Positions 1 through 64,000 of a DNA stretch of 64,000 nt are shown one piece after another (the first letter of the stretch is position 1; each line of letters starts with the position of its first letter). Under the pieces are notes generated by a model. The model ran no database searches. It was not told where the DNA came from and worked only from the letters and a program-made list of their open reading frames with translations. Made by a program: the position numbers and the translations under genes. The DNA is from Streptomyces diastatochromogenes (GTDB lineage Bacteria; Actinomycetota; Actinomycetes; Streptomycetales; Streptomycetaceae). The stretch is from NCBI GenBank assembly GCA_001418405.1, contig LIQL01000042.1, positions 1-64,000 of the forward strand. Reading direction: 5' to 3'.

Positions 1-246
1 AGGCGGGCGCAGCCAGGATCTCGGGCAGGGGCAACTGCCCGCTGACGAGACCCATCTGCACCTTGACCGGGGGCGTCTTGACCTGGAGCTTGTGACCGAT
101 CTGTGCCGAGTGCCGGTTGAAGGTGGAGCGCGCCATGCGCAGGTTGGCCGCACCGACGCCCGGATCGTGCCCGAAGGAGATCTGCTCAAGAACCAGACGC
201 TCCGTAGCGGTCAGAGGGGTGATGAGGATCTCGTTGAGCCGGGTCA
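1..246 (-). CDS. partial small LuxR/GerE-type HTH protein (start only)
   Basis: The 3' end lies beyond the left edge, so only the first 82 codons are visible. The ATG at 246 is chosen because AGGAGG sits about six bases upstream. Residues about 11-60 read as a GerE-like helix-turn-helix: LTATERLVLEQI is the first helix and RMARSTFNRHSAQIGHKL the later recognition region. No receiver or ligand domain precedes it. Proteins of this kind bind DNA; the target is unknown. Its layout resembles the HTH-only protein at 15624-16136. The missing C-terminus could change the call. Confidence 0.7.
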
Positions 247-587
247 TGCCGGTGCCTCCTGGGGAGTGGGTGTTCGGGTGTCCCTGGCCGGTTCGCGTCG
301 GCCCATCCCGCTACGGCGCGATGCCGGCCAGGGACAAGGTCGCGTCCTGGAGCGGACGCGCCGGACGCTGACGGCACGGGCCGCCGCGTCCGGAGCCGAC
401 GAGCACGGAGTTCATCCCAACCGCTCCGCCTTGGGGGATGAGCGACCGCGCGAGAGTTCTGGGGTGACACGGATGCGCATACCGCAGGGGCACGGACGCA
501 CTGGTGGTACTGGTAACCCGGGCCGCAGAGCCTGCCCCTGACGCACCTGCTGGCCAGTCTGGTGCGCGGTGCGGCCGGTAGATTCGG
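247..587. other. 340-base gap, no firm gene
   Basis: No convincing gene is seen between the HTH protein and the NTPase operon. One minus-strand frame at 311-415 would give a 34-residue basic peptide (start MNSVLVGSGRGG) with GGAG eight bases upstream of its ATG, but its composition looks like a chance frame in GC-rich DNA. The gap should hold the promoter of the HTH gene and the end of the NTPase operon. Confidence 0.4.
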
Positions 588-2789
588 TCACTGGATCCGC
601 TGAAGCCGGTCTTGGACCCGGTTCGCATCGCGGCGGCTGATGGGCTCGTAGAGGCGGAGGGCCTCGATGAGCAGCTTGCGAGCCTGGTCTCGGCGCCCTG
701 CTTCCTGCACGGTCTGGCCGAGCATCTCCAGGCTGTGAGCGGTCCAGCGCACCGCTCCGTGCGCGGCGAACTCATCCGCAGCTTGGCGGCCCAGTGTCTC
801 GGCCTGGGTGAGCTCGCCGTTCTGCGCATGCGCACGGGCGAGCCAAGCCAGGGCCCGTCCGGCGTCGAACGGGTCGGGGATCGAAAGAAGGACAGCGCGT
901 GCCGAGGTCAAGGCGGTGATGGCGGCGCCAGGACGACCGAGTCCGAGGTGGGCCTTACCGAGGCAGATATCGGTGAGCGCCATTCCGCGCCGGTAGAAGA
1001 TCTGGTCCCGCTCGTTGTCGGCCCTCTCGCCCAGACGCGCTCGTAGGGCGCGCGCTTCCAGGAGCAGGGGGACGGCCTCGTCCAGCAGACCCGCTTGCAG
1101 GCGCGTGGTGCCGAGTTCGTGCCGGGCCTGGGACTCGCTGCGTTCGTCCCTGTCCGCGCATGCCGACTCCAGGACCCGTGTGTAGGCGGCGAAGGCCTCG
1201 TCGTAGCGGCCGACGCCCCGCAGGGCAACGCCCATGGTGCCCAGGAGTTCCCGCTCGGCCATGCAATCGCCGCCCCGTCGAGCGGCCTGGATGCCAAGTT
1301 CGTGGCTCTCGAACCACAGGGGATAGTCGTGGGATTCGCGCAGGTAGACCCACCAGGCGTGGGCTTGTTGCCAGACGTACCCGTCGAGGCCAGCCGTGTC
1401 CCCGGCGCGGATCGCGGCGATCGTGTTGTACCGCTGAGACTTCAGCCATGCGAGGGCGGTGGCCTCATCGGGGAAGGTGATCGGCTCGGCGGGCAGGTAG
1501 TCGTAGTCCCGGGCCAGGGGGCGGTGGGTCGGGGTGATGAGGCGCTCGGCCGTGGTGGTGGTCGCCAGGTAGAAGTCGAGGGTGCGCCGGAGGGTCTCGG
1601 CCTGGTCTTCGGTGGTGTCGTCCTGGGCGGCGAGGTGGGCGGCATGCGCGCGGGCGGCATCGTGGAAGCGGTACAGGGGGCCTCGCGCGGGGTGGGCGTC
1701 GGCGCTGGCTGCTTCGAGCAGGTGTGCCTCGTGCAGATCTTCAAGCACCTGGGCTGCGGCGTCATGAGTCAGGTTGCACGCGGCCGCTGTCGTCGCGGTG
1801 TCGAGGTCGAGGAGGAAGAGGTTGCCCAAGCGCCGGTAGGCCCGGCCAACCGCTGGAGGCAGTTGTTGATAGGCGTGGTCGAGTGCCGTCGTCACGGCTG
1901 CCTCCTGGGAGTCGTAGGCGATGCGTGCGTTACTCGGTTGCGGGAGCCGTGCGGACAGTGCGGCGTTGAGCTCGGCGAGGGACCGGTCCGGCTGGGCGAC
2001 GAGTTCGTTGACGGTGAGCGCCAGGGCGAAGGGGAGTCCCGCCGTGAGGCGCGCGATCTGCCGGGCCACCGGGAGTGTCCGGGAGACGCGGTCCTCGCCC
2101 AGGCAACGGGTGAGGTAGTCCAGGACGGCGTCCTCGTCGAAGGGGCCGAGCTGGTGCAGCACGGCGCCGTCGGAGGCGAGATCCGCCAGCAGCTCACGGC
2201 TCGTGGCGATGACAAGGTGGCCCGATCCGCCGGGGAGCAGGTGGCGGATCTGGTCGGCGCGCACAGCGTTGTCCAGGAGGAGGCACACCGGCCGGTCAGG
2301 GTCGGCGGCTGTGGCCGACCGCCACGAGGCGGCCAGCTCGTCCGGTGAGGTGGGCTGTGCACCGGGCCGCAGCGATCGCAGGAGCTGGGCGAGGACTTCC
2401 GGGGTGCGGGCGGGGCCTTCGGGGGCGTAGCCGCGCAGGTCGGCGTAGAGCTGGCCGGCGGGGAAGCGGTCGCGGCGCTGGTGGAGGAATCGCGTCGCGA
2501 GGGCGCTCTTGCCGATCCCGCTTCCTCCACTGATCGCGACGATCCGCGCGGTGTCGGCCGGTAGGCGCTTCAGGCCGGTCTCGATCGCGGCCATGTCGGT
2601 GACGCGGTCTGTGAACGACGCCGGGACGGGAAGGAGCTGGTGCGGCGTGGGTGGCGTGAGGAGCGCGGGATGGTGGAGGTGGAGTGTCTGGATCACTCCG
2701 GCTTGCACGCTGTGACCGTTGACGACGCCGCCGGTGATCGTGTTCGCCACCGTTGTGCCGCCTGGGCCGGGCTTGAGGAGGCCGGTCAC
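588..2789 (-). CDS. NB-ARC/STAND-type NTPase with C-terminal helical repeats
   Basis: A 733-residue protein with a Walker A loop GGSGIGKS at about 88-95, a Walker B strand CLLLD at about 169-173, a sensor-like IATSR near 195 and a GLP motif near 251. The C-terminal half is rich in TPR-like helices. STAND ATPases act as switches that oligomerise on binding a trigger; the trigger is unknown here. The first 45 residues carry VQAGVIQTLHLHH, matching VQAGTIFGGVHHH in the upstream gene. The GTG at 2789 overlaps the upstream stop by four bases (GTGA) and follows GGAGGAGC, so the longer frame to 3206 is rejected. It lacks the N-terminal DNA-binding domain of AfsR/SARP regulators and any recognisable effector domain. 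It could be a regulator or part of an immune-type system. Confidence 0.85.
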   Translation of the reverse strand: MTGLLKPGPGGTTVANTITGGVVNGHSVQAGVIQTLHLHHPALLTPPTPHQLLPVPASFTDRVTDMAAIETGLKRLPADTARIVAISGGSGIGKSALATRFLHQRRDRFPAGQLYADLRGYAPEGPARTPEVLAQLLRSLRPGAQPTSPDELAASWRSATAADPDRPVCLLLDNAVRADQIRHLLPGGSGHLVIATSRELLADLASDGAVLHQLGPFDEDAVLDYLTRCLGEDRVSRTLPVARQIARLTAGLPFALALTVNELVAQPDRSLAELNAALSARLPQPSNARIAYDSQEAAVTTALDHAYQQLPPAVGRAYRRLGNLFLLDLDTATTAAACNLTHDAAAQVLEDLHEAHLLEAASADAHPARGPLYRFHDAARAHAAHLAAQDDTTEDQAETLRRTLDFYLATTTTAERLITPTHRPLARDYDYLPAEPITFPDEATALAWLKSQRYNTIAAIRAGDTAGLDGYVWQQAHAWWVYLRESHDYPLWFESHELGIQAARRGGDCMAERELLGTMGVALRGVGRYDEAFAAYTRVLESACADRDERSESQARHELGTTRLQAGLLDEAVPLLLEARALRARLGERADNERDQIFYRRGMALTDICLGKAHLGLGRPGAAITALTSARAVLLSIPDPFDAGRALAWLARAHAQNGELTQAETLGRQAADEFAAHGAVRWTAHSLEMLGQTVQEAGRRDQARKLLIEALRLYEPISRRDANRVQDRLQRIQ

Positions 2790-4876
2790 AGCTCCTCCAC
2801 CAGCTGCCGGATGCGGTCGGCCTCGGTGGGGCGGACCCGGTCGTACAGGTCCGCGCTGCGCTGGTAGTGGCGCAGCGCGCGCTCGCGGTCGCCGTTGGCC
2901 TGATGGGCTTCGGCCAGCATGCCGAGGGTGCGGGCCTGCCAGAGGATGCTGCCTGCCTCGGTGATGGTCTCCAGGGCGGTTTCCATCTCGGTGGTGCCGG
3001 TGGCGGTCTGGCCGAGGAGGACTTGCGTGTGCCCGTGGAGAGCGAGTGCGCGGGCGGCTTCGTAGGGTTCCTGGGCGTCCAGGAGGAGCGTGCGGGCTCG
3101 ACCGAGTCTGGACAGGGCCTGGTGCGGCGTGCCGGTGGCGAGCGCGGTCTCGCCCAGGCGGATGAGGGCAAGGCCGACGCCGCGCTGGTACCCGCACTGT
3201 TCCCACCGGGCGACGGCCAGAGCGAGGTGTTCCTCGGCTTCGTGTGGGCGTCCGGCCTCCAGGTGGCAGCCGCCGAGGCCGAGGTGAGCCTGTCCCTCGT
3301 CACGAACATCAGCGCTGGCGCGGGCCGCGTCCAGCATCCCGGTGTACCAGTCGATGGCGGCCTGGCCGCGGCCGGCCGCGGCCAGGCCGATGGCCCCGGA
3401 GGCCAGCATCTGGCGTTGCGCGGCGGGGTTGTTCGCGCTGTGGGCGGCGGCGAGCCCGATTTCGTGTGCGGCGGCCCACAGGGTGTAGGGGTGGCGGAAC
3501 TGGAAGAGCGGCCAGAAGGCGTCGGTCGTCTTCCAGGCGGTGTCGTACCAGGCAGCGGTTTCGGCGGCGCGCAGGGTGCCGAGGAGGTTGCGCTGGTGAG
3601 AGTCCAGCCAGGCCAGCGCGCCCGTGTCGTCGTCGAAGGGGAGGCGGACCGGCGGCGGGGGGCCATCGGTGACGCGGCGCAGCGTGGCCTGGGCCGGAGT
3701 GAGGCGGAACTGCGCGTGGGTGGCGATCAGGAGCATCCAGTCGCACAGGCGTCGGCGGACGTTCTTTCGGTCCTGCTCCGGGTCGTGTTCAGCGGCAAGG
3801 TCGCAGGCATACTCGCGAGCTGCGGCGGCCATCCGGTAGCGCACGGGTCGGGCGGCATGTGCTGCGAGCGGTTCCAGCAGCTGCTCGTCGGCCAGGACCT
3901 CCAGGAGCCATTCAGCGGTGGCCCATTCCATCGCGCCGGCTGCGGCCGCCAGGTCCGGATCGACATCATCGGTCGGCAGGAGACCCAGGTACCGATACAG
4001 GCGCTGGGCGTCCGCGTCCAAGCTGTTGTACGTCGCGGCGAGAGCGGTGGTGATGGCCATCCGGACACGGTCCTCGGGGTGGGCACGGGCATCAGTGGGA
4101 TAGGTGAGGGTGTCGGCGGCGGAGCGAAGGCTCCGCTCGGGCCGGGCTCCCAGCCGGGCACCTGCCAGGACCAGGGGCAGTGGCAGGTGGAGGCACGCCT
4201 CAGCGATCTTGGCGGCGGCCTCGGGGTCGGCCGTGATGCGGGTGGTGCCCGCGAATCGACCGAGCAGCTCGAGCGACGCGGCAGGACGCAGTGGCCCGAC
4301 TCGGATGAACTCGGCTGCATCCGCAGCGAGTTCGCCGAGCGCGGTTCGGCTGGTGGCGACGGTAAGGCTCGATGCCCCGCCCGGCAGCAGCTGCCGGATC
4401 TGTGCGGCCGAGGTGGCGTTATCGAGGAGTACGGCGACAGCCCGGTGAGCGGTGGCCGTGCGCCACAGGCCGGCCAGTTCTTGAAGATCGTCGGACGGGG
4501 CGGGCAGGCCGAGGGCACGCAGCCATCCGGACAGGACCGTCTGTGCCGCGGTGCTCCCGGTGAGGGTGCTCAGATCGGCGTACAGGTGTCCGTCTTCGTA
4601 GGTGTCTTGACGGTGGAGCCAGTGGGTCGCGAGTCCGGTCTTGCCGGCGCCAGCAAGACCGGTGATCGCCAGGATCGTGGCCCCGGCCGTACGCGCCGTC
4701 TCCAGGGCGTGCAGCTGCTCGGCGCGGTTGGTGAAGTGGCGGGGCGCCGACGGAAGTTGACGAGGTGCCGGGTAGATCACGGCCGGGGCGTGGTGGTGGA
4801 CGCCGCCGAAGATGGTGCCGGCCTGCACGGCCATCCCGGACAGGTGTGCCGATCCGCTGATCTCATTTGTGGTCAT
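2786..4876 (-). CDS. NB-ARC/STAND-type NTPase with TPR-like repeats (second copy)
   Basis: A 696-residue relative of the downstream gene. The Walker A loop GLAGAGKT is at 73-80 and the Walker B strand VAVLLD at 147-152. After the NTPase and winged-helix region, the C-terminal third is TPR-like, with repeated alanine-rich helices such as HLGLGGCHLEAGRPHEAEEH. The N-terminus has VQAGTIFGGVHHH at 17-29, apparently the only part besides the ATPase core shared with its neighbour. The ATG at 4876 follows GGAGGGAG and lies 14 bases inside the preceding small gene, so coupled translation is likely. Two tandem copies with one short N-terminal signature suggest they work together. What they sense and what they control cannot be read from the sequence. 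Confidence 0.85.
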   Translation of the reverse strand: MTTNEISGSAHLSGMAVQAGTIFGGVHHHAPAVIYPAPRQLPSAPRHFTNRAEQLHALETARTAGATILAITGLAGAGKTGLATHWLHRQDTYEDGHLYADLSTLTGSTAAQTVLSGWLRALGLPAPSDDLQELAGLWRTATAHRAVAVLLDNATSAAQIRQLLPGGASSLTVATSRTALGELAADAAEFIRVGPLRPAASLELLGRFAGTTRITADPEAAAKIAEACLHLPLPLVLAGARLGARPERSLRSAADTLTYPTDARAHPEDRVRMAITTALAATYNSLDADAQRLYRYLGLLPTDDVDPDLAAAAGAMEWATAEWLLEVLADEQLLEPLAAHAARPVRYRMAAAAREYACDLAAEHDPEQDRKNVRRRLCDWMLLIATHAQFRLTPAQATLRRVTDGPPPPVRLPFDDDTGALAWLDSHQRNLLGTLRAAETAAWYDTAWKTTDAFWPLFQFRHPYTLWAAAHEIGLAAAHSANNPAAQRQMLASGAIGLAAAGRGQAAIDWYTGMLDAARASADVRDEGQAHLGLGGCHLEAGRPHEAEEHLALAVARWEQCGYQRGVGLALIRLGETALATGTPHQALSRLGRARTLLLDAQEPYEAARALALHGHTQVLLGQTATGTTEMETALETITEAGSILWQARTLGMLAEAHQANGDRERALRHYQRSADLYDRVRPTEADRIRQLVEEL

Positions 4877-5069
4877 CGCGTGCTCCCTCCGCGGCCGCGG
4901 AGGGCTCGGCGATGGCAAGGTGGGCGGGGATGCGGAGCGGTTCGTCTGTGTGGAACGTCGCTATCGGCCCGGCGTACGTCTCCCGTGGCCACAGGGACGC
5001 CAGCAGTTGGCGAAGAAGGAGAGGTGCCAAAGGCTCTATCGCCCCCAGGGCGACCGCGGTCATGTTCAC
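4863..5069 (-). CDS. small hypothetical protein, 68 residues
   Basis: A short gene joining the 172-residue gene upstream to the NTPase genes. Its GTG at 5069 overlaps the upstream TGA (GTGA), with GGGAG about seven bases before it, and its stop lies 14 bases inside the next gene. That tight packing is the main evidence. The product starts MNMTAVALGAIEPLAPLLLR, with an aliphatic amphipathic first half and a polar, acidic tail. No domain or signal peptide is recognised. It may be an accessory to the NTPase pair. Confidence 0.6.
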   Translation of the reverse strand: MNMTAVALGAIEPLAPLLLRQLLASLWPRETYAGPIATFHTDEPLRIPAHLAIAEPSAAAEGARDDHK

Positions 5070-5584
5070 TGGATGCGCTCCCGAGAGCCGGTCCGTACTC
5101 GGTGGTTACGGCTCGGGTCGTCGTGCACCGGCCGGTGCTCGTCGTGCGTGTGTGGCCCCTCGCAGGTGGGCAATGCCGTCGTGGGTGGGGCGCTGATCGT
5201 GCGCAGCAGGTCCAGGACGTCGTTCTGGGTGCGTCCGTGGACCTTCTCCCAGATCGAGACGTCGGTGGTGCCAAGGTGAGCGGGACGTCCTGTGTCGAGT
5301 GCGGAGTTCAGCCGGGCCAGCGCCTCACGTCGCAGCTGGTGGGGGATGCCGCTGCGGTCCGTCCCGGTCACGGCCTCGATGGCCTGGCTGATCGTGCACG
5401 GTGTGGACGCCGCGTCATCGGGCCTCTGGAGGTACGGAGTCCACCCTCGGGAGATGAGGACGTCGCAGGCCAGTTGCAGGATGGCGCTGACGGCGGCGGG
5501 CAGGGAGGGGAGGCCGTCGGTGGCGGTCGTGGTGGGGCCAGGGCAGGGCCGCGCGTCGTCGCGTGCGGGCGCGGTGACAGGCAT
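5066..5584 (-). CDS. hypothetical protein, first gene of the NTPase operon
   Basis: A 172-residue protein of unknown function. The ATG at 5584 is preferred to the one 15 bases upstream because GGAGAA is six bases before it. Residues about 30-125 are probably the folded part, including SAILQLACDVLISRGWTPYL and SGIPHQLRREALARLNSALD. The His- and Arg-rich end is probably disordered. The stop overlaps the next start (GTGA), so it is expected to be co-translated with the small gene and the two NTPases. No catalytic motif was recognised. Confidence 0.7.
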   Translation of the reverse strand: MPVTAPARDDARPCPGPTTTATDGLPSLPAAVSAILQLACDVLISRGWTPYLQRPDDAASTPCTISQAIEAVTGTDRSGIPHQLRREALARLNSALDTGRPAHLGTTDVSIWEKVHGRTQNDVLDLLRTISAPPTTALPTCEGPHTHDEHRPVHDDPSRNHRVRTGSRERIQ

Positions 5585-5695
5585 GGGTTCTCCGGGCATC
5601 GTTCGAAGGGGGGCGACGAGCGGTGCCGTCGCGTACGCGCAGGTTGACGGAGTGGGCACGGCCGCGCGGCGGGGCACGGGCTGGGGCGCCGGTGG

Positions 5696-6250
5696 TCATG
5701 GCGCTCCCTGGACCGGCGAGCGCGGGACGGTGTGCTGGTGGAGGTGAGGCTCGGGGGCTGGGCGTGCGAGCGCGGGGGCGTGGGGTGAGCCCGGCAGGGC
5801 GAGGTGGGCGTGGGTGCGCCAGGTCGCATACGCGACAGTGCGTGCTGGCGCTCCGTGGTCGACGAGTACGGCGATCTCCAGGTGCGGCAGAGGTTCGGCC
5901 GTGTCGGAGTGCTGACGCAGGAGTTCGGTGGCGGCGGAAAGGCGGTTGTTGCGGGTGGAGTCGGCGAAGAGCACGAGCCGCGCTCTGTCGGCGCCTCGCA
6001 CGGCGCCGTTGCTGGCGAGGTAGGTGTCGGGGCTCGGCCAGCAGCGCGTGCCGAGGAGTGCGGCGAGGCGGTCGGCGGGGGTGAGATTGTCGAGCGTGTT
6101 GACCAGACCGCTGACGGGGCCTGGTGCGGCGATGGCCTCGGCGAGGAGCTTGAGGGCATGGTCGAGCTGGTCACACGAGACGCGGTACCAGGACGGGGCG
6201 AGCAGGGCCCGCAACCGGTCGGCCGACTGTTCCGGGGTAGGCCCGGTCAT
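5696..6250 (-). CDS. hypothetical protein, 184 residues
   Basis: The ATG at 6250 overlaps the stop of the acetyltransferase-like gene (ATGA), which fixes the start and suggests co-translation. Residues 1-135 look like one folded domain, with DQLDHALKLLAEAIAAPGP and ADRARLVLFADSTRNNRLS as the most structured stretches. The last 45 residues are Pro-, Ala- and His-rich and probably disordered. No known family is recognised, and no membrane segment is present. A role linked to the coupled gene is plausible but unproven. Confidence 0.65.
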   Translation of the reverse strand: MTGPTPEQSADRLRALLAPSWYRVSCDQLDHALKLLAEAIAAPGPVSGLVNTLDNLTPADRLAALLGTRCWPSPDTYLASNGAVRGADRARLVLFADSTRNNRLSAATELLRQHSDTAEPLPHLEIAVLVDHGAPARTVAYATWRTHAHLALPGSPHAPALARPAPEPHLHQHTVPRSPVQGAP

Positions 6251-6840
6251 GGTGCCACCGGCGTGACGGGCTGTTCGGTCAGAGGGACGCTACTGCTGAT
6301 CAGGGCGGACAGGCCGGGCATCTCCTCGGCCGGGCACTGCATCAGGACGACCGACCCGGCCGCAGCGCCGGTGCCCTCCGTGTGAACGTTGACGCGGTGC
6401 CACCCGCAGGTTTCCCGGAGATAGGTGACCAGCCGGGTTTCTTCCCCGCCGGGGGAGACGGGCACTTCGCAACGGACCCACCGCGATCCCAGGCGGGCGG
6501 CGAAGTCGCGTGCCCACAGGGTCATCAGCTTGCCCGGCCGGTCGGTCCGGCCCGGGACGATGCAGGCGGCGGAGACCAGCATCGTCGGCTCGGTCCGCTG
6601 CTTCTGGTCCCAGCGGTCGAGTGTCGGGGTGCGGTGGAGCTGCAGCAAGCCGACGAGCTCACCGTCTTCGAGCAGGGCGACGACGTCGGCGTCGTCGCGG
6701 ACCGCGGCCCGTATGGCTGTGGTGTTCCGGGACAGCCGGCGTCGGTCCAGCCACCGTGAGCGGGCATCCGCCAGGATGATCGCGTCCGTGCGCTCTGAGG
6801 GGTCGAGTGGGCGGACCTGGTAGGTGGTGGCAGTGGGCAT
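6247..6840 (-). CDS. possible GNAT-type N-acetyltransferase
   Basis: A 197-residue protein read from the ATG at 6840, with AGGA about seven bases upstream. The pattern suggests the GNAT fold: an N-terminal YQVRPLDPSERTDAIILAD strand-helix, a central strand ALLEDGELVGLLQLHRTP, and a later strand TMLVSAACIVPGRTDRPGKL where acetyl-CoA-binding motif A would be expected. The usual R/Q-x-x-G-x-G/A is only loosely matched. The region WVRCEVPVSPGGEETRLVTY would hold motif B. The substrate is unknown. It is coupled by ATGA to the 184-residue gene. A non-catalytic GNAT relative is possible. Confidence 0.6.
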   Translation of the reverse strand: MPTATTYQVRPLDPSERTDAIILADARSRWLDRRRLSRNTTAIRAAVRDDADVVALLEDGELVGLLQLHRTPTLDRWDQKQRTEPTMLVSAACIVPGRTDRPGKLMTLWARDFAARLGSRWVRCEVPVSPGGEETRLVTYLRETCGWHRVNVHTEGTGAAAGSVVLMQCPAEEMPGLSALISSSVPLTEQPVTPVAP

Positions 6841-6916
6841 CGCGGGTCCTGGGGTGGTGGCGGGCAGAAGCGAGAGGCACACGCAAGGGCTCGTGTGGTC
6901 CTTGGCCGTACGGCGG

Positions 6917-7588
6917 CTATGCCGCAGTGGGGTGCAGCGGCGGGGCGAGGGCCCCGGACAGCAGCAGCTCGGCGGCTTCGATCACAGTTGAGACGGTGTG
7001 CGCTGGTACGGGGTCCTGCTCGGAGCGTTCTCTGTCTCCCTTGACCCACACGGTGGTCAGCCCGGCAGCGTTGCCCCCGGCGATGTCCGCGCCGAGGTCG
7101 TCGCCGATGACGACGGCGCTGTCGGTCCGCAGGTCGTCGAGCGCGATGCGGAAGATCGTGGGGTCTGGTTTGCGGATGCCGTACTCGCCGGAGATCACCA
7201 CGGTGCCGAACAAGGGTGCCAAGCGGCTGCGGCGCAGCTTCAGACGCTGGCTGGCCGGGTCGCCATTGGTCACGACGCCCAGCCGCCAGCCTGTGTCCTT
7301 CAGCGCGCCGATCGCCGCGCAGACCTCAGCTCGGTGAGGGACGAGCTCGGCGGTGCGGCGGCGGTACTTGGCGTGGAGGGTGGCGATGGACTCCGGCACG
7401 CCGAAGGAGTTCTTGATGTCGGCGAAGAAGTCGTGGCGCTGGCCGCGGTGGCGATGGTCGGCCTCGACGAGCCACTCCATCGGTACGCCGTAGTGGTCGG
7501 CGAACTGCTCGCCCCAGCGGGCGAAGGCGGTGTCGTGGTCGGTGAGTGTGCTGTCGAGATCGAACAGTACGGCCTTGTCGGTGAACAT
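6917..7588 (-). CDS. HAD-superfamily hydrolase
   Basis: A 223-residue soluble HAD phosphatase-like protein with all four motifs. FDLDSTLTD near 9-17 supplies the nucleophile and acid/base aspartates, VVTNG near 105-109 is motif II, YGIRKPDP near 135-142 supplies the motif III lysine, and IGDDLGADI near 162-170 is motif IV. An alpha-helical cap lies between motifs I and II, as in subfamily IA. Such enzymes remove phosphate from small metabolites, or act on haloacids; the substrate cannot be told. It lies between the acyl-CoA dehydrogenase and the acetyltransferase-like gene on the same strand and may belong to their transcript. Confidence 0.9.
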   Translation of the reverse strand: MFTDKAVLFDLDSTLTDHDTAFARWGEQFADHYGVPMEWLVEADHRHRGQRHDFFADIKNSFGVPESIATLHAKYRRRTAELVPHRAEVCAAIGALKDTGWRLGVVTNGDPASQRLKLRRSRLAPLFGTVVISGEYGIRKPDPTIFRIALDDLRTDSAVVIGDDLGADIAGGNAAGLTTVWVKGDRERSEQDPVPAHTVSTVIEAAELLLSGALAPPLHPTAA

Positions 7589-7675
7589 GCGGGTGGCTCC
7601 AGGGGGCGTGGGTTGTCTCCGGTGTACAGCCGAGCAGCGGGCGGGAGGGTGAGGACCGGCCGTGCTGGGGCACTG

Positions 7676-8890
7676 TCAGAGGGGGACGGCGGTCGCCTTC
7701 TCCGGGAGTGGTTCGTGTGGGTGGGCAAGGCGTCGTGAGTACTGGCCCTTGGAGGTGCCCAGGGCTGTCTCGGCCAGCCGCAGCAGCTGGATGTCGGAGG
7801 TGCCGGCGGGCGCGAAGATGTGGTGGGCATCGCGCAGATAGCGCTCGATGGGGCGGTTGGTGTAGAGGCCCGCGGCTGCGTGGATCTCCATGGCAGTGCG
7901 GGCGGAGTCCAGGGCTTGTTCGACGTTGACGTACTTGGCGTTCATCAGTTCCGCGTCGCATGGCATGCCCCGGTCCAGAAGGCTGGCGGCGTGGTAGGCG
8001 GTGGTCCGTGCGGTCATCACCCGGGACTGGATCTGTCCGAGCTTGTGCTGGACGGTGGGCAGCTCGTGGAGCGGCTTGCCGTAGCGGATGCGCTCCTGGC
8101 AGAAGGCCGTGGTGGTTTCCAGGATCGCCTGGTGCAGGCCGAGTGCGACGGCGGTGAGGTTGGGCCGCCCGTACAGGATGCTGGAGGAGTAGGCGACGTC
8201 CTTGCCGTCTCCCTCGTTCCCGAGCCGGTTGGCTGCGGGGACTCGGCAGTCCTGGAAGACCAGCTCGCCGAAGGAGAAGCCGTGCAGGCCCAGCGTTTCC
8301 TGGTGCGGGGTCAGGGACAGGCCGGGGCGGTCGGCTTCGACGAGGAAGGCGGTGAGGCCGTTCGAGCCTTCCCCGGTGCGCGCGACGACTCCGTGGAGGT
8401 GCCCGATGTGGGAGTTACCGACGTACATCTTGGACCCGTTGAGGATGTAGTCGTCTCCGTCGCGTACGGCGGTGGTCTCCATGCCGAGGACGTGGCTGCC
8501 GGATGCCGCTTCTGTGACGGCGATGGTGGGCAGGCAGGTGCCGGCGGCCACCTGCGGCAGCCAGGTCTGCTTCTGCTCTTCGCTGCCGAAGTGGGTGATC
8601 TTGGCGACGCCGAGCTGGGATGCCTGCACCACGGCGCCCATCGCACCGTTGACCCGGGACAGCTCCTCGACGATCAGCGTCTTGGCGAGGTGGCCCTCGC
8701 CCATCCCTCCGTACTTGGTCGGGATGGTGACGCCGATCCATCCGCGGAGGGCGATCTGCTCGGCGAGGTCCCGCTCGATCGCGCGGCTGGCCTCCATGTC
8801 GGCTACGCGCGGCGCGACGACGCTCTCCGCGAAGTGCCGTACTTCCTCGCGTAGTTCACGGTGGTTGCGCATCAGAAATAGCTCGGACAT
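7676..8890 (-). CDS. acyl-CoA dehydrogenase family flavoprotein
   Basis: A 404-residue protein of usual length for the acyl-CoA dehydrogenase family. The flavin-binding stretch around 120-165 (LPTIAVTEAASGSHVLGM, then GSKMYVGNSHIGHLHGVVAR) is the family signature, and APAGTSDIQLLRLAE near 370 is the C-terminal FAD/helix motif. The enzyme should oxidise an acyl-CoA or carrier-bound acyl group at the alpha-beta bond with FAD. Many Streptomyces members serve secondary metabolism. It sits 53 bases downstream of the GAF/conservon operon, which may be chance or a transcriptional link. The ATG at 8890 gives the expected N-terminus. Confidence 0.92.
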   Translation of the reverse strand: MSELFLMRNHRELREEVRHFAESVVAPRVADMEASRAIERDLAEQIALRGWIGVTIPTKYGGMGEGHLAKTLIVEELSRVNGAMGAVVQASQLGVAKITHFGSEEQKQTWLPQVAAGTCLPTIAVTEAASGSHVLGMETTAVRDGDDYILNGSKMYVGNSHIGHLHGVVARTGEGSNGLTAFLVEADRPGLSLTPHQETLGLHGFSFGELVFQDCRVPAANRLGNEGDGKDVAYSSSILYGRPNLTAVALGLHQAILETTTAFCQERIRYGKPLHELPTVQHKLGQIQSRVMTARTTAYHAASLLDRGMPCDAELMNAKYVNVEQALDSARTAMEIHAAAGLYTNRPIERYLRDAHHIFAPAGTSDIQLLRLAETALGTSKGQYSRRLAHPHEPLPEKATAVPL

Positions 8891-8943
8891 TCCCCTGTTT
8901 CCCCTCCCTGGGCCACCCGCCGGGACTTCGCGGGCGGCGCTGA

Positions 8944-9465
8944 CTAGTGCTGCGGCGCGCGCGTGTCGGCCTGCGGGTACAGCAGGCCCATGAGCCGGGC
9001 GCGCACCTCCTTGAGCAGCTCGAGGTTGGCGGTGCTGGTGTCCTCCGGCAGCGCGACGGGGCCGACGAAACAGACCGTGCCGAAGACCTGGCCGCTGCCG
9101 GGATCGATCAGGGGGACCCCGGCGTAGGTGCGGATCCCGATGGAGTCGACCACGGGGTTGCCGCGGAATCTGGGGTGCATGTACACGTCGTGCAGTACGA
9201 GTGCGCGTTGCCGGTGGGCGACTTCGGGGCAGTAGCCGTGGTCGCCAGGCATGGTCCGGCCGATCTGAGGGACGTCGCTGTCGGCATGCAGGCCGGCGAA
9301 GAACTGAGTGCCGTCCGCGGTGAACACGTTGACCATGCCGTAGGGGGCGCCCGCGCGGGTGGCCAGGTCCCGGGCGATCTCGTCGAGCACCGGGTTGGCC
9401 TCGGTGAGGCCGAGGGTCTGCAGCAGGTTCTCAGGTGAGCGCGGAGCTTCGTGGGCCGGGGTCAT
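8944..9465 (-). CDS. GAF-domain protein
   Basis: A 173-residue protein made almost entirely of one GAF domain. Typical elements are ASP/ATRAG-like APYGMVNVFTADGTQFFAG, the conserved CPEV loop (GDHGYCPEVAHRQRALVLHD) and VVDSIGIRTYAGVPLIDP. GAF domains bind small ligands or haem-like cofactors, or mediate dimer contacts. The ATG overlaps the stop of the cvnD-like GTPase by four bases, so it is almost certainly produced with the conservon proteins and may act as their sensor or output. There is no HTH or kinase domain, so it cannot signal to DNA by itself. Confidence 0.88.
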   Translation of the reverse strand: MTPAHEAPRSPENLLQTLGLTEANPVLDEIARDLATRAGAPYGMVNVFTADGTQFFAGLHADSDVPQIGRTMPGDHGYCPEVAHRQRALVLHDVYMHPRFRGNPVVDSIGIRTYAGVPLIDPGSGQVFGTVCFVGPVALPEDTSTANLELLKEVRARLMGLLYPQADTRAPQH

Positions 9466-10067
9466 GGGGAGACTCCCATCGGTGCGGTGAGGCGGGACAG
9501 GGCGTGCGCGGTGAGCGTGCGCAGCACGTCGAGGGACGACTGGCGGTCGCGGGCGTCACAGGAGATGAGGGGTACGTGCTCGGGCAGGCCGAGGGCATCA
9601 CGGACCGCCTCGGGCGGGTATCGGCGCTCGGGTGGCTCGAACTCGTTGACGGCGACGACGAAGGGCAGCCTTCTCCGCTCGAAGAAGTCGATGGCCTCGA
9701 AGCAGTCCCCCAGACGCCGTGTGTCGGCCAGCACGACCGCTCCGACGGCTCCGTAGGACAACTCGTCCCAGGAGAACCAGAAGCGTTCCTGGCCGGGGAA
9801 GCCGAACAGGAACACGATCATCTGCCGGGGCCGGGGGATCGTGATCCTTCCGAAGTCCAGGGCGACCGTGGTGAACGTCTTGGTGCTGTCGTCGGGAAGC
9901 GGGTCGCTGTCCTGGCCGGCGCTGGTCATCAGTGCCTCGGTCCGTAGCGGGGAGATCTCGCTGACCGCGCCGACGAACGTGGTCTTGCCGACGCCGAACC
10001 CGCCCGCGACGAGGAGCTTCAGTGCCGTGGGGTCCGGCCCGGCGTCAGAGGTTGCGTAACCCGACAA
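9462..10067 (-). CDS. cvnD: conservon small GTPase (CvnD family)
   Basis: A 201-residue P-loop GTPase of the type found fourth in actinomycete conservons. The Walker A loop GGFGVGKT is at about 22-29, a switch II-like FLFGFPGQERF follows near 93, and VVAVNEFE takes the place of the NKxD base-recognition motif. The chosen TTG start at 10067 lies 23 bases inside the DUF742 gene and is preceded by GGAGG six bases upstream; no better in-frame start is visible. In characterised conservons the GTPase works with a roadblock and a DUF742 protein under a kinase-like membrane protein. Gene order supports that role. Confidence 0.9.
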   Translation of the reverse strand: MSGYATSDAGPDPTALKLLVAGGFGVGKTTFVGAVSEISPLRTEALMTSAGQDSDPLPDDSTKTFTTVALDFGRITIPRPRQMIVFLFGFPGQERFWFSWDELSYGAVGAVVLADTRRLGDCFEAIDFFERRRLPFVVAVNEFEPPERRYPPEAVRDALGLPEHVPLISCDARDRQSSLDVLRTLTAHALSRLTAPMGVSP

Positions 10068-10407
10068 GAAGATCCTCCAGCGTCTGAATGTCTCCGCCCG
10101 GTTCCGGCCGGTGTCCGATGACCTTGAGCGCGCCGGTTCCGACCAGCGAGGCCGCCAGGATTTTGACGACCTGGATGGGCTGCCCCATCCGGGCGGCGAG
10201 TTCGGCAATCGAGCGGCATGTGCCAGCGCACAGGCCGAGCAACGCCTCGTCCTCCGGGCCCAAGACCCCGGGCGCGGACTGGGTCATCAGCAGCGAGTCC
10301 ATCTGCAGTCCGTAGTCCTGGATCGGCGCCGTACGCCCTCGCGTGACCAGGTACGGGCGCACCCCCGAGGAGGCCCCGGTCCACGAGGCACTGGCCGCCT
10401 TGCCCAT
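10045..10407 (-). CDS. cvnC: DUF742 protein (CvnC family)
   Basis: A 120-residue DUF742 protein. The family signature is VRPYLVTRGRT near 11-21, followed by a winged-helix-like region (SIAELAARMGQPIQVVKILA) and LVGTGALKVIG. It is the third member of the conservon module, between the roadblock protein and the GTPase. The ATG at 10407 follows the roadblock stop after one base; a TTG 48 bases upstream is possible. The fourth-last sense codon is TTA (10057-10059), the rare leucine codon read only by the bldA tRNA in Streptomyces, so its translation may depend on developmental stage. Confidence 0.88.
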   Translation of the reverse strand: MGKAASASWTGASSGVRPYLVTRGRTAPIQDYGLQMDSLLMTQSAPGVLGPEDEALLGLCAGTCRSIAELAARMGQPIQVVKILAASLVGTGALKVIGHRPEPGGDIQTLEDLLVGLRNL

Positions 10408-10408
10408 G

Positions 10409-10840
10409 TCACTGGGCGGCACGATCACGGACCGCAGTGGTGAGGTGATGCTCAACGCTTTGGATCAGCGTGGCCATCCGGTGGCCGATCACCCTGGCGT
10501 CAGCGTCCGGCACGGCCCGCACCGCCAGAATCTCGCTGACCTGGTTCGGGCCGCGGTCGCTGGTACGCATCACGAAGACGTAGACACTGCCGAACTGGAC
10601 GCTGACCTGCTGCATGTCCTCGTCGACGCCGGCGAGGGGAACGGACAGGCCTCGTAGACCGGAGAGCGCGGCCGCCATCTGGTCGGCGGCGGTCTCATCC
10701 AGGCCCTCCCAGGCCAGCTTCAGGCCGTCCCGGCTCGCCAGGACGGCCTGCTGGGCTCCGGGCGTCTTCTCGATGAGTTCCTTCAGCAGCCAGCCCAGCT
10801 GCTGGTCGGCGCGGCTGGCGGCGTGGGTGCTGTATGGCAT
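10409..10840 (-). CDS. cvnB: roadblock/LC7 domain protein (CvnB family)
   Basis: A 143-residue roadblock/LC7 protein, the usual length for conservon members. It begins QQLGWLLKELIEKTPGAQQAV and contains LASRDGLKLAWEGLD and VYVFVMRTSDRGPNQVSEIL, typical of the fold. Roadblock proteins regulate partner GTPases through dimer contacts. The ATG at 10840 has GAAGGGA upstream at moderate distance, and the long N-terminal extension of the open frame is rejected. It is followed almost immediately by the DUF742 gene. Confidence 0.9.
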   Translation of the reverse strand: MPYSTHAASRADQQLGWLLKELIEKTPGAQQAVLASRDGLKLAWEGLDETAADQMAAALSGLRGLSVPLAGVDEDMQQVSVQFGSVYVFVMRTSDRGPNQVSEILAVRAVPDADARVIGHRMATLIQSVEHHLTTAVRDRAAQ

Positions 10841-10886
10841 GGGGAAGGTCCCTTCACGAGCGAGGGTGACGAGAGGCGGAGGTTGG

Positions 10887-12359
10887 TCACGGGCCGTGGT
10901 TCCCGGCGGGGGACTGGGCGCTGTGGATGCCGTCGGAGAAGTCGGCCATGAGGTTGGGGTTGGGCCGCACCGCCACGGGCGGGCCGTGCATGGGGGCGGC
11001 TGGTGTGGCCGCTGGGGGAGTGGATTGGCGGCGGGGCAGCGGCGGCAGATGGGCGGGGTGCCGTGCCGCGCCGGCCGGTGCGGCGGCTCTGCCCGTCGGC
11101 GTGACGACAGGTGCCGGGCCACGGCGGGTGGACCCGCTACGGGCCGGAGCACCGGCCGGTAGCGGTTCAGGTTGGGCACGGGAGACATGGAGCAGGTCCT
11201 CGGGCAGCAGCACCAGGGCCCGGTGGCCGCCCGAGTCGCGGGGACGGAGCTGGACTCGAATCCGGTGAACGGCAGCAAGCTGGGCGGCTACGAGCAGACC
11301 GAGCTGGCCACGACGGATGCGCGCGCTGGTGTCAACTGCCTGCGGGTTGGCCAGGAGCGCGTTGAGTTCGGCGAGTTGATGAGCCGGCATGGACAGTCCG
11401 CTGTCCTCGACGGCGATGACCAGCCCGCCTCGCCCCGGTGTGGCGCGAACGTACACCGTGGATTGCGGATCGGAGAACGAAGTGGCGTTCTCGACGAGCT
11501 CGGCCAGCAGGTGGACCACGGTCGGGCCTGCGTAACCGTGCAGGTGCCAACCCTGTTCGGCCAGGGGCGGGACCTCCACCCGCGGGTAGTCCTCGACCTC
11601 ACTGACCGCCAGGCGCAGCGCCTCATACACCGGCAGTGGCTTCTGATTCGCCGGGGGCATACTCCCGCCCAACACGGCCACGTTCTCCACCGCCCGCCGG
11701 ATCAGCATCACCAAGTGGTCGACCTTGAAGACATGCTTGAGCAGGATCGGGTCTTCGTTGTCCGCCTCGATGACACTGATCGCCTCCACGACGCGGTCCA
11801 GCACGGCACGCAGACGGTCGGCGATCGCAACCATCATCGCGGCCTGGCCACCATCATCTGCCCGGGCGTGGACGCTGGCCGCCGCGCGATAAACGGCTTG
11901 CTGTGCCTCACCCAGGGCGCGCTGCAGGCTTCCTTCCGCGTACGTCATCAGGTCGCCCGCGGGCACCGTGACCGGATCGAACTTCGTCACGATGTGGCCC
12001 TGTTCGACCTGCGCCAGTGCATGGCCGATCTGGTCCCGGCCGATGGCGAGCTGCGTGATCAGCCGGTCCAGCAGCGGCTGAGACAGATCGGGTTCGGCGT
12101 CGACGCGAGGTTCCGAAGGCGAAGGGTCGACCAGGCACGCCACATGTGCCCGCCGGACGGACAGCCACAGCGTCCCTCCCGACGTCACGACCGCGGATCC
12201 AACCGCCACCGGTGCCGGCACTCCGAGCATGGTCTGGGCCGCCCAGGCCGCCGCGACCATGGTGCCCACGGCCAGGCCGGGGAGCACCACGCGTGCCCGG
12301 GAACCTGGCGCCTGCCGACCGACCTCGGGCACAGCTCGTCGCTTCCCGCTGCCCGCCAT
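10887..12359 (-). CDS. cvnA: conservon membrane kinase-like protein (CvnA family)
   Basis: A 490-residue protein with two hydrophobic segments near 24-70, a helical linker, and a C-terminal HATPase domain: N box LLAELVENATSFS near 284-297, G1-like VIAVEDSGLSM near 320 and a later GQLGLLVAAQLA. There is no clear phospho-accepting H box, as usual in CvnA proteins, so signalling is thought to run through the GTPase partner rather than a response regulator. The last 100 residues are Pro/Ala-rich and disordered. The ATG at 12359 overlaps the upstream stop as TGATG. It heads the order cvnA-B-C-D-GAF. Confidence 0.9.
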   Translation of the reverse strand: MAGSGKRRAVPEVGRQAPGSRARVVLPGLAVGTMVAAAWAAQTMLGVPAPVAVGSAVVTSGGTLWLSVRRAHVACLVDPSPSEPRVDAEPDLSQPLLDRLITQLAIGRDQIGHALAQVEQGHIVTKFDPVTVPAGDLMTYAEGSLQRALGEAQQAVYRAAASVHARADDGGQAAMMVAIADRLRAVLDRVVEAISVIEADNEDPILLKHVFKVDHLVMLIRRAVENVAVLGGSMPPANQKPLPVYEALRLAVSEVEDYPRVEVPPLAEQGWHLHGYAGPTVVHLLAELVENATSFSDPQSTVYVRATPGRGGLVIAVEDSGLSMPAHQLAELNALLANPQAVDTSARIRRGQLGLLVAAQLAAVHRIRVQLRPRDSGGHRALVLLPEDLLHVSRAQPEPLPAGAPARSGSTRRGPAPVVTPTGRAAAPAGAARHPAHLPPLPRRQSTPPAATPAAPMHGPPVAVRPNPNLMADFSDGIHSAQSPAGNHGP

Positions 12360-12835
12360 CAGGCCCCCACTCCGAGCTCCGCCAGGGCGACGGGGCGCGG
12401 ACGGACGGTGGGTGTCCGCAACCGTGCCCGGGTCCGGCTCAGGCTCTCGTACAGCGCCTCGGGGACAGTGGTGGCACCGCAGTCCCGTCCGGGAACCAGC
12501 CACAGCCGGGGGCCGCACCGCACAGGACTCCACTGAGGATCTTCCGGGTCCATGCACAACCACTGCCGTCCCGGACGGCACTGCGAGTGCGCCGCTCGCC
12601 ACCAGTCGGCCGTTCCCAGCGGAACGGGTGTGAACAGCAGCTGGTGCCGTGTGCAGACCATCACCGGCCCTGCCTCACCCGCGTTCAGGGCGTCGAGGGC
12701 GGGCTTGCCGACCCCCGCGCCCACGCGCACCACGTCGAACGCGGAGGGGAGCACATCGGGATGGGGCCGCTCGTCCAGGCGGACGTCCCACAGGCGCAGC
12801 CGGGATAGCAGGGGTGAAGAAGACGAGAAGGACAT
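12359..12835 (-). CDS. hypothetical protein preceding cvnA
   Basis: A 158-residue protein joined to cvnA by a one-base overlap (TGATG) and therefore probably in its operon. The ATG at 12835 follows CGGAG. The sequence has Trp-rich strands such as PVMVCTRHQLLFTPVPLG, ADWWRAAHSQCRPGRQW and GPRLWLVPGRD, a pattern somewhat like the N-terminal domain of actinomycete primase/polymerase-like hypothetical proteins, but the likeness is too weak to assign. No membrane segment is present. A link to conservon signalling is inferred only from position. Confidence 0.65.
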   Translation of the reverse strand: MSFSSSSPLLSRLRLWDVRLDERPHPDVLPSAFDVVRVGAGVGKPALDALNAGEAGPVMVCTRHQLLFTPVPLGTADWWRAAHSQCRPGRQWLCMDPEDPQWSPVRCGPRLWLVPGRDCGATTVPEALYESLSRTRARLRTPTVRPRPVALAELGVGA

Positions 12836-12933
12836 GAGGACTCCGGTCAGGACGGCTGCGCCGTCACACGGGCAAGGTAGGGACTCATCGAGGCGGCCCA
12901 GCCTGGCATCGGCGCAGGGAAGTCGATCGCGCG

Positions 12934-14025
12934 CTACGACATCAGGGGCCGGTCACGAGTGCGGGGCGACATGTGGTCGTCCTTGAACAAGCCGAACTTC
13001 ACAATCAGCGGGTCGTCGGGGGTCAGAACGCCGGCACGGTGTCCGGCTGCCACGGCCTGATGGTCATCGCTCACCCCGCCGAGGGCCAGACGCACCATGA
13101 CGTCCAACTCCCGTTCAGCGTCGGGCTCCAGCCCGGCTACTTCCCCGTAGGTGGTCAGGGACAGACCGCGTGCCCAGGCGCGCAGCAGGTCGAGTTGCCA
13201 CTCCGGCAGGGTGATGCCAGGCACCTTGGTCTGGGGCACCACAAGCCGAAGTGCCACCGCCCGGTGCACGATGTTCGCCCATCGCACCGGCGGGCCGCCG
13301 CTCAGTGCTCGCCCCAGTGCGGCCACGCCGCGGCGGGTCTCGGCCAGAGTGGCGTACAGCCCCTGGTCGTGGAGCTGCCGCTCGCTAGCCCCTGCGGTCA
13401 TCGCCTCCAACACGGCGACATCGTGATCCGACACCGAGGGAGGAGCGGGAAGGCGCAGCGGCGTGCGGCACGCGACGCGGACGTCATCCACCTCGCCCGA
13501 GTAGGCGCGATCGGTCGTCTCCGACGTCGGGGGGACGATCGTTCCGTAGAACCAGGCGCTCGCTACGGGGTCGTTCCCGGAAGGGGGTTCAGCGCCCCAC
13601 TGCAGGACGGCCTTCCCCTTCGCGGTCGTCCGCAGGCGAAGGTCCGGGAAGCCGGGGCGGCCGGACAATGCCGTCAGGAACGCCTCTCCGATGGAGGGGT
13701 GGTCCACGGTCAGGCAGCCTCCCTGGCGGCCCTCTCCGACGGGGATGGCCACGAGCGGGGCGCGATAGGCCGCCAGCGCGACCGCATGCTCCAAGAGCTC
13801 CGGGTTCGCCATCTGCCGGGCGGCGTGCTCGAAGTCGTATGCCTGATTCGCGGGCAGCACCTGCACCTCGGAGGGCACAGCCGAGGACCGAAGCCCTGTC
13901 TCCAGGGGAGAGGCGGCGGCCGCTCCCCGTTCGTGTGCGGGCCAGTCCGGCCGATGCCTGCGATTCCTTGCCCACTGCGAGGGGCGAGACAGCAAAAGGG
14001 AGGAAAGCCTCCGGCGTGATGTCAT
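12934..14025 (-). CDS. uncharacterised protein with two HTH-like segments
   Basis: A 363-residue protein started by an ATG that overlaps the upstream stop (ATGA). The N-terminal 200 residues contain strands such as RAPLVAIPVGEGRQGGCLTV and match nothing I can name. The C-terminal half has two GerE-like helix-turn-helix candidates: SVSDHDVAVLEAMTAGASER with its following helix, and LPEWQLDLLRAWARGLSLTT with its following helix. The same doubled layout occurs in the protein at 15624-16136. A DNA-binding regulator is the best guess. It ends 99 bases before the gene that leads into cvnA, so transcription may continue. Confidence 0.65.
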   Translation of the reverse strand: MTSRRRLSSLLLSRPSQWARNRRHRPDWPAHERGAAAASPLETGLRSSAVPSEVQVLPANQAYDFEHAARQMANPELLEHAVALAAYRAPLVAIPVGEGRQGGCLTVDHPSIGEAFLTALSGRPGFPDLRLRTTAKGKAVLQWGAEPPSGNDPVASAWFYGTIVPPTSETTDRAYSGEVDDVRVACRTPLRLPAPPSVSDHDVAVLEAMTAGASERQLHDQGLYATLAETRRGVAALGRALSGGPPVRWANIVHRAVALRLVVPQTKVPGITLPEWQLDLLRAWARGLSLTTYGEVAGLEPDAERELDVMVRLALGGVSDDHQAVAAGHRAGVLTPDDPLIVKFGLFKDDHMSPRTRDRPLMS

Positions 14026-14708
14026 CTCGCCACCTTGATCGCGGCAGAGTCCACATCGATGCCAAGGTCGCCGAGATCAACCGGGGTGACACGGCGCAGG
14101 ACGCGGACCTCGCGGGCCGCCTGCGTCCACCGGAGGCGCTCCTCCTCATAGTGCACCTCGCTCAGCGCGCGCTTCTTCTCAAGGACCGGCTGCAGTGTGC
14201 GCTCGTGGTAGACGATGCCGGCCACACCCCACGGCTCCGGGTAGCTGACCAGCGCGGCAGCGTACGTATCCCGGAGGTGCGGGCACTCCCGTACCGCGAT
14301 GGGCGCGCACGATTCGCAGACCGGTGGCGCGGTAGTCCGTTCGCCTTCGGCAATCGGCTGTCCTGCTGTGGCACGCATGACGTACAGGTACCGCTCGTCG
14401 CTCCTGATGGCCGGTGCGCCGCACACCTGGCACAACTGGTCTCGCATGCACAGCCGTTGCCGCCGCGCGTGAAGAGTCGGGAACACGGCGCGGCCCGTAC
14501 CGCGAGCGAGGCCCTGACGAACCCATAGCGTTCCATGCCAGTCGCGATCCACCGCGGGATCTTGATCGACATATCCGATGCCGCGGCCGTACGGGGTGCG
14601 GTGCAGCACAACTTGAGGCTTGACCATCGTTTCCTCAGCCGTCCACAGGGTCACGAACGGCACCCTCAACCCGCCCTGCATCAGTACGACGTCCCGGCCG
14701 ATGTTCAC
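14022..14708 (-). CDS. Cys-rich hypothetical protein, likely zinc-binding
   Basis: A 228-residue protein with a zinc-ribbon-like centre: LCQVCGAP (CxxC), then VCESCAP (CxxC) and ECPHLRDT. The N-terminal part is beta-rich (QGGLRVPFVTLWTAEETMV) and the C-terminal part has a charged helix. The GTG at 14708 overlaps the upstream stop as GTGA and has GGGAG seven bases before it. It lies between the HATPase/DUF5999 gene and the HTH-like gene, coupled to both. No enzyme motif was seen; nucleic-acid or protein binding through zinc is the likeliest use. Confidence 0.7.
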   Translation of the reverse strand: MNIGRDVVLMQGGLRVPFVTLWTAEETMVKPQVVLHRTPYGRGIGYVDQDPAVDRDWHGTLWVRQGLARGTGRAVFPTLHARRQRLCMRDQLCQVCGAPAIRSDERYLYVMRATAGQPIAEGERTTAPPVCESCAPIAVRECPHLRDTYAAALVSYPEPWGVAGIVYHERTLQPVLEKKRALSEVHYEEERLRWTQAAREVRVLRRVTPVDLGDLGIDVDSAAIKVAR

Positions 14709-14905
14709 GTGCTGGCTCCCGCATCGGCCATAGCCCGGTGGGGGGCGATGAGTTCGCCGTTGGGGAGGATGCCGCCGGTGTCCTCGAACATGATCACGCC
14801 GTTGCAACGGACGGTGTAACCGTCCTGGGGGCAGGAGGCCGTCACGACCGCCGCCTCCCGGTCTGAGGAGTCCGCGTCGGGACACCGCGGCTCGTGCTCA
14901 CACAT
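14705..14905 (-). CDS. DUF5999 domain, probably also translated alone (66 residues)
   Basis: Internal start inside the HATPase frame. The product begins MCEHEPRCPDADSSDRE and continues CPQDGYTVRCNGVIMFEDTG and LPNGELIAPHRA, which is the whole DUF5999 pattern known from small Streptomyces proteins of unknown function. AAGGACG is five bases before this ATG, at 14905, so independent translation is likely. The stop overlaps the GTG of the Cys-rich gene. I list it separately because the biological product may be two proteins rather than one fusion. Confidence 0.6.
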   Translation of the reverse strand: MCEHEPRCPDADSSDREAAVVTASCPQDGYTVRCNGVIMFEDTGGILPNGELIAPHRAMADAGAST

Positions 14906-15472
14906 TGAACGTCCTTGGGGGTCGATTTTCGGGTTGCACGGCGCGGCGCTGGACTGATCGCCCGGCACGGCCTCGCCTCTGCCGCACGCGAAGTCGCGCC
15001 GCGTTCTGGGACGGGTGACGGGGACGACGACGGTGTCTTCGATGGCGGGCAGATCCACCTCGAGCCACACCGACTTGCCCGTCCCATCGGGCCTGATCGT
15101 CGTCCCCCAACGGTCCGAGAACTCCTGAACGAGTTCGAGACCGCGCCCGTTTTCGGATGCCGGAGAGGCGTGGCGCGGACGAGGCTTGCTCACCGACGGG
15201 TCGTGAACCTCCACTCGGACCTCTCTGGCGGTGCAGCACGCCTTGAGGGTGACCTGGCTATCCGTAGGGAGATCACGGCAACCGTGGATCACGGCGTTGA
15301 CCAGGAGCTCATTCGCCGCCGTGACGATGTCGTCGACGAGCTTCTCCGGGAGGTGCCAGTCGTCCAGCTGGCCGCGCAAAGCCCGTCGCGCAGGGCCGAG
15401 CCCCATCGGGCGAGCCGGCATCGGGTGCAGGAGTGCCGAACGGTTTGCCACGGGTTTCGACTGTGATGTCAT
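14705..15472 (-). CDS. HATPase (anti-sigma-like kinase) read through into a DUF5999 domain
   Basis: The frame has 255 residues. Residues about 20-145 are a stand-alone HATPase_c domain of the RsbW/SpoIIAB-like type common in Streptomyces: N box NELLVNAVIHG near 54-64 and G box ENGRGLELV near 108-115 with DRWGT after it. Such proteins can phosphorylate or hold anti-sigma antagonists. From residue 190 the same frame reads as a complete DUF5999 protein, normally a separate gene of about 65 residues. No stop codon separates them. An ATG with AAGGACG upstream at 14905 may also start the second part alone. The ATG at 15472 follows AGGAGAGG. Confidence 0.75.
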   Translation of the reverse strand: MTSQSKPVANRSALLHPMPARPMGLGPARRALRGQLDDWHLPEKLVDDIVTAANELLVNAVIHGCRDLPTDSQVTLKACCTAREVRVEVHDPSVSKPRPRHASPASENGRGLELVQEFSDRWGTTIRPDGTGKSVWLEVDLPAIEDTVVVPVTRPRTRRDFACGRGEAVPGDQSSAAPCNPKIDPQGRSMCEHEPRCPDADSSDREAAVVTASCPQDGYTVRCNGVIMFEDTGGILPNGELIAPHRAMADAGAST

Positions 15473-15623
15473 CGCCGCTGCCTCTCCTCGGGAACACCGC
15501 CACCGAGGCGCAGGGGCAAGGGCGTTAGCCCCAACCACCGCCTCCGTTGAACGGCCAAAGCGCTCGGCCCCGTCCATACGTACACGTCGCGCCACTGCGG
15601 CAAGGAACCCATGCGAGGACACC

Positions 15624-16136
15624 TCACTTCTCCCCGCTTGACGCACCTACGACGACCGCCGGTGTCTCCACGCCTTCGCCCGTGGCTATGACGCCGAAGG
15701 CATGGCCAAGGACGACCAGGTGGGTTTCGTTCTTCGCACCGGCGCGCTCCATCAGATCCCGGATCGCCTCCCTCGTGGTGGCTCGGGACAAGCCAGCGGC
15801 GTCGGCGATCTCCTGAGGCCGCGACCGAGTGGCAACGGCACGCCACAACTCCACATCGTCAGGACCGAAGTCCTCCGGGGGCTCAACGCGAGCCGGCCGA
15901 GAAAGCTCACCAGTCACGATGGCGGCATGCACCTTGGCTGCACGGCTACCGACGTGCAGTTTGCGCCCAATACTTCCCACGTGGCCGTTGAACGTGCCCA
16001 CGCTGATCTTGAGCTGGCCGGCCGCCTCAGCGGTGTCACGGCCCTGCGCCAACTGCTCCAGGACGCGGACCTCCGTGAGAGTCAGGCTGGTGAAAGTAGT
16101 CGCGGCACGGTGATGCCCACGTCTGCTGGTAGCCAC
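15624..16136 (-). CDS. small protein with two GerE/LuxR-like HTH segments
   Basis: A 170-residue protein started by GTG at 16136, with AGGAGGAAG just upstream; the longer open frame has no such signal. The first HTH is SLTLTEVRVLEQLAQGRDTA plus SVGTFNGHVGSIGRKLHVGS (about 17-60). The second is PDDVELWRAVATRSRPQEIA plus SRATTREAIRDLMERAGAKN (about 92-140). There is no receiver domain. It is divergent from the aldo/keto reductase gene across a 559-base region containing a long inverted repeat, so it may bind there. Whether it shares a transcript with the HATPase gene 151 bases downstream is unclear. Confidence 0.75.
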   Translation of the reverse strand: MATSRRGHHRAATTFTSLTLTEVRVLEQLAQGRDTAEAAGQLKISVGTFNGHVGSIGRKLHVGSRAAKVHAAIVTGELSRPARVEPPEDFGPDDVELWRAVATRSRPQEIADAAGLSRATTREAIRDLMERAGAKNETHLVVLGHAFGVIATGEGVETPAVVVGASSGEK

Positions 16137-16295
16137 AGCACTTCCTCCTGGGGATCTGCACTCGTCTCGATGAACAGGACAGCGAGGCATGGGGCTCAAG
16201 GGACGACATCTCATGTGGGTACCGCGCGAGGCGGGCCACGACTGGTCCGGCCGTCGGAAGAGGGCAGCACCAGACGCCCTCAAGGATTCCGCCGT

Positions 16296-16343
16296 CGCCG
16301 TGACAGAGGTACGCCACAGGGTTGCCATTTCACCGCCATTCGG
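16296..16343 (+). repeat. left arm of 48-base inverted repeat
   Basis: This arm matches the reverse complement of 16556-16603 at 42 of 48 positions. A run of 25 bases including AGGTACGCCACAGGGTTGCC is identical. The arms are 212 bases apart in the divergent promoter region. The repeat could be a pair of regulator-binding sites or the ends of a very small mobile element; no target-site duplication was recognised next to it. Confidence 0.85.
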
Positions 16344-16555
16344 CACGAAGCCCGGTGACCTCGCGGTGGGGTGTCCACGGCCCCTGACCTGCCTCTTCTC
16401 GTGCTCTCCAACGGGGCGCGATGCTGCGCCGCCCTCGCGAGACACAGAGGCACGTGCCACGACATCCATATGGGGCGCTGCCGCCCATACGTCCTTCAAG
16501 TCAAACGTGCTGGTAGGAGGCCTACATCCTTCTGGCTACGAGGGAGGGGCGGTCA

Positions 16556-16603
16556 CCAAGTGGCAGCGAAATGGCAACCCTGTGGCGTACCTATGTCACG
16601 CCG
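16556..16603 (-). repeat. right arm of 48-base inverted repeat
   Basis: Reverse-complement partner of 16296-16343 with six mismatches, ending 92 bases before the aldo/keto reductase start codon. The identical core GGCAACCCTGTGGCGTACCT lies in the middle of the arm. Its position fits an operator for the reductase gene, and the left arm would then face the divergent HTH gene. Confidence 0.85.
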
Positions 16604-16695
16604 TGCAGATCAGTGTGGGTTTCGGCCTGATAGCCGGGCGCAGGAAAGGAAGTCATGGCGGGATTCACTTGGGGCAGCGGGGAGAGCGCCGGATC

Positions 16696-17850
16696 ATGAC
16701 CTCGTCCGCTCGTTCGCGTCGGTCCCTCGCGCCGGGGCTGGCAGTGCGTCCGCTGGCCGTCGGCTGCTGGGCCATCGGAGGACCAGCCGTCCACAACGGT
16801 GCCTCCGTGGGCTGGAGCACCAGTTCTGACGATGCTGCCCTTGAGGGGCTGCGCACTGCTGCTTCCCTCGGATCTACGCTCTTCGATACCGCTGATGCAT
16901 TCGGACTTGGCCACTCAGAGAGACTGTTGGGCCAGCTTGTCGCGGAGGTGGGCCGACGGTCGGTCCTACTCTCCAGCAAGGCTGGCTGGGTAAAGGGCAC
17001 TGCGCCACACCCATACGCCGGCCCGGCTCTTAGGCACCAGTTCGAGCAGACGCTAGAGAACCTCGATACCGACTTCGTCGACCTGTACTCGCTGCACAAC
17101 CTGGACTTCGGGCATGGAGATGAGTACCTCCATGTCGCCAATGACCAACTCCGCGCGTTTCGAGAAGCCGGGTGTATCCGCGCGATCGGCATGCCTGGAC
17201 CGCCCGTCGGGCATGCGACCTCGAAGGGCATAGCGGAGCATCCGGGCCACACCCGATTTGTACAGATCTTTCGGCTGTTGCGCCCTGATGTCATTTGGGC
17301 GAGTTGCAACCCGCTCGCTCCGCCACCACACGTCGCAGGTGAACCGCTCGGGATGTTCGCGGCCAGGCATGGAGTCTCGTTGATGCTGACGGAGCCGTTG
17401 GCCCAAGGACTGATCACGGGTAAGTACACGCCCCGGCAACGCCCGCGTTTTGAACCCGGTGACCATCGTCGCGACAGTCCGCTCTTCAGTCTCCCCGTCC
17501 TGGCGGTCATCGACGAAGAGCTCACAGCTCTTCGTGAACGCTTCGGGCCGACACCGGACGACTTGACGCGCGTGGCCTTACGCTTCGCCCTTCAGCAGGG
17601 CGATCACACCGTGGTAGCCGCGGGATTTTCGACACCTCGTCAAGTCGAGCTGAATCTTGCTCCAGCCCCGCTGCTCACCTCGGAGGAGATGTCGTTCGTG
17701 GCTGGGGTCTATGGCCAGATCCGACGTCGGCTGTCATCAGCGGTGCGCAGCACAGGGCGACTGCTTCACTGGTCAGGGGCCATGGCTGGTACCTCGCAGC
17801 GGCACGGTGTGAATCACATTCCATCGGTAGGTTCGGCGCTCGCGCCGTAG
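16696..17850 (+). CDS. aldo/keto reductase family protein with Tyr-to-Phe change
   Basis: A 384-residue AKR-fold protein; the ATG at 16696 follows GGAGAG. It has the catalytic-region aspartate in FDTADAFGLGHSERLLG, the lysine in LLSSKAGW and the histidine in DLYSLHN. The catalytic tyrosine normally found in D-T-A-x-x-Y-G is phenylalanine here, so normal NADPH-dependent carbonyl reduction may be lost or altered. A TTA codon lies at 17578-17580, hinting at bldA control. The last 78 bases overlap the end of the convergent LigT-like gene. A divergent HTH gene and a large inverted repeat lie upstream. The substrate is unknown. Confidence 0.85.
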   Translation: MTSSARSRRSLAPGLAVRPLAVGCWAIGGPAVHNGASVGWSTSSDDAALEGLRTAASLGSTLFDTADAFGLGHSERLLGQLVAEVGRRSVLLSSKAGWVKGTAPHPYAGPALRHQFEQTLENLDTDFVDLYSLHNLDFGHGDEYLHVANDQLRAFREAGCIRAIGMPGPPVGHATSKGIAEHPGHTRFVQIFRLLRPDVIWASCNPLAPPPHVAGEPLGMFAARHGVSLMLTEPLAQGLITGKYTPRQRPRFEPGDHRRDSPLFSLPVLAVIDEELTALRERFGPTPDDLTRVALRFALQQGDHTVVAAGFSTPRQVELNLAPAPLLTSEEMSFVAGVYGQIRRRLSSAVRSTGRLLHWSGAMAGTSQRHGVNHIPSVGSALAP

Positions 17851-18501
17851 TTCGACGAGCTCCACGGACTCCACCTTCAGAGGGATGGGCTGTCGCTGAC
17901 GCAGTGCCGCTACGGATCTGATCACGGGAGCCGCAGGCCTGTCGGCGGGGCAGTAGAGGATGCCGAGGTGGGGGCGGAAGAGGCCTGTTGGCCGCCCCCG
18001 TACAGGAATCCCTGCGGCGTGAGCGGCTTGGCCGAGGGCAACGTGGAGGCGAACGAGCGAGGACCAGGGCGTCACCGTGAACCGGATTGCGCCGCGGGAA
18101 CCGGCCATGGGGTGCGCCTGGACCTCGAAGGGCCCGCCGACAAGGGCGGCGGCCTGTCGTGCCAGCTCATCAACTCCGACGCGAGGGATGTCCTGCAGGG
18201 AGCCGATCCTGTTCATCGTGATGTGCAAGCCGTCCTCGGGGACGGGGTCCAGCCCATGGTGAGCCAGGTGTTGCTGGCAGGCACGCGCCTCGGCAATGAG
18301 ATCGGTGGCCGCAGGAAACGTGAGCATCCAGTAGTACGTGCGATCGTGCGTGCCCCACCCGGGCCGGTCCCAGTGGTTGCACATCCGGTCGATGCTGCGG
18401 AAGGCATGCCAATCCGCGGATAGGACGGAGCCGATGTCATCCACGTCCACCGGCGGGACCGGAGGGAAGGCCCGGCCGTCGGCAACCAGCTGGGTCGTCA
18501 C
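17773..18501 (-). CDS. LigT/2H-like phosphoesterase (2'-5' RNA ligase family)
   Basis: A 242-residue protein of the 2H phosphoesterase superfamily. The first H-x-T/S element is LHITMNRIG, near residue 114. The second is RPHLGILY, where the usual threonine or serine is replaced by glycine, so activity is uncertain. Family members cut or join 2'-5' or cyclic phosphodiester bonds in RNA and nucleotides. The GTG at 18501 follows AAGGAGAG; the longer frame is rejected. It lies 14 bases after the repeat-HTH regulator and is the last gene of the asparaginase set. Its 3' end overlaps the reductase gene. Confidence 0.75.
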   Translation of the reverse strand: MTTQLVADGRAFPPVPPVDVDDIGSVLSADWHAFRSIDRMCNHWDRPGWGTHDRTYYWMLTFPAATDLIAEARACQQHLAHHGLDPVPEDGLHITMNRIGSLQDIPRVGVDELARQAAALVGGPFEVQAHPMAGSRGAIRFTVTPWSSLVRLHVALGQAAHAAGIPVRGRPTGLFRPHLGILYCPADRPAAPVIRSVAALRQRQPIPLKVESVELVELRRERRTYRWNVIHTVPLRGTSHGP

Positions 18502-18515
18502 AGGCTCTCCTTGCA

Positions 18516-20060
18516 TCACAGGGTGGCGGTCAGAAGCTCTGGCGGCGGGGTCCGCTCCAGAACGCTGAGTTCGTCCGCATACTCGCGTACGGGACGTTCC
18601 GAACGCCATCGTCCAGCGCGTTCAAGCAGTTCGGCAGCCCGCTGGCGCACTGATTCGATGGGCCTGGCGCCACCAACCCGGACAGCAGCCTGGCCCAGTG
18701 AGATGGCCCGCTCCAGGTCTGGCCGCGGCTGCTGCAGGAGAGCTGTCGCGACGTCGAGTCCGACGAGCGCCTTGGTCCACTCTGAGTTTGAGTCAGCGAC
18801 CAACCCTTCAATCTCCGCGGCGTACTGCAGCACCTGTCCGACGTCGCCGGCAGAGACGTGAGCCGTGATGGCGTTGGCGAGCGTGCGTTCGTAACTGTAG
18901 GGCTCGAACGAAATGCAGGAGGTGATGCCCTTGGGGAGTTGCCTCTGCCGTCCGCTGAGGTTCAGTGCTTGTGCGACTGCGTGCCCCGCACCTCGCCGAT
19001 CACCGAGGCGTGCGAGCGCGCGGGCCTGGCCGTTGGCGAGGAGTCGGATCGCGTGAGCGCTCTGTGGGGCGAGCGCGATGCCAGCCTCAGCCGCTTCGTT
19101 GGACAGCTGATACTCGCCCATGTAGTAGAAGTTCAGCGCACGAGTGCCTTGGACCCACATCCGCAGCGGGATCTCGCCTGCTGCGATGGCGAGGGAGTCG
19201 GCCTCCGTGCAGTACCACTCCGCGAGCTGCGGCTGGCCGGCGTTCACGGCCATGTAGGCAAGGAGCCCCGACGTCTTGGAGGCCAGGATCAGCTGGTCGG
19301 TCTGGGGGCGGGACGCTGTCGTCATCAGCGTCTGGATGACCTTCCGTAGCAGGAGCGTCTCGCCAGCCAGCTGGTGGGGCCCCAGCGCTTCGTACCGATC
19401 CACGATGCTGACGATCGACTGGTCGGCCATCTGCTGCATGGCAACGCTGACAGCGTCCCTGGATGTCGGGCGGGGGCTGGCTGGCTCGCCGGACGACTGA
19501 AACCCGGCAACATGTCGGCCCCCATAGGCTGGAGGCGGGCTCATCAGCGAGGTCACGGGCAGTTGGAAGATGTGCTCCAGGATGCGCGCCGCGTCGGGGC
19601 GCGGTGTGCCTGAGATGTCTCCGCTCATCCAGTGGTCGAAGGTGCGCTTTGGCACCTTGATCTGTGCGAGGCGCGGGTCGTCCTCCAGGCGAGCGAGTTC
19701 CTCCCTGGACCGCTTCCAGATCCTGACAAACGTCTCGTAGGTCCAGTTGCGTTCGTGCACCAGGACGCTTAGGTATGTGCCTGCTTGTGGTGGCGACATC
19801 AGGTGCTGCACGGGGAGGCCGAATAGGTGCTCCAGGACACGGGCCGCGGCCCGCCGCGGCCCGTCGGTGACCTCGCCGCTCATCCATCGGTCGAACGTCC
19901 GTCGCGAGAGGGGAAGCGAGGCGAGCTGGGGCTCCTGGTCCTTCTGTGCCAGGTCGTTGCACGCTCTCCTCCACTGGACCGCGAATGCCTCCCAGGTCCA
20001 GTTCCGCTTCCGTACCTCTAACCGGAAGTTGGTCGTCTTGGGCTCTTGCTTCAACGGCAC
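18516..20060 (-). CDS. regulator-like protein with two tandem N-terminal HTH-like repeats and TPR-like C-terminus
   Basis: A 514-residue protein. Two copies of a 65-residue unit occupy about 12-80 and 92-160; each has a W-x-x-E-x-F helix, a later RTFDRWMSG or RTFDHWMSG segment, and LEHLF or LEHIF before a PV. This looks like a DNA-binding domain family of Streptomyces. The rest is helical, TPR-like. The second leucine-rich turn near the start uses a TTA codon (codon 14, 20019-20021), suggesting bldA dependence. GTG at 20060 follows GAGGCGAC. It lies 10 bases after the PPC gene and is related to the 503-residue protein at 21621-23132, which has one copy of the unit. Confidence 0.75.
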   Translation of the reverse strand: MPLKQEPKTTNFRLEVRKRNWTWEAFAVQWRRACNDLAQKDQEPQLASLPLSRRTFDRWMSGEVTDGPRRAAARVLEHLFGLPVQHLMSPPQAGTYLSVLVHERNWTYETFVRIWKRSREELARLEDDPRLAQIKVPKRTFDHWMSGDISGTPRPDAARILEHIFQLPVTSLMSPPPAYGGRHVAGFQSSGEPASPRPTSRDAVSVAMQQMADQSIVSIVDRYEALGPHQLAGETLLLRKVIQTLMTTASRPQTDQLILASKTSGLLAYMAVNAGQPQLAEWYCTEADSLAIAAGEIPLRMWVQGTRALNFYYMGEYQLSNEAAEAGIALAPQSAHAIRLLANGQARALARLGDRRGAGHAVAQALNLSGRQRQLPKGITSCISFEPYSYERTLANAITAHVSAGDVGQVLQYAAEIEGLVADSNSEWTKALVGLDVATALLQQPRPDLERAISLGQAAVRVGGARPIESVRQRAAELLERAGRWRSERPVREYADELSVLERTPPPELLTATL

Positions 20061-20070
20061 GTCGCCTCAT

Positions 20071-20553
20071 TCATCGGGTGCGCATGTCCGGTCCGACTCC
20101 GCCGACGAAGCCGAGGGTGGGCACCGCGTACGGACCGATTTTCGGACGGAGTAGAACAGGGTCGACCTCGACCACGATGAGCTCTGAGATGAACTGCACG
20201 GTGCCTGCGAGCAGATGCGATGTGCGGGCCTCAGCGGACTGACCCTTGATGCCCACAGCAACATGGACGTGAGGGGAGAGCGCCTCTTCCTCCTCGTTCC
20301 AGGCAATGGTCCCGACGCCGAGGGCCTCAACGCCCTCGAACGTCACGGCGTCCCAGACGGGAGCGTCGGGATTCTCGATGGGGTCACAGGTGCCGACGAG
20401 CTGGACTGAGCGGAATCCGCCCAAGAACATGGGGATATAGGCGGAGCGGATTCCCTGGGCCGTGCAGAAATCTAGGATCGCAGGCAGAAAGTCTTCCCCG
20501 TCGTCGAGCGCAACGCAGAATGTGCGGCGCGGGGTCAGCTCGGCGAATCGCAT
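20071..20553 (-). CDS. PPC/DUF296 domain protein
   Basis: A 160-residue single-domain protein of the PPC/DUF296 fold, known from plant AT-hook proteins and from stand-alone bacterial proteins. Recognisable parts are GEDFLPAILDFCTAQGIRSA near the start, LSPHVHVAVG (the metal-site-like HxH) near 92, and AGTVQFISELIVVEV near 117. Bacterial members form trimers; their role is unsettled. Its ATG overlaps the asparaginase stop as TGATG, so the two are made together. It may bind a product related to the asparaginase or modulate the regulators; this is inference. Confidence 0.85.
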   Translation of the reverse strand: MRFAELTPRRTFCVALDDGEDFLPAILDFCTAQGIRSAYIPMFLGGFRSVQLVGTCDPIENPDAPVWDAVTFEGVEALGVGTIAWNEEEEALSPHVHVAVGIKGQSAEARTSHLLAGTVQFISELIVVEVDPVLLRPKIGPYAVPTLGFVGGVGPDMRTR

Positions 20554-21560
20554 CAGGACTCCCTCTGTCCGACGAAGGCGGCCTCGATCGCGGCTCGGTC
20601 CGCACCAGTGCGCAGGAGTGCCAGCAACAGGAGCCTGGCCTTGTGCGGGTCGAGCAGGCCGGCAGGAATTAGACCGCGCTTGAGGAGATCGGTCTCCGAG
20701 CCAGCGAACGCGTACGTACCCGAGGCTGTACTTCCTGCTCCGGTACGCGATGCGTACACCACCGGGATGCGGTGAGCAGCTACTTCCAGCGCGTCCACCC
20801 AGCTGCTGGGGACGTGGCCCACACCGAATGCGGCAATCGTCGCGCCGTCATATCGGTCGGCCAGATCGTGAAGATGCTCTCCGTCGTCACCAAGCGACGT
20901 CGTCACGAGCGCCACCTTCGCCTGTCGGGTGAAGGGCCCAGGGACGGCGAGGCGGGTTGGTGCCCGGAGGAGGAACTGGGGGCGCCCTTCGATAACGAGA
21001 CCGATGGGGCCAGTTGTTGGTGAGGCGAAGGCTGAGGGAGCACTCGCGTGGAGCTTGCGCACGAACCGAGCGGCGTGGATCTGGTCCGAGAAGGCCACGA
21101 GCGTCCCAGCGCCGCGGGCCTCGGGCGCGCACGCAGTCTGGACTGCGGCGAAGATATTGGCGGGCCCGTCGGCCCCGGGGAGCCCTGGATGCCGCATGGC
21201 CCCGGTGACGATGACCGGCGCGCTTCCGGCGTGAAGGAGGTCGAGGAGGAAAGCGGTCTCCTCGATCGTGTCGGTTCCCTGGGTGATGACGAACCCGGTC
21301 GCTCCAGCCTGTTCCCGTTGCTTGATCAGCTCTGCCAGTTCGGCGATGTCGTCGACGGTGAGGGAGGCGCCGGGGACGGGAGCGGGCCGGAAGTCTGAGA
21401 CCTTGAGATCGACGTCCGTCTCGGCAAGGGCAGGAACGGTGCGCAGGAGGGCGTCGGCTCCGAGTTGCGGCGTCACGCCGCCCTGGTCTGAGGCCATGGA
21501 GATGGTGCCCCCGAGGCTGATGAGGTGAACCTCGGGGCGGGGCGGAACGGGGTAGACCAC
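20553..21560 (-). CDS. type I/II L-asparaginase family enzyme
   Basis: A 335-residue amidohydrolase of the asparaginase/glutaminase family. The first active-site threonine is in LISLGGTIS near 14-22 and the second motif TQGTDTIEE near 93-101 supplies the Thr-Asp pair. VIVTGAMRHPG near 115 and GIVIEGRP-like segments fit too. It hydrolyses asparagine (or a similar amide) to aspartate and ammonia. No signal peptide is present, so it is cytoplasmic. The start is GTG at 21560 with GAAAGG upstream. Its place in an operon with a PPC protein, two related regulators and a phosphoesterase is unusual for a simple catabolic gene. Confidence 0.92.
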   Translation of the reverse strand: MVYPVPPRPEVHLISLGGTISMASDQGGVTPQLGADALLRTVPALAETDVDLKVSDFRPAPVPGASLTVDDIAELAELIKQREQAGATGFVITQGTDTIEETAFLLDLLHAGSAPVIVTGAMRHPGLPGADGPANIFAAVQTACAPEARGAGTLVAFSDQIHAARFVRKLHASAPSAFASPTTGPIGLVIEGRPQFLLRAPTRLAVPGPFTRQAKVALVTTSLGDDGEHLHDLADRYDGATIAAFGVGHVPSSWVDALEVAAHRIPVVYASRTGAGSTASGTYAFAGSETDLLKRGLIPAGLLDPHKARLLLLALLRTGADRAAIEAAFVGQRES

Positions 21561-21620
21561 TGGGTGCAGCCTTTCGGGAGGCGCGGGACGGGCGTGCTGG
21601 CAGGAATGCTGGTCGCTACG

Positions 21621-23132
21621 TCATAGGCTCCCGACGAAGCGCAGGGTGGTTTCCAGCTCGGCGTTACTCATCAGTCGACTGCGCGGCCGGACAAGGCCGT
21701 CGATCCCTGCAGCGGCCAGTGTTCGGCAGCGGCGGGTAAACCAGGTCCAGTCCACGCCAAAGTAGGCAGCGAGTGCCTGGAGCCGCTCGCGAGCGCTGTT
21801 GCCTTTGGCGATGGTCTGCTCGGCGGCGTACTGGACGGCGTCGGCGTAGCTACGCAGCTGCGCCCGGGCGCTGGTGGCGTCCGCGTACCACAGGCCCTCG
21901 GCACGTACCCAGTTCGCGATGATGGCGCTCTGACCAGGGATCAGAACGAAACCCTCAAGGGAGGACATGCTCGCGTCATCGCACACATGTACGACGATGT
22001 CATGCATTTCCATGCAGGCCACAGCCAGGAGCAGGAGAAGGAGTTCGTACTGGTCGCTGTCTTTCACGGCGACTTCGGGGATGCAGAATGCCCGGCTGAG
22101 GGACGGGCCGGCGCTGGTCGCGAACCGCTCCTGGAGAGTGTGGACGTACTGGATCTTGTGTTTCCACAGCAGCCAGCCAGCTGCCTCCTCACCGAATTGC
22201 TCCCGGGTCCAGAAGACGGGAGTCCCGCTGGCCGACTCGAGTTTCCGTTGAATGTGCTGGGCGCAAAAGGATGAGCCAACCCAGCTGGACCCGATCGCCG
22301 TTAACTCGGGCAGGAGCGATCGGCTGGGGGCCGTTCGCGGCACGTCGAGATAGGCGGTGAGCAACGGCTCCTCGGCGTCGAGCTGCCAGTCGTCGGCCAG
22401 CAGTGCGGCGTCCAGGTTCGCGGCGGCCCAGATGAGTCCGTAGGTCAAGTCGTCAAGACGGTAGGCATCTGGAATAGGGAGGGCGTCGGCGCCTGGCGCA
22501 CGAAGCAGGTGCGAGCGCGCCACCCCAGCGTCCATGACGTACAACTCAGGACCCGAGTGGGAGGGCAGCACCCCGATCAGTGCGCCAGCCCCGGCAGGTC
22601 GCAGGCTCCCTTGAAGTGACGGATCATCATCGAGTCCCAGCCGTAACAGTCCACCGTCGGGGGGCTCCAGGAGGTGCATGCGTACGGCCAGGCTGGTTCC
22701 GTCGAACGTGCGTCGACCAGCGAGTTCCCAGGTGTCCCAGCCGAAGCCACTGGCCGTCGTGAGGGACATGCGGGAGGTCGCCCACGACCGCTCAATGGCT
22801 TGGGCCGCGCGGACTTGATCCCGGCCCAGCGGTGATTCGGTCGGTCGCAGCACGGCAGGTGCAGGCCGGAAGAGCTCCTCCACGGGGAAGCCGAACATGT
22901 CCTCCAGCACGCGGCAGGTGAATGTGCCACGAGGCTGGCCGTACCAGTCGCCGCTGTACCAACGGTCGAAGGTGCGTCGACCTACGCTGGGAGTCCTCAC
23001 CGTGGTGGAGGGTGCGTTCTTAACGAGGGCACGTGCGGCCTTGTCGAAGTGGGTGACGAAGACTTCCCAGGTTGACCATCGGCGTTGCTGAGCGAGCACC
23101 CGGAATAGACTCGGGGCTGCTCTCGACACCAT
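21621..23132 (-). CDS. regulator-like protein with one N-terminal HTH-like repeat
   Basis: A 503-residue protein whose first 75 residues match the repeat unit of the 514-residue protein downstream: WSTWEVFVTHFDKA, then RRTFDRWYSGDWYGQPRG and LEDMFGFPVEELF. The rest is not TPR-like; it has mixed strands and helices with LELLLLLLAVACMEMHDIVV-type hydrophobic helices but no clear membrane anchor. ATG at 23132 follows GGAGG. A TTA codon lies at 22302-22304. It heads the five-gene minus-strand set and is divergent from the XRE/DUF397 pair, so it may control both directions. Confidence 0.72.
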   Translation of the reverse strand: MVSRAAPSLFRVLAQQRRWSTWEVFVTHFDKAARALVKNAPSTTVRTPSVGRRTFDRWYSGDWYGQPRGTFTCRVLEDMFGFPVEELFRPAPAVLRPTESPLGRDQVRAAQAIERSWATSRMSLTTASGFGWDTWELAGRRTFDGTSLAVRMHLLEPPDGGLLRLGLDDDPSLQGSLRPAGAGALIGVLPSHSGPELYVMDAGVARSHLLRAPGADALPIPDAYRLDDLTYGLIWAAANLDAALLADDWQLDAEEPLLTAYLDVPRTAPSRSLLPELTAIGSSWVGSSFCAQHIQRKLESASGTPVFWTREQFGEEAAGWLLWKHKIQYVHTLQERFATSAGPSLSRAFCIPEVAVKDSDQYELLLLLLAVACMEMHDIVVHVCDDASMSSLEGFVLIPGQSAIIANWVRAEGLWYADATSARAQLRSYADAVQYAAEQTIAKGNSARERLQALAAYFGVDWTWFTRRCRTLAAAGIDGLVRPRSRLMSNAELETTLRFVGSL

Positions 23133-23283
23133 CGTGGCCTCCGTCCCTCCCTGGCCCTGGTGGCTCCGGCGTTCTGCCGTGCGCTGTGCCGGTGCACCCA
23201 CCAAAACATGGGCATATGCCACGCGGCGCGACTCGTGGCACACACGGCGTGACCATGGCCAGCATGCCGCCCACTCGACTCTC

Positions 23284-23309
23284 AGGCAATGTGTCTAGGC
23301 AAATTGCCT
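23284..23309. promoter_or_regulatory. cluster of AGGCAA/TTGCCT operator half-sites
   Basis: Three half-sites lie in 26 bases: AGGCAAT at 23284, and AGGCAA-A-TTGCCT forming a perfect six-base dyad at 23297-23309. They sit 47 bases before the XRE start codon and in the divergent region facing the 503-residue regulator. This is a likely binding site for the XRE protein itself, by analogy with other autoregulated XRE genes. Confidence 0.5.
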
Positions 23310-23355
23310 CCAGAAAGGTTGTTGGACCCCCGCCCCTACCGGCACACTGACAGGC

Positions 23356-24240
23356 ATGGCGGCATCAGATGACGCCGGGCCGGCCTCTCCTTTCCGTCGC
23401 GATCTTGGGGCACGCCTGGTGGCCTTACGGATGGCTTCGCGGCGCACTCAGCCCGAGGTGGCGGCTCGCGTGGGCATCAGCCCGGGCCACCTGAGCCGTC
23501 TTGAGAACGGCAAGCGTGGGACCACCGTCGACCTCGTGATCGCCCTTCTCGACAAGGCATATCCGGACGTCGCCACCCAAGCAGACCGTGACGAGGTCCT
23601 TCGCCTCACGCTTGCCAGCTTGGCCGAAGAAGAGCCTCACCCAAGGATCAAGGCTCTGCTGAACTCCACGCAGTACGGGAGCTTCATCAAGCTGGAGCGA
23701 TCCGCCACCAAGCTGCGCATCTATGAGCTCGCCTGGTTGCCCGGCCTCATCCAGACGCGCCGGTACGCCGAAGGGGTCTTCCAGGAACTGCGCCCCGGGC
23801 TGTCTGCGGCCGAGATCAAGGCACTCGTGGACGTCCGCATCCAGAGGCAGGACCACCTTTCGCAGCCCAGCGGTGCCGAGGTTCAGATCCTGGTAGACGA
23901 GTCGGCTCTACGCCGATCGACAGCTGAACCGGCCGTCATGCGCGAGCAGTTGGAGCACTTGCTGACATGGGTGCAGGAGGAGTCGCCGTGGCAAGTTCGA
24001 ATCCTCCCCAAGGACATCGGTCCACATGTCGGTTTGTACGGAGCATTCGAAGTCATGGACTTCGCACCCCCTAGTCCAGGCGTGGTGTGGATTGAACTAC
24101 TCGCCACGTCGACGTACTTCGACAAGCGGGAGCAGGTGACTCCCTACGTCGATGCCTTCACGTCCCTTTGGGAGAAGGCACTTTGGGCGGCTGATGCCGT
24201 CTGCCTGATCGAGAAAGCCATCAAGGAGCTACCCAAGTGA
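23356..24240 (+). CDS. XRE-family regulator with DUF5753 domain (WhiJ-like)
   Basis: A 294-residue regulator. The N-terminal HTH at about 16-70 contains TQPEVAARVGISPGHLSRLE, and the remainder is a DUF5753 ligand/partner domain with LRIYELAWLPGLIQTRRYAE near 120. These proteins work in pairs with DUF397 partners, like the Streptomyces WhiJ group, in developmental and antibiotic control. The DUF397 gene follows at once through a GTGA overlap. Codon 24 is TTA (23425-23427), again pointing to bldA. AGGCAA/TTGCCT sites upstream suggest autoregulation. Confidence 0.92.
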   Translation: MAASDDAGPASPFRRDLGARLVALRMASRRTQPEVAARVGISPGHLSRLENGKRGTTVDLVIALLDKAYPDVATQADRDEVLRLTLASLAEEEPHPRIKALLNSTQYGSFIKLERSATKLRIYELAWLPGLIQTRRYAEGVFQELRPGLSAAEIKALVDVRIQRQDHLSQPSGAEVQILVDESALRRSTAEPAVMREQLEHLLTWVQEESPWQVRILPKDIGPHVGLYGAFEVMDFAPPSPGVVWIELLATSTYFDKREQVTPYVDAFTSLWEKALWAADAVCLIEKAIKELPK

Positions 24241-24491
24241 AGAGCGCACAAAGCGCCCCTGCGTCCTCATTCAAGCCTGCCGCGGATGAACTGGATCTCA
24301 CGGCGGTGACATGGACGAAGCCCACCGGCAGTGGCGGTAATAACGCCTGCTTCGAGTGGGGATCCGCCGGCGAGTACATCGTGTGGCGCGACTCGCACAA
24401 TCCGCAGATTGTCCTGGTCTACACGCAGGATGAGGTCCGGTTTCTTCTCGACGCCGTCCGGGCTGGCGAGCTGGATCATCTGATCGGTTAG
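24237..24491 (+). CDS. DUF397 small partner protein
   Basis: An 84-residue DUF397 protein: DLTAVTWTKPTGSG, CFEWGSAGEYIVWRDS and FLLDAVRAGELDHL are the family landmarks. DUF397 proteins are small partners, often antagonists, of the adjacent XRE/DUF5753 regulator. The GTG at 24237 overlaps the regulator's TGA, so production should be balanced. It has an N-terminal extension of about 17 Ser/Ala-rich residues compared with the core family. Confidence 0.92.
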   Translation: MKSAQSAPASSFKPAADELDLTAVTWTKPTGSGGNNACFEWGSAGEYIVWRDSHNPQIVLVYTQDEVRFLLDAVRAGELDHLIG

Positions 24492-24530
24492 GGGCAGGTT
24501 CAGGCACGTCGAGGCCTGAGGTCACCGTAG

Positions 24531-24560
24531 GGCACCCGGCAGATCTCAATGCCAGGTGCC
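24531..24560. terminator. hairpin between convergent genes
   Basis: Arms 24531-24541 and 24550-24560 pair over 11 positions with one mismatch, around an eight-base loop. It lies between the stops of the plus-strand DUF397 gene and the minus-strand MazG-like gene, so it can end both transcripts. No T run follows, as is normal in Streptomyces. Confidence 0.55.
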
Positions 24561-24593
24561 TGACGGGCTGCCTATCAGGTTGGACAGCGTCCG

Positions 24594-24911
24594 CTACGAA
24601 GCCTCCTCACGCCCTTCGGTCTTCACAGGGATTCCATTCGGCCCAGGAATGTATCGTCGCCCCGCATTCTTCTGGATCTTTTTCTCGACCTCACTCTGCA
24701 AGTCGATCTGCAAAATTCCCGCAAGCCCGAGGGCATAGATCACCACGTCCGCGAGTTCCTCACCGACGCCTGCCTCGGCTCTCCTCCACGCTTGGAAGAG
24801 CTCCGTGATCTCCCCTTGAAGGAGACACAGTTCGGTCGGAACGTCCCGATTGAATCCTTTGGCTCGCTTGTTCTCATCCACGAGTTTCTGAGCAGCCCTG
24901 AAGTCCATCAC
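24594..24911 (-). CDS. MazG-like nucleotide pyrophosphohydrolase
   Basis: A 105-residue all-alpha NTP-PPase of the MazG type. The metal-binding pattern is present as LLQGEITELFQAW (E-x-x-E) near 31-43 and GEELADVVIYALGLAG (E-x-x-D) near 50-65. Such enzymes convert NTPs or dNTPs to monophosphates and often remove unwanted nucleotides. The start is GTG at 24911 or ATG at 24908; both lie inside the end of the preceding gene, so coupling is likely. Position beside a WhiJ-like pair is common in Streptomyces accessory DNA. Confidence 0.85.
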   Translation of the reverse strand: MMDFRAAQKLVDENKRAKGFNRDVPTELCLLQGEITELFQAWRRAEAGVGEELADVVIYALGLAGILQIDLQSEVEKKIQKNAGRRYIPGPNGIPVKTEGREEAS

Positions 24912-25500
24912 GACTTCGTACCACTTGGCATCGTTCCATCGTGGCGGAACGAACGAAGATCGCGGAGCCTCCCCGGTGTGACGCCACGGTGGCGACCGCA
25001 GCGTTGTCCACGGGACGCGTGATCCCCGGCACGATCACGTCGAGGTCGTCGGCTTCGGTGAGTGGCCCGCGTACGACATGAGGTCGGTCGTACGCGAAAG
25101 GGAAGACCGGCGTGCAGGCGTGCCACCAGAAGACGCGGTAGTACTTCGTCCCTGGGGCTCCGGCCGGAGGGCACGTCGACAGATCCGTGTCCGAGTCGTG
25201 CCGCAGGCACTGGGTGAGGGCCGCTTCGGGGCGCGCACCGGGCAGATTCCGGGCGACGTCGCGCGGAGACTGGATGTGCCCGCAGCCGGTGCGAAAGGCC
25301 CAGTTCTGCCAGTCGTCGGTTCCGAAGGCCCACCGTCCGTACCGCGACCAGACGACGGTGTCCACCATGGCCGGGCAGGGCAGCATGGGGTGGAGGCGCT
25401 GGCCGGTGCGGGCGGTAGCGCGGGCTTCGGTGTACGTGCCGCTTCCTCGGTCGCGGAGCTGACGAGCTGCACGCTGAACGGCACGGTTGCGCTTGGGCAT
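24874..25500 (-). CDS. hypothetical protein with QRAAR-type N-terminal motif
   Basis: A 208-residue protein starting MPKRNRAVQRAARQLRDRG and then SGTYTEARA. The ATG at 25500 has AGGAAG about ten bases upstream. The N-terminal motif, basic residues then QRAAR and a G-x-x-Y-T-x-A helix, recurs in the proteins at 43168-43701 and 45605-46201. The remainder contains TDDWQNWAFRTGCGHIQSPR and KYYRVFWWHACTPVFPFAYD, with no family I know. The 3' end overlaps the MazG-like start by 38 bases. Confidence 0.65.
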   Translation of the reverse strand: MPKRNRAVQRAARQLRDRGSGTYTEARATARTGQRLHPMLPCPAMVDTVVWSRYGRWAFGTDDWQNWAFRTGCGHIQSPRDVARNLPGARPEAALTQCLRHDSDTDLSTCPPAGAPGTKYYRVFWWHACTPVFPFAYDRPHVVRGPLTEADDLDVIVPGITRPVDNAAVATVASHRGGSAIFVRSATMERCQVVRSRDGLQGCSETRG

Positions 25501-25689
25501 GTGTGATCGCTTCCTGGGCGCCCATGCCGCCGGTGAGAAACGTGGTCGTCTCGAACTGTGGCGCTGGGTCATAGACCTTCGCCCGGCAGTCCGGGTCATC
25601 CTTGCGGCCGGGTACCGGACGGCATGGGCATCCGTGGCACGGGCCAGGCGGGCGCTTCCACCTCGCGCACACCCTAGCGCGCAGGGTGG

Positions 25690-25717
25690 GTGGTCCCGTG
25701 CACGCACACGGGACCAC
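25690..25717 (-). terminator. terminator hairpin after the SsgA-like gene
   Basis: A perfect 11-base stem (25690-25700 with 25707-25717) with a six-base loop lies seven bases beyond the stop of the SsgA-like gene on the minus strand. The core is GTGGTCCCGTG and its complement. Confidence 0.7.
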
Positions 25718-25723
25718 TGGTCG

Positions 25724-26131
25724 TCAGCACGCCTCGTGAAGGATCCGCCGCAGCTCACGGTCCAGACTGGCGCGTACAGCGGGCACGTTCTCTTCCCGGC
25801 CGTACGGCACGACCTTGGCGGTGCGCTTGAGGAAATCATGAAGTGCCTGCCGTGGCGCGTACAGGATCGCGGCCCCCTCCTCTGACGCGAGGCGCAGGAA
25901 CACGGTGCGGGAGCCGTCCCCGGGACTGATGAAGACGTCGCCTTCACCGGTCGGCCGGATGAGACCGTCGCGGACCAGATCCCGCCCCAACTCCCAAACG
26001 ACCGGTTCGGACTCGGGACCGAGGTCGAAGGTGACAGCGACGATGTAGGGGACGTTCTCGTCGTAGTCCAGACGTGCCTTGACCAATCCGGGGACGGGGA
26101 GACACAGCGACATCGTGATGAGCGTGTTCAT
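25724..26131 (-). CDS. SsgA-like sporulation and cell-division protein (SALP)
   Basis: A 135-residue protein of typical SsgA-family length. Family features include a start like NTLITMSLCLPVPGLVKARL, YDENVPYIVAVTFDLGPESE, and VWELGRDLVRDGL followed by GDVFISPG. SALPs occur in sporulating actinomycetes and help place division septa and peptidoglycan synthesis. This copy is isolated from other division genes and could be an accessory-element paralogue with altered timing. The ATG at 26131 has GGAGG rather far upstream (14 bases), so ATG further in is possible. Confidence 0.88.
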   Translation of the reverse strand: MNTLITMSLCLPVPGLVKARLDYDENVPYIVAVTFDLGPESEPVVWELGRDLVRDGLIRPTGEGDVFISPGDGSRTVFLRLASEEGAAILYAPRQALHDFLKRTAKVVPYGREENVPAVRASLDRELRRILHEAC

Positions 26132-26392
26132 GGCGGTGGTGTGGTCCTCCGAGGGGAAAGTCTGGGGCGCACGCAGAGTGCGACGTCCGACGTGATTGCT
26201 GGGAGCTGCCGCGAGATGCCGGACGCCCCGCTTGGTCACTGCCCGTCAGGGCTGCCATCAGGAGTTCAGCAGGCTCGGACAGGTCTGCTGGTGCGGCGGT
26301 GGAACCCCGGGGCCCCGCCGTCCGGGGCTCCACTTCTCGTCGGCAGCGTCACGGCCCGTTGAGCCGAGACCGCGGTCCCGGGGCGCCAGGGA

Positions 26393-26710
26393 TCACACCA
26401 GGTGCACCGTGAGCGCATCGCAGCGGGACAAGTCCGTGTGGGCGGCGGCCAGGACGTGAACGTGCTCGGTGAGTTCCCGTCGAGCCTCTAGCCGGTGCTG
26501 CAGTGGGACGGGGCGGGGAGCAGCTCTGTGCCCGGCGGAGTCGTACACGGCGATCAGCGCGAGGGATTCTGCCTGGCCCGTGGTGTCGCGGTTCGGGGGG
26601 TCTCCCTGGTCATGGTCGATGCGAAGGAACTCCGCGCGGGCCGGATCGTGGTAGAGCCGTGCGGCCGGTGTGCGGGCCGAAGTGCCGCGGAAGGCGACGG
26701 TGTTCATCAT
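26393..26710 (-). CDS. hypothetical protein, 105 residues
   Basis: Started by the ATG at 26710 with GGGAG seven bases upstream. The sequence has AARLYHDPARAEFLRIDHDQ and ESLALIAVYDSAGHRA near the middle and HRLEARRELTEHVHVLAAAH near the end, suggesting a small alpha/beta fold. No known family, signal peptide or membrane segment is evident. It lies alone between the SsgA-like gene and a divergent tail-anchored protein gene. Confidence 0.6.
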   Translation of the reverse strand: MMNTVAFRGTSARTPAARLYHDPARAEFLRIDHDQGDPPNRDTTGQAESLALIAVYDSAGHRAAPRPVPLQHRLEARRELTEHVHVLAAAHTDLSRCDALTVHLV

Positions 26711-26866
26711 GCCGAGCTCCCTCAGAAGGGCGGATACGGGAACGGCATCGTCCCTGCTGATCCGGACAGTCCCCGCCAGCCCGCCCGGCGGGGCTGGGGT
26801 TGTCCGGTTTCGCGGTGATCATGCGCCGGGGTCACCACGGGGGTGGCTCGTCAGGAGGTCACGTCC

Positions 26867-27289
26867 ATGTCCGCTGAACACGTCGTCGATCCCGGTCCTG
26901 GGTACAGCGATCCGGACTCTGCACCGCAGGTGCTGGCGGAGTACGCAAGCTGGGGAACGGTCACGGCGCCCAGTTCGGAGCATCCATGGCCGACGCTGGT
27001 GCTGGGGAACGACGAGAGGGAGCTGCATCTCGCACTCGACCGAGAACTTCTGGATGACCTGCTGGTGGAGCTCGCCGGCCACGCGGAAGACAGCGACGAC
27101 AGCACGTCCGAGGATGTGGAGATGGAGGAGCGGCGGCCGCTCACAAGACGGCTTGGTTCCAAGGCGGTCTCGGCGTCCGGGTGGCCAGTGACTTCCCGCT
27201 GGTGGCGATCGGCCGAGTCGAACACGCGGATCATCGTGGCCGGGATCATCGCGGCCGTCATGGTGCTCGGGCTCCTGGTGACCTTCTGA
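26867..27289 (+). CDS. small C-terminally anchored membrane protein
   Basis: A 140-residue protein with a polar, acidic N-terminal 115 residues and one hydrophobic segment at the very end (IIVAGIIAAVMVLGLLVTF). The ATG at 26867 is chosen over an upstream GTG because AGGAGGT precedes it. It would be inserted after translation with its bulk in the cytoplasm. The soluble part has PWPTLVLGNDERELHLALDR and then LLDDLLVELAG, with no recognised domain. The role is unknown; its neighbours are an exporter (convergent) and a hypothetical gene (divergent). Confidence 0.7.
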   Translation: MSAEHVVDPGPGYSDPDSAPQVLAEYASWGTVTAPSSEHPWPTLVLGNDERELHLALDRELLDDLLVELAGHAEDSDDSTSEDVEMEERRPLTRRLGSKAVSASGWPVTSRWWRSAESNTRIIVAGIIAAVMVLGLLVTF

Positions 27290-27300
27290 CTTCCCGCATG

Positions 27301-27339
27301 ACGAATGGTCGGTATCCACGGTGGATACCGACCGTTCGT
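27301..27339. terminator. 18-base-pair bidirectional terminator
   Basis: Arms 27301-27318 and 27322-27339 pair at 17 of 18 positions with a three-base loop. It sits between the convergent tail-anchored gene (stop 27289) and the MFS gene (stop 27357) and can terminate both. Confidence 0.75.
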
Positions 27340-27356
27340 GTCCACTGTGGTGTTGT

Positions 27357-28598
27357 TCAGACCCGGGGTGTGCTCGTGCGCAGAGCGCGGTGCAGGGGGC
27401 GGCAGGCGGCAACGGCGATCAGGGCAGTGCACAGGAGTAGCGCGGCGACCAGGGGGCGACCTCCGGCGTTGAGGGCGAGCGCGACACCGATGGGCGGAAG
27501 GGAGGCCACTGCGCTGGCGCCGCTGAGTACGGCCTGGTATCGGCCGGTTGCGTGCTGGGGGGCGTATGTGGAGATGTACCCGGCGAGTGCGACGGAGAAG
27601 GCGATCTCGCCAGGTACGAGGAGGGCCGCAGCGAGGGAGTACCCGAGGGTGGTGTGCTGCAGGGCGGCGATGCTGATGCCGAGGCCGAGGATGCCGCAGC
27701 CTGCCGCCAGGATCGGAACGATGGGATATCGAGGCGTATCGCCTGCCCCGACGAGGAGCCGGGTGAGGAGCGGGGTAAAGACCAGGACGGTGATGGTGTT
27801 GGCCAGCATGGCCACGCCGTACGTGGTCGGGGGTAGCCCGTCGGCGGTCATCAGCAGAGGTAGCACGGAAACCAGGCCCCAGGCACAGGTCATGCCGCAC
27901 ACGGCGGCGAGAGCGATCCAGCGCAGCGAGCGATCGCCGAACACCTCTCGGTACGTGGTGCTCGGCGCACTCCGGTGCGACGTACGCGAACCGGCATCCC
28001 GCTGGGGCAGCACGCGGTGAGCGACAGCGGCGAAGGCGATGCAGGCCAGGCCGTTGAGGACGAACAGGAACCGGTAGCCCGAGTGGGACGCCAAGTAGCC
28101 GCCGATCGCCGCGCAGATCGCGATGCCCACATTCGATGCCCAGTAGAGCCACGCCTGCGCGCGGGTGCGGCCGGCCTCGGTGGTGATCGTGTCGTTGATC
28201 GCTGCTGAGACTGCCGGCCGGTGGACTTCCATGCTCATGCCGAGGAAGCACGAGACGGCAAGCAGGGCGGGGAGCGATTCGACGAGGGCGAGGGCGAAGC
28301 ACGCCAACGACGACAGAGCCATGAGCAGGGTCAGGGCGGTGCGCTGCCCAAACCGGTCGGTGAGGGTGCCGGCCGTGGCCAGACCAGCGCACCAGCCGAT
28401 GCCGAAGCAGGTGAGGGCGGCCCCCACGGCCGTCGTTCCGTGGCCGAGACTGTCGCCGATGAAGTAGCCCAGGAAGTCCCAGGCGAATCCGAACCCTTTG
28501 ATGACGAGCGAGGAACCGATCAGGACCCAGACAACGGACTTGGCGGCACTCGGTCTGGAGTCGGTGATGGCGGGGGCGGTGTCGGTGGTGGTGGCCAT
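27357..28598 (-). CDS. MFS transporter, probable drug or metabolite exporter
   Basis: A 413-residue membrane protein with about 12 hydrophobic segments. The MFS loop 2-3 motif is seen as GTLTDRFGQRTALTLL near 75-90. The ATG at 28598 follows AAGGAGA. Upstream on the same transcript are a 19-residue leader peptide, a hairpin on its stop codon and a 16-base-pair hairpin, which suggests attenuation-type control; a 30-base palindrome and an IclR regulator gene lie further upstream. The set resembles inducible efflux. The substrate is unknown. Confidence 0.88.
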   Translation of the reverse strand: MATTTDTAPAITDSRPSAAKSVVWVLIGSSLVIKGFGFAWDFLGYFIGDSLGHGTTAVGAALTCFGIGWCAGLATAGTLTDRFGQRTALTLLMALSSLACFALALVESLPALLAVSCFLGMSMEVHRPAVSAAINDTITTEAGRTRAQAWLYWASNVGIAICAAIGGYLASHSGYRFLFVLNGLACIAFAAVAHRVLPQRDAGSRTSHRSAPSTTYREVFGDRSLRWIALAAVCGMTCAWGLVSVLPLLMTADGLPPTTYGVAMLANTITVLVFTPLLTRLLVGAGDTPRYPIVPILAAGCGILGLGISIAALQHTTLGYSLAAALLVPGEIAFSVALAGYISTYAPQHATGRYQAVLSGASAVASLPPIGVALALNAGGRPLVAALLLCTALIAVAACRPLHRALRTSTPRV

Positions 28599-28650
28599 GC
28601 CGGAGTTCTCCTTGCAGGCATGGCCTGCGGGTGTGAGCGAGTTGGACAGC

Positions 28651-28687
28651 ACGAAGGCGGCCGTGCCCAGAGCACGGCCGCCTTCGT
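28651..28687 (-). promoter_or_regulatory. attenuator hairpin before the MFS gene
   Basis: A perfect 16-base stem: 28651-28666 pairs with 28672-28687, loop of five bases. It lies between the leader peptide stop and the MFS start and is strong enough to end transcription. Since it precedes the exporter, it would act as a conditional terminator rather than as an ordinary gene end. Confidence 0.75.
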
Positions 28688-28695
28688 CAGTGGTT

Positions 28696-28716
28696 GTCCG
28701 TAAGGGGGTTACGGAC
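28696..28716 (-). promoter_or_regulatory. hairpin overlapping the leader stop codon
   Basis: GTCCGTAA (28709-28716 on the minus strand) pairs perfectly with TTACGGAC (28696-28703) around a five-base C loop. The leader's TAA lies in the first arm, so a ribosome reaching or stalling at the end of the leader would open this structure. Confidence 0.65.
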
Positions 28717-28768
28717 GCTGAGCGCGAACGGATCGGACCGATCGGGCGGACTTGCGGTAAGGGCGCAT
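28709..28768 (-). CDS. 19-residue leader peptide upstream of the MFS gene
   Basis: The short frame encodes MRPYRKSARSVRSVRAQRP and ends at TAA. It has the best ribosome site in the area: GAAGGAGGT seven bases before the ATG at 28768. The peptide carries six arginines and a doubled R-S-V unit, which could slow or stall ribosomes. Its stop is in a hairpin and a strong attenuator hairpin follows before the exporter. A regulatory leader is the best reading. A small exported or signalling peptide carried by the adjacent MFS protein is a less likely alternative. Confidence 0.65.
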   Translation of the reverse strand: MRPYRKSARSVRSVRAQRP

Positions 28769-28867
28769 GACGGGCACCTCCTTCGTGAAGCGAAGTTCCC
28801 CGCGGCTGCGGGGGTGGTGCGACGGTATGAGCCGGGCAGGGAGCCGGGCGACGGACCATGGCCGCAT

Positions 28868-28897
28868 CGGCATGACTTCGACGTTGAATTCATGCCG
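28868..28897. promoter_or_regulatory. 30-base palindrome, likely IclR operator
   Basis: CGGCATGA and TCATGCCG flank a 14-base centre that is itself largely symmetric; 13 of 15 positions pair. It lies 100 bases upstream of the leader peptide and 73 bases beyond the end of the IclR-type gene, where the leader-MFS promoter should be. Length and symmetry fit an IclR dimer or tetramer site. Confidence 0.6.
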
Positions 28898-28969
28898 CCT
28901 CGGAATACCGGGCATTTCGCGCTTCGGTCTGGCCTAGACGGGGCGCGGTGACCGTGGCGACGGGCGCGG

Positions 28970-29809
28970 TCACGCGGCATCCGTGTGCGGCAAGCCGGGC
29001 TGGCTGCCGCCATCCGCCGTCCATCGGCTCCAAGCGGGGGCGCTGGCCATCCGCACGGCTGCGCGTCGGAGCAGCACGGCGAAGTCGGAGGCGGTGAGCT
29101 GGTCGGCGAAGCAGCCTGCCGCGCCGGTGACGGTGAGCGTCGCGACGGCCATGTCGCCTCGGAGGATCGGGGTGGCCAGAGCCCATGTGTCCGGCCCACG
29201 GCTTGCGGCTACACGGTTCTTTCGGATCGACTCCTGGAGCCTGGGTTCCAGGAGCAGCGGCTCGCCCAGGGCGTCGCAGGCGAGGGCCCCGCTGTTGAAC
29301 GTGACCGCGGCCCGCCCGGCCGCGGACTTCCGGAGATCATGGTGCGACTGCTCGACGGTGTCCCGAAGATGCAGGTTGGGGCAGACCATGTCGACGAGTT
29401 CCAGGTACATGCCGGTGCCCGGACGCCAGCCAGTTTCGTGGTATGCCACAGCCAGCCCTGTTTCCAGGGCCAGGTGCTGCACGGTCTCGTGGACAAGGGG
29501 AGTGCTGGACCGCGTGCTGACCTGGACACCGAGGACCTCGCTCGGCAGCACGTATGTGCCGTATCGCTCACCGTGCCGTACGAGCCCTTCGTTGACGGCG
29601 GCACGCAGCAGCCGTGAGGCGTGCGGCTGTTGAAGGCCAGCCTTGCTGGCGATGACACCAACCTGGTGCTCCTGGTCCAGCCCCAGTTCGGCCAGAGCGA
29701 GCACCACGCGCATCCCGGCTCGTGCAGAGCGATGGGGCTGCGGTGCCCCGTCAGGGCCGAGGGCTGACGGGATTCCCCTGGTGAAGGGCTTGGTAGCGAT
29801 GGCTGGCAT
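28970..29809 (-). CDS. IclR-family transcriptional regulator
   Basis: A 279-residue protein with an N-terminal winged HTH (about 28-95: VVLALAELGLDQEHQVGVIA, then LQQPHASRLLRAAVNEGLVR) and a C-terminal effector-binding domain with TVQHLALETGLAVAYHETGW near 125 and CDALGEPLLLEPRLQESIRK near 195. IclR proteins usually repress a neighbouring gene until a small ligand binds. The target is probably the leader-MFS unit, through the palindrome at 28868-28897. ATG at 29809 follows GGAGTG. The effector is unknown. Confidence 0.88.
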   Translation of the reverse strand: MPAIATKPFTRGIPSALGPDGAPQPHRSARAGMRVVLALAELGLDQEHQVGVIASKAGLQQPHASRLLRAAVNEGLVRHGERYGTYVLPSEVLGVQVSTRSSTPLVHETVQHLALETGLAVAYHETGWRPGTGMYLELVDMVCPNLHLRDTVEQSHHDLRKSAAGRAAVTFNSGALACDALGEPLLLEPRLQESIRKNRVAASRGPDTWALATPILRGDMAVATLTVTGAAGCFADQLTASDFAVLLRRAAVRMASAPAWSRWTADGGSQPGLPHTDAA

Positions 29810-29892
29810 GGCACTCCAGTCCAGGTCGTGTTGGTGCGTTCAGAGGTCCTCAGGTGGGTGGGGGTGGGCGTCAGGGCCCGGCCACCGGTCGG

Positions 29893-30084
29893 TCAGGTCC
29901 AGTGGTGTCGGCGGCGGCGCGGCTCCGTTTCGGCCTCCCGCTCGTCGTCGATTTGCTGCTGGATGTCGGGGTGGTAGCGGGGCTCGAGGAAGATGCCCTG
30001 CCACTGGGGCTTCGGGGATAGCGGCTCTCGACGTGGCCGGAGAGGACGCGGGCGGCCGCGGCTCGGCTGCGCTGCAGATGTCAC
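29893..30084 (-). CDS. small basic hypothetical protein, 63 residues
   Basis: A likely small gene started by GTG at 30084, with AGAGGAA upstream. The first half is Arg/Pro-rich and disordered; the second half, QWQGIFLEPRYHPDIQQQID with a charged helix after it, looks constrained. The end is Arg/His-rich. No family is known. The competing frame at 29840-30148 looks like low-complexity shadow sequence. It lies between the IclR gene and the secreted SH3-like gene. Confidence 0.45.
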   Translation of the reverse strand: MTSAAQPSRGRPRPLRPRREPLSPKPQWQGIFLEPRYHPDIQQQIDDEREAETEPRRRRHHWT

Positions 30085-30202
30085 TTTGTCGGTTCCTCTC
30101 CGAGGGGTCCGCTGGGCGAGAAGTTGATGTGTGGTGATCGGAGGACAACCTCCGTGGGCTCCGTCAGCCGCGCCGCCTCGACCTGTGGCACTGTGCGGGC
30201 TT

Positions 30203-30236
30203 GCTGTGCCCGGAGACGCATGTCCCCGGGCACAGC
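30203..30236 (-). terminator. terminator hairpin after the SH3-like gene
   Basis: An 11-base perfect stem (30203-30213 with 30226-30236, core GCTGTGCCCGG) and a 12-base loop lie 11 bases past the stop of the secreted protein gene. Confidence 0.65.
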
Positions 30237-30246
30237 GGATGATCAT

Positions 30247-30594
30247 CTAGTCCAAGCACATGTACACGTCCCGGTACACGTAACTCTGGCTGGCCCAGCC
30301 GCGTACGCCGGTGGTGAGGTCGGTGACGTTGACCCATGAGCCGCTCGTGGAGTGGACCTTGAAGCGGTGCCCCTTGTAGAGGACTCCCACAGCCTTGGAG
30401 TTGGTGGTCGCCTTGCTGCGCAGGTTGACGGCGTTGGTGTGGATCTCCCACGGGCCGACCCTGTCGCATGCGCGGCTGGCCTTCATCGCGGTGGGTGCGG
30501 ACGTTGGGGCGGCACTGGCCGCGGGGGCTGCCAGGACCGGCAGCGCGACCGCGGCGGCGGTCGCGGCCAGGACAGATATCCGGCGCGCATTCAT
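30247..30594 (-). CDS. secreted SH3-like domain protein
   Basis: A 115-residue protein with a clear signal peptide: basic MNARR, a hydrophobic core VLAATAAAVALPVLAAPA and an AxA-type cleavage site near 26-29. The mature part is one bacterial SH3-like domain: VNLRSKATTNSKAVGVLYKG and VRGWASQSYVY. Single SH3 proteins of this type are common secreted proteins in Streptomyces and may bind cell-wall material. Two cysteines bracket the domain. ATG at 30594 follows GGAGG. The gene is single, between terminators. Confidence 0.85.
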   Translation of the reverse strand: MNARRISVLAATAAAVALPVLAAPAASAAPTSAPTAMKASRACDRVGPWEIHTNAVNLRSKATTNSKAVGVLYKGHRFKVHSTSGSWVNVTDLTTGVRGWASQSYVYRDVYMCLD

Positions 30595-30686
30595 GAGTGA
30601 ACCTCCATAAAAAGGGGTGCTGTTGGGGCGCGCCGGGGCGAAGCAGTTCCTCGCCCCGGCGGTTGTACTGCTGGCGTTGTGGTGCG

Positions 30687-31457
30687 TCAGGCGGCGGCGT
30701 CGTTCTCGCGCCGCGCGGTGCGGCGCTTGCTGAGTCCGGCCGCGCCCAGGGCGGCCAACCCAGCGGCGAGCAGGCCGCCGGCCGCGAGACCGAGTGTGGA
30801 GTTTCCGTCCGCGCCCGTGTGCGCAAGCGAGCCGCTCGGCTTACTGTCCGCGACGTTCTGCGTGTCGCCGGTCGGCTTGGCCGTACCGGACGAGTCGCTG
30901 CTGTCCGCCTCGGCACCACCGCCGTTCCCACCGGCCTCGCTACCGCCGCCGGTGGAACCGCCCTGTCCACTACCCGACCCGCCGTCCGGCTTCGAATCAC
31001 CGTCCCCGCTCGGGTCCGGCTTCGGATCGGGCTTCGGGTCCGGCTTCGGATCGGGCTTCGGGTCCGGGGTCGGATCCGTTCCCGGGTCGGTGCCGGGGTC
31101 CGGCTTGCTCGGGTCCGTGCCCGGATCGGTACCGGGGTCCGGCTTGCTCGGATCGGTACCGGGGTCGGTGCCGGGGTCCGGCTTGCTCGGGTCCGTTCCC
31201 GGGTCGGTGCCCGGATCGGGCTTGCTCGGGTCCGTGCCCGGATCGGTCGGCGGCTCGTCGCCGTCCGCCTTGGGCTCGGCGGCCTTCGCCGCAGTCGCCT
31301 TGGCATCGGCCGTCGGACCGGACGTCACCTTGCTTTGCGTCGTCACCTCCGCAGCGGACGCTCCGACCGTGGACACTCCCAGTACGCCGGCAGCCATCAC
31401 GGCGACCGACGCCGCCTGCACCATGCGTCGGCGCGGTGCTGCGTGCTTCCTACTCAT
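30687..31457 (-). CDS. LAHTG-anchored surface protein with Asp-Pro repeats
   Basis: A 256-residue secreted protein. Residues 1-36 are a signal peptide. Residues about 71-150 are a low-complexity stalk built from a 13-residue DPGTDPGTDPSKP unit (about four copies), then PDPK units. LAHTG near 210 is followed by a hydrophobic segment and KRRTARR: the LAxTG signal used by class E sortases in actinomycetes. There is no recognisable binding domain, so it may be a wall spacer. The sortase at 61396-62256 is 30 kb away and need not be its partner. Confidence 0.88.
   Translation of the reverse strand: MSRKHAAPRRRMVQAASVAVMAAGVLGVSTVGASAAEVTTQSKVTSGPTADAKATAAKAAEPKADGDEPPTDPGTDPSKPDPGTDPGTDPSKPDPGTDPGTDPSKPDPGTDPGTDPSKPDPGTDPGTDPTPDPKPDPKPDPKPDPKPDPSGDGDSKPDGGSGSGQGGSTGGGSEAGGNGGGAEADSSDSSGTAKPTGDTQNVADSKPSGSLAHTGADGNSTLGLAAGGLLAAGLAALGAAGLSKRRTARRENDAAA
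31008..31247 (-). repeat. tandem repeat coding the Asp-Pro stalk
   Basis: Four near-identical 39-base units code DPGTDPGTDPSKP, followed by shorter six- to twelve-base PDPK units. Copies differ mainly at synonymous positions. Such repeats vary in number between strains and are prone to assembly error. Confidence 0.85.
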
Positions 31458-31644
31458 GCGTTCTCATCAACCTCTCGTATCGAGCAACCGCCGTCGTTGC
31501 CAACGGCTTCGAACTGAGGCGCACGGTACGAACGAAAGCGGACACCCCCCTCGATGACGGCGAGACGCGAGACAGGCACAGCCCCCGGTCATTCGCGCAG
31601 CACGGGAAAGTGGTGATGTCCGGTGTGCTGCATACGTTCGCGTC

Positions 31645-32331
31645 ATGAACACACCGCAGCACCCCGCGCCGTACGGTCCGCCCGCCGCCGAGCCGTACAC
31701 GGTCGCGCTGCCCACGCACGGTCCCGCACGGCACAGCTGCCTTCCGCTGGCCATCGGTGCTGCAGCAGCGTCACTCGTCTGGGGCGCGGTCCTCCTTCTC
31801 ACCGGCCCCTCGGAAGTCAAGGCACCCGAGGCCCGCGGCTATGAGGTCAGCGCCAACCTGTGCAAGGACGCCGCCATCACAGAGCTGGGATCGCTGTTCA
31901 CCGCCAACGGCGGAGAAGCTGCGACCCTCAAGCACAAGGTCATCGACCGCAGTGAGTGCTACCGCGAGCTGGAGCCGAAGGACACCTCCATGAGCAGCGT
32001 GTCCACGAGCATCTCCTTCGTCGTGCACAAGGAGACCGACCCAGCGCCCGAGGTCATCGCCGAGGCGGAAAGCGCGGGCTACGCCCCGGGCTCCAAGGCG
32101 ACGGTGAAGACGATCGAGGGCCTTGGCGATCACGCCTTCCTCGTGACCACCGACCTGAAGAACACGCGCATGGTGACCCTCACCGCCGTCGACGGCGGTG
32201 CCGAGTACTCGATTCGCCTCACCGGCAGCGACCTCTCCACCAGCGACAAGTCCCGGCTCTACAGCGCCCGCACGCTGGAGCCGCTGCTCGTCAAGGACGC
32301 CAAGGCCACCCTCGCCAAGCTCAAGCACTGA
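31645..32331 (+). CDS. membrane-anchored extracellular protein of unknown function
   Basis: A 228-residue protein with a Pro-rich cytoplasmic N-terminus, one membrane segment (CLPLAIGAAAASLVWGAVLL, about 32-55) and an outside domain of about 170 residues. The domain contains TELGSLFTANGGEAATLKHK, CYRELEP and VIAEAESAGYAPGSKATVKT, resembling DUF-type actinomycete lipoprotein/membrane domains with two cysteines that may form a disulfide. No enzyme motif is apparent. It precedes the PTS permease by 107 bases on the same strand, but a shared function is uncertain. Confidence 0.75.
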   Translation: MNTPQHPAPYGPPAAEPYTVALPTHGPARHSCLPLAIGAAAASLVWGAVLLLTGPSEVKAPEARGYEVSANLCKDAAITELGSLFTANGGEAATLKHKVIDRSECYRELEPKDTSMSSVSTSISFVVHKETDPAPEVIAEAESAGYAPGSKATVKTIEGLGDHAFLVTTDLKNTRMVTLTAVDGGAEYSIRLTGSDLSTSDKSRLYSARTLEPLLVKDAKATLAKLKH

Positions 32332-32438
32332 CCGACCGTCATTCACGCGGCCGTCGTACCGATCCCTCAGCCCGGAGTCCCGATGCACCCAGCTCCTACC
32401 ACCCAACCTGGAGCCCACGGCCACGTGCGGAGGACAGC

Positions 32439-33719
32439 ATGACGTTGTCCTCGCTCACGAGAAGGACCGTCGGACTCTCCCGGACAGTCCAACCGCCAAG
32501 CGCCGACGGGCCCCCGCCGGTAGACGAAGGCTCCACGCTGGTCTCCCGTCTACGCCGCATGGGCCAGGGGCTCGCGCTGCCCATCGCCGCAATGCCCGCC
32601 GCCGGCCTGCTCCTACGCCTCGGGCAGGACGACCTCCTGGGCCGCGTCGAGCGCTTTCACACGGCAGCCGCGGTCATCTCCGGAGCAGGGTCCGCCGTCC
32701 TCGACTACCTCCCAGCGCTCTTCGCCATCGGTATCGCCCTTGGCTTGAACCGCACCAAGGACGTCGCCGGTCCGGTCCTGGCCTGCCTCATCTCCTACCT
32801 GGTTTTGGCCAAGGTGATCTTGGTCCTCAATCCTCTGCCCACCGACCATCTCGACGCGCCGCCCGCGCGCTGGCCCTACGGCGTGCTCGCCGGGATCATC
32901 GGCGCCCTGCTGGCCATGTGGGTGTGGAAGCACGTCGCCATGGGACGCCGACGAACCCCTCCGTTCCTCGCGTACGGGATCGTCGCCGCAGCAGCCATCA
33001 TCGTCGGTTCTCTGCTCGGTCTCGCCTACCCCGCAGTCGAGCGGGCACTCACCGCGTCGGCGGCCGCCGTCTCGGAGCACGCGGTCGTGGGTGGGGGCGT
33101 CTTCGGCTTCCTCAGTCGGCTCCTGGGGCCCATCGGTCTGCATCAACCGCTCAACGCGGTCGTCTGGTATCTGACCGGAGACTGCGGGGGCGGTGTGAAG
33201 GGCGATGTCCCCTGCTTCATCCAGAAGCATGACCCGCACGCTGGCGTGTTCATGGGCGGCTTCTTCCCCGTCTACATGGCCGGCCTGCCCGCCGCTGCGC
33301 TGGCCATGTGGCGCAGTGCACTGCCTGAACATCGCCGCCGCGTCGGCGCGTTGCTGCTGCCCGCGGCCGCCATCTGCTCCCTCGCCGGTGTCACCGAGCC
33401 GATCGAGTTGACCTTCGTTTTCGTGGCCTTCCCCCTTTACCTGGTGCATGCCGTTCTCACCGGCATCAGTCTGGCGCTCGTCAACTTGCTAGACATTCAT
33501 TCAGGGTTCGTATTCAGCGCCGGGGCGATCGACTACGTCCTCAACTACTCAATCTCGCGGCGTCCCTTGTTGCTGTTGCCCCTCGCGCTCGCGTACGGGG
33601 TCCTCTACTACGGGATCTTCCGATTCGCGATCACGCGCTTCAACTTGCGCACTCCCGGGCGCGCCTCCGCGCCGACCGACAAGTCGTCGACCGAAGGGTC
33701 TGCCGAATCCAACCCTTGA
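32439..33719 (+). CDS. PTS sugar permease, EIIC component
   Basis: A 426-residue membrane protein of the glucose/N-acetylglucosamine PTS EIIC family. ALPIAAMPAAGLLLRLGQ near the start, HQPLNAVVWYLTGDC in the middle and GVTEPIELTFVF near 310-321 are family landmarks, with about ten hydrophobic segments. It imports a sugar with phosphorylation by a partner EIIB/EIIA. No EIIB or EIIA domain is fused or adjacent, so it must use other components. ATG at 32439 follows GGAGGAC. The N-terminal 40 residues are an extra Ser/Pro-rich extension. Confidence 0.9.
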   Translation: MTLSSLTRRTVGLSRTVQPPSADGPPPVDEGSTLVSRLRRMGQGLALPIAAMPAAGLLLRLGQDDLLGRVERFHTAAAVISGAGSAVLDYLPALFAIGIALGLNRTKDVAGPVLACLISYLVLAKVILVLNPLPTDHLDAPPARWPYGVLAGIIGALLAMWVWKHVAMGRRRTPPFLAYGIVAAAAIIVGSLLGLAYPAVERALTASAAAVSEHAVVGGGVFGFLSRLLGPIGLHQPLNAVVWYLTGDCGGGVKGDVPCFIQKHDPHAGVFMGGFFPVYMAGLPAAALAMWRSALPEHRRRVGALLLPAAAICSLAGVTEPIELTFVFVAFPLYLVHAVLTGISLALVNLLDIHSGFVFSAGAIDYVLNYSISRRPLLLLPLALAYGVLYYGIFRFAITRFNLRTPGRASAPTDKSSTEGSAESNP

Positions 33720-33759
33720 TCCACCGCTGCCCATCGCCACACGCCAGAAGGGATCCACG

Positions 33760-34146
33760 ATGACGTACCGCTCTGCCCACCACGGAGTGCAGGCCGCTTG
33801 CTACGGCATGGGTGCGATCTATCCGATCGCCATCCTTGACCCGGTTCACCGCTGGTTCCGGCCCGTCCATCCGGGCCTGCCGGAGCAGCAGGCCGACGAC
33901 GGCCACGGCATGCTCGTGCTGCGCTGGACCGGCCCGTCGAGCGAGGAGAGCCAGGCACCGACTCTCCTCGAAGCCGCAGCTGCCCGAGCTCCTGCCGCAC
34001 CGCTGACCCGCGCCGACCTTGAGGCCTTCCAGGCGTCGCTGCCGCCCGGTCTCCACCTGATTGACCTGTCCGCCCGCTACGTCATTGGTCCGTGGTCACA
34101 GAGGCCCGGTGCCGCCCGGTCACCCCAGCAGTGGCGAGCCGCATAG
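33760..34146 (+). CDS. hypothetical protein, 128 residues
   Basis: Started by ATG at 33760 with AAGGGA upstream, 41 bases after the PTS permease on the same strand. The sequence includes YRSAHHGVQAACYGMGAIYP and ADLEAFQASLPPGLHLIDLS. No known family is recognised. There is no membrane segment. It may be co-transcribed with the permease, but nothing links it to sugar transport. Confidence 0.6.
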   Translation: MTYRSAHHGVQAACYGMGAIYPIAILDPVHRWFRPVHPGLPEQQADDGHGMLVLRWTGPSSEESQAPTLLEAAAARAPAAPLTRADLEAFQASLPPGLHLIDLSARYVIGPWSQRPGAARSPQQWRAA

Positions 34147-34403
34147 GCACCCCGCGGCTGGAAAGTCGGAGTTCATCGCGCTCAAGCGGATGGGGGTCTG
34201 TTGGACGGCTGCCGAGGAGGACAACGGATTTCCTCAGTTCATGCTCACTCAGGCGTGACGAAGCGTCTGTTCATGGGCGGTGTCCGGTATCGATGCGAAT
34301 ATCCATCCGCTGCTGCACCGATGCCTCGCGGGCCTCAGGGTAGAGGAGTCCTGAGACCGCGAGGGTTCCTGTACTCAAATACGCGCCCCAAGGAAGTCAG
34401 CTT

Positions 34404-35177
34404 GTGACCGTCCGGAATATCAGCGAAGTCGCTGTGATAACTCCGACCCGCCTGCGCCCCGAACGCCTGGAGTACCTGCTCGAGCTCTATGCGAGCCTGC
34501 AGCGGCAGGACACGTCGTGGCAGTGGGTTCTCTCCCTCGATGGTGTGTCGAACGCCCAGGTGCCCGAAGCTCTCCGCCACGACTCCCGGGTGACGGTGGT
34601 GGAGTTGCCCCGCGCTGTTGGCGCCGGCGCGGCGAGGAACTTTGCGTTGAACGAGGTCAACGCGTCCTGGTGCACCACGGCGGATGACGACGACCTGCTG
34701 CCGGACGGGTCGTTGTCCGTGCGGCTTCGGCACGCCCGTGAACATGAGCTGGGATGGTGTGGCGCTTGGTCGGCCGATCTCCATCTGGACGGCACCACGA
34801 CGACCTGGCGCTGTCCGACGCCACCCGGATTTCATGAGCCGGGTGATGTGTGGCGCTACTGGACCACTCCCGAGGCCACCATTCCGATCGGCCCCACGAC
34901 GCTGCTCGCCCGGACCGATCTAATCCGAGGGTCGGGCGGTTATGCCGCGCTTCCCCAAGGGGAGGATTATGCCTACCTCGTCGGAATTACCGGTGGTGCC
35001 CGGGGAGCCCTCATCCCCGAGGTCGTGTATTACTACCGAAAACATTCGGAACAGATGACGGCCCAGCCGTCATATCCAGCGATGGAAGCACGCGCTCGCC
35101 AATTTGCCTGGCGTCATGGTGAACACCTCGCGGACCTGCGCGAGGGTCTCGTTCGTCTAGGTTCCGCGGTCTCGTGA
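34404..35177 (+). CDS. family 2-like glycosyltransferase
   Basis: A 257-residue GT-A-fold glycosyltransferase. VAVITPTRLRPERLEYLLEL is the first nucleotide-binding strand and helix, VGAGAARNFALNEV follows, and ADDDDLLPDG near 92-101 holds the metal-binding Asp motif. GYAALPQGEDYAYLVG near 190 could hold the catalytic acid. It should transfer a sugar from an NDP donor; the acceptor is unknown. GTG at 34404 follows AAGGAAG. It is convergent with the Nudix-DegT-Gfo operon across a strong terminator. Direct repeats overlap its stop codon. Confidence 0.88.
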   Translation: MTVRNISEVAVITPTRLRPERLEYLLELYASLQRQDTSWQWVLSLDGVSNAQVPEALRHDSRVTVVELPRAVGAGAARNFALNEVNASWCTTADDDDLLPDGSLSVRLRHAREHELGWCGAWSADLHLDGTTTTWRCPTPPGFHEPGDVWRYWTTPEATIPIGPTTLLARTDLIRGSGGYAALPQGEDYAYLVGITGGARGALIPEVVYYYRKHSEQMTAQPSYPAMEARARQFAWRHGEHLADLREGLVRLGSAVS

Positions 35178-35298
35178 GCAATTCCGCGTGATTGGGCACC
35201 GATCGAGCAATTCCGCGGTTCGGTGAGCAACGGATCTCATGACCTGCGACGTCTCCGCGGTCTCCGACCGCGAAGTCGGCCCCCACCGCGCCAGCAAA

Positions 35299-35343
35299 GG
35301 CTCCGGTCCGTATCCGTCCTTCGGACGGATACGGACCGGAGCC
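35299..35343. terminator. bidirectional terminator, 21-base-pair stem
   Basis: Arms 35299-35319 and 35323-35343 are perfect complements and close with C-TTCG-G at the tip, a very stable tetraloop. It separates the glycosyltransferase (stop 35177) from the convergent Nudix gene (stop 35362). Confidence 0.9.
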
Positions 35344-35361
35344 TGCCGGGCGCGGCGGCGG

Positions 35362-35820
35362 TCAGATGGTCGTCTGTCGCCAGGTGTCCAGGACGGCCTG
35401 GACGGCGCTGGAGACTTGAGTCTGCTGGCCGTTGTCCGCCCACAGGTGGGCGTCATGCTCGCTGAGTGTCACCGTCTGCCCGGTGACGGTGGCGGTGAAG
35501 TTGTACTGGCGGGTGCGGCGGCCCGAGAAGGAGCGGTAGTCGAAGTGCCCCAGGTAGGTGCCTACTTCGGTCACGGTCAGGCCGGTCTCCTCGGCGACTT
35601 CGCGCCCCAGGGCCTCGATCAGGCTCTCGCCGGACTCGACACCGCCGGAGGGCAGCTCCCACAGCCCGCCGAGGTAGTCGTCGGCCGGCCGGTGCAACAG
35701 CAGCACCTTGCTGTCCTCGCTGGCGATGACGGCGCCGACGACGGTCTTCTCGATGCTGTCCCGCGCTGCGGTGCGGGCGAGGTCGTCCAGGAAGTCGGGG
35801 GTGACGGTGGAGGGGGTCAC
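35362..35820 (-). CDS. Nudix hydrolase
   Basis: A 152-residue Nudix protein. The Nudix box occupies residues 59-81 and fits the consensus: GG at 59-60, E63 and G-E at 65-66, then LGREVAEETGL with the metal-binding glutamates. DYLGGLWELPSGGVESGES is a typical approach. The enzyme cleaves a nucleoside diphosphate linked to another group, perhaps a nucleotide-sugar or a damaged nucleotide. GTG overlaps the DegT stop (GTGA), so it belongs to the aminotransferase/oxidoreductase operon and may clean up its NDP-sugar intermediates. Confidence 0.92.
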   Translation of the reverse strand: MTPSTVTPDFLDDLARTAARDSIEKTVVGAVIASEDSKVLLLHRPADDYLGGLWELPSGGVESGESLIEALGREVAEETGLTVTEVGTYLGHFDYRSFSGRRTRQYNFTATVTGQTVTLSEHDAHLWADNGQQTQVSSAVQAVLDTWRQTTI

Positions 35821-37070
35821 GACAGATCCTTCGCGTGGATTGCGACTTTGGCGATGGCGGTGGTGTAGGCGTCGGCGAGGCGGACGTCGTCCGCCCCGCT
35901 CCAGACCGGCAGTTTCAGCGTCGTGGCGTGCACGTGCTCCGCTGCCGGGAAACCGTCGCCGGGCAGGTGGTGGCCGTCAGCGTAGCCGGGCAGCAGGGAC
36001 CCGGGGGCCTGGAAGAGCGGATGCGTGTGCAGCGGGCAGGTGGAGCCCGGCTGGTCGGCTTCGGTGGCGCCTTCGGCGTGGAGGGCATCAAGGAACCGCT
36101 CGATCGGCAGCCCGCCGAGTTCGGCGGGCTCGTAGCGCAGCGACAGCGCGTACCACGACGCCCGCGCGGCGGCCGGTACGTCCGGGACGCGGATGCCGGG
36201 GACGCCGTCCAGGGCCGCGCACATCCGGGCCGCGATCGTCTGACGCCCGGTGAGGTGGTCCTCCAAACGAGTGAGCTGGGTGCAGGCGAGGGCTGCGGCC
36301 AGCGGATGGATGCGCAGTTTCAGCCCCATGCCGGTGACCGCATAGCGAGCAAGCGGGTGGGTGGCCGGGATCTCGCGGCGGCACCGCTTGTTGAACTGGC
36401 TGTGCAGCAGCACCCGGTAGTACAGCTCGGTGTCGTCGGTGGCGACGAAGCCGCCCTCGCCGGCGGACAGCGGCTTGGGCCCGTTGAGGCTGAACGCCGA
36501 GGCGGTGCCGAAGGTGCCGACCATCTGGCGGTTCCAGGTGGCGCCGTGGGCATGGGAGCCGTCCTCCAGCAGCATCAACTCGTGCTCGTCGGCGAACGAG
36601 GTCAGCGCGTCCATGTCCTCCGGCAGCCCCCACAGGTGCACGGCCACCACCGCCTTCGTCCGGGCGGTGATGCGGCGTGCGGCGTCTTCCAGGTCGAGCT
36701 GGCCGCGGTCGTCGACGTCGGCGAGGACAGGGTGGGCGCCGAGGTGGAAGAGCGGAGTGGCGGTGGCGTGGAAGGTGAGGGCCGGGACGATGACCTCGTC
36801 GCCGGGTCCGATGCCAGCGGCCGCGTACATCGAGTGCAGCGCGGCCGTCCCCGTGCAGGTGGTCACCACGTGCCGGACAGCGAGGTAGGAGGCGAGCGCG
36901 TCCTCCAGATCGGCGATGACGCCGGAGCGGTCCGGGATGGAGACGGCCGTCTCCAGCTGGGCGGCCACGGCCCCGCGGTCAGACTCGGTGATCGGCGGCC
37001 ACGTGAAGTGCGGGCCGGGGGCCGTGATGGCCGGGGTGCCGCCGAGCACGGCCAGCGTGGAGTCGTTCAT
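35817..37070 (-). CDS. DegT/DnrJ/EryC1/StrS family sugar aminotransferase
   Basis: A 417-residue PLP enzyme. The cofactor lysine is K199 in SLNGPKPLSAGEGG, the ring-contacting aspartate is in LLEDGSHAHG near 168-177, and TCTGTAALHSMYAAAGIGPG near 71-90 is the phosphate-binding region. The family moves an amino group from glutamate or glutamine to a keto-sugar, often for antibiotics or glycans. It overlaps the Gfo/Idh/MocA gene by four bases, which could supply a 3-keto-sugar as in kanosamine-type routes. Exact substrate unknown. Confidence 0.92.
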   Translation of the reverse strand: MNDSTLAVLGGTPAITAPGPHFTWPPITESDRGAVAAQLETAVSIPDRSGVIADLEDALASYLAVRHVVTTCTGTAALHSMYAAAGIGPGDEVIVPALTFHATATPLFHLGAHPVLADVDDRGQLDLEDAARRITARTKAVVAVHLWGLPEDMDALTSFADEHELMLLEDGSHAHGATWNRQMVGTFGTASAFSLNGPKPLSAGEGGFVATDDTELYYRVLLHSQFNKRCRREIPATHPLARYAVTGMGLKLRIHPLAAALACTQLTRLEDHLTGRQTIAARMCAALDGVPGIRVPDVPAAARASWYALSLRYEPAELGGLPIERFLDALHAEGATEADQPGSTCPLHTHPLFQAPGSLLPGYADGHHLPGDGFPAAEHVHATTLKLPVWSGADDVRLADAYTTAIAKVAIHAKDLS

Positions 37071-38068
37071 GCCAGGTACTCCTTGGGGTCGGCGGGACGG
37101 TTGGTGGCAGCGGAGGCGTAGGCGGCGGCCAGGAACGCGGCGTGCGGCAGGTGCTCGGCCGGGCCCGAGGGGTTGGTGGCGGTGCCGTCGAGGACGCGGC
37201 AGAAGCGGTCGATCAGCGCGGCGGGCGGGCAGGGCCAGGCCGGTTCGCGCAGCAGGGACTCGACGACCTGTCCAGCCGGGTCGAGGAGGCGCACGACGCC
37301 GTGGTCGAGTGTGAGCGTGCCATGGGGGCCGGTGATGGCCAGGTGCTCTGTCTTCGGCCCGGCCGAGCGGGAGACCAGCAGCGATCCGTATAGCCCGTGG
37401 TCGTAGGCGAGATGGACGAGGGCGGTGTCCTCCGCGTCGTACTCAGCCTCCGGTACTGCGGCGGCCGAAATGTCGGCGAGGACGCGGTCAGGCAGGCCGA
37501 GGTACCACAGGAGCAGGTCGATGAGGTGGTAGCCCATGTCGGCCAGGCACCCGCCGCCGGCGAGCTTCGCACGGCCGCGCCAGCCGGCGGCGGGGTCCGG
37601 GCAGTGGAAGGTGTAGCGGCCCTCGACCAGGTACGGGTCGCCGATGCGTTCCAGCAGGGCGAGCGTGGCCGCGTAGACGGGGTGGAAGCGGCGCTGGACG
37701 GTGACCATCAGCTCGATCCCTGCCCTCTCGCACAGCGCGGCCAGCTCAGCGGCCTCGCGCGGGTCGGTGGCGAACGGCTTCTCCTTCAGCACGTGCACCC
37801 CCTCCTTGGCACACGCGGCGACCACGTCCCGGCCGACATGGTGCGGCACCGCGACAATGACGAAGTCCGGCCGCACTTCCTGAAGCAGCTGCTCGATGTC
37901 GGTGAAGCCCGGCACCTGGTGCCTGCCGGCCACGGCAGAGACCCGCTCGGCGTCCACGTCGCAGACGCCGGCGAGCTCGGCGAGATGACACTGGGCAAGG
38001 CCGGGAAGGTGGTCGCCGGTGGCTTGGCCGCCGAGCCCCACCACGGCGGCCCTCTTGTGCACGGTCAT
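37067..38068 (-). CDS. Gfo/Idh/MocA family NAD(P)-dependent oxidoreductase
   Basis: A 333-residue sugar dehydrogenase-type protein. The N-terminal Rossmann strand is AAVVGLGGQATGDH near 7-20, the E-K-P motif is at about 96-98 (VLKEKPFATDP), and DMGYHLIDLLLWYLG near 175-189 carries the catalytic Asp-x-x-x-His pattern. It oxidises or reduces a sugar or inositol hydroxyl. As first gene of the operon with DegT aminotransferase and Nudix, it probably makes the keto-sugar to be aminated. The ATG at 38068 faces an XRE regulator across a palindrome-containing promoter region. Confidence 0.9.
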   Translation of the reverse strand: MTVHKRAAVVGLGGQATGDHLPGLAQCHLAELAGVCDVDAERVSAVAGRHQVPGFTDIEQLLQEVRPDFVIVAVPHHVGRDVVAACAKEGVHVLKEKPFATDPREAAELAALCERAGIELMVTVQRRFHPVYAATLALLERIGDPYLVEGRYTFHCPDPAAGWRGRAKLAGGGCLADMGYHLIDLLLWYLGLPDRVLADISAAAVPEAEYDAEDTALVHLAYDHGLYGSLLVSRSAGPKTEHLAITGPHGTLTLDHGVVRLLDPAGQVVESLLREPAWPCPPAALIDRFCRVLDGTATNPSGPAEHLPHAAFLAAAYASAATNRPADPKEYLA

Positions 38069-38184
38069 CGCTCACATCCCCTTTCGGGTGCGCGGCGGCG
38101 GCCCGCCGTCCGAGCCGCCTGCCCTTCGAGGACACTGCGACCAGCAGGGCGGTGGCAGGGGTGTTGCCGTGGGCCGCAAAGCCG

Positions 38185-38201
38185 TTTGCATCCGGTGCAA
38201 A
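38185..38201. promoter_or_regulatory. TTTGCA-N5-TGCAAA dyad in divergent promoter region
   Basis: A perfect six-base dyad with a five-base spacer lies between the oxidoreductase start (38068, minus) and the XRE regulator start (38273, plus). The flank carries an extra GCAAAGCC on each side. A likely operator for the XRE protein. Confidence 0.5.
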
Positions 38202-38272
38202 GCCCTCTGTCCCCGGGCGGCCGGTGCCGCTACGGTGTGCGGCGGCACACTCCCGGCAAGCGGGGGACGGGT

Positions 38273-39661
38273 ATGGACGCGGTCACAGCACAGCCAGTGC
38301 CAGCGGCAGACGACAGCCTGGGCGAGCTGATCCGGAGTACCCGCAAGAAGCAGGGCCTGACCCTTGTTCAGCTCGGGAAACTGACCGGGTACTCCGCTGC
38401 CCAGGTATCCCGCTACGAACGGGGCATCTCACCCCTGACGGACGTCACCGTGCTGCGACGCTTCGCCGACGCACTCGGCATCCCGCCGCAGGCCCTCGGT
38501 CTGACCGCCTCGCCGGAAGTCCGGCACGGGCGCAGAATCGGGCCAACTGCCGCCTACCCGCGCCTTCCGCGCCCTAGGCTGGCGGGGACAGCTCGTCCAG
38601 GAGACGGAGAGGATCCGGTGCGGCGCAGGAAGCTGCTGGCCAACCTCGCGGTCACGGCTGCCGCGGCCGTGGGCGCCCCGATCCTGCCCACCGGCAAGAC
38701 ACACGCCGCCGAAGCCGCTATCGGCGAGGTCCTGGTCGCGCGCGTTCGCGACGCCATGCTCGGCCTCCACACTGACACCGCCGTGCCGCCGCCGACGGTG
38801 CTACGCACCGATCTGGCCCGCGCCTTCACCGACTTCCATGCTTGCCAGTACGGCAGCCTCGCCGTGCGTCTGCCCCGGCTCCTGTATGCCGCTCACGCCC
38901 GCGCCACCGGTGACAACACCGAGGATGACGGGCTGCTGGCCCACAGCTACCTGCTGGCCACGCGCATGCTGATCAAGCTCGACGAGCAGCAGCTCGGGTG
39001 GATGGTCGCCGACCGTGCCCGCCAGGCGGCTGAAGCCTCCGGCGAGCCCCTGCTGGTCACGGAGGCCGCGCGGCAGCTCGCGGTTCTGGCCCGCAAGGCC
39101 GACTGGAACCAGCAGGCACTGTCCATCGCCCTGGCAGCCGCCGACCATCCCGCCCTCCGCGGTGGGGATCCGGCGCTCGCGGCACAGCGGGGGCTGCTGA
39201 TCCAGTCCGCCGCCTACACCGCCGCCCGCGCCGGGGACGCGGTCGGCATGCGGGAGCTGACCGGCGAAGCCGCGGCGATCGCCAAGGAGCTCGGCCCCGC
39301 CGCCGTGCTGCGGGACCACGGCGGCGGGTTCAGCCCCACGACCGTCCAACTGCACCTGGTCTCCGCGGAGAACTCAGCAGGCGACCCCTTGGCCGCGCTC
39401 GCCGCGGCCAAGGCGGTGGCGCCCGGGAGTCTTCCCAGCACCGAGCGCCGCGCCCGCTACTACACCGACGTAGCCACCGCCTTCGCCCGCTGCAGCCGCC
39501 GGGACGAGTGCATCCGCGCGCTGCTGGCCGCCGAGCACCACGCCCCGGAAGAGACCCACGCCCGCCCAGCGGTGAAGTCCCTGGTCTCCGGGCTACTGGT
39601 CTCCGGGCGTACGACCACCGAGTTGCGTGGCCTCGCCGCGCGCGTCGGTGTCCTGACGTGA
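38273..39661 (+). CDS. XRE-family regulator with TPR-like C-terminus
   Basis: A 462-residue regulator. Residues about 15-70 form an XRE HTH (SLGELIRSTRKKQGLTLVQL, then YSAAQVSRYERGISPL). A short basic [19 protein letters not shown] segment near 114-132 looks like a twin-arginine signal but follows a DNA-binding domain, so it is more likely a linker helix. The remainder is alanine-rich TPR-like helices. ATG at 38273 follows GGGGGA. It is divergent from the Gfo-DegT-Nudix operon and likely controls it; a peptide or small ligand may bind the TPR part. Confidence 0.85.
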   Translation: MDAVTAQPVPAADDSLGELIRSTRKKQGLTLVQLGKLTGYSAAQVSRYERGISPLTDVTVLRRFADALGIPPQALGLTASPEVRHGRRIGPTAAYPRLPRPRLAGTARPGDGEDPVRRRKLLANLAVTAAAAVGAPILPTGKTHAAEAAIGEVLVARVRDAMLGLHTDTAVPPPTVLRTDLARAFTDFHACQYGSLAVRLPRLLYAAHARATGDNTEDDGLLAHSYLLATRMLIKLDEQQLGWMVADRARQAAEASGEPLLVTEAARQLAVLARKADWNQQALSIALAAADHPALRGGDPALAAQRGLLIQSAAYTAARAGDAVGMRELTGEAAAIAKELGPAAVLRDHGGGFSPTTVQLHLVSAENSAGDPLAALAAAKAVAPGSLPSTERRARYYTDVATAFARCSRRDECIRALLAAEHHAPEETHARPAVKSLVSGLLVSGRTTTELRGLAARVGVLT

Positions 39662-39980
39662 CCCCTGACCGCAGGCAGGCAGTCCGTCGCATGGCTCAGC
39701 TGCACGAGCCGAACGGCGCCCGGCCTGGGGCGGGCGCCGTACCGTGCCGACTTCGAGCTGTCGGCGAAGCCGCTGAAGGTCTTGAACTTCTCATACAGGC
39801 CCGCGACGGAGAACTCGGTGGTGCTCGAAGGCTGCCCGCTCGGAGGGTTTGCTCGTGATCCACCCCCACAAGCAGTGCTCATCGCGTGCGGAAATCTCCA
39901 TCGCCGCAGGAGCCGGTGCTCACGAAGATGCGGTCTCTAGAGTTCGGCAGGGTGTCGCCTGAGCCACCGCCCCTCGGCCG
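39662..39980. other. 319-base gap, nothing recognised
   Basis: This stretch between the XRE regulator and a strong terminator has no convincing gene, repeat or promoter. Open frames on both strands are broken and lack ribosome sites. It could hold remnants of a lost gene, but no family could be named. Confidence 0.4.
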
Positions 39981-40038
39981 ACGCCCGCTGGAGAGGTCGG
40001 TGCGGCGTCTGCTCCGCACCGACCTCTCCAGCGGGCGT
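39981..40038. terminator. bidirectional terminator, 25-base-pair stem
   Basis: Arms 39981-40005 and 40014-40038 are perfect complements with an eight-base loop. The outer end touches the stop codon of the methyltransferase gene (40038-40040). It serves the XRE regulator on one side and the methyltransferase on the other. Confidence 0.9.
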
Positions 40039-40916
40039 TACGGTGCCGTCCGAATTGATGCTGGGCCGTCCGCCGCGACAGAGATCCGGTACGAGGACCA
40101 CAGGGGCCAGCCCAACTCCTTCCATGGTTTGAGCCGTTCACGCTGGCCGCGCACCTTCATGAAGTAGATCGGCTTCACTAGTTCGCCGTCGGCACCCCCC
40201 TGGCCGTCGCAGACGAGGCGCACCAGCGAGTCCGGCCCCCAGGGAGTGGCCAGCGGCGTCACGATCACCCCGCCCGCCTTGGTCTGCTGCAGCCAGGCCG
40301 GCGGGACCTGGTAGACGCAGGCGGTGGACAGAACCCCGTCGTACGGCGCCCGGGGGAGATACCCCTCCTCACCGTCCGCGGTGACGATCAAAGGAGCCCG
40401 GCCGAGGTCCCTCTTCAGATTCCGTTCGGCGCGCTCGGCGAGGGTGGGCTGGTTCTCCACGGACACTACGTTGGATGGGCCGATGCGGCGGGCCATCAGC
40501 GCGGTGCTGTAGCCCGTGCCCGTGCCGATCTCCAGGATTCTCTGGCCGGGCCGGGGGCTGAGGCAGCCGAGCATGTCCACCACCACAGCCGGACACGAGA
40601 TCGAGGCCGTGAAGTCCGATGCCTCAGTGGGCCCGTCCTCGATCCTCACTGCCCCGTCGGCGATCTGCGTGATCAGCGCAGCGTCAGGCGTGTAGACGGC
40701 CTTCAGCCACTCGTCCGGCTGCCGATGGCGATCCAGAACCGGGTAGCGGCCGGTCTCGTCACGGCGGTGCCACCACACCCGGTCCGGGGTGAACAACTCG
40801 CGCGGTACGTCCTCGAACAGAACGCGCAGCCACGGCCGGCCATGGAAGTACCCGGTTCCCGAGTACGCGCTGATGGCCTCGGCGCACTGCCTGCGATACG
40901 TCACCGCCGTTGCCAT
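40038..40916 (-). CDS. PCMT-like O-methyltransferase, possible RiPP modifier
   Basis: A 292-residue protein with the protein-isoaspartate methyltransferase pattern. MATAVTYRRQCAEAISAYSG and VLFEDVPRELFTPDRVWW precede the SAM-binding motif ILEIGTGTGYSTAL near 127-140. Related enzymes in actinomycetes modify ribosomal peptides beside ATP-grasp or lanthipeptide synthetases, making aspartimide or methyl esters. No such synthetase is present here, but a 44-residue acidic peptide gene ends 12 bases upstream. ATG at 40916 starts the usual N-terminus. It may instead repair proteins, although the length and N-terminus fit the RiPP-associated subgroup better. Confidence 0.82.
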   Translation of the reverse strand: MATAVTYRRQCAEAISAYSGTGYFHGRPWLRVLFEDVPRELFTPDRVWWHRRDETGRYPVLDRHRQPDEWLKAVYTPDAALITQIADGAVRIEDGPTEASDFTASISCPAVVVDMLGCLSPRPGQRILEIGTGTGYSTALMARRIGPSNVVSVENQPTLAERAERNLKRDLGRAPLIVTADGEEGYLPRAPYDGVLSTACVYQVPPAWLQQTKAGGVIVTPLATPWGPDSLVRLVCDGQGGADGELVKPIYFMKVRGQRERLKPWKELGWPLWSSYRISVAADGPASIRTAP

Positions 40917-40928
40917 GTGCGTGCCCGT

Positions 40929-41063
40929 CTACTCGCTGGGCGGGCCGCCGCCCATACGGTCCTCGTCGCTACCGCCCGGGTCACCGTTGGTGGACGGCTG
41001 CATCGGCGCGCCGGTCCCGCCGGGCTCGGGGTCCTTGCCGTTCGGTGTCGGCTGTGTCGTCAC
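40929..41063 (-). CDS. 44-residue Gly/Pro/acidic peptide, possible RiPP precursor
   Basis: Short gene started by GTG at 41063, with GAGGAG five bases upstream, ending 12 bases before the methyltransferase. The peptide starts MTTQPTPNGKDPEPGGTG and has a second NGDPGGSDEDRMGGGPP stretch. It lacks cysteine and has many Asp, Glu, Ser and Gly residues: a composition expected of a substrate for aspartate-modifying enzymes. Size, ribosome site and coupling support a real gene; its modification is inference. The upstream frame extension to 41228 has no comparable start. Confidence 0.6.
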   Translation of the reverse strand: MTTQPTPNGKDPEPGGTGAPMQPSTNGDPGGSDEDRMGGGPPSE

Positions 41064-41224
41064 AGCAACTCCTCGGTTCCCACACGCGGTTAGATCTCCT
41101 GGAGAGGAGTGTCGCGCCCCTGCGCCTCGCCGCCAAGGGAGCCGTGCGAACTGCTCTGCCTGATAGGAGCCGGTCCGGTCAGCCGCAGTCAGCCGGGACC
41201 GCGCAGGCACGGCTGACCGCGGTC

Positions 41225-41752
41225 TCACACGTACTGTTCACGTGTGACGGCCGCACCGGCGCGGCGGCGGCGCGTCCCGCGCACCGGACGCTTCACCTCG
41301 CCCGTGTCGCCTGAGGCCGTGGACGCGTGCAGCGCTTCCTCGTCGCGGCTGGCCAGCTGCTGGATGGCCTGGTCGAGCAGCGGCAGCGCACCGTTGCGGA
41401 AGACAAGTGCCGGCGGCCAGATCAGCTCGCCCCAGCCCTGCATGCGCTGGGTGAACCACAACGCCTCCTGGAGCTGCTCGACGTAGGGGCGTGTCGTACG
41501 CCTCCGCCAGGCCCGCCCCAGCCTGGTGCGGGCCTGGGCGACGTGTCGGTCGATCATCTGCTCCCAGTACATCAGGGCCTGGCGCAGGTGATCCTCGGCG
41601 ACCCACCCGGCGCTGGCACGGCTCAGACCGTAAGAGCCGTACCGGAGCATGAGGTCCGAGGCGGTCTGTACTTCTCGGGCAACATCCAGCCATGCCGGGT
41701 CGGTGGCGAGCGGGTGCGTCAACTGCCGGGCGGAACGGGCGAAGATGGGCAC
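41225..41752 (-). CDS. hypothetical protein, 175 residues
   Basis: GTG at 41752 follows GGAGAA. The protein is mostly helical: RSARQLTHPLATDPAWLDVA, HLRQALMYWEQMIDRHVAQA, then a basic RTRLGRAWRRRTTRP and a Trp-rich FTQRMQGWGELIWPPALVF. The C-terminus is basic and disordered (RRRRAGAAVTREQ). No family is recognised. It lies upstream of the peptide/methyltransferase pair on the same strand, 160 bases away. Proteins of this helical, basic kind are common in Streptomyces plasmids and integrated elements. Confidence 0.65.
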   Translation of the reverse strand: MPIFARSARQLTHPLATDPAWLDVAREVQTASDLMLRYGSYGLSRASAGWVAEDHLRQALMYWEQMIDRHVAQARTRLGRAWRRRTTRPYVEQLQEALWFTQRMQGWGELIWPPALVFRNGALPLLDQAIQQLASRDEEALHASTASGDTGEVKRPVRGTRRRRAGAAVTREQYV

Positions 41753-41890
41753 GGGTTCTCCAAGGCTGGGAGCGGGCGGCGGGGCGTGCCACAGGTTCGG
41801 CGACGAGGCGCCAGCGGAGAACTGCTCGCGAGATTGTGAGAGGCAGCGGTCGCGGTCGCGGCCCCCAGTGGCCCGCCTTGCTGGGCCGAC

Positions 41891-42766
41891 TCAGTAGGTG
41901 AGCGCCTCGCTCGTCGCCGTCGCGACGACCCCCACTTGCTCGGCAAGACTTCGGAGTTCTTCCTCTTCGGTCTCGTCAGCGTTGTCGAGGATCCCCGGCA
42001 GTTCACCTCCGGTGGCCGCGATCAGCCGCATGGCACGCAAGAACTCCTCGTAGCGGCCGGCTTCCGCGAGGGCCGCTTTGCTGGGTGGGACCGCTGCCGC
42101 CGACCGGACATCCGCCTCACTGTCCTCGTCCATGTCGTCGAAGCCGTCCGGATCAAGGTCGTGGTCGTCGTGGCCCCATCCGTCGTCGGCATCGCTGCGC
42201 CGCCCGCCGGACTCCCCTCCGGCGGCCCGTGAGGAAGGCTCCTGGCTCTCCAGGTCGCCCCACATGTCCTCGTCGGGCGGTGGCGCGTTCCGGGAGTGCG
42301 CGCGCAGGGTCTCGGCGACCACTTCGTCCGCCTGCTCAGGATCATCGACATCGGCGAGGCGGCTCTCCAGTGCCTCAAGCACCTTCTCGTCCCGGGCCTT
42401 CGGGACCTCGCGAAGGGCACGCTCGGTGAGCTTCAGTTCCAGGGCGTCGTCCCCGAGCCGCTCAGCGAGTCCGTGTGCGAAGGCAGCGAAGCGCGCAAGC
42501 CTGTACCGGTGGGCCTGCGAGGACTGGGTGAATTCCTTCAGGACGTACTCACGGGGATCGCGGTAGCCGAGGGGCTCCCAGGCTCGGACCCGGACGATCT
42601 CCTGCATGGTGGTGTCGAGCTCGTCGGCCAGGCGCAGGGCCTTCTCAGTGAGTTCCCGCGCGTAGGCGGGAGTGCACGGGGTGCCAGGGTCGTCGACGAT
42701 GACGCCATGAAGGACGCCGGCCTGCGGCTGCTCTGCCTTCTCGAGACTGTGGGTGAGCTGGTCCAT
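41891..42766 (-). CDS. acidic hypothetical protein, 291 residues
   Basis: ATG at 42766 follows GGAGATC. Residues 1-150 are helical, with TPAYARELTEKALRLADELD and FTQSSQAHRYRLARFAAFAH, perhaps a coiled bundle. Residues 160-235 are highly acidic with HDDHDLDPDGFDDMDEDSE, likely disordered. A helical end follows. No family is known. The acidic stretch could mimic DNA or serve in protein contact. It lies 131 bases beyond the tRNA terminator, with its start facing the tRNA side. Confidence 0.65.
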   Translation of the reverse strand: MDQLTHSLEKAEQPQAGVLHGVIVDDPGTPCTPAYARELTEKALRLADELDTTMQEIVRVRAWEPLGYRDPREYVLKEFTQSSQAHRYRLARFAAFAHGLAERLGDDALELKLTERALREVPKARDEKVLEALESRLADVDDPEQADEVVAETLRAHSRNAPPPDEDMWGDLESQEPSSRAAGGESGGRRSDADDGWGHDDHDLDPDGFDDMDEDSEADVRSAAAVPPSKAALAEAGRYEEFLRAMRLIAATGGELPGILDNADETEEEELRSLAEQVGVVATATSEALTY

Positions 42767-42896
42767 GCTGATCTCCGGCTGTCCGCTACTGGTCAGGGGG
42801 TACAGCGTCAGGGTGCCGTCGAAAGCGGACAGCCTGAGATCAGTGGCGTCGCGTGCATGGTCGGGGCGGCCCGTAGCGCAGCGTCCCGGACGTGCG

Positions 42897-42931
42897 ACCG
42901 GCCCCCTCGACGTCACGTCGAGGGGGCCGGT
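42897..42931 (-). terminator. terminator hairpin just after the tRNA
   Basis: A self-complementary stretch of 35 bases (arms 42897-42913 and 42915-42931, practical loop about five bases) lies four bases past the tRNA CCA end on the minus strand. The core GGCCCCCTCGACGT is GC-rich and stable. Confidence 0.8.
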
Positions 42932-42935
42932 GCGT

Positions 42936-43013
42936 TGGTAGCGGGGGCAGGATTTGAACCATGCGACCTCTGGGTTATGAGCCCAGCGAGCTACCGAGCT
43001 GCTCCACCCCGCG
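42936..43013 (-). tRNA. initiator tRNA-Met (CAT) with an extra base in the T stem; possibly pseudogene
   Basis: The minus strand reads CGCGGGGTGGAGCAGCTCGG onward: an initiator tRNA with unpaired C1, D loop, anticodon stem GGG/CCC and anticodon CAT, and a CCA end. In the T arm, the stem should be GCAGG-TTCAAAT-CCTGC, but the gene has GCATGG, an extra T at 42961-42962. That bulges the stem and may stop folding. A strong hairpin follows. Extra or damaged tRNA copies occur at ends of integrated elements, which often use the tRNA 3' part as attachment site. A functional second copy is possible. Confidence 0.75.
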
Positions 43014-43167
43014 TCGGTGCAGCCACCATACACGCCGGGCCCGGGTGCGTATGGGACTTACCGCCTACGCGGGCGTGGCCTCCGCGACGGCTTAGCTGAG
43101 CACGGTGGCCAAGGTCGTCCCTGCATGGACGCCAGGGTCCGGGTCGGTCGTGGCCGACCGTGGTTCA

Positions 43168-43701
43168 TCACCGGTCTCCGTCCCAATCGTCCCCGTCGTC
43201 GTCTCCGTAGTACTCGTCGTCCGGTCCGTAGCCGTCCTCCTCAGCGGCGTTCAGATCGTCGTCCGCGAACCGGTATTTGTCCTCGTACGGGTCGTACGGC
43301 TCCTCGGCCTCCGCGGCCATCTGCGCCCAGTACTCGGCTTCGTTCTCCGCCTCGTAGTCGGCGCGCTCCTTCGGGGTGAGGGAGGCCAGCCACGCCTCGT
43401 GCTGCGCATGCTCGGCGGCCGTCCGGGCCTCGAAGTAGCCCTCCCAGATGTGGATCGGGTGGTGGGGGTCCAGGGAGCAGCCGCCCCAGCTGCCGTCGTG
43501 GTTGCGGTGGCCGGCGGGCCGGGCGCATCGTCCGCCGTCCAGCGGGTGCACCCAGCCGGAGCAGACAAGGACGAGGTCCGTCGATGGTTTCGGGCGGGGT
43601 GTTCCGCGCAGTTCGGCGAGGACGTCGGGGAAGCTGCGGCCGGTGTCCCGGGCGATCTGCCGGGCTTGGCGTTTGAAGTGGTCGTGTCCGCTCTTGGTCA
43701 C
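43168..43701 (-). CDS. acidic hypothetical protein with QARxxAR-type N-terminal motif
   Basis: A 177-residue protein started by GTG at 43701, with GGAGACG upstream. The first 30 residues, TKSGHDHFKRQARQIARDTG then RSFPDVLAEL, share the basic Q-A-R motif and a G-x-x-Y/F helix with the proteins at 24874-25500 and 45605-46201. The middle has C-x(n)-C-x-x-P features (VLVCSGWVHPLDGGRCARPA), and the end is very acidic and Tyr-rich. No family is named. It is divergent from the 443-residue gene. Confidence 0.65.
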   Translation of the reverse strand: MTKSGHDHFKRQARQIARDTGRSFPDVLAELRGTPRPKPSTDLVLVCSGWVHPLDGGRCARPAGHRNHDGSWGGCSLDPHHPIHIWEGYFEARTAAEHAQHEAWLASLTPKERADYEAENEAEYWAQMAAEAEEPYDPYEDKYRFADDDLNAAEEDGYGPDDEYYGDDDGDDWDGDR

Positions 43702-43996
43702 GGTCGTCTCCACAGCGGGATCCCACGCTCCCCGCCGGACGTCGCGTGAGTGCTCGCAGCCGGACAGACGGGTACTGCTGCGCGGGACCCGACCTCGGTC
43801 CTTGTCCGGCGGCGCTGCCCCGGTGCGGCGTGGGCGCGGGGGCGGCAGCGGAAACGGCGGTTCGCGGCATGCCGTGAGTACGAGTACACGGTACCGGCTG
43901 CGACCGGCACCAGAGCAGAACTGTCGGCCGTGACCGGTATTGAACAAAGAGGGGCCTGGCGGTGCGTCAGGCTGATGTCGGTATGGGAAGGGAGCG

Positions 43997-45328
43997 GTGG
44001 TGGCCACCAAGGCGCAAGCGGCATGGGACGCGCTGAACGAACGGCAGCGGGCGTACATGACGGTGTTGTACGACCACGACCAAGCGGTCGAGACCAAGCG
44101 GGCGGAAGACGCGGCCGCCGGGTACTACGACGACACGCCGGCATCGGTGTGGCGGTGGCTGAACGTGGTCACGCCGGGGACGAGGCTCACCTCGGTGCAG
44201 CGAGCGCTCGCTCGGAGGGACGTGAGGGACGACGGCACCGGGTCGACGCTCCAAGCGCTGCAGCGGTACGGGCTGATCGAGGTGCAGGATGAGGTCAGCG
44301 AAGGGCCTCGGGGGAAGTCCCGGACGGTGAAGGCGAAGCTCACCAGAGCGGGGCGCGCGGCAGTTCGGGCGGGGACGAAGGAGCCGGGCAGGCGCCGTGC
44401 CGGTGAGCTTTCGGAGTACGCGTGGGAGCGGCTGGTCCGGCTGTGGAGGGCGGACCCGGGCACGGTGCGGATCTGGGGCAACAACACTTACGACGCGCTC
44501 ATCGGCCGCCCGTCCCCGCCGTACGCCGAGGGCAAGCACGGCGACTACCGGATCACCGAGGCCGGGCGGGAGTACTACCGCACCCGCTGGGCCCGCTACG
44601 CCGCTCTCTTCCCGGACGTCGCCGCCCCGGACCCGGAAGGCGGCCCCGAGCCGTGGCCGGACGAGCTGCAGCGGACCCTGGACCGGATGGAGGGCGCGAT
44701 CGAGCTGGCGCACCGGGCCCAGTGGTCGGCGCACCGACGGCTGGAGGAGGCGCAGAAGGATGCCGGGAAGAACACGGCCACCCGGGAAAGCGCGGCTGAC
44801 GCGGAGTGGTACGCCCTGCTGCTGGAGCAGGCCCAGGCCCGCAGCGCGCTGGCGCTGGCGCACCGGGACCGGGCGACCGAGGAGGCGGTCGTGGCCATCC
44901 GCCGGTACGCGCACGCCGTCTGCGCCGCGTTCACCGCCTCGGTCGAGGGCTGCCCAGCCGGGGCGGACCTGACCGCCGCGGTGGTGGCCGCGGCCGACGC
45001 GGGCCAGGACAACGTGAAGGTCCCGAAGCCGCCAGCGTGCGGCCTGCACCGCGTCGACACCGCCGTCCAGGAGGCGTACGGCACCCTGGCAGGCACCCGG
45101 ACGCGTCGGCGCCCCCTGCCCAAGCAGATGCAACCCTCCGCCCGGGCCGCGTGGAAGGACTGGACGGACCCGCCCGAGCACGACCTGGTGGTGCGCCGAC
45201 TCCTGGAGCTGTCGCGGACCGTGGCTGCGTATGTGGACGGAGGCGCGCTGCGCCGGGAGCTGCACCCGCCCGCCGGGCCGGACGCTCCGGCCGACGGGCC
45301 CCCGGCGCCCGACGTCCCGACGGGGTGA
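43997..45328 (+). CDS. hypothetical protein, 443 residues, winged-helix-like N-terminus
   Basis: GTG at 43997 (or the next codon) follows AAGGGAGCG. Residues about 1-130 may hold a winged helix: ERQRAYMTVLYDHDQAVETK, then STLQALQRYGLIEVQDEVSE and KAKLTRAGRAAVRAG. A second similar unit may follow (KHGDYRITEAGREYYRTRW). Residues 220-330 form a long helical region, and the end is Pro/Ala-rich. Proteins of this type are met in actinomycete mobile elements, but no function is known. It is divergent from the acidic gene at 43168. Confidence 0.7.
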   Translation: MVATKAQAAWDALNERQRAYMTVLYDHDQAVETKRAEDAAAGYYDDTPASVWRWLNVVTPGTRLTSVQRALARRDVRDDGTGSTLQALQRYGLIEVQDEVSEGPRGKSRTVKAKLTRAGRAAVRAGTKEPGRRRAGELSEYAWERLVRLWRADPGTVRIWGNNTYDALIGRPSPPYAEGKHGDYRITEAGREYYRTRWARYAALFPDVAAPDPEGGPEPWPDELQRTLDRMEGAIELAHRAQWSAHRRLEEAQKDAGKNTATRESAADAEWYALLLEQAQARSALALAHRDRATEEAVVAIRRYAHAVCAAFTASVEGCPAGADLTAAVVAAADAGQDNVKVPKPPACGLHRVDTAVQEAYGTLAGTRTRRRPLPKQMQPSARAAWKDWTDPPEHDLVVRRLLELSRTVAAYVDGGALRRELHPPAGPDAPADGPPAPDVPTG

Positions 45329-45604
45329 GGGCTCGCTCGGACGGCACCGAGGGAGTGCGCCCGGCCACGGAGGCGTCTGCGGGAAACCGGGGACCCCGAC
45401 GCCGAGCCGCGGTGACGACGATGCTGTTGTGCCCTACCGTGGGCCACACCACGGCCAGACGCGTACCGCCGTCCGCCGCCGCCCCGAGCGCCCACGCCGC
45501 CAGGGGCACAGTCGGCCAAGGTCCTCCGGGGCCCGCGAGCAGCAGACCACCCCGGCCTGATTCGCCGGCGGGGGCGTGGGAGTACCGCCAGGCTGGAGTC
45601 GACC

Positions 45605-46201
45605 GTGCCGAAAAAGCAGAACACCAACGCCCAGCGCGCCCGCGAGGCCGCGCGCCGAGGCACCAAGTACACCCATGCCCTACGCAAAGCCGTGGCCGAC
45701 GAAGCCACCGCAGGCACGAGGGCCAGCAGCAAGCCGGACGACGGATTCGGCGGTCACGAGTTCGAGTACGAGCAGGTGACCGACCTGTTCAGGTGCACGG
45801 AGTGCCGGGTCTACGAGGTGGCAGCCCGGGACACGGACGGGCCGATCAAGCCGTGCACCGGCCTGATCGGCTACGACGGCGACACCGAGCGGGTCTACCT
45901 GCTGCTGACAGAGAACCCAGCGCTGCCGTACAGCCACGCGGGATTCCTGGCAACCAGCGTCCGCAGCACCGGTATCGGCCGGGCGCCGCGGTTCTCCTGG
46001 CGCGATGGGAAGCTGCTGGTCGAGTCGGCTCCCAGCGTTGTCGCCGAGCTGGCTCACCGGATCGGACAGATCACGTCCCCCGTCGACGGCCGGCAGGTAC
46101 CGGCCGTCTCCTCGATCGACCACCTCACCCCAGAGGGCGGCCAGGCCATCATCGCGGCGAACTACGCGGCGTACGTCGCCGAGTACGGCGAGCCCGCGTA
46201 G
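45605..46201 (+). CDS. hypothetical protein with QRAREAAR N-terminal motif
   Basis: A 198-residue protein. GTG at 45605 starts MPKKQNTNAQRAREAARRGT, then KYTHALRKA, the same arrangement as the protein at 24874-25500. Residues 50-75 contain LFRCTECRVYEV, a single Cys pair, and later segments are YLLLTENPALPYSHAGFLAT and DHLTPEGGQAIIAANYAAYV. The fold is unknown. The shared N-terminal motif suggests a localisation or interaction tag common to element-encoded proteins. A terminator follows at 46369. Confidence 0.65.
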   Translation: MPKKQNTNAQRAREAARRGTKYTHALRKAVADEATAGTRASSKPDDGFGGHEFEYEQVTDLFRCTECRVYEVAARDTDGPIKPCTGLIGYDGDTERVYLLLTENPALPYSHAGFLATSVRSTGIGRAPRFSWRDGKLLVESAPSVVAELAHRIGQITSPVDGRQVPAVSSIDHLTPEGGQAIIAANYAAYVAEYGEPA

Positions 46202-46368
46202 GCCACCCCGGGCAGCACGCGCCTCCGGTAGCGCCCTGCCGAACCGGGGCGGGGCGCGCCGACGCCGGGCGGAGAACCGTAGGGGAACGGTGGCGGGCTG
46301 ATTTTCGGACAGATCAGCGGTGATCTGCCGTTCCGACGCCCGCGTGCGAAGTACGGTGGGCTCACGGC

Positions 46369-46401
46369 TGAGGCGGGACGTTCCCCCGTCGTCCCGCCTC
46401 A
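46369..46401. terminator. bidirectional hairpin between convergent genes
   Basis: A 12-base perfect stem (46369-46380 with 46390-46401, core TGAGGCGGGACG) with a nine-base loop separates the plus-strand gene ending 46201 from the minus-strand gene ending 46443. Confidence 0.65.
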
Positions 46402-46442
46402 GACGCCCTGTCCTTCGTGTGGTGAGGGCGCGGGCGAAACGG

Positions 46443-46634
46443 CTACGGACTGGTTTCCGTGACGGGGCCGTGTTCGGCGACCAGAACTCGCCAGCGGATC
46501 CAGTGCGTTCCAGTGTGGGTCCAGCGAGTGGAGCCCCTGGTCCATAGTCGGCCGGAGCGATCGCGGACGGCGTGGACGCCGACTGGCGCCCGGAAGGAGC
46601 CGGGGCCGTCGGGACGCCAGCTGCGGGCGGTCAT
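46443..46634 (-). CDS. small Trp/Arg-rich hypothetical protein, 63 residues
   Basis: The ATG at 46634 overlaps the stop of the preceding gene by four bases (ATGA), the main reason to accept it. The product reads like a beta-hairpin-rich mini domain: SFRAPVGVHAVRDRSGRLWT, then THTGTHWIRWRVLVAEHGPV. No family is assigned. It is probably co-translated with the 264-residue protein. Confidence 0.6.
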   Translation of the reverse strand: MTARSWRPDGPGSFRAPVGVHAVRDRSGRLWTRGSTRWTHTGTHWIRWRVLVAEHGPVTETSP

Positions 46635-47425
46635 CGCGGCGTCCATGGTGTGCGTGGGTATGGGTTGATGGGCACCAGGTCACCGCTGCGTCCGTTGCTG
46701 CAGGGCGTCTCGGGACACGGGACTTCTCGGACGCGCCAGCGACCGTTCTTCGGGAAGTGGTCGCACAGGCGGCGCTTGATCTCCCCGTGGATGCACTCCT
46801 CGCTGATGTGGAAGTGAGGGGTGCGCTTCGGCTCCGGTGACGCGCGCCCGGCATCCGCTGCTGTTCGGACCTGGTCGGGGTGTGCAGCACACAGCAGCTC
46901 GGTGAGCGGCGACTCAGGGGCGGTGAGACCGGGGGTGGGCGTTGTGAGGTGGCGCAGCAGCCGGTTCGCATTGAGAGGCAGCTCGTCATCCGGCCGCGCA
47001 CCGCGCGCCAACAAGATGCACGGGATGCCGCTGCTGCCGGGCCCGTTGGGCAGATCGGCAGGCAGGCGGTCGGGCTCCATTCCGTCGTCGAGCAGCTGGA
47101 TGATGCGGAACAACAACTGCTGCGGGCTGGTGGGATCGGCGTCCGCCGCCTGCCAAGGGGAGTGGTGCGGGGATCCGGCGGGCAGCGGCGGAAGACGTTC
47201 AGGCCACGGGTGACCGATGGTGTGGAGCCGACGGCCGTCTGGGCCGAGGACCGCCTCCAGCCACCACAGGTCGCCGTCCCGGCCGAAGGTGAGATAGGCG
47301 GCTCCGGGGATCTGCTCCCGCAGAGTGGCGGCGATCAGCGTGATGACATCACGGGCGGCGTCGCGCCGCAGAGCGGCGATGTGCTCGTAGGCGAGCAGCG
47401 GGGAGATCGGCGAAGGGGCGGGCAC
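46631..47425 (-). CDS. hypothetical protein, 264 residues
   Basis: GTG at 47425 with AGGA upstream. The N-terminal region (LAYEHIAALRRDAARDVITL) is helical, followed by beta strands AAYLTFGRDGDLWWLEAVLG, a Pro-rich middle and a helical end (TPHFHISEECIHGEIKRRLC) with several Cys and His that may bind zinc. No known family. It lies downstream of a small CC-containing gene and ssb on the same strand, and is coupled to the 63-residue gene. Confidence 0.65.
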   Translation of the reverse strand: MPAPSPISPLLAYEHIAALRRDAARDVITLIAATLREQIPGAAYLTFGRDGDLWWLEAVLGPDGRRLHTIGHPWPERLPPLPAGSPHHSPWQAADADPTSPQQLLFRIIQLLDDGMEPDRLPADLPNGPGSSGIPCILLARGARPDDELPLNANRLLRHLTTPTPGLTAPESPLTELLCAAHPDQVRTAADAGRASPEPKRTPHFHISEECIHGEIKRRLCDHFPKNGRWRVREVPCPETPCSNGRSGDLVPINPYPRTPWTPR

Positions 47426-47436
47426 GGGAGACGGTC

Positions 47437-47571
47437 CTATCGGTCGTCGAGGTCTTGGGCGGCCTCGCGGCGCCATTCACGGTGTTCACGAGCCCGCTCG
47501 ATGACGTGGTCGAGGGATTTGGCGCTATGCCCCGGGCAGCACCAGTCGCGGCGCTTGCCTCGGCGGGTCAT
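47437..47571 (-). CDS. small basic Cys-containing protein, 44 residues
   Basis: A short frame starting MTRRGKRRDWCCPGHSAKSL and ending in a helix ERAREHREWRREAAQDLDD. It fills the gap between ssb and the 264-residue gene (11 bases). The ribosome site is weak. The CC-x-x-H arrangement and a basic start could bind zinc or nucleic acid. Accepted with reserve because of fit and composition. Confidence 0.5.
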   Translation of the reverse strand: MTRRGKRRDWCCPGHSAKSLDHVIERAREHREWRREAAQDLDDR

Positions 47572-47662
47572 CAAGGCCGCCACACGTTCTCTCCTGTCAT
47601 GTCTCGTACGGACGGCCCGGCGGAGGTGGTTCACTCCGCCGGGCCGTCGAGGGCGTGCTGCT

Positions 47663-48133
47663 CTAGAAGGGCGGCTCGTCATCGGCGGGCGCCTGGCTCG
47701 CCCACGGGTCTTCCTTGGCCTGCTGGGCCTGCTGGCGGGCGTTGCCGAACTCTTCACGGCCGCTGCCGCTCCCAGCCTTGGTCACCTTGGCCGTGGCGTT
47801 CCTCAGGCTCGGGCCGACCTCGTCCACGTCCAGTTCGTACACCGAGCGCTTCACGCCTTCGCGGTCCTCGTAGGACCGCTGCTTGAGGCGACCCTGGACG
47901 ATGACCCGCATACCCTTCTGGAGTGACTCGGCGGCATTCTCCGCCGCCTGACGCCAGACCGAGCAGGTCAAGAAGAGGCTCTCGCCGTCCTTCCACTCAT
48001 TGGTCTGGCGGTCGAAGGCGCGGGGGGTGGACGCGATACGGAACTTCGCGACCGCCGCACCGGAGGGGGTGAAGCGCAGCTCGGGGTCGTCGACGAGATT
48101 GCCGACGACGGTGATGACCGTTTCTCCTGCCAT
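47663..48133 (-). CDS. ssb: single-stranded DNA-binding protein
   Basis: A 156-residue SSB. The OB fold spans about 1-110: [20 protein letters not shown], then [20 protein letters not shown] and [17 protein letters not shown]. The tail is Gln/Ala-rich and ends DDEPPF, the acidic tip that recruits repair and replication proteins. ATG at 48133 follows AGGAGC. A copy outside the usual rpsF-ssb-rpsR cluster indicates an extra, element-associated SSB. It may serve replication or transfer of the element. Confidence 0.95.
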
Positions 48134-48263
48134 GCGGGCTCCTAGCTGTGAGGGTGGGCAGAGGGCGCGTTGCCGGGGCGCGGCGTCCTCTGCCCGTCTG
48201 TGGGGTGGTGACGGGATGGATCTTGGTCGGCGGGCCGGCGCCGGTCGATATCTCGCGAATTTC

Positions 48264-48566
48264 TCAGGCGGCGGCCGCGGTGACTGCCAGGCCGGCGGCG
48301 TCCGCTTGGGAGCGCAGGTAGTCGGCCATCTCGGCCGGCTCGTCCTGGAGGTCGAAGAGTTCATCGGCGATGTTGTGGGCGAGTTCGGGGTGGTGGCGGG
48401 AGAGCACATCCAGCAGTCGCAGACTCACGCCGGCCAGGTTCGAGGTCATGGCAGTGTGGGACAGGAGCACGTAGTCCGGGTCCAGGTACTGGCGTTCGGC
48501 CTCGGTGCGGTGCAGCGCGGCCATGCCTTGTTCGAGTACCCGGGTGCGCAGTTCGTGGGTGGACAC
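48264..48566 (-). CDS. hypothetical protein, 100 residues
   Basis: GTG at 48566; GGGACC lies upstream. The sequence is a single helical unit: [20 protein letters not shown], then [20 protein letters not shown] and an alanine-rich tail. No family is known. It lies upstream of ssb on the same strand, with an ATCTCGCGAATT motif between the two genes. Confidence 0.6.
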
Positions 48567-48634
48567 GTCGAGGCGGTCCCTTCATGTGCGGATGGTGCGG
48601 TGGTGATGGGGGCAGGATCGCCCGCGATCCGGAC

Positions 48635-48677
48635 ACCTGGCGGTGAGACGGGCTTGAAGCCCGTCTCACCGCCAGGT
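48635..48677 (-). terminator. terminator, 19-base-pair stem
   Basis: Arms 48635-48653 and 48659-48677 are perfect complements with a five-base loop, two bases from the stop of the 1003-residue gene. Its core is ACCTGGCGGTGAGACGGGC. Confidence 0.9.
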
Positions 48678-48679
48678 CG

Positions 48680-51600
48680 TCAGATGTCGAGGAGGACTTC
48701 GCGGCGCTGGTCGGCGCGGGCGACGAACCGCTCGCCGAGGACGCGCGGGGCCTTGCCGTGGGCGCGGTCGAGGAACTCGGCACGCCACCCGTTGTCCGGC
48801 GGGACGGCCACCCCGTGCTCGGAGACGGTGTGCACGGGCATTTTCAGGGCTTTGGCCAGCTCGACCCGCTCGGGCATCGTGATCGTCCGGTCGCTGGTGC
48901 GGCGCTGCAGGGAGGTGGTGATGTGCAGCCACCCGTCCGGCTTGCGGGTCACGCTCCAGTGCTTGCCCGTTTCCGTCCGCAGGCCCGCGCGCAAGCCTTC
49001 TTGGACGTCCTTGGCCCGGTCGAGCCGGACAGCGCCGCTGCCCGTCGCGTCCGCGGGGTCCGCGCTGATCCCGCGCTCAGTCCAGGCATGCGGGGTCTTG
49101 ACCCGCTTGCCGGTCACTCCGTCAACGGCTCCGGCCGCCCGCAGCCAACGGCCGTCCCCGGCCGCCGACGACGCACGGGCCTGCTGCCGTTCCTGTCCGC
49201 GCAGGTCGGCACGCCGCTGCCGGATCTGTGCGTAGGTCATCCGCGTGAAGCCGTCTTCCGGAGCGTCCTTGGCGGTCTCCTCCCGCGTCGGCTTGAGCGC
49301 CGGCAGCGGAGCGCTGCGCAGCGGAGAGCCGACGGCCGGGTGATCGGCGGCGTACCGGGAGGCCATGGCGGCGCCGACGACGCGGATGTGCTTGCAGGTG
49401 CCGTCCTGCTTGAAGGCCCTGCAGGTGCACTTGAGGGTGGCGCCGTCCTCCCGGTCGGTCGACAGCTGGGTTTGTCCGTCCGCGTCATTCCAGGCGATGG
49501 CTTGGCCGGTGACGTTGGCGTCGAGGAAGCTCGCGCGGGCTTCCGCGCTCGCGACCTTGCCCCCGGCCAGAGCCGTGTCGATCCGGTTGCGGTCCGCGTA
49601 GTGCAGGGTCCCCGTGTTGTTCGGGAAACGCACCGCGGCCCCGACGCGGACGGCCTCCACCTGCGGCGGCATCTGGACGGGGCGTCCGGCCTTGCGGGCG
49701 GCCTGCTTCTCCGCCTTGATACGCGCCCGGCGGGCGCTGTCGTCCTGCCCCGCGCGGGAGCCGGGGACGGGGCAGGTGTGCGCGGACGTCATGCTGGCCC
49801 AGCGGCCGCAGGTGGCGCACTTGCGCTGGACCGAAGCCTCCGCGGCTTCGGCGGTGTTCTCGAAGCAGTACGCGGCGTTGCCGCCGCCCTTCGCCCACAC
49901 GGACTGGCTGACGTAGCTGGTGAGCGAGGAGGCGGCCATCATCCGCTGGTACTCGTTCGGCGACATCCGGTAGGCGTACGTCTTGGCCGGCATGACCTTG
50001 CCGTCGCTCTTGCGGGTGTAGGGCCGGGTGGTGACCTCGAGGTAACCGGTGTCCGAGTTGTAGCCGACCTCCTGGATCCGCGCCGAGGACGGTCCGGACG
50101 CCTTCGCCTTCGACAGCGCCGTCGCGGTCGACACCTGGCCGGGGTCGATGCCCGCGTCCAGCAGCCGCTTGTCGATGTCGACGCTCTTGGCGAACCACGC
50201 GTCGTACGCGGCATGGTCCGCTTCGGTCAACGTCGCCGTATCAGGGTTCTGTCCGCGCAGCTGAGCCCGGTGGCGGACCTGTTCGCGGATCCGGTCAGCC
50301 TCCCGCGCGTGCTCGGCGACTTCATCCAGCAGTGCGGAGTTGGGGCACTCCTCACGGGCATGCCCGAACTGGCCGCAGCCGCCCTCGCAGCGGATGGCCT
50401 CGGTGGCGATCTCCGCCTTCTTGTCCCTGTATCGCCCGGCCGCCTGCTGCGCGAGGAACTCGTACTGCGTGTACTCCTCACGCCACCGCTTGAGCTCCGG
50501 GTCGTCCGCCGGGACCTCGTCCTCGGCCGCACTGATCCAGTCGCTGCGCGCGTCCATCTGGTCGTAGTACTGGTCCACCTTGTCGCGCAGCTCGTTGAGC
50601 TCGTCCACCCGAGACGTGTTGGGGCATTCGCCCGACTCGTGGCCGAACTGCTGGCAGGTCCCGCAGCGTACGGCCCCCCGCGGACCGCTGGCGGCCAGGG
50701 AGTTGGTTGTCTGCTGATCAAGCCGCAGATGCCGCTCTCGTTCCTCGCGCATCTCGCGCATTTCCTGGTGGGAGTAGCGGGCGATGTACGCCCAGTCGTT
50801 GCGGGCGTGCTCATTGGCCCGGTCGTGCTCCTCCCTGATCTTGGCGTCGACCTCCTTCCAGCGGGCCCGGGCGTCGTCCCGCTCCTTCACCAGGGTCGCG
50901 TTCGGGCAGGCGTTCCGCTCGTGCCCGAACTGGCCGCATCCCCCCGGGCCCGTGCACTGCAGTGTCCCCGAGCCGGGGTCGGCCATGCGTACGCGCTGCG
51001 CCGAGGTGAGCGCGGGACGCGTCGGCAGGGAGGCCAGCTTGGTGCGCCGTTCCTCCTCCATGATCCGAAGGGCCTCACGGCTGACGTTGCTCTGGCCGAT
51101 GTCCGCCTGGTGCCGGGAGGTGAACCCGGAAACGGCCAGCGTGTCGCGCCAGTTGTCGGTCAGGGAGACGTGAGTGTTCTCCCGTTCCGACTTCTGGCGG
51201 CGCACCAGTTCCTTCCACCGGGCCCGGGCGGCCTTGGCGTCCACGCCCATGGTCCGGGCGTAGACGTCGAAGTAGCCGTCCTTGGCTTCCTGGTTGCGCT
51301 GGAGGAGGACCCCGAGGCGCTGCATCGCCGCGAGGTCCTGGCCGCGCATCTTGTGCTTGGACTGCAGAGTCCGACCGTGTTCGTCCTTGCCGGACTTGAG
51401 CCGGGCTATCTCCTGGTCGATGCGGGTAACGATGCCCGGCTGACGGTCGGACTCCCGGTACTTGTCCGCGGCCGAGATGTGCGGGTCGGCCTCGACCTGC
51501 TGACGCAGGCCCTTCAGGAACTGCAGCTGCTCCTTCTCGGTAGGCCGAGGGAAACCCTCGTATTGGTGGCCGAATTCATGGATTCCGCTCTGCAGCTCGA

Positions 51601-51691
51601 AGTCGTCGTAGTCCTTGAATCCGAGCTGGCGAAGCAGGTGCTTCTGGTATCCGATGACAGCGGATCGGCCCTTGTTTTCACGGCATACCAC
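48680..51691 (-). CDS. 1003-residue protein with three zinc knuckles and a SWIM zinc finger
   Basis: A large unknown protein. Three CCHC-type knuckles have the form C-x-x-C-x-x-F-G-H-x4-C-P-N: CGQFGHERNACPN near 255, CQQFGHESGECPN near 348 and CGQFGHAREECPN near 440, spaced by long charged coiled-coil stretches. A CATCGRW/HTC cluster lies near 625, and CTCRAFKQDGTCKH near 755 is a SWIM finger. Knuckles bind RNA or single-stranded DNA; SWIM fingers bind DNA or proteins. No polymerase, nuclease or helicase motif was seen. GTG at 51691 follows GGAGGGG. It precedes the 100-residue gene and ssb, so nucleic-acid handling is likely. Confidence 0.8.
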   Translation of the reverse strand: MVCRENKGRSAVIGYQKHLLRQLGFKDYDDFELQSGIHEFGHQYEGFPRPTEKEQLQFLKGLRQQVEADPHISAADKYRESDRQPGIVTRIDQEIARLKSGKDEHGRTLQSKHKMRGQDLAAMQRLGVLLQRNQEAKDGYFDVYARTMGVDAKAARARWKELVRRQKSERENTHVSLTDNWRDTLAVSGFTSRHQADIGQSNVSREALRIMEEERRTKLASLPTRPALTSAQRVRMADPGSGTLQCTGPGGCGQFGHERNACPNATLVKERDDARARWKEVDAKIREEHDRANEHARNDWAYIARYSHQEMREMREERERHLRLDQQTTNSLAASGPRGAVRCGTCQQFGHESGECPNTSRVDELNELRDKVDQYYDQMDARSDWISAAEDEVPADDPELKRWREEYTQYEFLAQQAAGRYRDKKAEIATEAIRCEGGCGQFGHAREECPNSALLDEVAEHAREADRIREQVRHRAQLRGQNPDTATLTEADHAAYDAWFAKSVDIDKRLLDAGIDPGQVSTATALSKAKASGPSSARIQEVGYNSDTGYLEVTTRPYTRKSDGKVMPAKTYAYRMSPNEYQRMMAASSLTSYVSQSVWAKGGGNAAYCFENTAEAAEASVQRKCATCGRWASMTSAHTCPVPGSRAGQDDSARRARIKAEKQAARKAGRPVQMPPQVEAVRVGAAVRFPNNTGTLHYADRNRIDTALAGGKVASAEARASFLDANVTGQAIAWNDADGQTQLSTDREDGATLKCTCRAFKQDGTCKHIRVVGAAMASRYAADHPAVGSPLRSAPLPALKPTREETAKDAPEDGFTRMTYAQIRQRRADLRGQERQQARASSAAGDGRWLRAAGAVDGVTGKRVKTPHAWTERGISADPADATGSGAVRLDRAKDVQEGLRAGLRTETGKHWSVTRKPDGWLHITTSLQRRTSDRTITMPERVELAKALKMPVHTVSEHGVAVPPDNGWRAEFLDRAHGKAPRVLGERFVARADQRREVLLDI

Positions 51692-51773
51692 GTTGTGCCC
51701 CTCCAGGGTGTGTGTCGCTGGAGGGCGATCTTCTGATCCAAAGCGGACACCTTCAGTTCAGCGGATGTGCTGG

Positions 51774-52013
51774 TCAGCGGTAGGTCTCCTCGCGGAAGTC
51801 CCGGCGCATCAGCAGCACCGGCGGGGTCAAGGCGGCAAGTCCGGCCAGGCCCAGCCAGGGCAGTTCGAAGAGCAGTCCGGCTCCGCACAGAGCAGCGCCG
51901 GTGACCGTCACAAGGACCATCGGAAGGCGGCGCTTGCGGTACTCGTTCCACGCGGCGAAGACCGCGAGCGGCGGCACCAGGTGCATGCTGACGAAGGCGA
52001 TCAGCTCCCGCAT
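51774..52013 (-). CDS. small membrane protein, 79 residues
   Basis: Two or three hydrophobic segments: LIAFVSMHLVPPLAVFAAW, then MVLVTVTGAALCGAGLLF and LGLAGLAALTPPVLLM, separated by NEYRKRRLP and ending in charged MRRDFREETYR. The ribosome site of the ATG at 52013 is weak. It lies between the acidic 273-residue gene and the zinc-knuckle gene on the same strand. No family is recognised. Confidence 0.6.
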   Translation of the reverse strand: MRELIAFVSMHLVPPLAVFAAWNEYRKRRLPMVLVTVTGAALCGAGLLFELPWLGLAGLAALTPPVLLMRRDFREETYR

Positions 52014-52076
52014 GGCAAGTGACCGCTAGCGAACCTCGCGGCCACGCCCCTGCGGACGGTGCTTCCGGCCGGCACG

Positions 52077-52898
52077 TCAGGCCTCCTGCTCGCCGGCGGC
52101 GGCCGCCATAACCGTCTCGTACAGGTCGTCCTCGGCGACGTACTCGCGCTCTTCCAGGGTCAGTACGCCGGCCCGCTGGAGCGACTTGAGGTAGGAGAAC
52201 GGGTCAGTCGGGTCGAGGCGGACAAGGTTCGCCGGGTGCTCGACGACCACGACGACCTTCCTGCCGTCGGGCATCTCGGTCTCCAGGCCGGACTCGGGCT
52301 CACGCACGTCCCCGTCGATGTACTCGCCGCGGTTCAGGACCAGCGGTACCGTCGACGACCATTCGCCGAGCTCTTCCGTCGTCGGGTTGCCCAGGTCGTC
52401 CTCGGCCGGCGCCTCGTAGAGGACGCCGGTGGGCACCTCGCCGGCCGCGGCCGCGAGGAGCAGCTGCTGCTCCTCCTGGTCGAGGGTGCTCCAGCTATCG
52501 TCCTCGTGGGCCTGGGCGTTGATCTGCTTCTGGAGGCCCTGGCGGATGGTGGAGGCGTGCTGAGAGCGAGCGTCGAAGGCGGCGAGCTCGCGCTGCGCCA
52601 CCGTCTCCTCGTCGCCGCTGGCTATCGCCTCGGCGAGCTGACCCTCGAGGTCGGCGTAGCCGTCGATGAGATGCCCGAGGACATCCTCCGGCCGGTCGGC
52701 GAAGACGCGCAGGCCCTTCTCCGGCAGGACGGCCTCGAAGGTGTGCGGGCGCTTCCTGCCGACCAGCGGCAGGTGGTAGCCGTGGCCCGGCGATTTCATG
52801 TCGGCGGTGTTGATGACGACGACGGCCGGCGCGGGCTGACCGGGGTCGCACTGCTCGACACCGAAGTCGGGGGTCTCGGGGTTGGTGATGGCACTCAT
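52077..52898 (-). CDS. acidic hypothetical protein, 273 residues
   Basis: ATG at 52898 follows AGGAGCC. The middle is a long helical stretch with EGQLAEAIASGDEETVAQRE and many acidic residues. The N-terminus AVVVINTADMKSPGHGYHLP and the C-terminal SYLKSLQRAGVLTLEEREYV may be small folded units. Nothing identifies a family. It is in the same minus-strand series as the HTH-repeat protein upstream and the zinc-knuckle gene downstream. Confidence 0.65.
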   Translation of the reverse strand: MSAITNPETPDFGVEQCDPGQPAPAVVVINTADMKSPGHGYHLPLVGRKRPHTFEAVLPEKGLRVFADRPEDVLGHLIDGYADLEGQLAEAIASGDEETVAQRELAAFDARSQHASTIRQGLQKQINAQAHEDDSWSTLDQEEQQLLLAAAAGEVPTGVLYEAPAEDDLGNPTTEELGEWSSTVPLVLNRGEYIDGDVREPESGLETEMPDGRKVVVVVEHPANLVRLDPTDPFSYLKSLQRAGVLTLEEREYVAEDDLYETVMAAAAGEQEA

Positions 52899-53061
52899 GG
52901 GGTGGCTCCTGTTCTGGAACGGGTATGTGGGTGCGCCGTCCAGGCCGTCGATGACAGCCTGGACGTGGTCGCGGAGGTTGTTGAAGGTGCTCCCACGCGC
53001 GGCAGGCGCGTGAAGTGGTCGCGGTGTGGACTTCTGGTCAGCGCTCGCTCCTCGGGCGGGG

Positions 53062-54489
53062 TTATGCGGCCAGCACGTGGCTGGGCTGTGGGCGGGACGG
53101 TAGAGGCAGAGGCGGACACCCGTGCTGAACGACTTCTTCGATCCGGGCGAGGAGCTCGTGTGCCCGCTGGCTGCCCAGGCCGAGGCGGGCCAGGGACTCG
53201 GTCCAGTTCAGGCCCGTGCCCCGCAGGAAGTCGAGTTCGAGACGCAGCAGTTCGGGTGTCCACTCGCCGGAGCGACCTGCCGTGCGCGTACCGCAGGGCT
53301 GGGCGGCGGGCCGGTCGATGCTCTCCTCGTCCCAGGCCAGAGGCGGATCCCACCGTTTGGCCATGGCGCGCTGGCGGGCGAGTTCCGAGGGACCAGGTCG
53401 ATGCGACAGTCGGCCCCATGCTGCGAGTACGGCGCCCCTTACCGACGGGGTGGCACTGCCCGCTTGGTGGAAGTCGGTGAGTGACTTGACGGTGGTGCCG
53501 CCCGCGCGGGCGATGGCGTTCAGCGTCCATCCGAGTGCGCACAGCCCCCGGAGGCGACGGGTGAGACCGATGTCGGTGACCCCCAGGCAGCGCCGGAACG
53601 CGGGAGCGGGCAGCTGGGTGACTGCGAGGACCTGGTGCGCCGTCGTCGGATGGATTCCCCTGCCCAGTCCCGCGGCGTGGTCGTCGATGGCGCTCGTGAG
53701 CGTGGACGGGTTCACCCCGGCTGTCTTCGCGATGAAAGCGATGCTGGCCAGTTCGTACGCCTCCTGCAGCTGCCGAACGTGCTCGACGACCGGGGCCGCG
53801 TCAACGATGTCCTTGCGGCTGGCTGGCATCAGATCGTCCGCGTTCAGAGCGAGAAGTCGTTCGGCGGACTGCGCCTTGATGGTCCGGGGTCGCCCCGCCT
53901 GCACATCCTTGAGGGCAGCGGCCAGCGTGCTCACCGTCATCTGCGCGGCGCGTGCGACGACGGCCACCGAGACCTCGGGGTGGTCCGCGAGTATGCGGCT
54001 TACGTGCTTCATGGCCGCAGCCGCGTCGGTCGACTGACCGCTGTAGCCACCGGCTTCGCGGGGGAGGTCCGCCGCGCTGAGGACGAGCAGGCGGTGGGCC
54101 ACCTCCTCGCTCATGTTCCGACGTTGCCCCCGGTCGGCGGCACGCAGAACGTCCTTCAGGGTCGTGGCGGGCACTTGCGCGCGCCGAGCTATGGCCACGA
54201 CGGGAAGGTGAGGGCGCTGGGCGATCAGGTTCCGTACGTGCCTGGCGGCTGGTGATGAGTCCACCAGGCCGGTGTCGAGGACGTACCCGGTGCGCCTCCG
54301 GGTGCCCGAGGCGGTGGTGGCCGACGGGTGAAGGTCGCTGAGGGGGATCTGCCGCGGTTCTTGGCGGGTCTTCGCGTCCACTGCCCCGGCGTGCGAGGCG
54401 TCGACGTCGGTGATGCGGATGCGAGGACCGCCGTCCGGGCTGCATGACCAGTACACCTGTTCAGGTGCAGCGTGGTGGTCAGAGTTCAT
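53062..54489 (-). CDS. protein with four or more HTH-like repeats
   Basis: A 475-residue protein. After a 75-residue lead, similar units of about 70-75 residues recur near 80, 155, 232 and 300, each with a helix such as HVRNLIAQRPHLPVVAIARR, a turn with TL (VPATTLKDVLRA, MTVSTLAAALKDV, VNPSTLTSAIDDH), then a conserved VLS/ALNADDL strand. The pattern resembles repeated homeodomain-like HTH units, so it should bind DNA at several sites. ATG at 54489 follows AGGAGAA at ten bases. There is no enzymatic motif. Perhaps a regulator or partition-type protein of the element. Confidence 0.7.
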   Translation of the reverse strand: MNSDHHAAPEQVYWSCSPDGGPRIRITDVDASHAGAVDAKTRQEPRQIPLSDLHPSATTASGTRRRTGYVLDTGLVDSSPAARHVRNLIAQRPHLPVVAIARRAQVPATTLKDVLRAADRGQRRNMSEEVAHRLLVLSAADLPREAGGYSGQSTDAAAAMKHVSRILADHPEVSVAVVARAAQMTVSTLAAALKDVQAGRPRTIKAQSAERLLALNADDLMPASRKDIVDAAPVVEHVRQLQEAYELASIAFIAKTAGVNPSTLTSAIDDHAAGLGRGIHPTTAHQVLAVTQLPAPAFRRCLGVTDIGLTRRLRGLCALGWTLNAIARAGGTTVKSLTDFHQAGSATPSVRGAVLAAWGRLSHRPGPSELARQRAMAKRWDPPLAWDEESIDRPAAQPCGTRTAGRSGEWTPELLRLELDFLRGTGLNWTESLARLGLGSQRAHELLARIEEVVQHGCPPLPLPSRPQPSHVLAA

Positions 54490-54710
54490 GGTGGCGGTTC
54501 TCCTGGAGGGTCAGCTGGTGCTTTCTCGGGTGGTCGGGACGTGAGCCGTCCGGGAAGTCGGTGATCAATTCCGGTTCAGGGCAGCTTAGGAGCGGGTTGT
54601 GACACCTCCTCCGCGCCGGCGAGTTTCCGCTCGGTTTGGTCGACGCGAAGGACCCGTCGCGCAGCCTGCTCGGCGTGGGGAACGACTGGAGGCAGGTCGT
54701 CAGCGGTCTG

Positions 54711-55598
54711 TCACCGGGGCCAGCGCGGTGGACGGGTTCGTGTGGGGTACAGGATCGGCGTACGGCGCTGTTCGCGGATGGCCCGGGCGGCACGCGCCTG
54801 GGCGTCCTGCTCGAGCTCGCTCACGTCGCGGAAGGTGTCGCCGCGGGACACCGTGACGTTCGGGCCGAGCCGGAACAGCACGGCGTTGACCGCACAGCAC
54901 GCGATGAGGGTCTCGTCGGTGTCGTTCATCCACCACTGGTAGTCGGCCGGGTCCTTGCCTTGGAAGCGCAGTGTGGCGGCGGCCGCGCGGACCATGGTTC
55001 CCGTTCCGGCGCACGGCTCGATCAGTCGGGCGCCAGGCGGTATCGGTTCGGAGAGGAGGATTTCCGCGTGGGGGTTGGCCACGATCGCCGGGGTGAAGAA
55101 CTGGCCCGCCTGCTGCCGGTCGGCGTAGCTGCGCATCCGCTGGACCAGCAGGCCGATCAGGTCTTCGTCCTCGCAGCGGGTGAGGTCGCTGGCGTACTCC
55201 AGCAGGCCGGCGCGCACCAGGATGCGGGTGTAGTCACTCAGTCCGCGGATGTCGTCGTCGCTCGGGTGGGCAAGCCATTCGTGGAGAGGCCGGGCGGCCT
55301 CGGTCAGGACAGGGTTGTACGCCCACAGGTTGTTCCATACCGAACGCAGGACGTCGGTGACTTCCTCGTCGGTCAGGGGGAGGAGCAGCGGGCCGTAGTC
55401 GGGGCCAGCGGGACTGCTTGGCGCTGCCAGGGCGAGGGCGGCGAGGGTGCCGACGGCTTTGGAGAGGTCGCTGGTGCCGCCCCTGTTCTCCAGCCACCAG
55501 GCCAGGGCGTCTCGGGCGATGTGGCGGGCGTGGTCGCGGCCAGTGTCGGGGGCCATGGCGCGGCGGAAGGGCGCCGGGGGTATTCCGTACAAGGTCAT
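54711..55598 (-). CDS. N-6 adenine DNA methylase-like protein lacking the catalytic NPPY motif
   Basis: A 295-residue protein related to type I/HsdM-like methylases. The helical N-terminal region, GQFFTPAIVA near 170 and the SAM-binding EPCAGTGTM near 198 are present, as are MNDTDETLIACCAVNAVLF and VSRGDTFRD. The D/NPPY/F catalytic motif that should follow within about 20 residues is absent; instead a helix leads to a short basic end RPPRWPR. It may bind SAM without methylating, or be decaying. ATG at 55598 follows GGAAG. Confidence 0.75.
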   Translation of the reverse strand: MTLYGIPPAPFRRAMAPDTGRDHARHIARDALAWWLENRGGTSDLSKAVGTLAALALAAPSSPAGPDYGPLLLPLTDEEVTDVLRSVWNNLWAYNPVLTEAARPLHEWLAHPSDDDIRGLSDYTRILVRAGLLEYASDLTRCEDEDLIGLLVQRMRSYADRQQAGQFFTPAIVANPHAEILLSEPIPPGARLIEPCAGTGTMVRAAAATLRFQGKDPADYQWWMNDTDETLIACCAVNAVLFRLGPNVTVSRGDTFRDVSELEQDAQARAARAIREQRRTPILYPTRTRPPRWPR

Positions 55599-55648
55599 GA
55601 GCTGGTCTTCCGGGGAGGAGCAGGGAGTTCGGGTGAGCGAGCCGAGAT

Positions 55649-55680
55649 CCGGTGGGGCGGGCACTCACCCGCCCCACCGG
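55649..55680 (-). terminator. terminator, 13-base-pair stem
   Basis: Perfect arms 55649-55661 and 55668-55680 with a six-base loop lie 14 bases past the stop of the 168-residue gene. The core is CCGGTGGGGCGGG. Confidence 0.8.
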
Positions 55681-55693
55681 GGTGTGGCCGGGG

Positions 55694-56200
55694 TTACGGC
55701 AGGACGATGAGGCTGTTGGTCAGCAGGGCGACGGCAGCAGACAGTTGCTGGGGCGTGGTGAGGGCGGCCAGGTGTGCGGTGACCGGCTCGCGGCCGTGTG
55801 CGGCGGTGTTGAGGGCCGCCTGCACAATGCGGCGCACGTCCTCGGTGACGTGCATCTGGACCGCGGTGTGTGCCAGGTCCGAGGTTGTTACCCGGCCGCG
55901 CCCCATCATCTGGTTGGCTCGGGCGGCGACGTCGAGGATGGTGAGCGGGTCAGCCGTGCGGGCGGGGGCGAGGGCCGAGATGTTCACGCCGCCAAGGGGG
56001 GTGCGGAAGCAGGTCGGGCAGCGCGCGTGGAGGTCACAGGCAAGCTCGGCAGCGAGGTCACGGACCGCCAACAGCCCATACGCGTCGGCCAGAAGCGTCA
56101 TGTGACCGAGCGCGGAGTGAAGGTTGCCCTGCTTGACGTCGGCGATGTAGGCGTTGGTGACGGCGCGCAGGGCGTGAGCGGGTGCGGTCGAAGGGGTCAC
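55694..56200 (-). CDS. hypothetical protein with CPTC, 168 residues
   Basis: GTG at 56200 follows AAGGAGA. The protein is helical: NAYIADVKQGNLHSALGHMT, LAAELACDLHARCPTCFRTP, then QLSAAVALLTNSLIVLP. The C-x8-C-P-T-C arrangement might bind a metal. No family is known. It has its own terminator and lies upstream of the methylase-like gene. Confidence 0.65.
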   Translation of the reverse strand: MTPSTAPAHALRAVTNAYIADVKQGNLHSALGHMTLLADAYGLLAVRDLAAELACDLHARCPTCFRTPLGGVNISALAPARTADPLTILDVAARANQMMGRGRVTTSDLAHTAVQMHVTEDVRRIVQAALNTAAHGREPVTAHLAALTTPQQLSAAVALLTNSLIVLP

Positions 56201-56218
56201 GGGACCGGGTCTCCTTGG

Positions 56219-56449
56219 TCAGGTGGTAGCGATGGAGTACGCACGCGCGCCGCGTGCCCGGCCGGGCTTACGTCGGCTCTCGTTGGCGCGGGCGTCGCAG
56301 TCGAAGCAGGAGCCCGTGACGTAGCCGAGTGGTTCGAGGTGTGCGGTGGGTGCGGCACTGATTAGGGCCCCTGAGCAGGTCCTCCGCAGAGCCCTCGCGA
56401 GAAGGGAGTGACGGCTGCCCCCTCGGCAGTGGAGATGCTCGGCCTTCAC
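56219..56449 (-). CDS. doubtful small Cys-containing protein, 76 residues
   Basis: An open frame from GTG at 56449. Only its end looks protein-like: AHLEPLGYVTGSCFDCDARA, then a basic tail RRKPGRARGARAY. The first 45 residues are low-complexity and the ribosome site is weak. It may be a remnant of a gene whose true start has been lost, or a short gene with an unusual start. Low confidence. Confidence 0.3.
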   Translation of the reverse strand: MKAEHLHCRGGSRHSLLARALRRTCSGALISAAPTAHLEPLGYVTGSCFDCDARANESRRKPGRARGARAYSIATT

Positions 56450-56472
56450 CGGACAGGCGGAGACCGCCTCGC

Positions 56473-56513
56473 AAGCCGCTGCCTCACGCCGAATCGGCGT
56501 GAGGCAGCGGCTT
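56473..56513. terminator. terminator, 19-base-pair stem
   Basis: Perfect arms 56473-56491 and 56495-56513 with a three-base loop. It stands 18 bases past the stop of the 183-residue minus-strand gene. The core is AAGCCGCTGCCTCACGCCG. Confidence 0.88.
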
Positions 56514-56530
56514 CTTCTTCACCTTGGGTG

Positions 56531-57082
56531 TCAGCGGTTGGTCCAGTCCGTGATGACCCTGGCGGTCCAGCCGTCTTGCCATTCCTCCATGCGCAGGAGA
56601 ATCCGGGAGCCGGCGTAGCGACCCGCTGGTGCGTCCTGCTCGGGCAGATAGCGCACCGTGAAGCCGTTCTCGCTCGGCGCCGGGATCACGTCCAGTTCTC
56701 CCCAGTTCCGGCCGTCGAGCTTCATCAGGAACGCCGCCGCGGCTTCGCGCGCCGCCGTCTGGCGCGTGCGGAAGATCGTCAGCGCGCTCGACTTCGTGGT
56801 GTCGGTGATCTGGTCCTCCAGGGGGAGGACCATGCCGATGTTCCTCAAGGCGAAGAAGGTGCCCCGAGGAAGGGCATCGGTCTTGACGAGGACCTGCCCG
56901 CCGACCGTGGCCGCCAGCGTCGCGCCGATCGTGGTACTGCCCGTGTGCGCATCGGTCGTGATCGCTACCTTCCTTCCCGCCAAGGCCGTGATGACGGCCG
57001 CCATGGCGGGAGTAGTCCAGTCGTCGCGGTGCGCGTCAGTGGTGATGGGGTTGAAGTCACGGGCGGTGATCACGCAGGTCAT
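56531..57082 (-). CDS. hypothetical protein, 183 residues
   Basis: ATG at 57082 is chosen, with GAGGACG about ten bases upstream. The N-terminal half is beta-rich and repetitive (AITTDAHTGSTTIGATLAAT); the C-terminal half has FTVRYLPEQDAPAGRYAGSR and LLRMEEWQDGWTARVITDWT. No family is known. It stands alone between two terminators, so it is probably a single-gene unit. Confidence 0.65.
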   Translation of the reverse strand: MTCVITARDFNPITTDAHRDDWTTPAMAAVITALAGRKVAITTDAHTGSTTIGATLAATVGGQVLVKTDALPRGTFFALRNIGMVLPLEDQITDTTKSSALTIFRTRQTAAREAAAAFLMKLDGRNWGELDVIPAPSENGFTVRYLPEQDAPAGRYAGSRILLRMEEWQDGWTARVITDWTNR

Positions 57083-57286
57083 CGGATTCGTCCTCGTCTC
57101 GGCGGCTGATGTGCCACCGAGTAGGCCATCGAGCTGCGTTGTTGCCTCTACGCCCGCGAGAGCGCCTGTGATGCGGCCGGGCGCTGTGGTGTTGGCCGCG
57201 GCTGGTCGCGGACATCTCACCGACGCCGTCAGCAAGCTCTGCTCGTCTTCGCCCTGGTCTCCGGCGGTGTCGAGCCGTCACCTCTT

Positions 57287-57310
57287 GGACCGGCCTTCAG
57301 AGGCCGGTCC
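57287..57310 (-). terminator. terminator, 10-base-pair stem
   Basis: Perfect arms GGACCGGCCT (57287-57296) and its complement (57301-57310) with a four-base loop, 22 bases past the stop of the 233-residue gene. Confidence 0.65.
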
Positions 57311-57332
57311 GGGGAGGGTGCTTCGGTGTGAG

Positions 57333-58034
57333 TTAGGCGATCCGTTCGACGTGGGCGTAGATGACGGTTTCGTCCACGTCGAAATCGAATCCCCGTTCCC
57401 CGGAGTGATGGACGAACTGGTAGGTACCCGGGGTGACGTTCACGATGGTGTCGCCCCCATCGAGGGTTTCAGGATCCCCACCCTTCGAGATCCAGTCCTC
57501 GTAGTCAGCGATCGAGTAGGCCCAGACGTCCGTACAAATGTCGGCCAGGCGTGTGTCCTCAGGGATCGACGGAGCCTCGTCGTTGAAGTCGATCGAAGGG
57601 GTGGCGATGATGTAGCGGTCCGGGTCCGTGCGATACAGACCCAAACGGCGATCACTCGCGGGCCCGAAGGCACAGCCGATGGCAGCCATCGCTTCAATGG
57701 CCCGGGCCCGTCCGAGTACCGAGTCGTAGTGGAGAAGGGAATCGTCCGTCCAGTTGTAGACGGGGCGCAGGTTGTCGGAGACGAGGAGCTTCCCCGAGGG
57801 CACACTGAGGGTGATCGTCGTGGTGATGCCGTCCGGGTGGGGGCAGGGGGCCTGCACGTGAGCGGCGTCCTCTATGACCTGGTACTTCGGATGCTGGCCG
57901 CAGATCTGGCAGCCGCCGAACGGGAATCCTGCGGGGAACGTTTCGCCGTCGACCACGTGCACCCGGGCTTCGTTGTTCACGAACAGGTGCCCGTTGGTCG
58001 TCTTTACCGGCAGGTTCACGTTCTCGATCTTCAT
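57333..58034 (-). CDS. hypothetical protein with CQxCGQ and CP motifs, 233 residues
   Basis: ATG at 58034 follows GGAGCC. Beta-rich start (NVNLPVKTTNGHLFVNNEAR), a zinc-ribbon-like GGCQICGQHPKYQ near 50 with APCPHP further on, then helices RARAIEAMAAIGCAFGPASD and an acidic end GERGFDFDVDETVIYAHVER. No family is recognised. It lies immediately downstream of the Rad50-like operon, separated from it by a terminator. Confidence 0.65.
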   Translation of the reverse strand: MKIENVNLPVKTTNGHLFVNNEARVHVVDGETFPAGFPFGGCQICGQHPKYQVIEDAAHVQAPCPHPDGITTTITLSVPSGKLLVSDNLRPVYNWTDDSLLHYDSVLGRARAIEAMAAIGCAFGPASDRRLGLYRTDPDRYIIATPSIDFNDEAPSIPEDTRLADICTDVWAYSIADYEDWISKGGDPETLDGGDTIVNVTPGTYQFVHHSGERGFDFDVDETVIYAHVERIA

Positions 58035-58248
58035 GGGTACGGCTCCGTGCTGTGGGGTGGCCTGCCCAGCTCTGGATGGGCTGGGCCGAGCGGGGCTCGG
58101 CTGGCCGGTTCGGCACCGATTAAGCGTTCCCTCCGCCGTCGGGGCCTCGTCGGGGCGAGAAGCGAACACAGCAGGTACGGCCGCGCCGACTGCGCTCGCT
58201 GCCCTGTGCTTTCCCCACGGCGGACAGCTACGGAACTACGGCTGTAAC

Positions 58249-58280
58249 CCCTCGTCCCCTCCCATCCGAGGGGACGAGGG
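58249..58280 (-). terminator. terminator after the Rad50-like gene
   Basis: A perfect 13-base stem (58249-58261 with 58268-58280) with a six-base loop ends ten bases before the Rad50-like stop codon. The core is CCCTCGTCCCCTC. Confidence 0.8.
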
Positions 58281-58289
58281 TGATCCAGT

Positions 58290-60596
58290 TCAAGCCGCCG
58301 GAGCGATCACGGTTCCGGTGGTCTCGTCGGGCTGGCTGAGACTGATGACCTGTTGGGCAGCTTCGGTGATCTCCTCGCCGTGCGAGACGACCAGCGCGGG
58401 CCAACCGAGTTCGGAAAGGCACGTCAGGACGGCTCGGCGGGTGTCGGCGTCGTGGGCCGCGGTGATCTCGTCCGCGATGATCATGCCGGTGGCCGTGCCT
58501 CCGGTGATCTGCTCGGTGATGCCAAGCCGAAAGGCGAGCGCGGCCGTTGCCTTCTCTCCGCCTGAGAGGACTCGGGTGGGCCGCACCGTGCCCTCGGCGG
58601 TGTAGACGCGGGGAATGAAACTCTCGTCGATCTCGAAGCGGACATGCCGGTCGGTGATCTCAGTGAGCACGTCGGTGGCGGCCTGGGATACCGCGGCGGT
58701 GTAGTCGGCCAGCAGCGAGCGCCGCAGTGCGGCCAGCAGCGCGGCGGCCGTGTGGAGGATCTGAGCCTGATGGAGTCGCTCGGCCTTGACCCGCATCCGC
58801 GCCTCGGCCTCCTGGTGCTGCTGGCCCAGCACGCTGGCCCGCTCGGCGGTCACCTGGAAGCGGGTGTTGGCCTCGGAAGCGGCCGTGACCGCCGCCGTGT
58901 GTTCCGTACGCGCCGCCGCAAGGTCGACGGTGGCCTCGGCGAGTTCGGCGGCGCTGGCGGTAGTGGCCGTTGTGGTGAGTCCCGCAAGGTCCGTACGCGC
59001 GTCGTCGAGCTCGGCTTCGGCGTCGGCCAGCTGGGCCCTCAGGCCGCGGACATGCCGGGCTCGGGTGACATCCTCGCCGAGCTGGTCGAGGACGGCGCGG
59101 CACCGCGTCAACAGCACGTCGGGGTCGGACGGGGCGCCCGCACCAGGCAGTAGTCCGGCGGCCTCCGCGAGGGTTGCATCGGCGTCCCGTCGGGCTGCCT
59201 TGGCCTGCTCACCTGCGGTGACGGCTTCGGCCCGCACGGCTTCCAGACGGGCGTCGATCTGGGTCAGCTGCTGGTGGCGGGACAGCAGCGCCTCGTGGAG
59301 CTGCGCGGCGGCCTCCGCTTTGGCCTTGGCGGTCTTGCCGTCGGTGATGCAACGCTCCCGCTGCTGCCGCAGGTGGGTGACCAGCCCCTGCACGTCCCGC
59401 AGCGGCTGAACACACGTCGGGCAGCACGCGGTGTCGGAGGTGGTCAGTGCCTCCAGAGCACGGTTCAGGCGGGTGTACTCGCCCTGGAGCGCGCCGCGCC
59501 GCTGCTCGTGCTCGTTCTGCCGCTGCTTCGCTTCGCTGATGTGGCGGGCCAGGTCCGGGTCGGCGAGCGCGTCGGCCTCGGCTTGAACCTGCCGGACCCG
59601 GCCTTCGGCCACAGCAGCCCGCTGCTCGGCGGACCGGACCTGGCCGAGCGTCTGCTCAGCGGTGCCGGTGGCACTGCGCAAGGCGTCGAGTTGCTGTACG
59701 AGCACGTCGAGGGACGCGGGGCCTGCGCCGGCCTTGGCGATGTTCGCGGTGAGGGTGTCCACGCGCTGCTGACATTGCCGGACGCGCTCTTCGAATCGGG
59801 CATGGTCGATGCGCGTCTGCTCGGCGGCGCGGTGTCGCTGCTGGACGGACGTGGCCGTCTGCTCGGCGTCGCGCAGCCGTTCAGCAGTCGCCTGGGCGTG
59901 GTTGCCTGCTCGTTCATGCTCGTCGTGTGCCTGGGCGGCCTCCTCCTGGGCAGCGTCGAGTGCCTGGCGGGCAGCGTCCGTCTCCTCGCGGGACCCCGGC
60001 ATGGCGGCTGCCTGCTCCTCGGCTTGGCGTGCCTCCGTGTTGTGCCGCTCCACTTCCTTGGTCAGCACCGCGAGGCTGGTCTGCTCCTCGAACAGCTGCT
60101 GGACTTGGGCAGGGGTGCCCTCGGCGAGGTCGGTCAACTGCCCCTGGGCGATGAAGAACGCTCCGCAGTACGCGCGGCCCGTCAGGCCGGTCAACTCGGT
60201 GACTTTCTGGGTGAGTTTGGACGGGCTGATCTGTCGCTCGTCCTGGCCGGAGCCGCTGGCGCCGAGCACCCACCAGTGCGCGTACGCCTCCTCACGTACT
60301 CCGCCGCGTGCGTTGCGCTGCCGCAGTCCGCGCAGCGCGGTGTAGGTCTGGCCGTTGAAGCGGAACTCGACTTCGGCCTCACACGGGTCGGCGTCTGCGC
60401 CGGTGCGCCGCATGTCGGCCTGCTTCAGCCCGCCGGGGACTTCGCCGTACAGCGCCCACACCATCGCGGACAGGAACGTGGACTTCCCGGATCCGACCGG
60501 GCCGTGGAGGGCGGTGATCCCGGTCTCCGGGATGGTGATCTCCCCGTCGCGGATGGAGCGGATGTTACGTACGCGGATGCGCACCGGGGTGATCAT
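58290..60596 (-). CDS. Rad50/SbcC-like SMC-family ATPase
   Basis: A 768-residue ABC/SMC-type ATPase. The N-terminal Walker A is GPVGSGKST (32-40). A long coiled coil (about 200-640) is broken by a zinc-hook CCPTC near 395. The C-terminal lobe has the ABC signature LSGGEK near 678 and Walker B MIIADE near 704. This is the layout of Rad50/SbcC, which holds DNA ends with an Mre11/SbcD nuclease, but no nuclease gene is next to it. It is shorter than typical SbcC. ATG at 60596 overlaps the upstream gene by four bases. It may be a defence or repair ATPase. Confidence 0.9.
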   Translation of the reverse strand: MITPVRIRVRNIRSIRDGEITIPETGITALHGPVGSGKSTFLSAMVWALYGEVPGGLKQADMRRTGADADPCEAEVEFRFNGQTYTALRGLRQRNARGGVREEAYAHWWVLGASGSGQDERQISPSKLTQKVTELTGLTGRAYCGAFFIAQGQLTDLAEGTPAQVQQLFEEQTSLAVLTKEVERHNTEARQAEEQAAAMPGSREETDAARQALDAAQEEAAQAHDEHERAGNHAQATAERLRDAEQTATSVQQRHRAAEQTRIDHARFEERVRQCQQRVDTLTANIAKAGAGPASLDVLVQQLDALRSATGTAEQTLGQVRSAEQRAAVAEGRVRQVQAEADALADPDLARHISEAKQRQNEHEQRRGALQGEYTRLNRALEALTTSDTACCPTCVQPLRDVQGLVTHLRQQRERCITDGKTAKAKAEAAAQLHEALLSRHQQLTQIDARLEAVRAEAVTAGEQAKAARRDADATLAEAAGLLPGAGAPSDPDVLLTRCRAVLDQLGEDVTRARHVRGLRAQLADAEAELDDARTDLAGLTTTATTASAAELAEATVDLAAARTEHTAAVTAASEANTRFQVTAERASVLGQQHQEAEARMRVKAERLHQAQILHTAAALLAALRRSLLADYTAAVSQAATDVLTEITDRHVRFEIDESFIPRVYTAEGTVRPTRVLSGGEKATAALAFRLGITEQITGGTATGMIIADEITAAHDADTRRAVLTCLSELGWPALVVSHGEEITEAAQQVISLSQPDETTGTVIAPAA

Positions 60597-61207
60597 GCTG
60601 CTTCTCCGTCCTTCAGCTCGGCGTGGACACGCAGCACGGTGTGACCGGCGTGGCCAGGCAGCGGGTGTATCTGGGGGGCGGCGGCGTACGACGTGCCCAG
60701 GACGCTGACCAGCCGGAGGCTTGGTGTGTCGCAGTTGTGGTGCCCGGTGTGCTCCGGCCCCCCGTTCGGGGCTCCGAGCGCGAAGTCGAGAACGTGACTC
60801 CAAGCGGCGGCGTTGGCCGCGTCGGTGGCCGTCGTGAGGTCCGGGCCGTCGGCGTAGACGATCAGAGCGGGCGCGTGACATCCGCAGTCCCAGCTGTACG
60901 TGCACGCCAGAAGGACCGGGGTCGGCCCGTCCGAGAGCGGGTGCCCGAGGAGCGTGGTCTCCCGGGTGCAGGGGTGCCACTTGCCGGGCTCGTACTCGTC
61001 TTCGTCGATCGCCTGCATGTGCCGCTCGGCGCCGGGCTCGGCGGTGCTCATCCAGCCGACCGCGCGCAGGTGCCCCCGGTCGGGGTGCCGGGTGACGAGT
61101 TCGACGTCGAAAGTCCGCGTGAGCTCCGGCGCGCGGAACCCGTCTCCATCGGTGTACATCCGGTTGGGCTGGAAGAAGTCGGTGGTGAGCGTCAGGTGGT
61201 GGGGCAT
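60593..61207 (-). CDS. unknown protein coupled to the Rad50-like ATPase
   Basis: A 204-residue protein whose stop overlaps the ATPase start (ATGA). ATG at 61207 follows AAGGACC. It has LTTDFFQPNRMYTDGDGFRA near the start, ACTYSWDCGCHAPALIVYAD in the middle and several His-rich turns near the end (HHNCD, HPLPGHAGH). It does not show the Mre11 phosphoesterase motifs. A metal-binding partner or an effector is possible. It is the first gene of a two-gene operon under the palindrome at 61270-61283. Confidence 0.7.
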   Translation of the reverse strand: MPHHLTLTTDFFQPNRMYTDGDGFRAPELTRTFDVELVTRHPDRGHLRAVGWMSTAEPGAERHMQAIDEDEYEPGKWHPCTRETTLLGHPLSDGPTPVLLACTYSWDCGCHAPALIVYADGPDLTTATDAANAAAWSHVLDFALGAPNGGPEHTGHHNCDTPSLRLVSVLGTSYAAAPQIHPLPGHAGHTVLRVHAELKDGEAA

Positions 61208-61269
61208 GCCGGGTCCTTCCGGGCAGGTGTCGCAGTGGTGACGCAAGATCACCAACCAGGCCGGCAGGA

Positions 61270-61283
61270 CGCGAGATCTCGCG
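61270..61283. promoter_or_regulatory. 14-base perfect palindrome upstream of the Rad50-like operon
   Basis: CGCGAGATCTCGCG lies 63 bases before the ATG at 61207, where a promoter or operator is expected. Close variants of its TCTCGCGA core lie near ssb (48250-48261), at 41825-41834 and at 56394-56402. Confidence 0.5.
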
Positions 61284-61313
61284 AATTCCGCCCCTGAGCC
61301 GAATCCGGGCGGA

Positions 61314-61352
61314 CGATGCGGTCACGATCGTCCGCGAGTCGTGACCGCATCG
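61314..61352 (-). terminator. terminator after the sortase gene
   Basis: A perfect 14-base stem (61314-61327 with 61339-61352) and 11-base loop lie 44 bases past the sortase stop codon on the minus strand. The core is CGATGCGGTCACGA. Confidence 0.7.
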
Positions 61353-61395
61353 CCGCAGTCTTCCGCCCGTCGACGCAGGTGCATGCCGGACAGCT

Positions 61396-62256
61396 TCAGC
61401 GGGCCGTGGTCCCTCCGTTCGAACCGACGAGATCCGCCGTCACGACCACACGCTTGGAGTGGCCGTTGGCCGGCCAGCAGGTCACGAGGGTGAGTACCGC
61501 CTTGCTCGGCGTTGCCTGGGGGTCTCCCGGCACCTGCGCGATCACGTTGACGTCACTGGGGTCGACGGTCGCCACACGCGACACCTTGTAGGTGTAGGTG
61601 ATGCGATTCGACGTGGTGACAGTGATGGACGCCCCGGTCCGGACCTCGTTGATGTTCTTGAAGGCCGGGCTGGCCACCCCGGACCGGTGCCCCGCGATGG
61701 CATAGTTCCCCACCTGGCCTGGCTTCTCCGTACCCGGGAAGTGGCCGACGCCGGCCCTCAACTGCCGGTCGCCCACACCCTCATAGACGGGCTGCACCCA
61801 GCTCGCGCCGAGCGCCGGAATACGCAGAACCTCGTCAACGGTGCCGCCGCCCCCGTTGACGGTGTCCCCGCCCACCGAATGGGAGCCGTTGCCCTTCGGG
61901 TTGGCGGAGGACCAGGAGTTGAGTGCGGTCGAAGCGTCGGACTGCGCGTCGTCGGTCTTATCCGGCACCTTAGGGTCCCCGCCGACGGGCGCGTTGGGGT
62001 CCGTGGCGGCTGACGAGGTGAGCGGGTCGGGGGAAGCCGGCGCTGTCGTCGCGGCTGCGGACGTGGGCTTGTGGGCCTGGGCGGCGGGCTCGTCACTACT
62101 GTGCGTCATGAGGACGGCAGTGACCGCGATGCCTGCGGCCGCGGCGGTAGTGGCGCCGATGATCGCCGCGCGGCGGCCGCGGCGGCTCGAGCGTCCCGTG
62201 GGGGAGCCGGGGGGCAGGTGGTTGCCGGGGTCGTGTGTCATGTCGGGCATGGTCAT
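61396..62256 (-). CDS. sortase (class E-like)
   Basis: A 286-residue membrane-anchored sortase. After a basic SSRRGRRAAI, one hydrophobic segment (about 38-55) anchors it; a Ser/Thr/Pro-rich linker follows; and the catalytic domain holds the histidine in NYAIAGHRSG, the cysteine in LTLVTCWPANGHSKR and the arginine in KRVVV. Sortases join the C-terminal signal of surface proteins to peptidoglycan. Streptomyces class E enzymes prefer LAxTG, but the neighbour here ends LPKTGA. Several ATGs are close (62241-62256) and none has a strong ribosome site. Confidence 0.92.
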   Translation of the reverse strand: MTMPDMTHDPGNHLPPGSPTGRSSRRGRRAAIIGATTAAAAGIAVTAVLMTHSSDEPAAQAHKPTSAAATTAPASPDPLTSSAATDPNAPVGGDPKVPDKTDDAQSDASTALNSWSSANPKGNGSHSVGGDTVNGGGGTVDEVLRIPALGASWVQPVYEGVGDRQLRAGVGHFPGTEKPGQVGNYAIAGHRSGVASPAFKNINEVRTGASITVTTSNRITYTYKVSRVATVDPSDVNVIAQVPGDPQATPSKAVLTLVTCWPANGHSKRVVVTADLVGSNGGTTAR

Positions 62257-62281
62257 CCAGGGGTTGAAACGGGCAGGGCCG

Positions 62282-62317
62282 GGCGGCGGGCCGGGGGAAT
62301 GGCCCCGGCCCGCCGCC
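62282..62317 (-). terminator. hairpin between surface-protein and sortase genes
   Basis: A perfect 15-base GC-rich stem (62282-62296 with 62303-62317) with a six-base loop lies in the 72-base gap. It can reduce sortase expression relative to the surface protein. Confidence 0.85.
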
Positions 62318-62328
62318 GTCACATCAGG

Positions 62329-63585
62329 TCAGGCGCCGGTCTTCGGCAGCTCGGGGATCGTGACCGGGCGGGGCTTCGGCTTCTCCGGCTGCGGAACCTT
62401 GACGTCGATGACGCTGACGTCGCTGGCCTTGCCGTCCACGACGTTCACGTTCTGGTCCACCGCGAGCTGGTAGCCCTCGGCAGCCTTGACCTCGTGCACG
62501 ACGTAGTTGCCGGGCGGCAGGTTGTCGACCTGCCACAGCCCCTGGGCGTTGGTGGTGCCCTTCGCCACCGTCCTCTTGTCCTTGTCCTTGATCTCGAACT
62601 CGACTCCGGCCAAGGGCTTCTTGGTGTCGGAGGCGGTCTTGAGGACCTTGATGCCGCCCTTGAGGGCGTCGACCTTGACCTTGACCTGCGCCTCGGCGGT
62701 CGAGGAGCCGCCAGCGACGAGCATCCGCTGGGCCTTGGTGTTGGCGGGGAGCTGCGCGTGCAGGGTGGCGGCGGGCAGGTTCTTGGCGACGGCCTTGATA
62801 TCGATCGTGCCGTCCTTAGCGGGCGTGATGTTGGCGGTGGCGATGCCCTGGTCGTTGGTGGTGACCGTTCCGGCACCCGCTGCGGCGCCCGTCCCGTTGA
62901 GGGAGATCTGCACGCCGGGCATCTTCTGTCCCGAGGCGGAGGTCACGTCTAGGGTGAAGGCTCCCTTCTCGCCGGGCTTGAGCGACTTCGGGGCATGGAC
63001 ATTGAGCTTGTAGGGTCCGGCGAGCTTGTTGGACTCGGCTATGAGGCCCTCGGCCTTGGCCTTCACCTCCTTGGGTACGTTCGCGTACGACACGCGCTCC
63101 AGCGCGCGCTTGCCGTTGGGCAGGGCATACGTGGTGCCCTGCTCCAAGACGGAGTAGAGGGCGGCGTCGACCGCTGCGGCCTGCACGTCGTTTTGGGTGT
63201 CGCCGTACTTGGACAGCACGTAGGCGGCGCGGGCGATGTTCTCCCTGGACACCTGCTGGCCGGTGGCCTTGGACGTCCAGGACGTGAATTCGGTGATCGA
63301 TCCGTAACGACCGCCGGCCTCCGGGCCGGCCAAGGTCGGGTCCGCGCAGTAGGCGTGTCCCTTCACACCGTGAAACAGCGAGCCCGGCTCGCCGTACCCC
63401 CCGAGGTGGGATGCGTTCGGGGTGCCCTTGTCATCCGGGATCGAGAAACCCGGGCCCCACTTGTCGGCCGCCACCGCGTTGGGCGCGCCTACCGCTCCCG
63501 CCCCGACCAGGATGGCCGTGGCGAGGACTGCGGAGCGGCCGAGCGCCTTGCGGCGGGACGCGGACTGGGTGTGGTTCACCGTCAT
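62329..63585 (-). CDS. secreted surface protein with thioester-like and SpaA-like domains, ending LPKTGA
   Basis: A 418-residue secreted protein: basic SRRK then a hydrophobic signal segment, cleavage near AVAA (40). A domain near 60-160 pairs Cys (KGHAYCADP) with Gln in TQNDVQAAAVDAALYSVL, which looks like a thioester-forming adhesin domain. Ig-like repeats follow, then a SpaA-type domain near 310-395 (GGIKVLKTASDTKKPLAGVE and YVVHEVKAAEGY). The protein stops right after ELPKTGA; the hydrophobic segment and basic tail of normal sortase substrates are missing. A sortase gene lies downstream. Confidence 0.85.
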   Translation of the reverse strand: MTVNHTQSASRRKALGRSAVLATAILVGAGAVGAPNAVAADKWGPGFSIPDDKGTPNASHLGGYGEPGSLFHGVKGHAYCADPTLAGPEAGGRYGSITEFTSWTSKATGQQVSRENIARAAYVLSKYGDTQNDVQAAAVDAALYSVLEQGTTYALPNGKRALERVSYANVPKEVKAKAEGLIAESNKLAGPYKLNVHAPKSLKPGEKGAFTLDVTSASGQKMPGVQISLNGTGAAAGAGTVTTNDQGIATANITPAKDGTIDIKAVAKNLPAATLHAQLPANTKAQRMLVAGGSSTAEAQVKVKVDALKGGIKVLKTASDTKKPLAGVEFEIKDKDKRTVAKGTTNAQGLWQVDNLPPGNYVVHEVKAAEGYQLAVDQNVNVVDGKASDVSVIDVKVPQPEKPKPRPVTIPELPKTGA

Positions 63586-63698
63586 GAACTTGCTCTCCAG
63601 ATTGGTGTGGGCCTGCGGTTCAGCCCCACTTGCCGAGCAGCATCCCTGGCAAAGCGGACACCTCCGTTTTGGAGCGCCAGGCGGTGAACAGGCCGGTC

Positions 63699-64000
63699 CT
63701 ACGCGATCTCGCTGGAGGCGGACGTGGGGGTGATCTGCCGGGCCCAGGCGAGGGCAGTGGCGTGTACGGGGTCGGCGATGACGTCCGGTACACCGATGCG
63801 CTCGGCCAGGTCGGCGGCACGGGCTTGGAGTTCGGCCTCGTAGTCCGTGACCCTGCCGGTTATCAGGCGCTGTGTCTGTGCGACACCGTCTGTCGTGTCC
63901 TTCTTGGGGTGGGGGTAGTCGATCTGCCAGGACGCGGCGGCGGCCGCAAGGCGGCTCCAGCGCGGCTGGAGCGCGCGCAGGGCCGCGCGCTGTGCGGCGG
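63699..64000 (-). CDS. partial hypothetical protein, 3' end only
   Basis: The start lies beyond the right edge. The visible 100 codons end at TAG (63699). The text is helical: QRAALRALQPRWSRLAAAA, then ASWQIDYPHPKKDTTDGVA and DYEAELQARAADLAERIGVP, ending ALAWARQITPT. No family is recognised. It is on the strand of the surface-protein gene, 113 bases upstream of its start. Confidence 0.6.
   Translation of the reverse strand, partial: AAQRAALRALQPRWSRLAAAAASWQIDYPHPKKDTTDGVAQTQRLITGRVTDYEAELQARAADLAERIGVPDVIADPVHATALAWARQITPTSASSEIA

Follow-up and report, generated by a model that had tools for sequence, protein, structure and literature searches.

How is a putative exporter gene controlled when a short open reading frame and strong hairpins precede its start codon? 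This question is raised by a locus of Streptomyces diastatochromogenes found in the window, i.e., the whole stretch of 64,000 nucleotides of contig LIQL01000042.1 that was analysed. We favour, with a probability of about 0.6, the view that this locus forms the regulatory 5' leader of an efflux module of the plasmid type, which would be subject to two controls. One would be exerted by a regulator encoded next to the leader, the other by the ribosomes that translate a short arginine-rich peptide.

Organization of the locus

On the minus strand, the gene of an IclR-like regulator is followed by a dyad, a -10-like box, a small GC hairpin, a ribosome-binding site (RBS), the leader, two hairpins and the MFS gene (Table 1). 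From its sequence, the product of this last gene is an MFS transporter and a putative exporter. It exceeds the Pfam MFS_1 cut-off of 33.4 bits, and its best NCBIfam match, Bcr/CflA efflux, reaches 50.5 bits, under the cut-off of 200.9. An earlier note on this DNA had pointed out a 19-codon leader with a near-perfect ribosome site, one hairpin overlapping the leader stop codon, another of 16 perfect bp ahead of the MFS start and a 30-nt palindrome upstream. All four are borne out in the window, the leader by direct reading of the minus strand.

Table 1. Coordinates of the features proposed to control the MFS gene in the window.
Feature	Position	Strand	Remarks
IclR-like winged-helix regulator gene, 279 aa	28970..29809	-	HTH_IclR 14.9 bits; proposed partner of the dyad
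30-nt dyad, proposed operator	28868..28897	.	13/15 positions complementary; 0/500 shuffles equal
-10-like box TACCGT (TAnnnT)	28822..28827	-	TAnnnT at the matching place in 12/12 loci
5' hairpin CCCCGC/GCGGGG at the inferred mRNA start	28798..28813	-	counterpart stem in 10/12 loci
Leader ribosome-binding site AAGGAGGTG	28775..28783	-	direct reading; GGAGG to ATG = 8 nt
Leader ORF MRPYRKSARSVRSVRAQRP, 19 codons	28709..28768	-	ATG 28768, stop TAA 28711-28709; leaders at 12 homologous loci
8-bp perfect hairpin, 5' arm holding the leader stop codon	28696..28716	-	z = -3.30 in the window
16-bp perfect Watson-Crick GC-rich hairpin, 5-nt loop, proposed U-poor terminator/attenuator	28651..28687	-	-34.9 kcal/mol
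MFS transporter gene, 413 aa	27357..28598	-	Pfam MFS_1 123.2 bits; ATG 28598

The 16-bp hairpin reaches 17 pairs if the closing T-G is counted, and 52 nt separate it from the MFS start. As a whole, the leader region (196 nt) folds to -85.4 kcal/mol (z = -3.94), a stability equalled by 0 of 200 shuffles. The search of Rfam with positions 28300-29200 gave no family at gathering score, the best being symR (24.6 bits vs 61).

Distribution of the leader among related transporter loci

Among 392 genomes of the genus, 5 encode a match to the MFS protein of the window at E <= 1e-60; among 394 of the family, 6 match the MFS protein of a close relative, L021, at E <= 1e-80. The window's own genome is included in both counts. 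In plasmid records, 25 have an MFS match at E <= 1e-20, and 17 of them were examined (the nine best and eight weaker ones). After merging of the loci present twice, each counted once (L011/L014 with L023, L047 with L026, L009/L010 with L017), 16 distinct loci with an MFS identity of at least 50% were obtained. It should be noted that the gene calls of L020 and L043-L052 come from homology and not from annotation, and that the MFS matches of L047 and L048 each contain one in-frame stop, so that these genes may be disrupted or prematurely terminated.

At 12 of these 16 loci (window, L018, L019, L020, L021, L022, L023, L024, L025, L043, L044 and L048), a leader with its RBS is followed by a strong hairpin, which lies 45-66 nt ahead of the MFS start. 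The members of this count are not independent: L020 nearly duplicates L022, and a single clade comprises L019, L021, L024 and L043. Of the 12, L044 belongs to a different genus from the window. The earlier note had made its proposal depend on the conservation of the leader frame in relatives, and these 12 loci provide it. Judged by this comparison, the association of leader and hairpin before the MFS gene is not due to chance.

The four other loci, L015, L017 (from S. diastatochromogenes), L026 and L051 (= L045), have no leader, although part of the hairpin sequence persists by eye in L045/L051, which was scored as leader-less. All four also lack the regulator gene, which indicates that the exporter gene can be retained without both. 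In the same way, a comparable leader was found in 0 of the 9 remoter MFS loci (L013 and eight others, about 35-41% identity).

Conservation and composition of the leader peptide

The 12 leaders encode the peptides MRPYRKSARSVRSVRAQRP, MRPCRNRPYRAQRPA, MRPCRKSSVRSVRSVRLSRPA, MRPYRKTNRPG (twice), MRPCRKSSVRSVRSVRFVRP, MRPMDTLDARPFRPFDLARP, MRPCRKSSVRSVRSVRFVSPL, MTRPYRNRPYNV, MRPYRKSSVRCVRSVR, MRPCRKSVRSVRSVRKVA and MRPNRIRPNRRPNRALRPNRAVRPN. They start with M(T)RPxR in 11 of 12 cases, the exception being L023, range from 11 to 25 residues and diverge widely in their C-terminal halves. Within a clade of four alignable leaders (16 codons), 9 of the 11 variable columns are third codon positions and only 2 codons change the residue, vs 6.7 expected under random placement (P = 1.5e-4). 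The near-identical pair L020/L022 adds one leader change, a synonymous one, which carries little weight (P = 0.28). Such a third-position bias is expected if the peptide is translated. The leader is therefore conserved as an Arg/Pro-rich peptide that is predicted to be translated, and its residues appear to be held by selection.

Arginine represents 60 of the 197 leader residues (30%, start Met excluded) vs 255 of 3202 in nine neighbouring proteins (8%); unlike these proteins, the leaders are nearly devoid of glycine (2 of 197). The description of the leader as Arg/Ser/Val-rich given by the earlier note is thus right for arginine, within the Arg/Pro-rich M(T)RPxR pattern of 11 of 12 leaders, and does not hold for the Ser-Val-Arg part, which is found in 6 of 12 only. 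As regards an arginine attenuator, the codon that would be sensed is enriched, whereas the target gene encodes an MFS transporter and not a function of arginine metabolism or charging. Furthermore, no gene annotated for arginine metabolism lies within about 4 kb of the module in nine plasmid stretches, eight of which are annotated. The tryptophan synthase alpha genes seen near several of these modules prompted us to consider a tryptophan attenuator, which is ruled out by the leader composition (Trp 0 of 197 residues).

The motif +x+ is known as a macrolide stall motif, and by eye it is not conserved across the leaders. The stop codon is TAA in 9 of 12 leaders vs 7 of 201 control genes. TAA is read by both release factors, so stalling at the leader stop codon would not be favoured.

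A search of 392 genomes with the leader pattern matched 8 genomes. The match in the window's own genome is the true leader; the seven others have GAG or GAC directly before the ATG and look like one unrelated coding motif. In the literature, where subscription journals were thinly covered, no description of M(T)RPxR leaders or of MRPYRK was found, and likewise no Arg-rich leader before an exporter in titles and abstract openings. The leader sequence family appears to be new, and would work like a known kind of system.

A conserved hairpin as candidate terminator

All 12 leader loci have a counterpart of the 16-bp hairpin. In their alignment, 93.9% of the cells are standard pairs, both sides change at 4 of 15 pairs, and covariation reaches 0.159 vs 0.013-0.033 when the partners are slid. 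The lower stem is almost invariant and covariation comes mainly from the upper stem, in which two pairs fail in 4 and 6 of the 12 loci. As far as can be judged from these alignments, the hairpin between the leader and the MFS start is conserved with compensatory changes.

No U-run follows the 16-bp hairpin, and the terminator scan gave 0 terminator-like sites. The same is true for most relatives, with fewer than 3 U in the first eight bases of the tail at 9 of 12 loci (manual count); the 18 bases after the hairpin are C-rich and G-poor at most loci (CTGTCCGCCCCC-like, by eye). In Streptomyces, U-poor hairpins at transcript ends have been named HS-U-lack (PMC8269248). According to the accessible part of this paper, they make up 353 of the 535 highly structured transcript ends of S. 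clavuligerus and could be I-shaped terminators or ends of Rho-dependent transcripts. The existence of this class makes termination at a hairpin with such a U-poor tail plausible, and the 16-bp hairpin plausibly fits a U-poor Streptomyces terminator, for which it is a candidate only.

As a control, 400 kb of another chromosome of the genus were scanned, where 15 perfect hairpins of at least 15 bp occur (about 1 per 27 kb). Hairpins of at least 13 bp number 21 and lie in convergent gaps (7), tandem gaps (9), divergent gaps (3) or inside genes (2), convergent gaps being the smallest background class; the genes were crudely called by GC3, with a coding fraction of 0.72. This placement fits a role at transcript ends, without proving it.

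The two other hairpins of the leader region are less constant. The mean z of the stop-codon hairpin over the 12 loci is -1.09 (combined -3.77 under an assumption of independence that fails), and pairs enclosing the leader stop codon are not above shuffles in any of the 12. Ten of the 12 loci have a 5' stem of 6-8 bp (G-U allowed) at -39 to -48; L018 and L025 have none there.

A regulator gene and a putative operator

The regulator gene is found upstream of the module in 11 of the 16 MFS loci, the ten others sharing 43-60% identity with that of the window. All 11 of these loci have the leader, as against 1 of the 5 that lack the regulator (L048/L052), an association with a Fisher P of 0.0027, kinship among loci being ignored. 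In the plasmid collection, the regulator occurs in 8 records, all 8 carrying the leader-MFS module. Across the order, it was found in 2 of 391 genomes, both of the window's genus; the example from another genus, L050, comes from separate searches.

The earlier note had placed an IclR gene here. The gene is real and retained, but its IclR membership is not upheld: HTH_IclR scores 14.9 bits for the window's protein and 21.5 for that of L021, both below the Pfam cut-off of 22, and matches 5 of 8 regulator homologues at E <= 0.1. The protein is therefore named IclR-like only, as a predicted winged-helix regulator. A profile search of the PDB with the 8 regulators gave 0 matches at E <= 0.01, and a single-sequence structure prediction (mean pLDDT 32.5) was set aside.

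The hexamer TAnnnT lies 53-61 nt upstream of the leader ATG in 12 of 12 loci, as the single match within the 25 nt searched in each. It corresponds to the -10 motif of S. lividans (PMC8079986, in its accessible part). Transcription would start near 28815. With 22-nt arms and 130 nt searched, a dyad is centred 54-55 bp upstream of this box in 8 of 12 loci, a figure that stems from this arm length, since with 15-nt arms the best dyad falls there in 5 of 12 and clearly beats shuffles in 3. Each of the eight dyads is equalled at that place by at most 9 of 500 shuffles; that of L023 is tied with another place. If any position within the 130 nt is allowed, shuffles do as well as L019 in 216 and as L023 in 120 of 500 cases, so that these two dyads do not stand out. 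A convincing dyad is missing at 54-55 bp in L020, L022, L044 and L048. The earlier observation of a palindrome near a regulator gene hence extends to most relatives, with the dyad at a fixed place.

With a transcription start about 12-13 nt past the box's first T, the centre of the dyad would lie near -66. A position near -66 is usual for activators. The IclR-like regulator would bind the dyad, with its centre about 66 bp before the start, and would most likely act as an activator because the dyad lies upstream of the would-be -35 box.

How translation of the leader could control the exporter gene

Besides this proposed control by the regulator, an attenuation of the MFS gene that responds to ribosomes is probable. 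When the leader is translated normally, the hairpin would end or strongly attenuate transcription, and ribosomes slowed in the leader would allow more read-through into the exporter gene. Either a drug that acts on the M(T)RPxR peptide during its synthesis or a shortage of charged tRNA-Arg could slow the ribosomes.

The distance from the leader stop to the hairpin is 6, 16-21, 47 or 59 nt according to the locus. It amounts to 16-59 nt at 11 of 12 loci, all but L018 (6 nt). A ribosome on the leader would thus hardly cover the hairpin, and even one halted at the stop codon is unlikely to do so directly; control by stalling would call for an antiterminator. A conserved antiterminator was not found among the 12 loci, whether by pairing probabilities or by energy cost. 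The mean probability that the 5' arm of the hairpin pairs with the leader ORF before the 3' arm is made varies from 0.00 to 0.68 (0.63, 0.24, 0.30, 0.00, 0.39, 0.01, 0.43, 0.68, 0.59, 0.00, 0.47 and 0.20 in the 12 loci). With the ribosome placed at the most favourable stall codon, which is not the same in all loci, 7.6-17.2 kcal/mol would be needed to dissolve the hairpin; the true attenuator trpL of E. coli, used as a control, gave 8.4 kcal/mol, so this cost does not discriminate. A pairing of the leader RBS with the 3' arm of the hairpin, 8 bp long in the window, was also considered and is absent from relatives by eye. The earlier statement that stalling prevents the hairpin therefore finds no support here as formulated, the distances being mostly too long for covering.

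Ribosome-responsive attenuation has to be weighed against an explanation that we regard as unlikely but as the most serious alternative. The hairpin could be a fixed element of the transcript (a polar hairpin or a protector of the mRNA end), the leader would merely tune translation of the MFS gene or mRNA stability, and the regulator bound at the dyad would be the real switch. Such a scheme accommodates the lack of a conserved antiterminator, the joint travel of regulator and leader and the constant distance from dyad to box in 8 of 12 loci. However, a passive element requires neither leader residues that appear to be under selection nor such an extreme composition, and L048/L052 retains the leader and the hairpin without any regulator.

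A more improbable variant is that leader translation acts through Rho or through translational control, as for toiL-topAI of E. coli. The place of the ribosome would alter access to the MFS RBS or to a C-rich Rho site past the hairpin, in a region that is C-rich and G-poor by eye at most loci. Control of this type by a uORF has been published for E. coli (PMC12121999, in its accessible part), but it would leave a conserved hairpin with compensating changes without a clear role. Finally, that the short ORF encodes a cationic Arg/Pro peptide acting in trans and exported by the MFS protein is very improbable. The shared M(T)RPxR start of 11 of 12, the Arg/Pro-rich body and the one trans-acting leader peptide reported in the accessible part of PMC7298713 speak for it, the length of 11-25 residues and the widely different C-terminal halves against it.

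Returning to ribosome-responsive attenuation, a bolder extension, to which we give little credence, is that M(T)RPxR leaders form a new class of sensor peptides on Streptomyces plasmids. They would report a shortage of arginyl-tRNA or an arginine-like or ribosome-binding toxin, and the opening of the exporter would also need the dedicated activator, i.e., an AND gate combining a ligand and translation stress. If the leader did sense arginyl-tRNA or an arginine-like toxin, this would be an unusual input for an exporter gene. Annotating leader peptides that respond to drugs or charged tRNAs is difficult, and any newly recognized conserved family offers a ready sensor. In the present case, 12 natural leader variants (two of them identical peptides), a regulator site whose position is constant in most of them and relatives without leader and regulator make the inducer and the logic directly approachable.

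Relationship with known attenuators

Leader-dependent attenuation of Streptomyces resistance genes has been described for wblC (PMC11550727) and are5sc (PMC12421871). In the accessible text of PMC11550727, the wblC/whiB7 attenuator resembles the present locus by its short ORF and its terminator in the 5' leader of an actinomycete resistance gene, and it responds to antibiotics and to amino-acid starvation. However, its target is a transcription factor and an antiterminator has been described, whereas here the target is an MFS exporter, a regulator is encoded next to the leader and no conserved antiterminator was found. In the same way, the attenuators of the ARE ABCF genes are5sc and tiaA combine a uORF and a predicted hairpin switch before a Streptomyces resistance gene. 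Their leaders, MLV and MVGDDDISG, stall at the start codon, while the present ones are conserved, Arg-rich and 11-25 residues long. The transcriptional reporter of tiaA was constitutive, according to the part of PMC12421871 at hand.

The leaders leuL, trpL, alaL, ilvL, metL and thrL of S. lividans (PMC8079986) are also comparable, each being enriched in one residue and followed by a hairpin, several of them without a U-run. These leaders precede biosynthesis, tRNA-ligase or uptake genes; in the accessible part of that paper, 0 of 8 depend on arginine and 0 of 8 precede an exporter. Ribosome-mediated transcriptional attenuation before a drug transporter is known for bmrC/bmrD of Bacillus subtilis (excerpts of PMC4191407). 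This transporter is of the ABC type and from Bacillus, and the likeness drawn here concerns the mode of control.

Genetic context of the module

Genes encoding the alpha subunit of tryptophan synthase lie near the module in L018 (6002-6811), L020 (762-1508), L022 (698-1546), L049 (3202-3996), L050 (2701-3441) and L017 (7254-8045); some of these loci also contain a GmrSD_C/HNH gene. The annotation of the nine plasmid stretches (eight annotated) shows no gene for the beta subunit. In L018, a tryptophan synthase alpha gene and a second MFS gene lie between the MFS gene and the homologue of the gene at 26843-27289 of the window, where these two genes are directly adjacent. Three trpA-like genes occur in the genome of the window, none of them on its contig.

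Remoter plasmid relatives of the MFS gene (L027-L034) have, according to the locus, ATP-grasp, GNAT, histidine decarboxylase, DUF6875, EgtD or SH3-domain neighbours, which suggests small-molecule clusters on Streptomyces plasmids. In the window, the small ORF at 29893-30246, upstream of the regulator gene, has counterparts in L017 (62% over 48 aa) and L018 (49% over 35 aa) and no Pfam match. An SH3-domain protein at 30247-30594 adjoins the ORF at 30687-31457, which contains Asp-Pro-Gly-Thr repeats and a C-terminal LAHTG followed by a hydrophobic stretch, resembling by eye a wall-sorting signal. Further away, a trio at 35362-38068 comprises a NUDIX-like ORF (by eye), a DegT/DnrJ aminotransferase and a Gfo/Idh/MocA oxidoreductase. 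The sole tRNA gene found in the window is a tRNA-Met (CAT) at 42936-43013.
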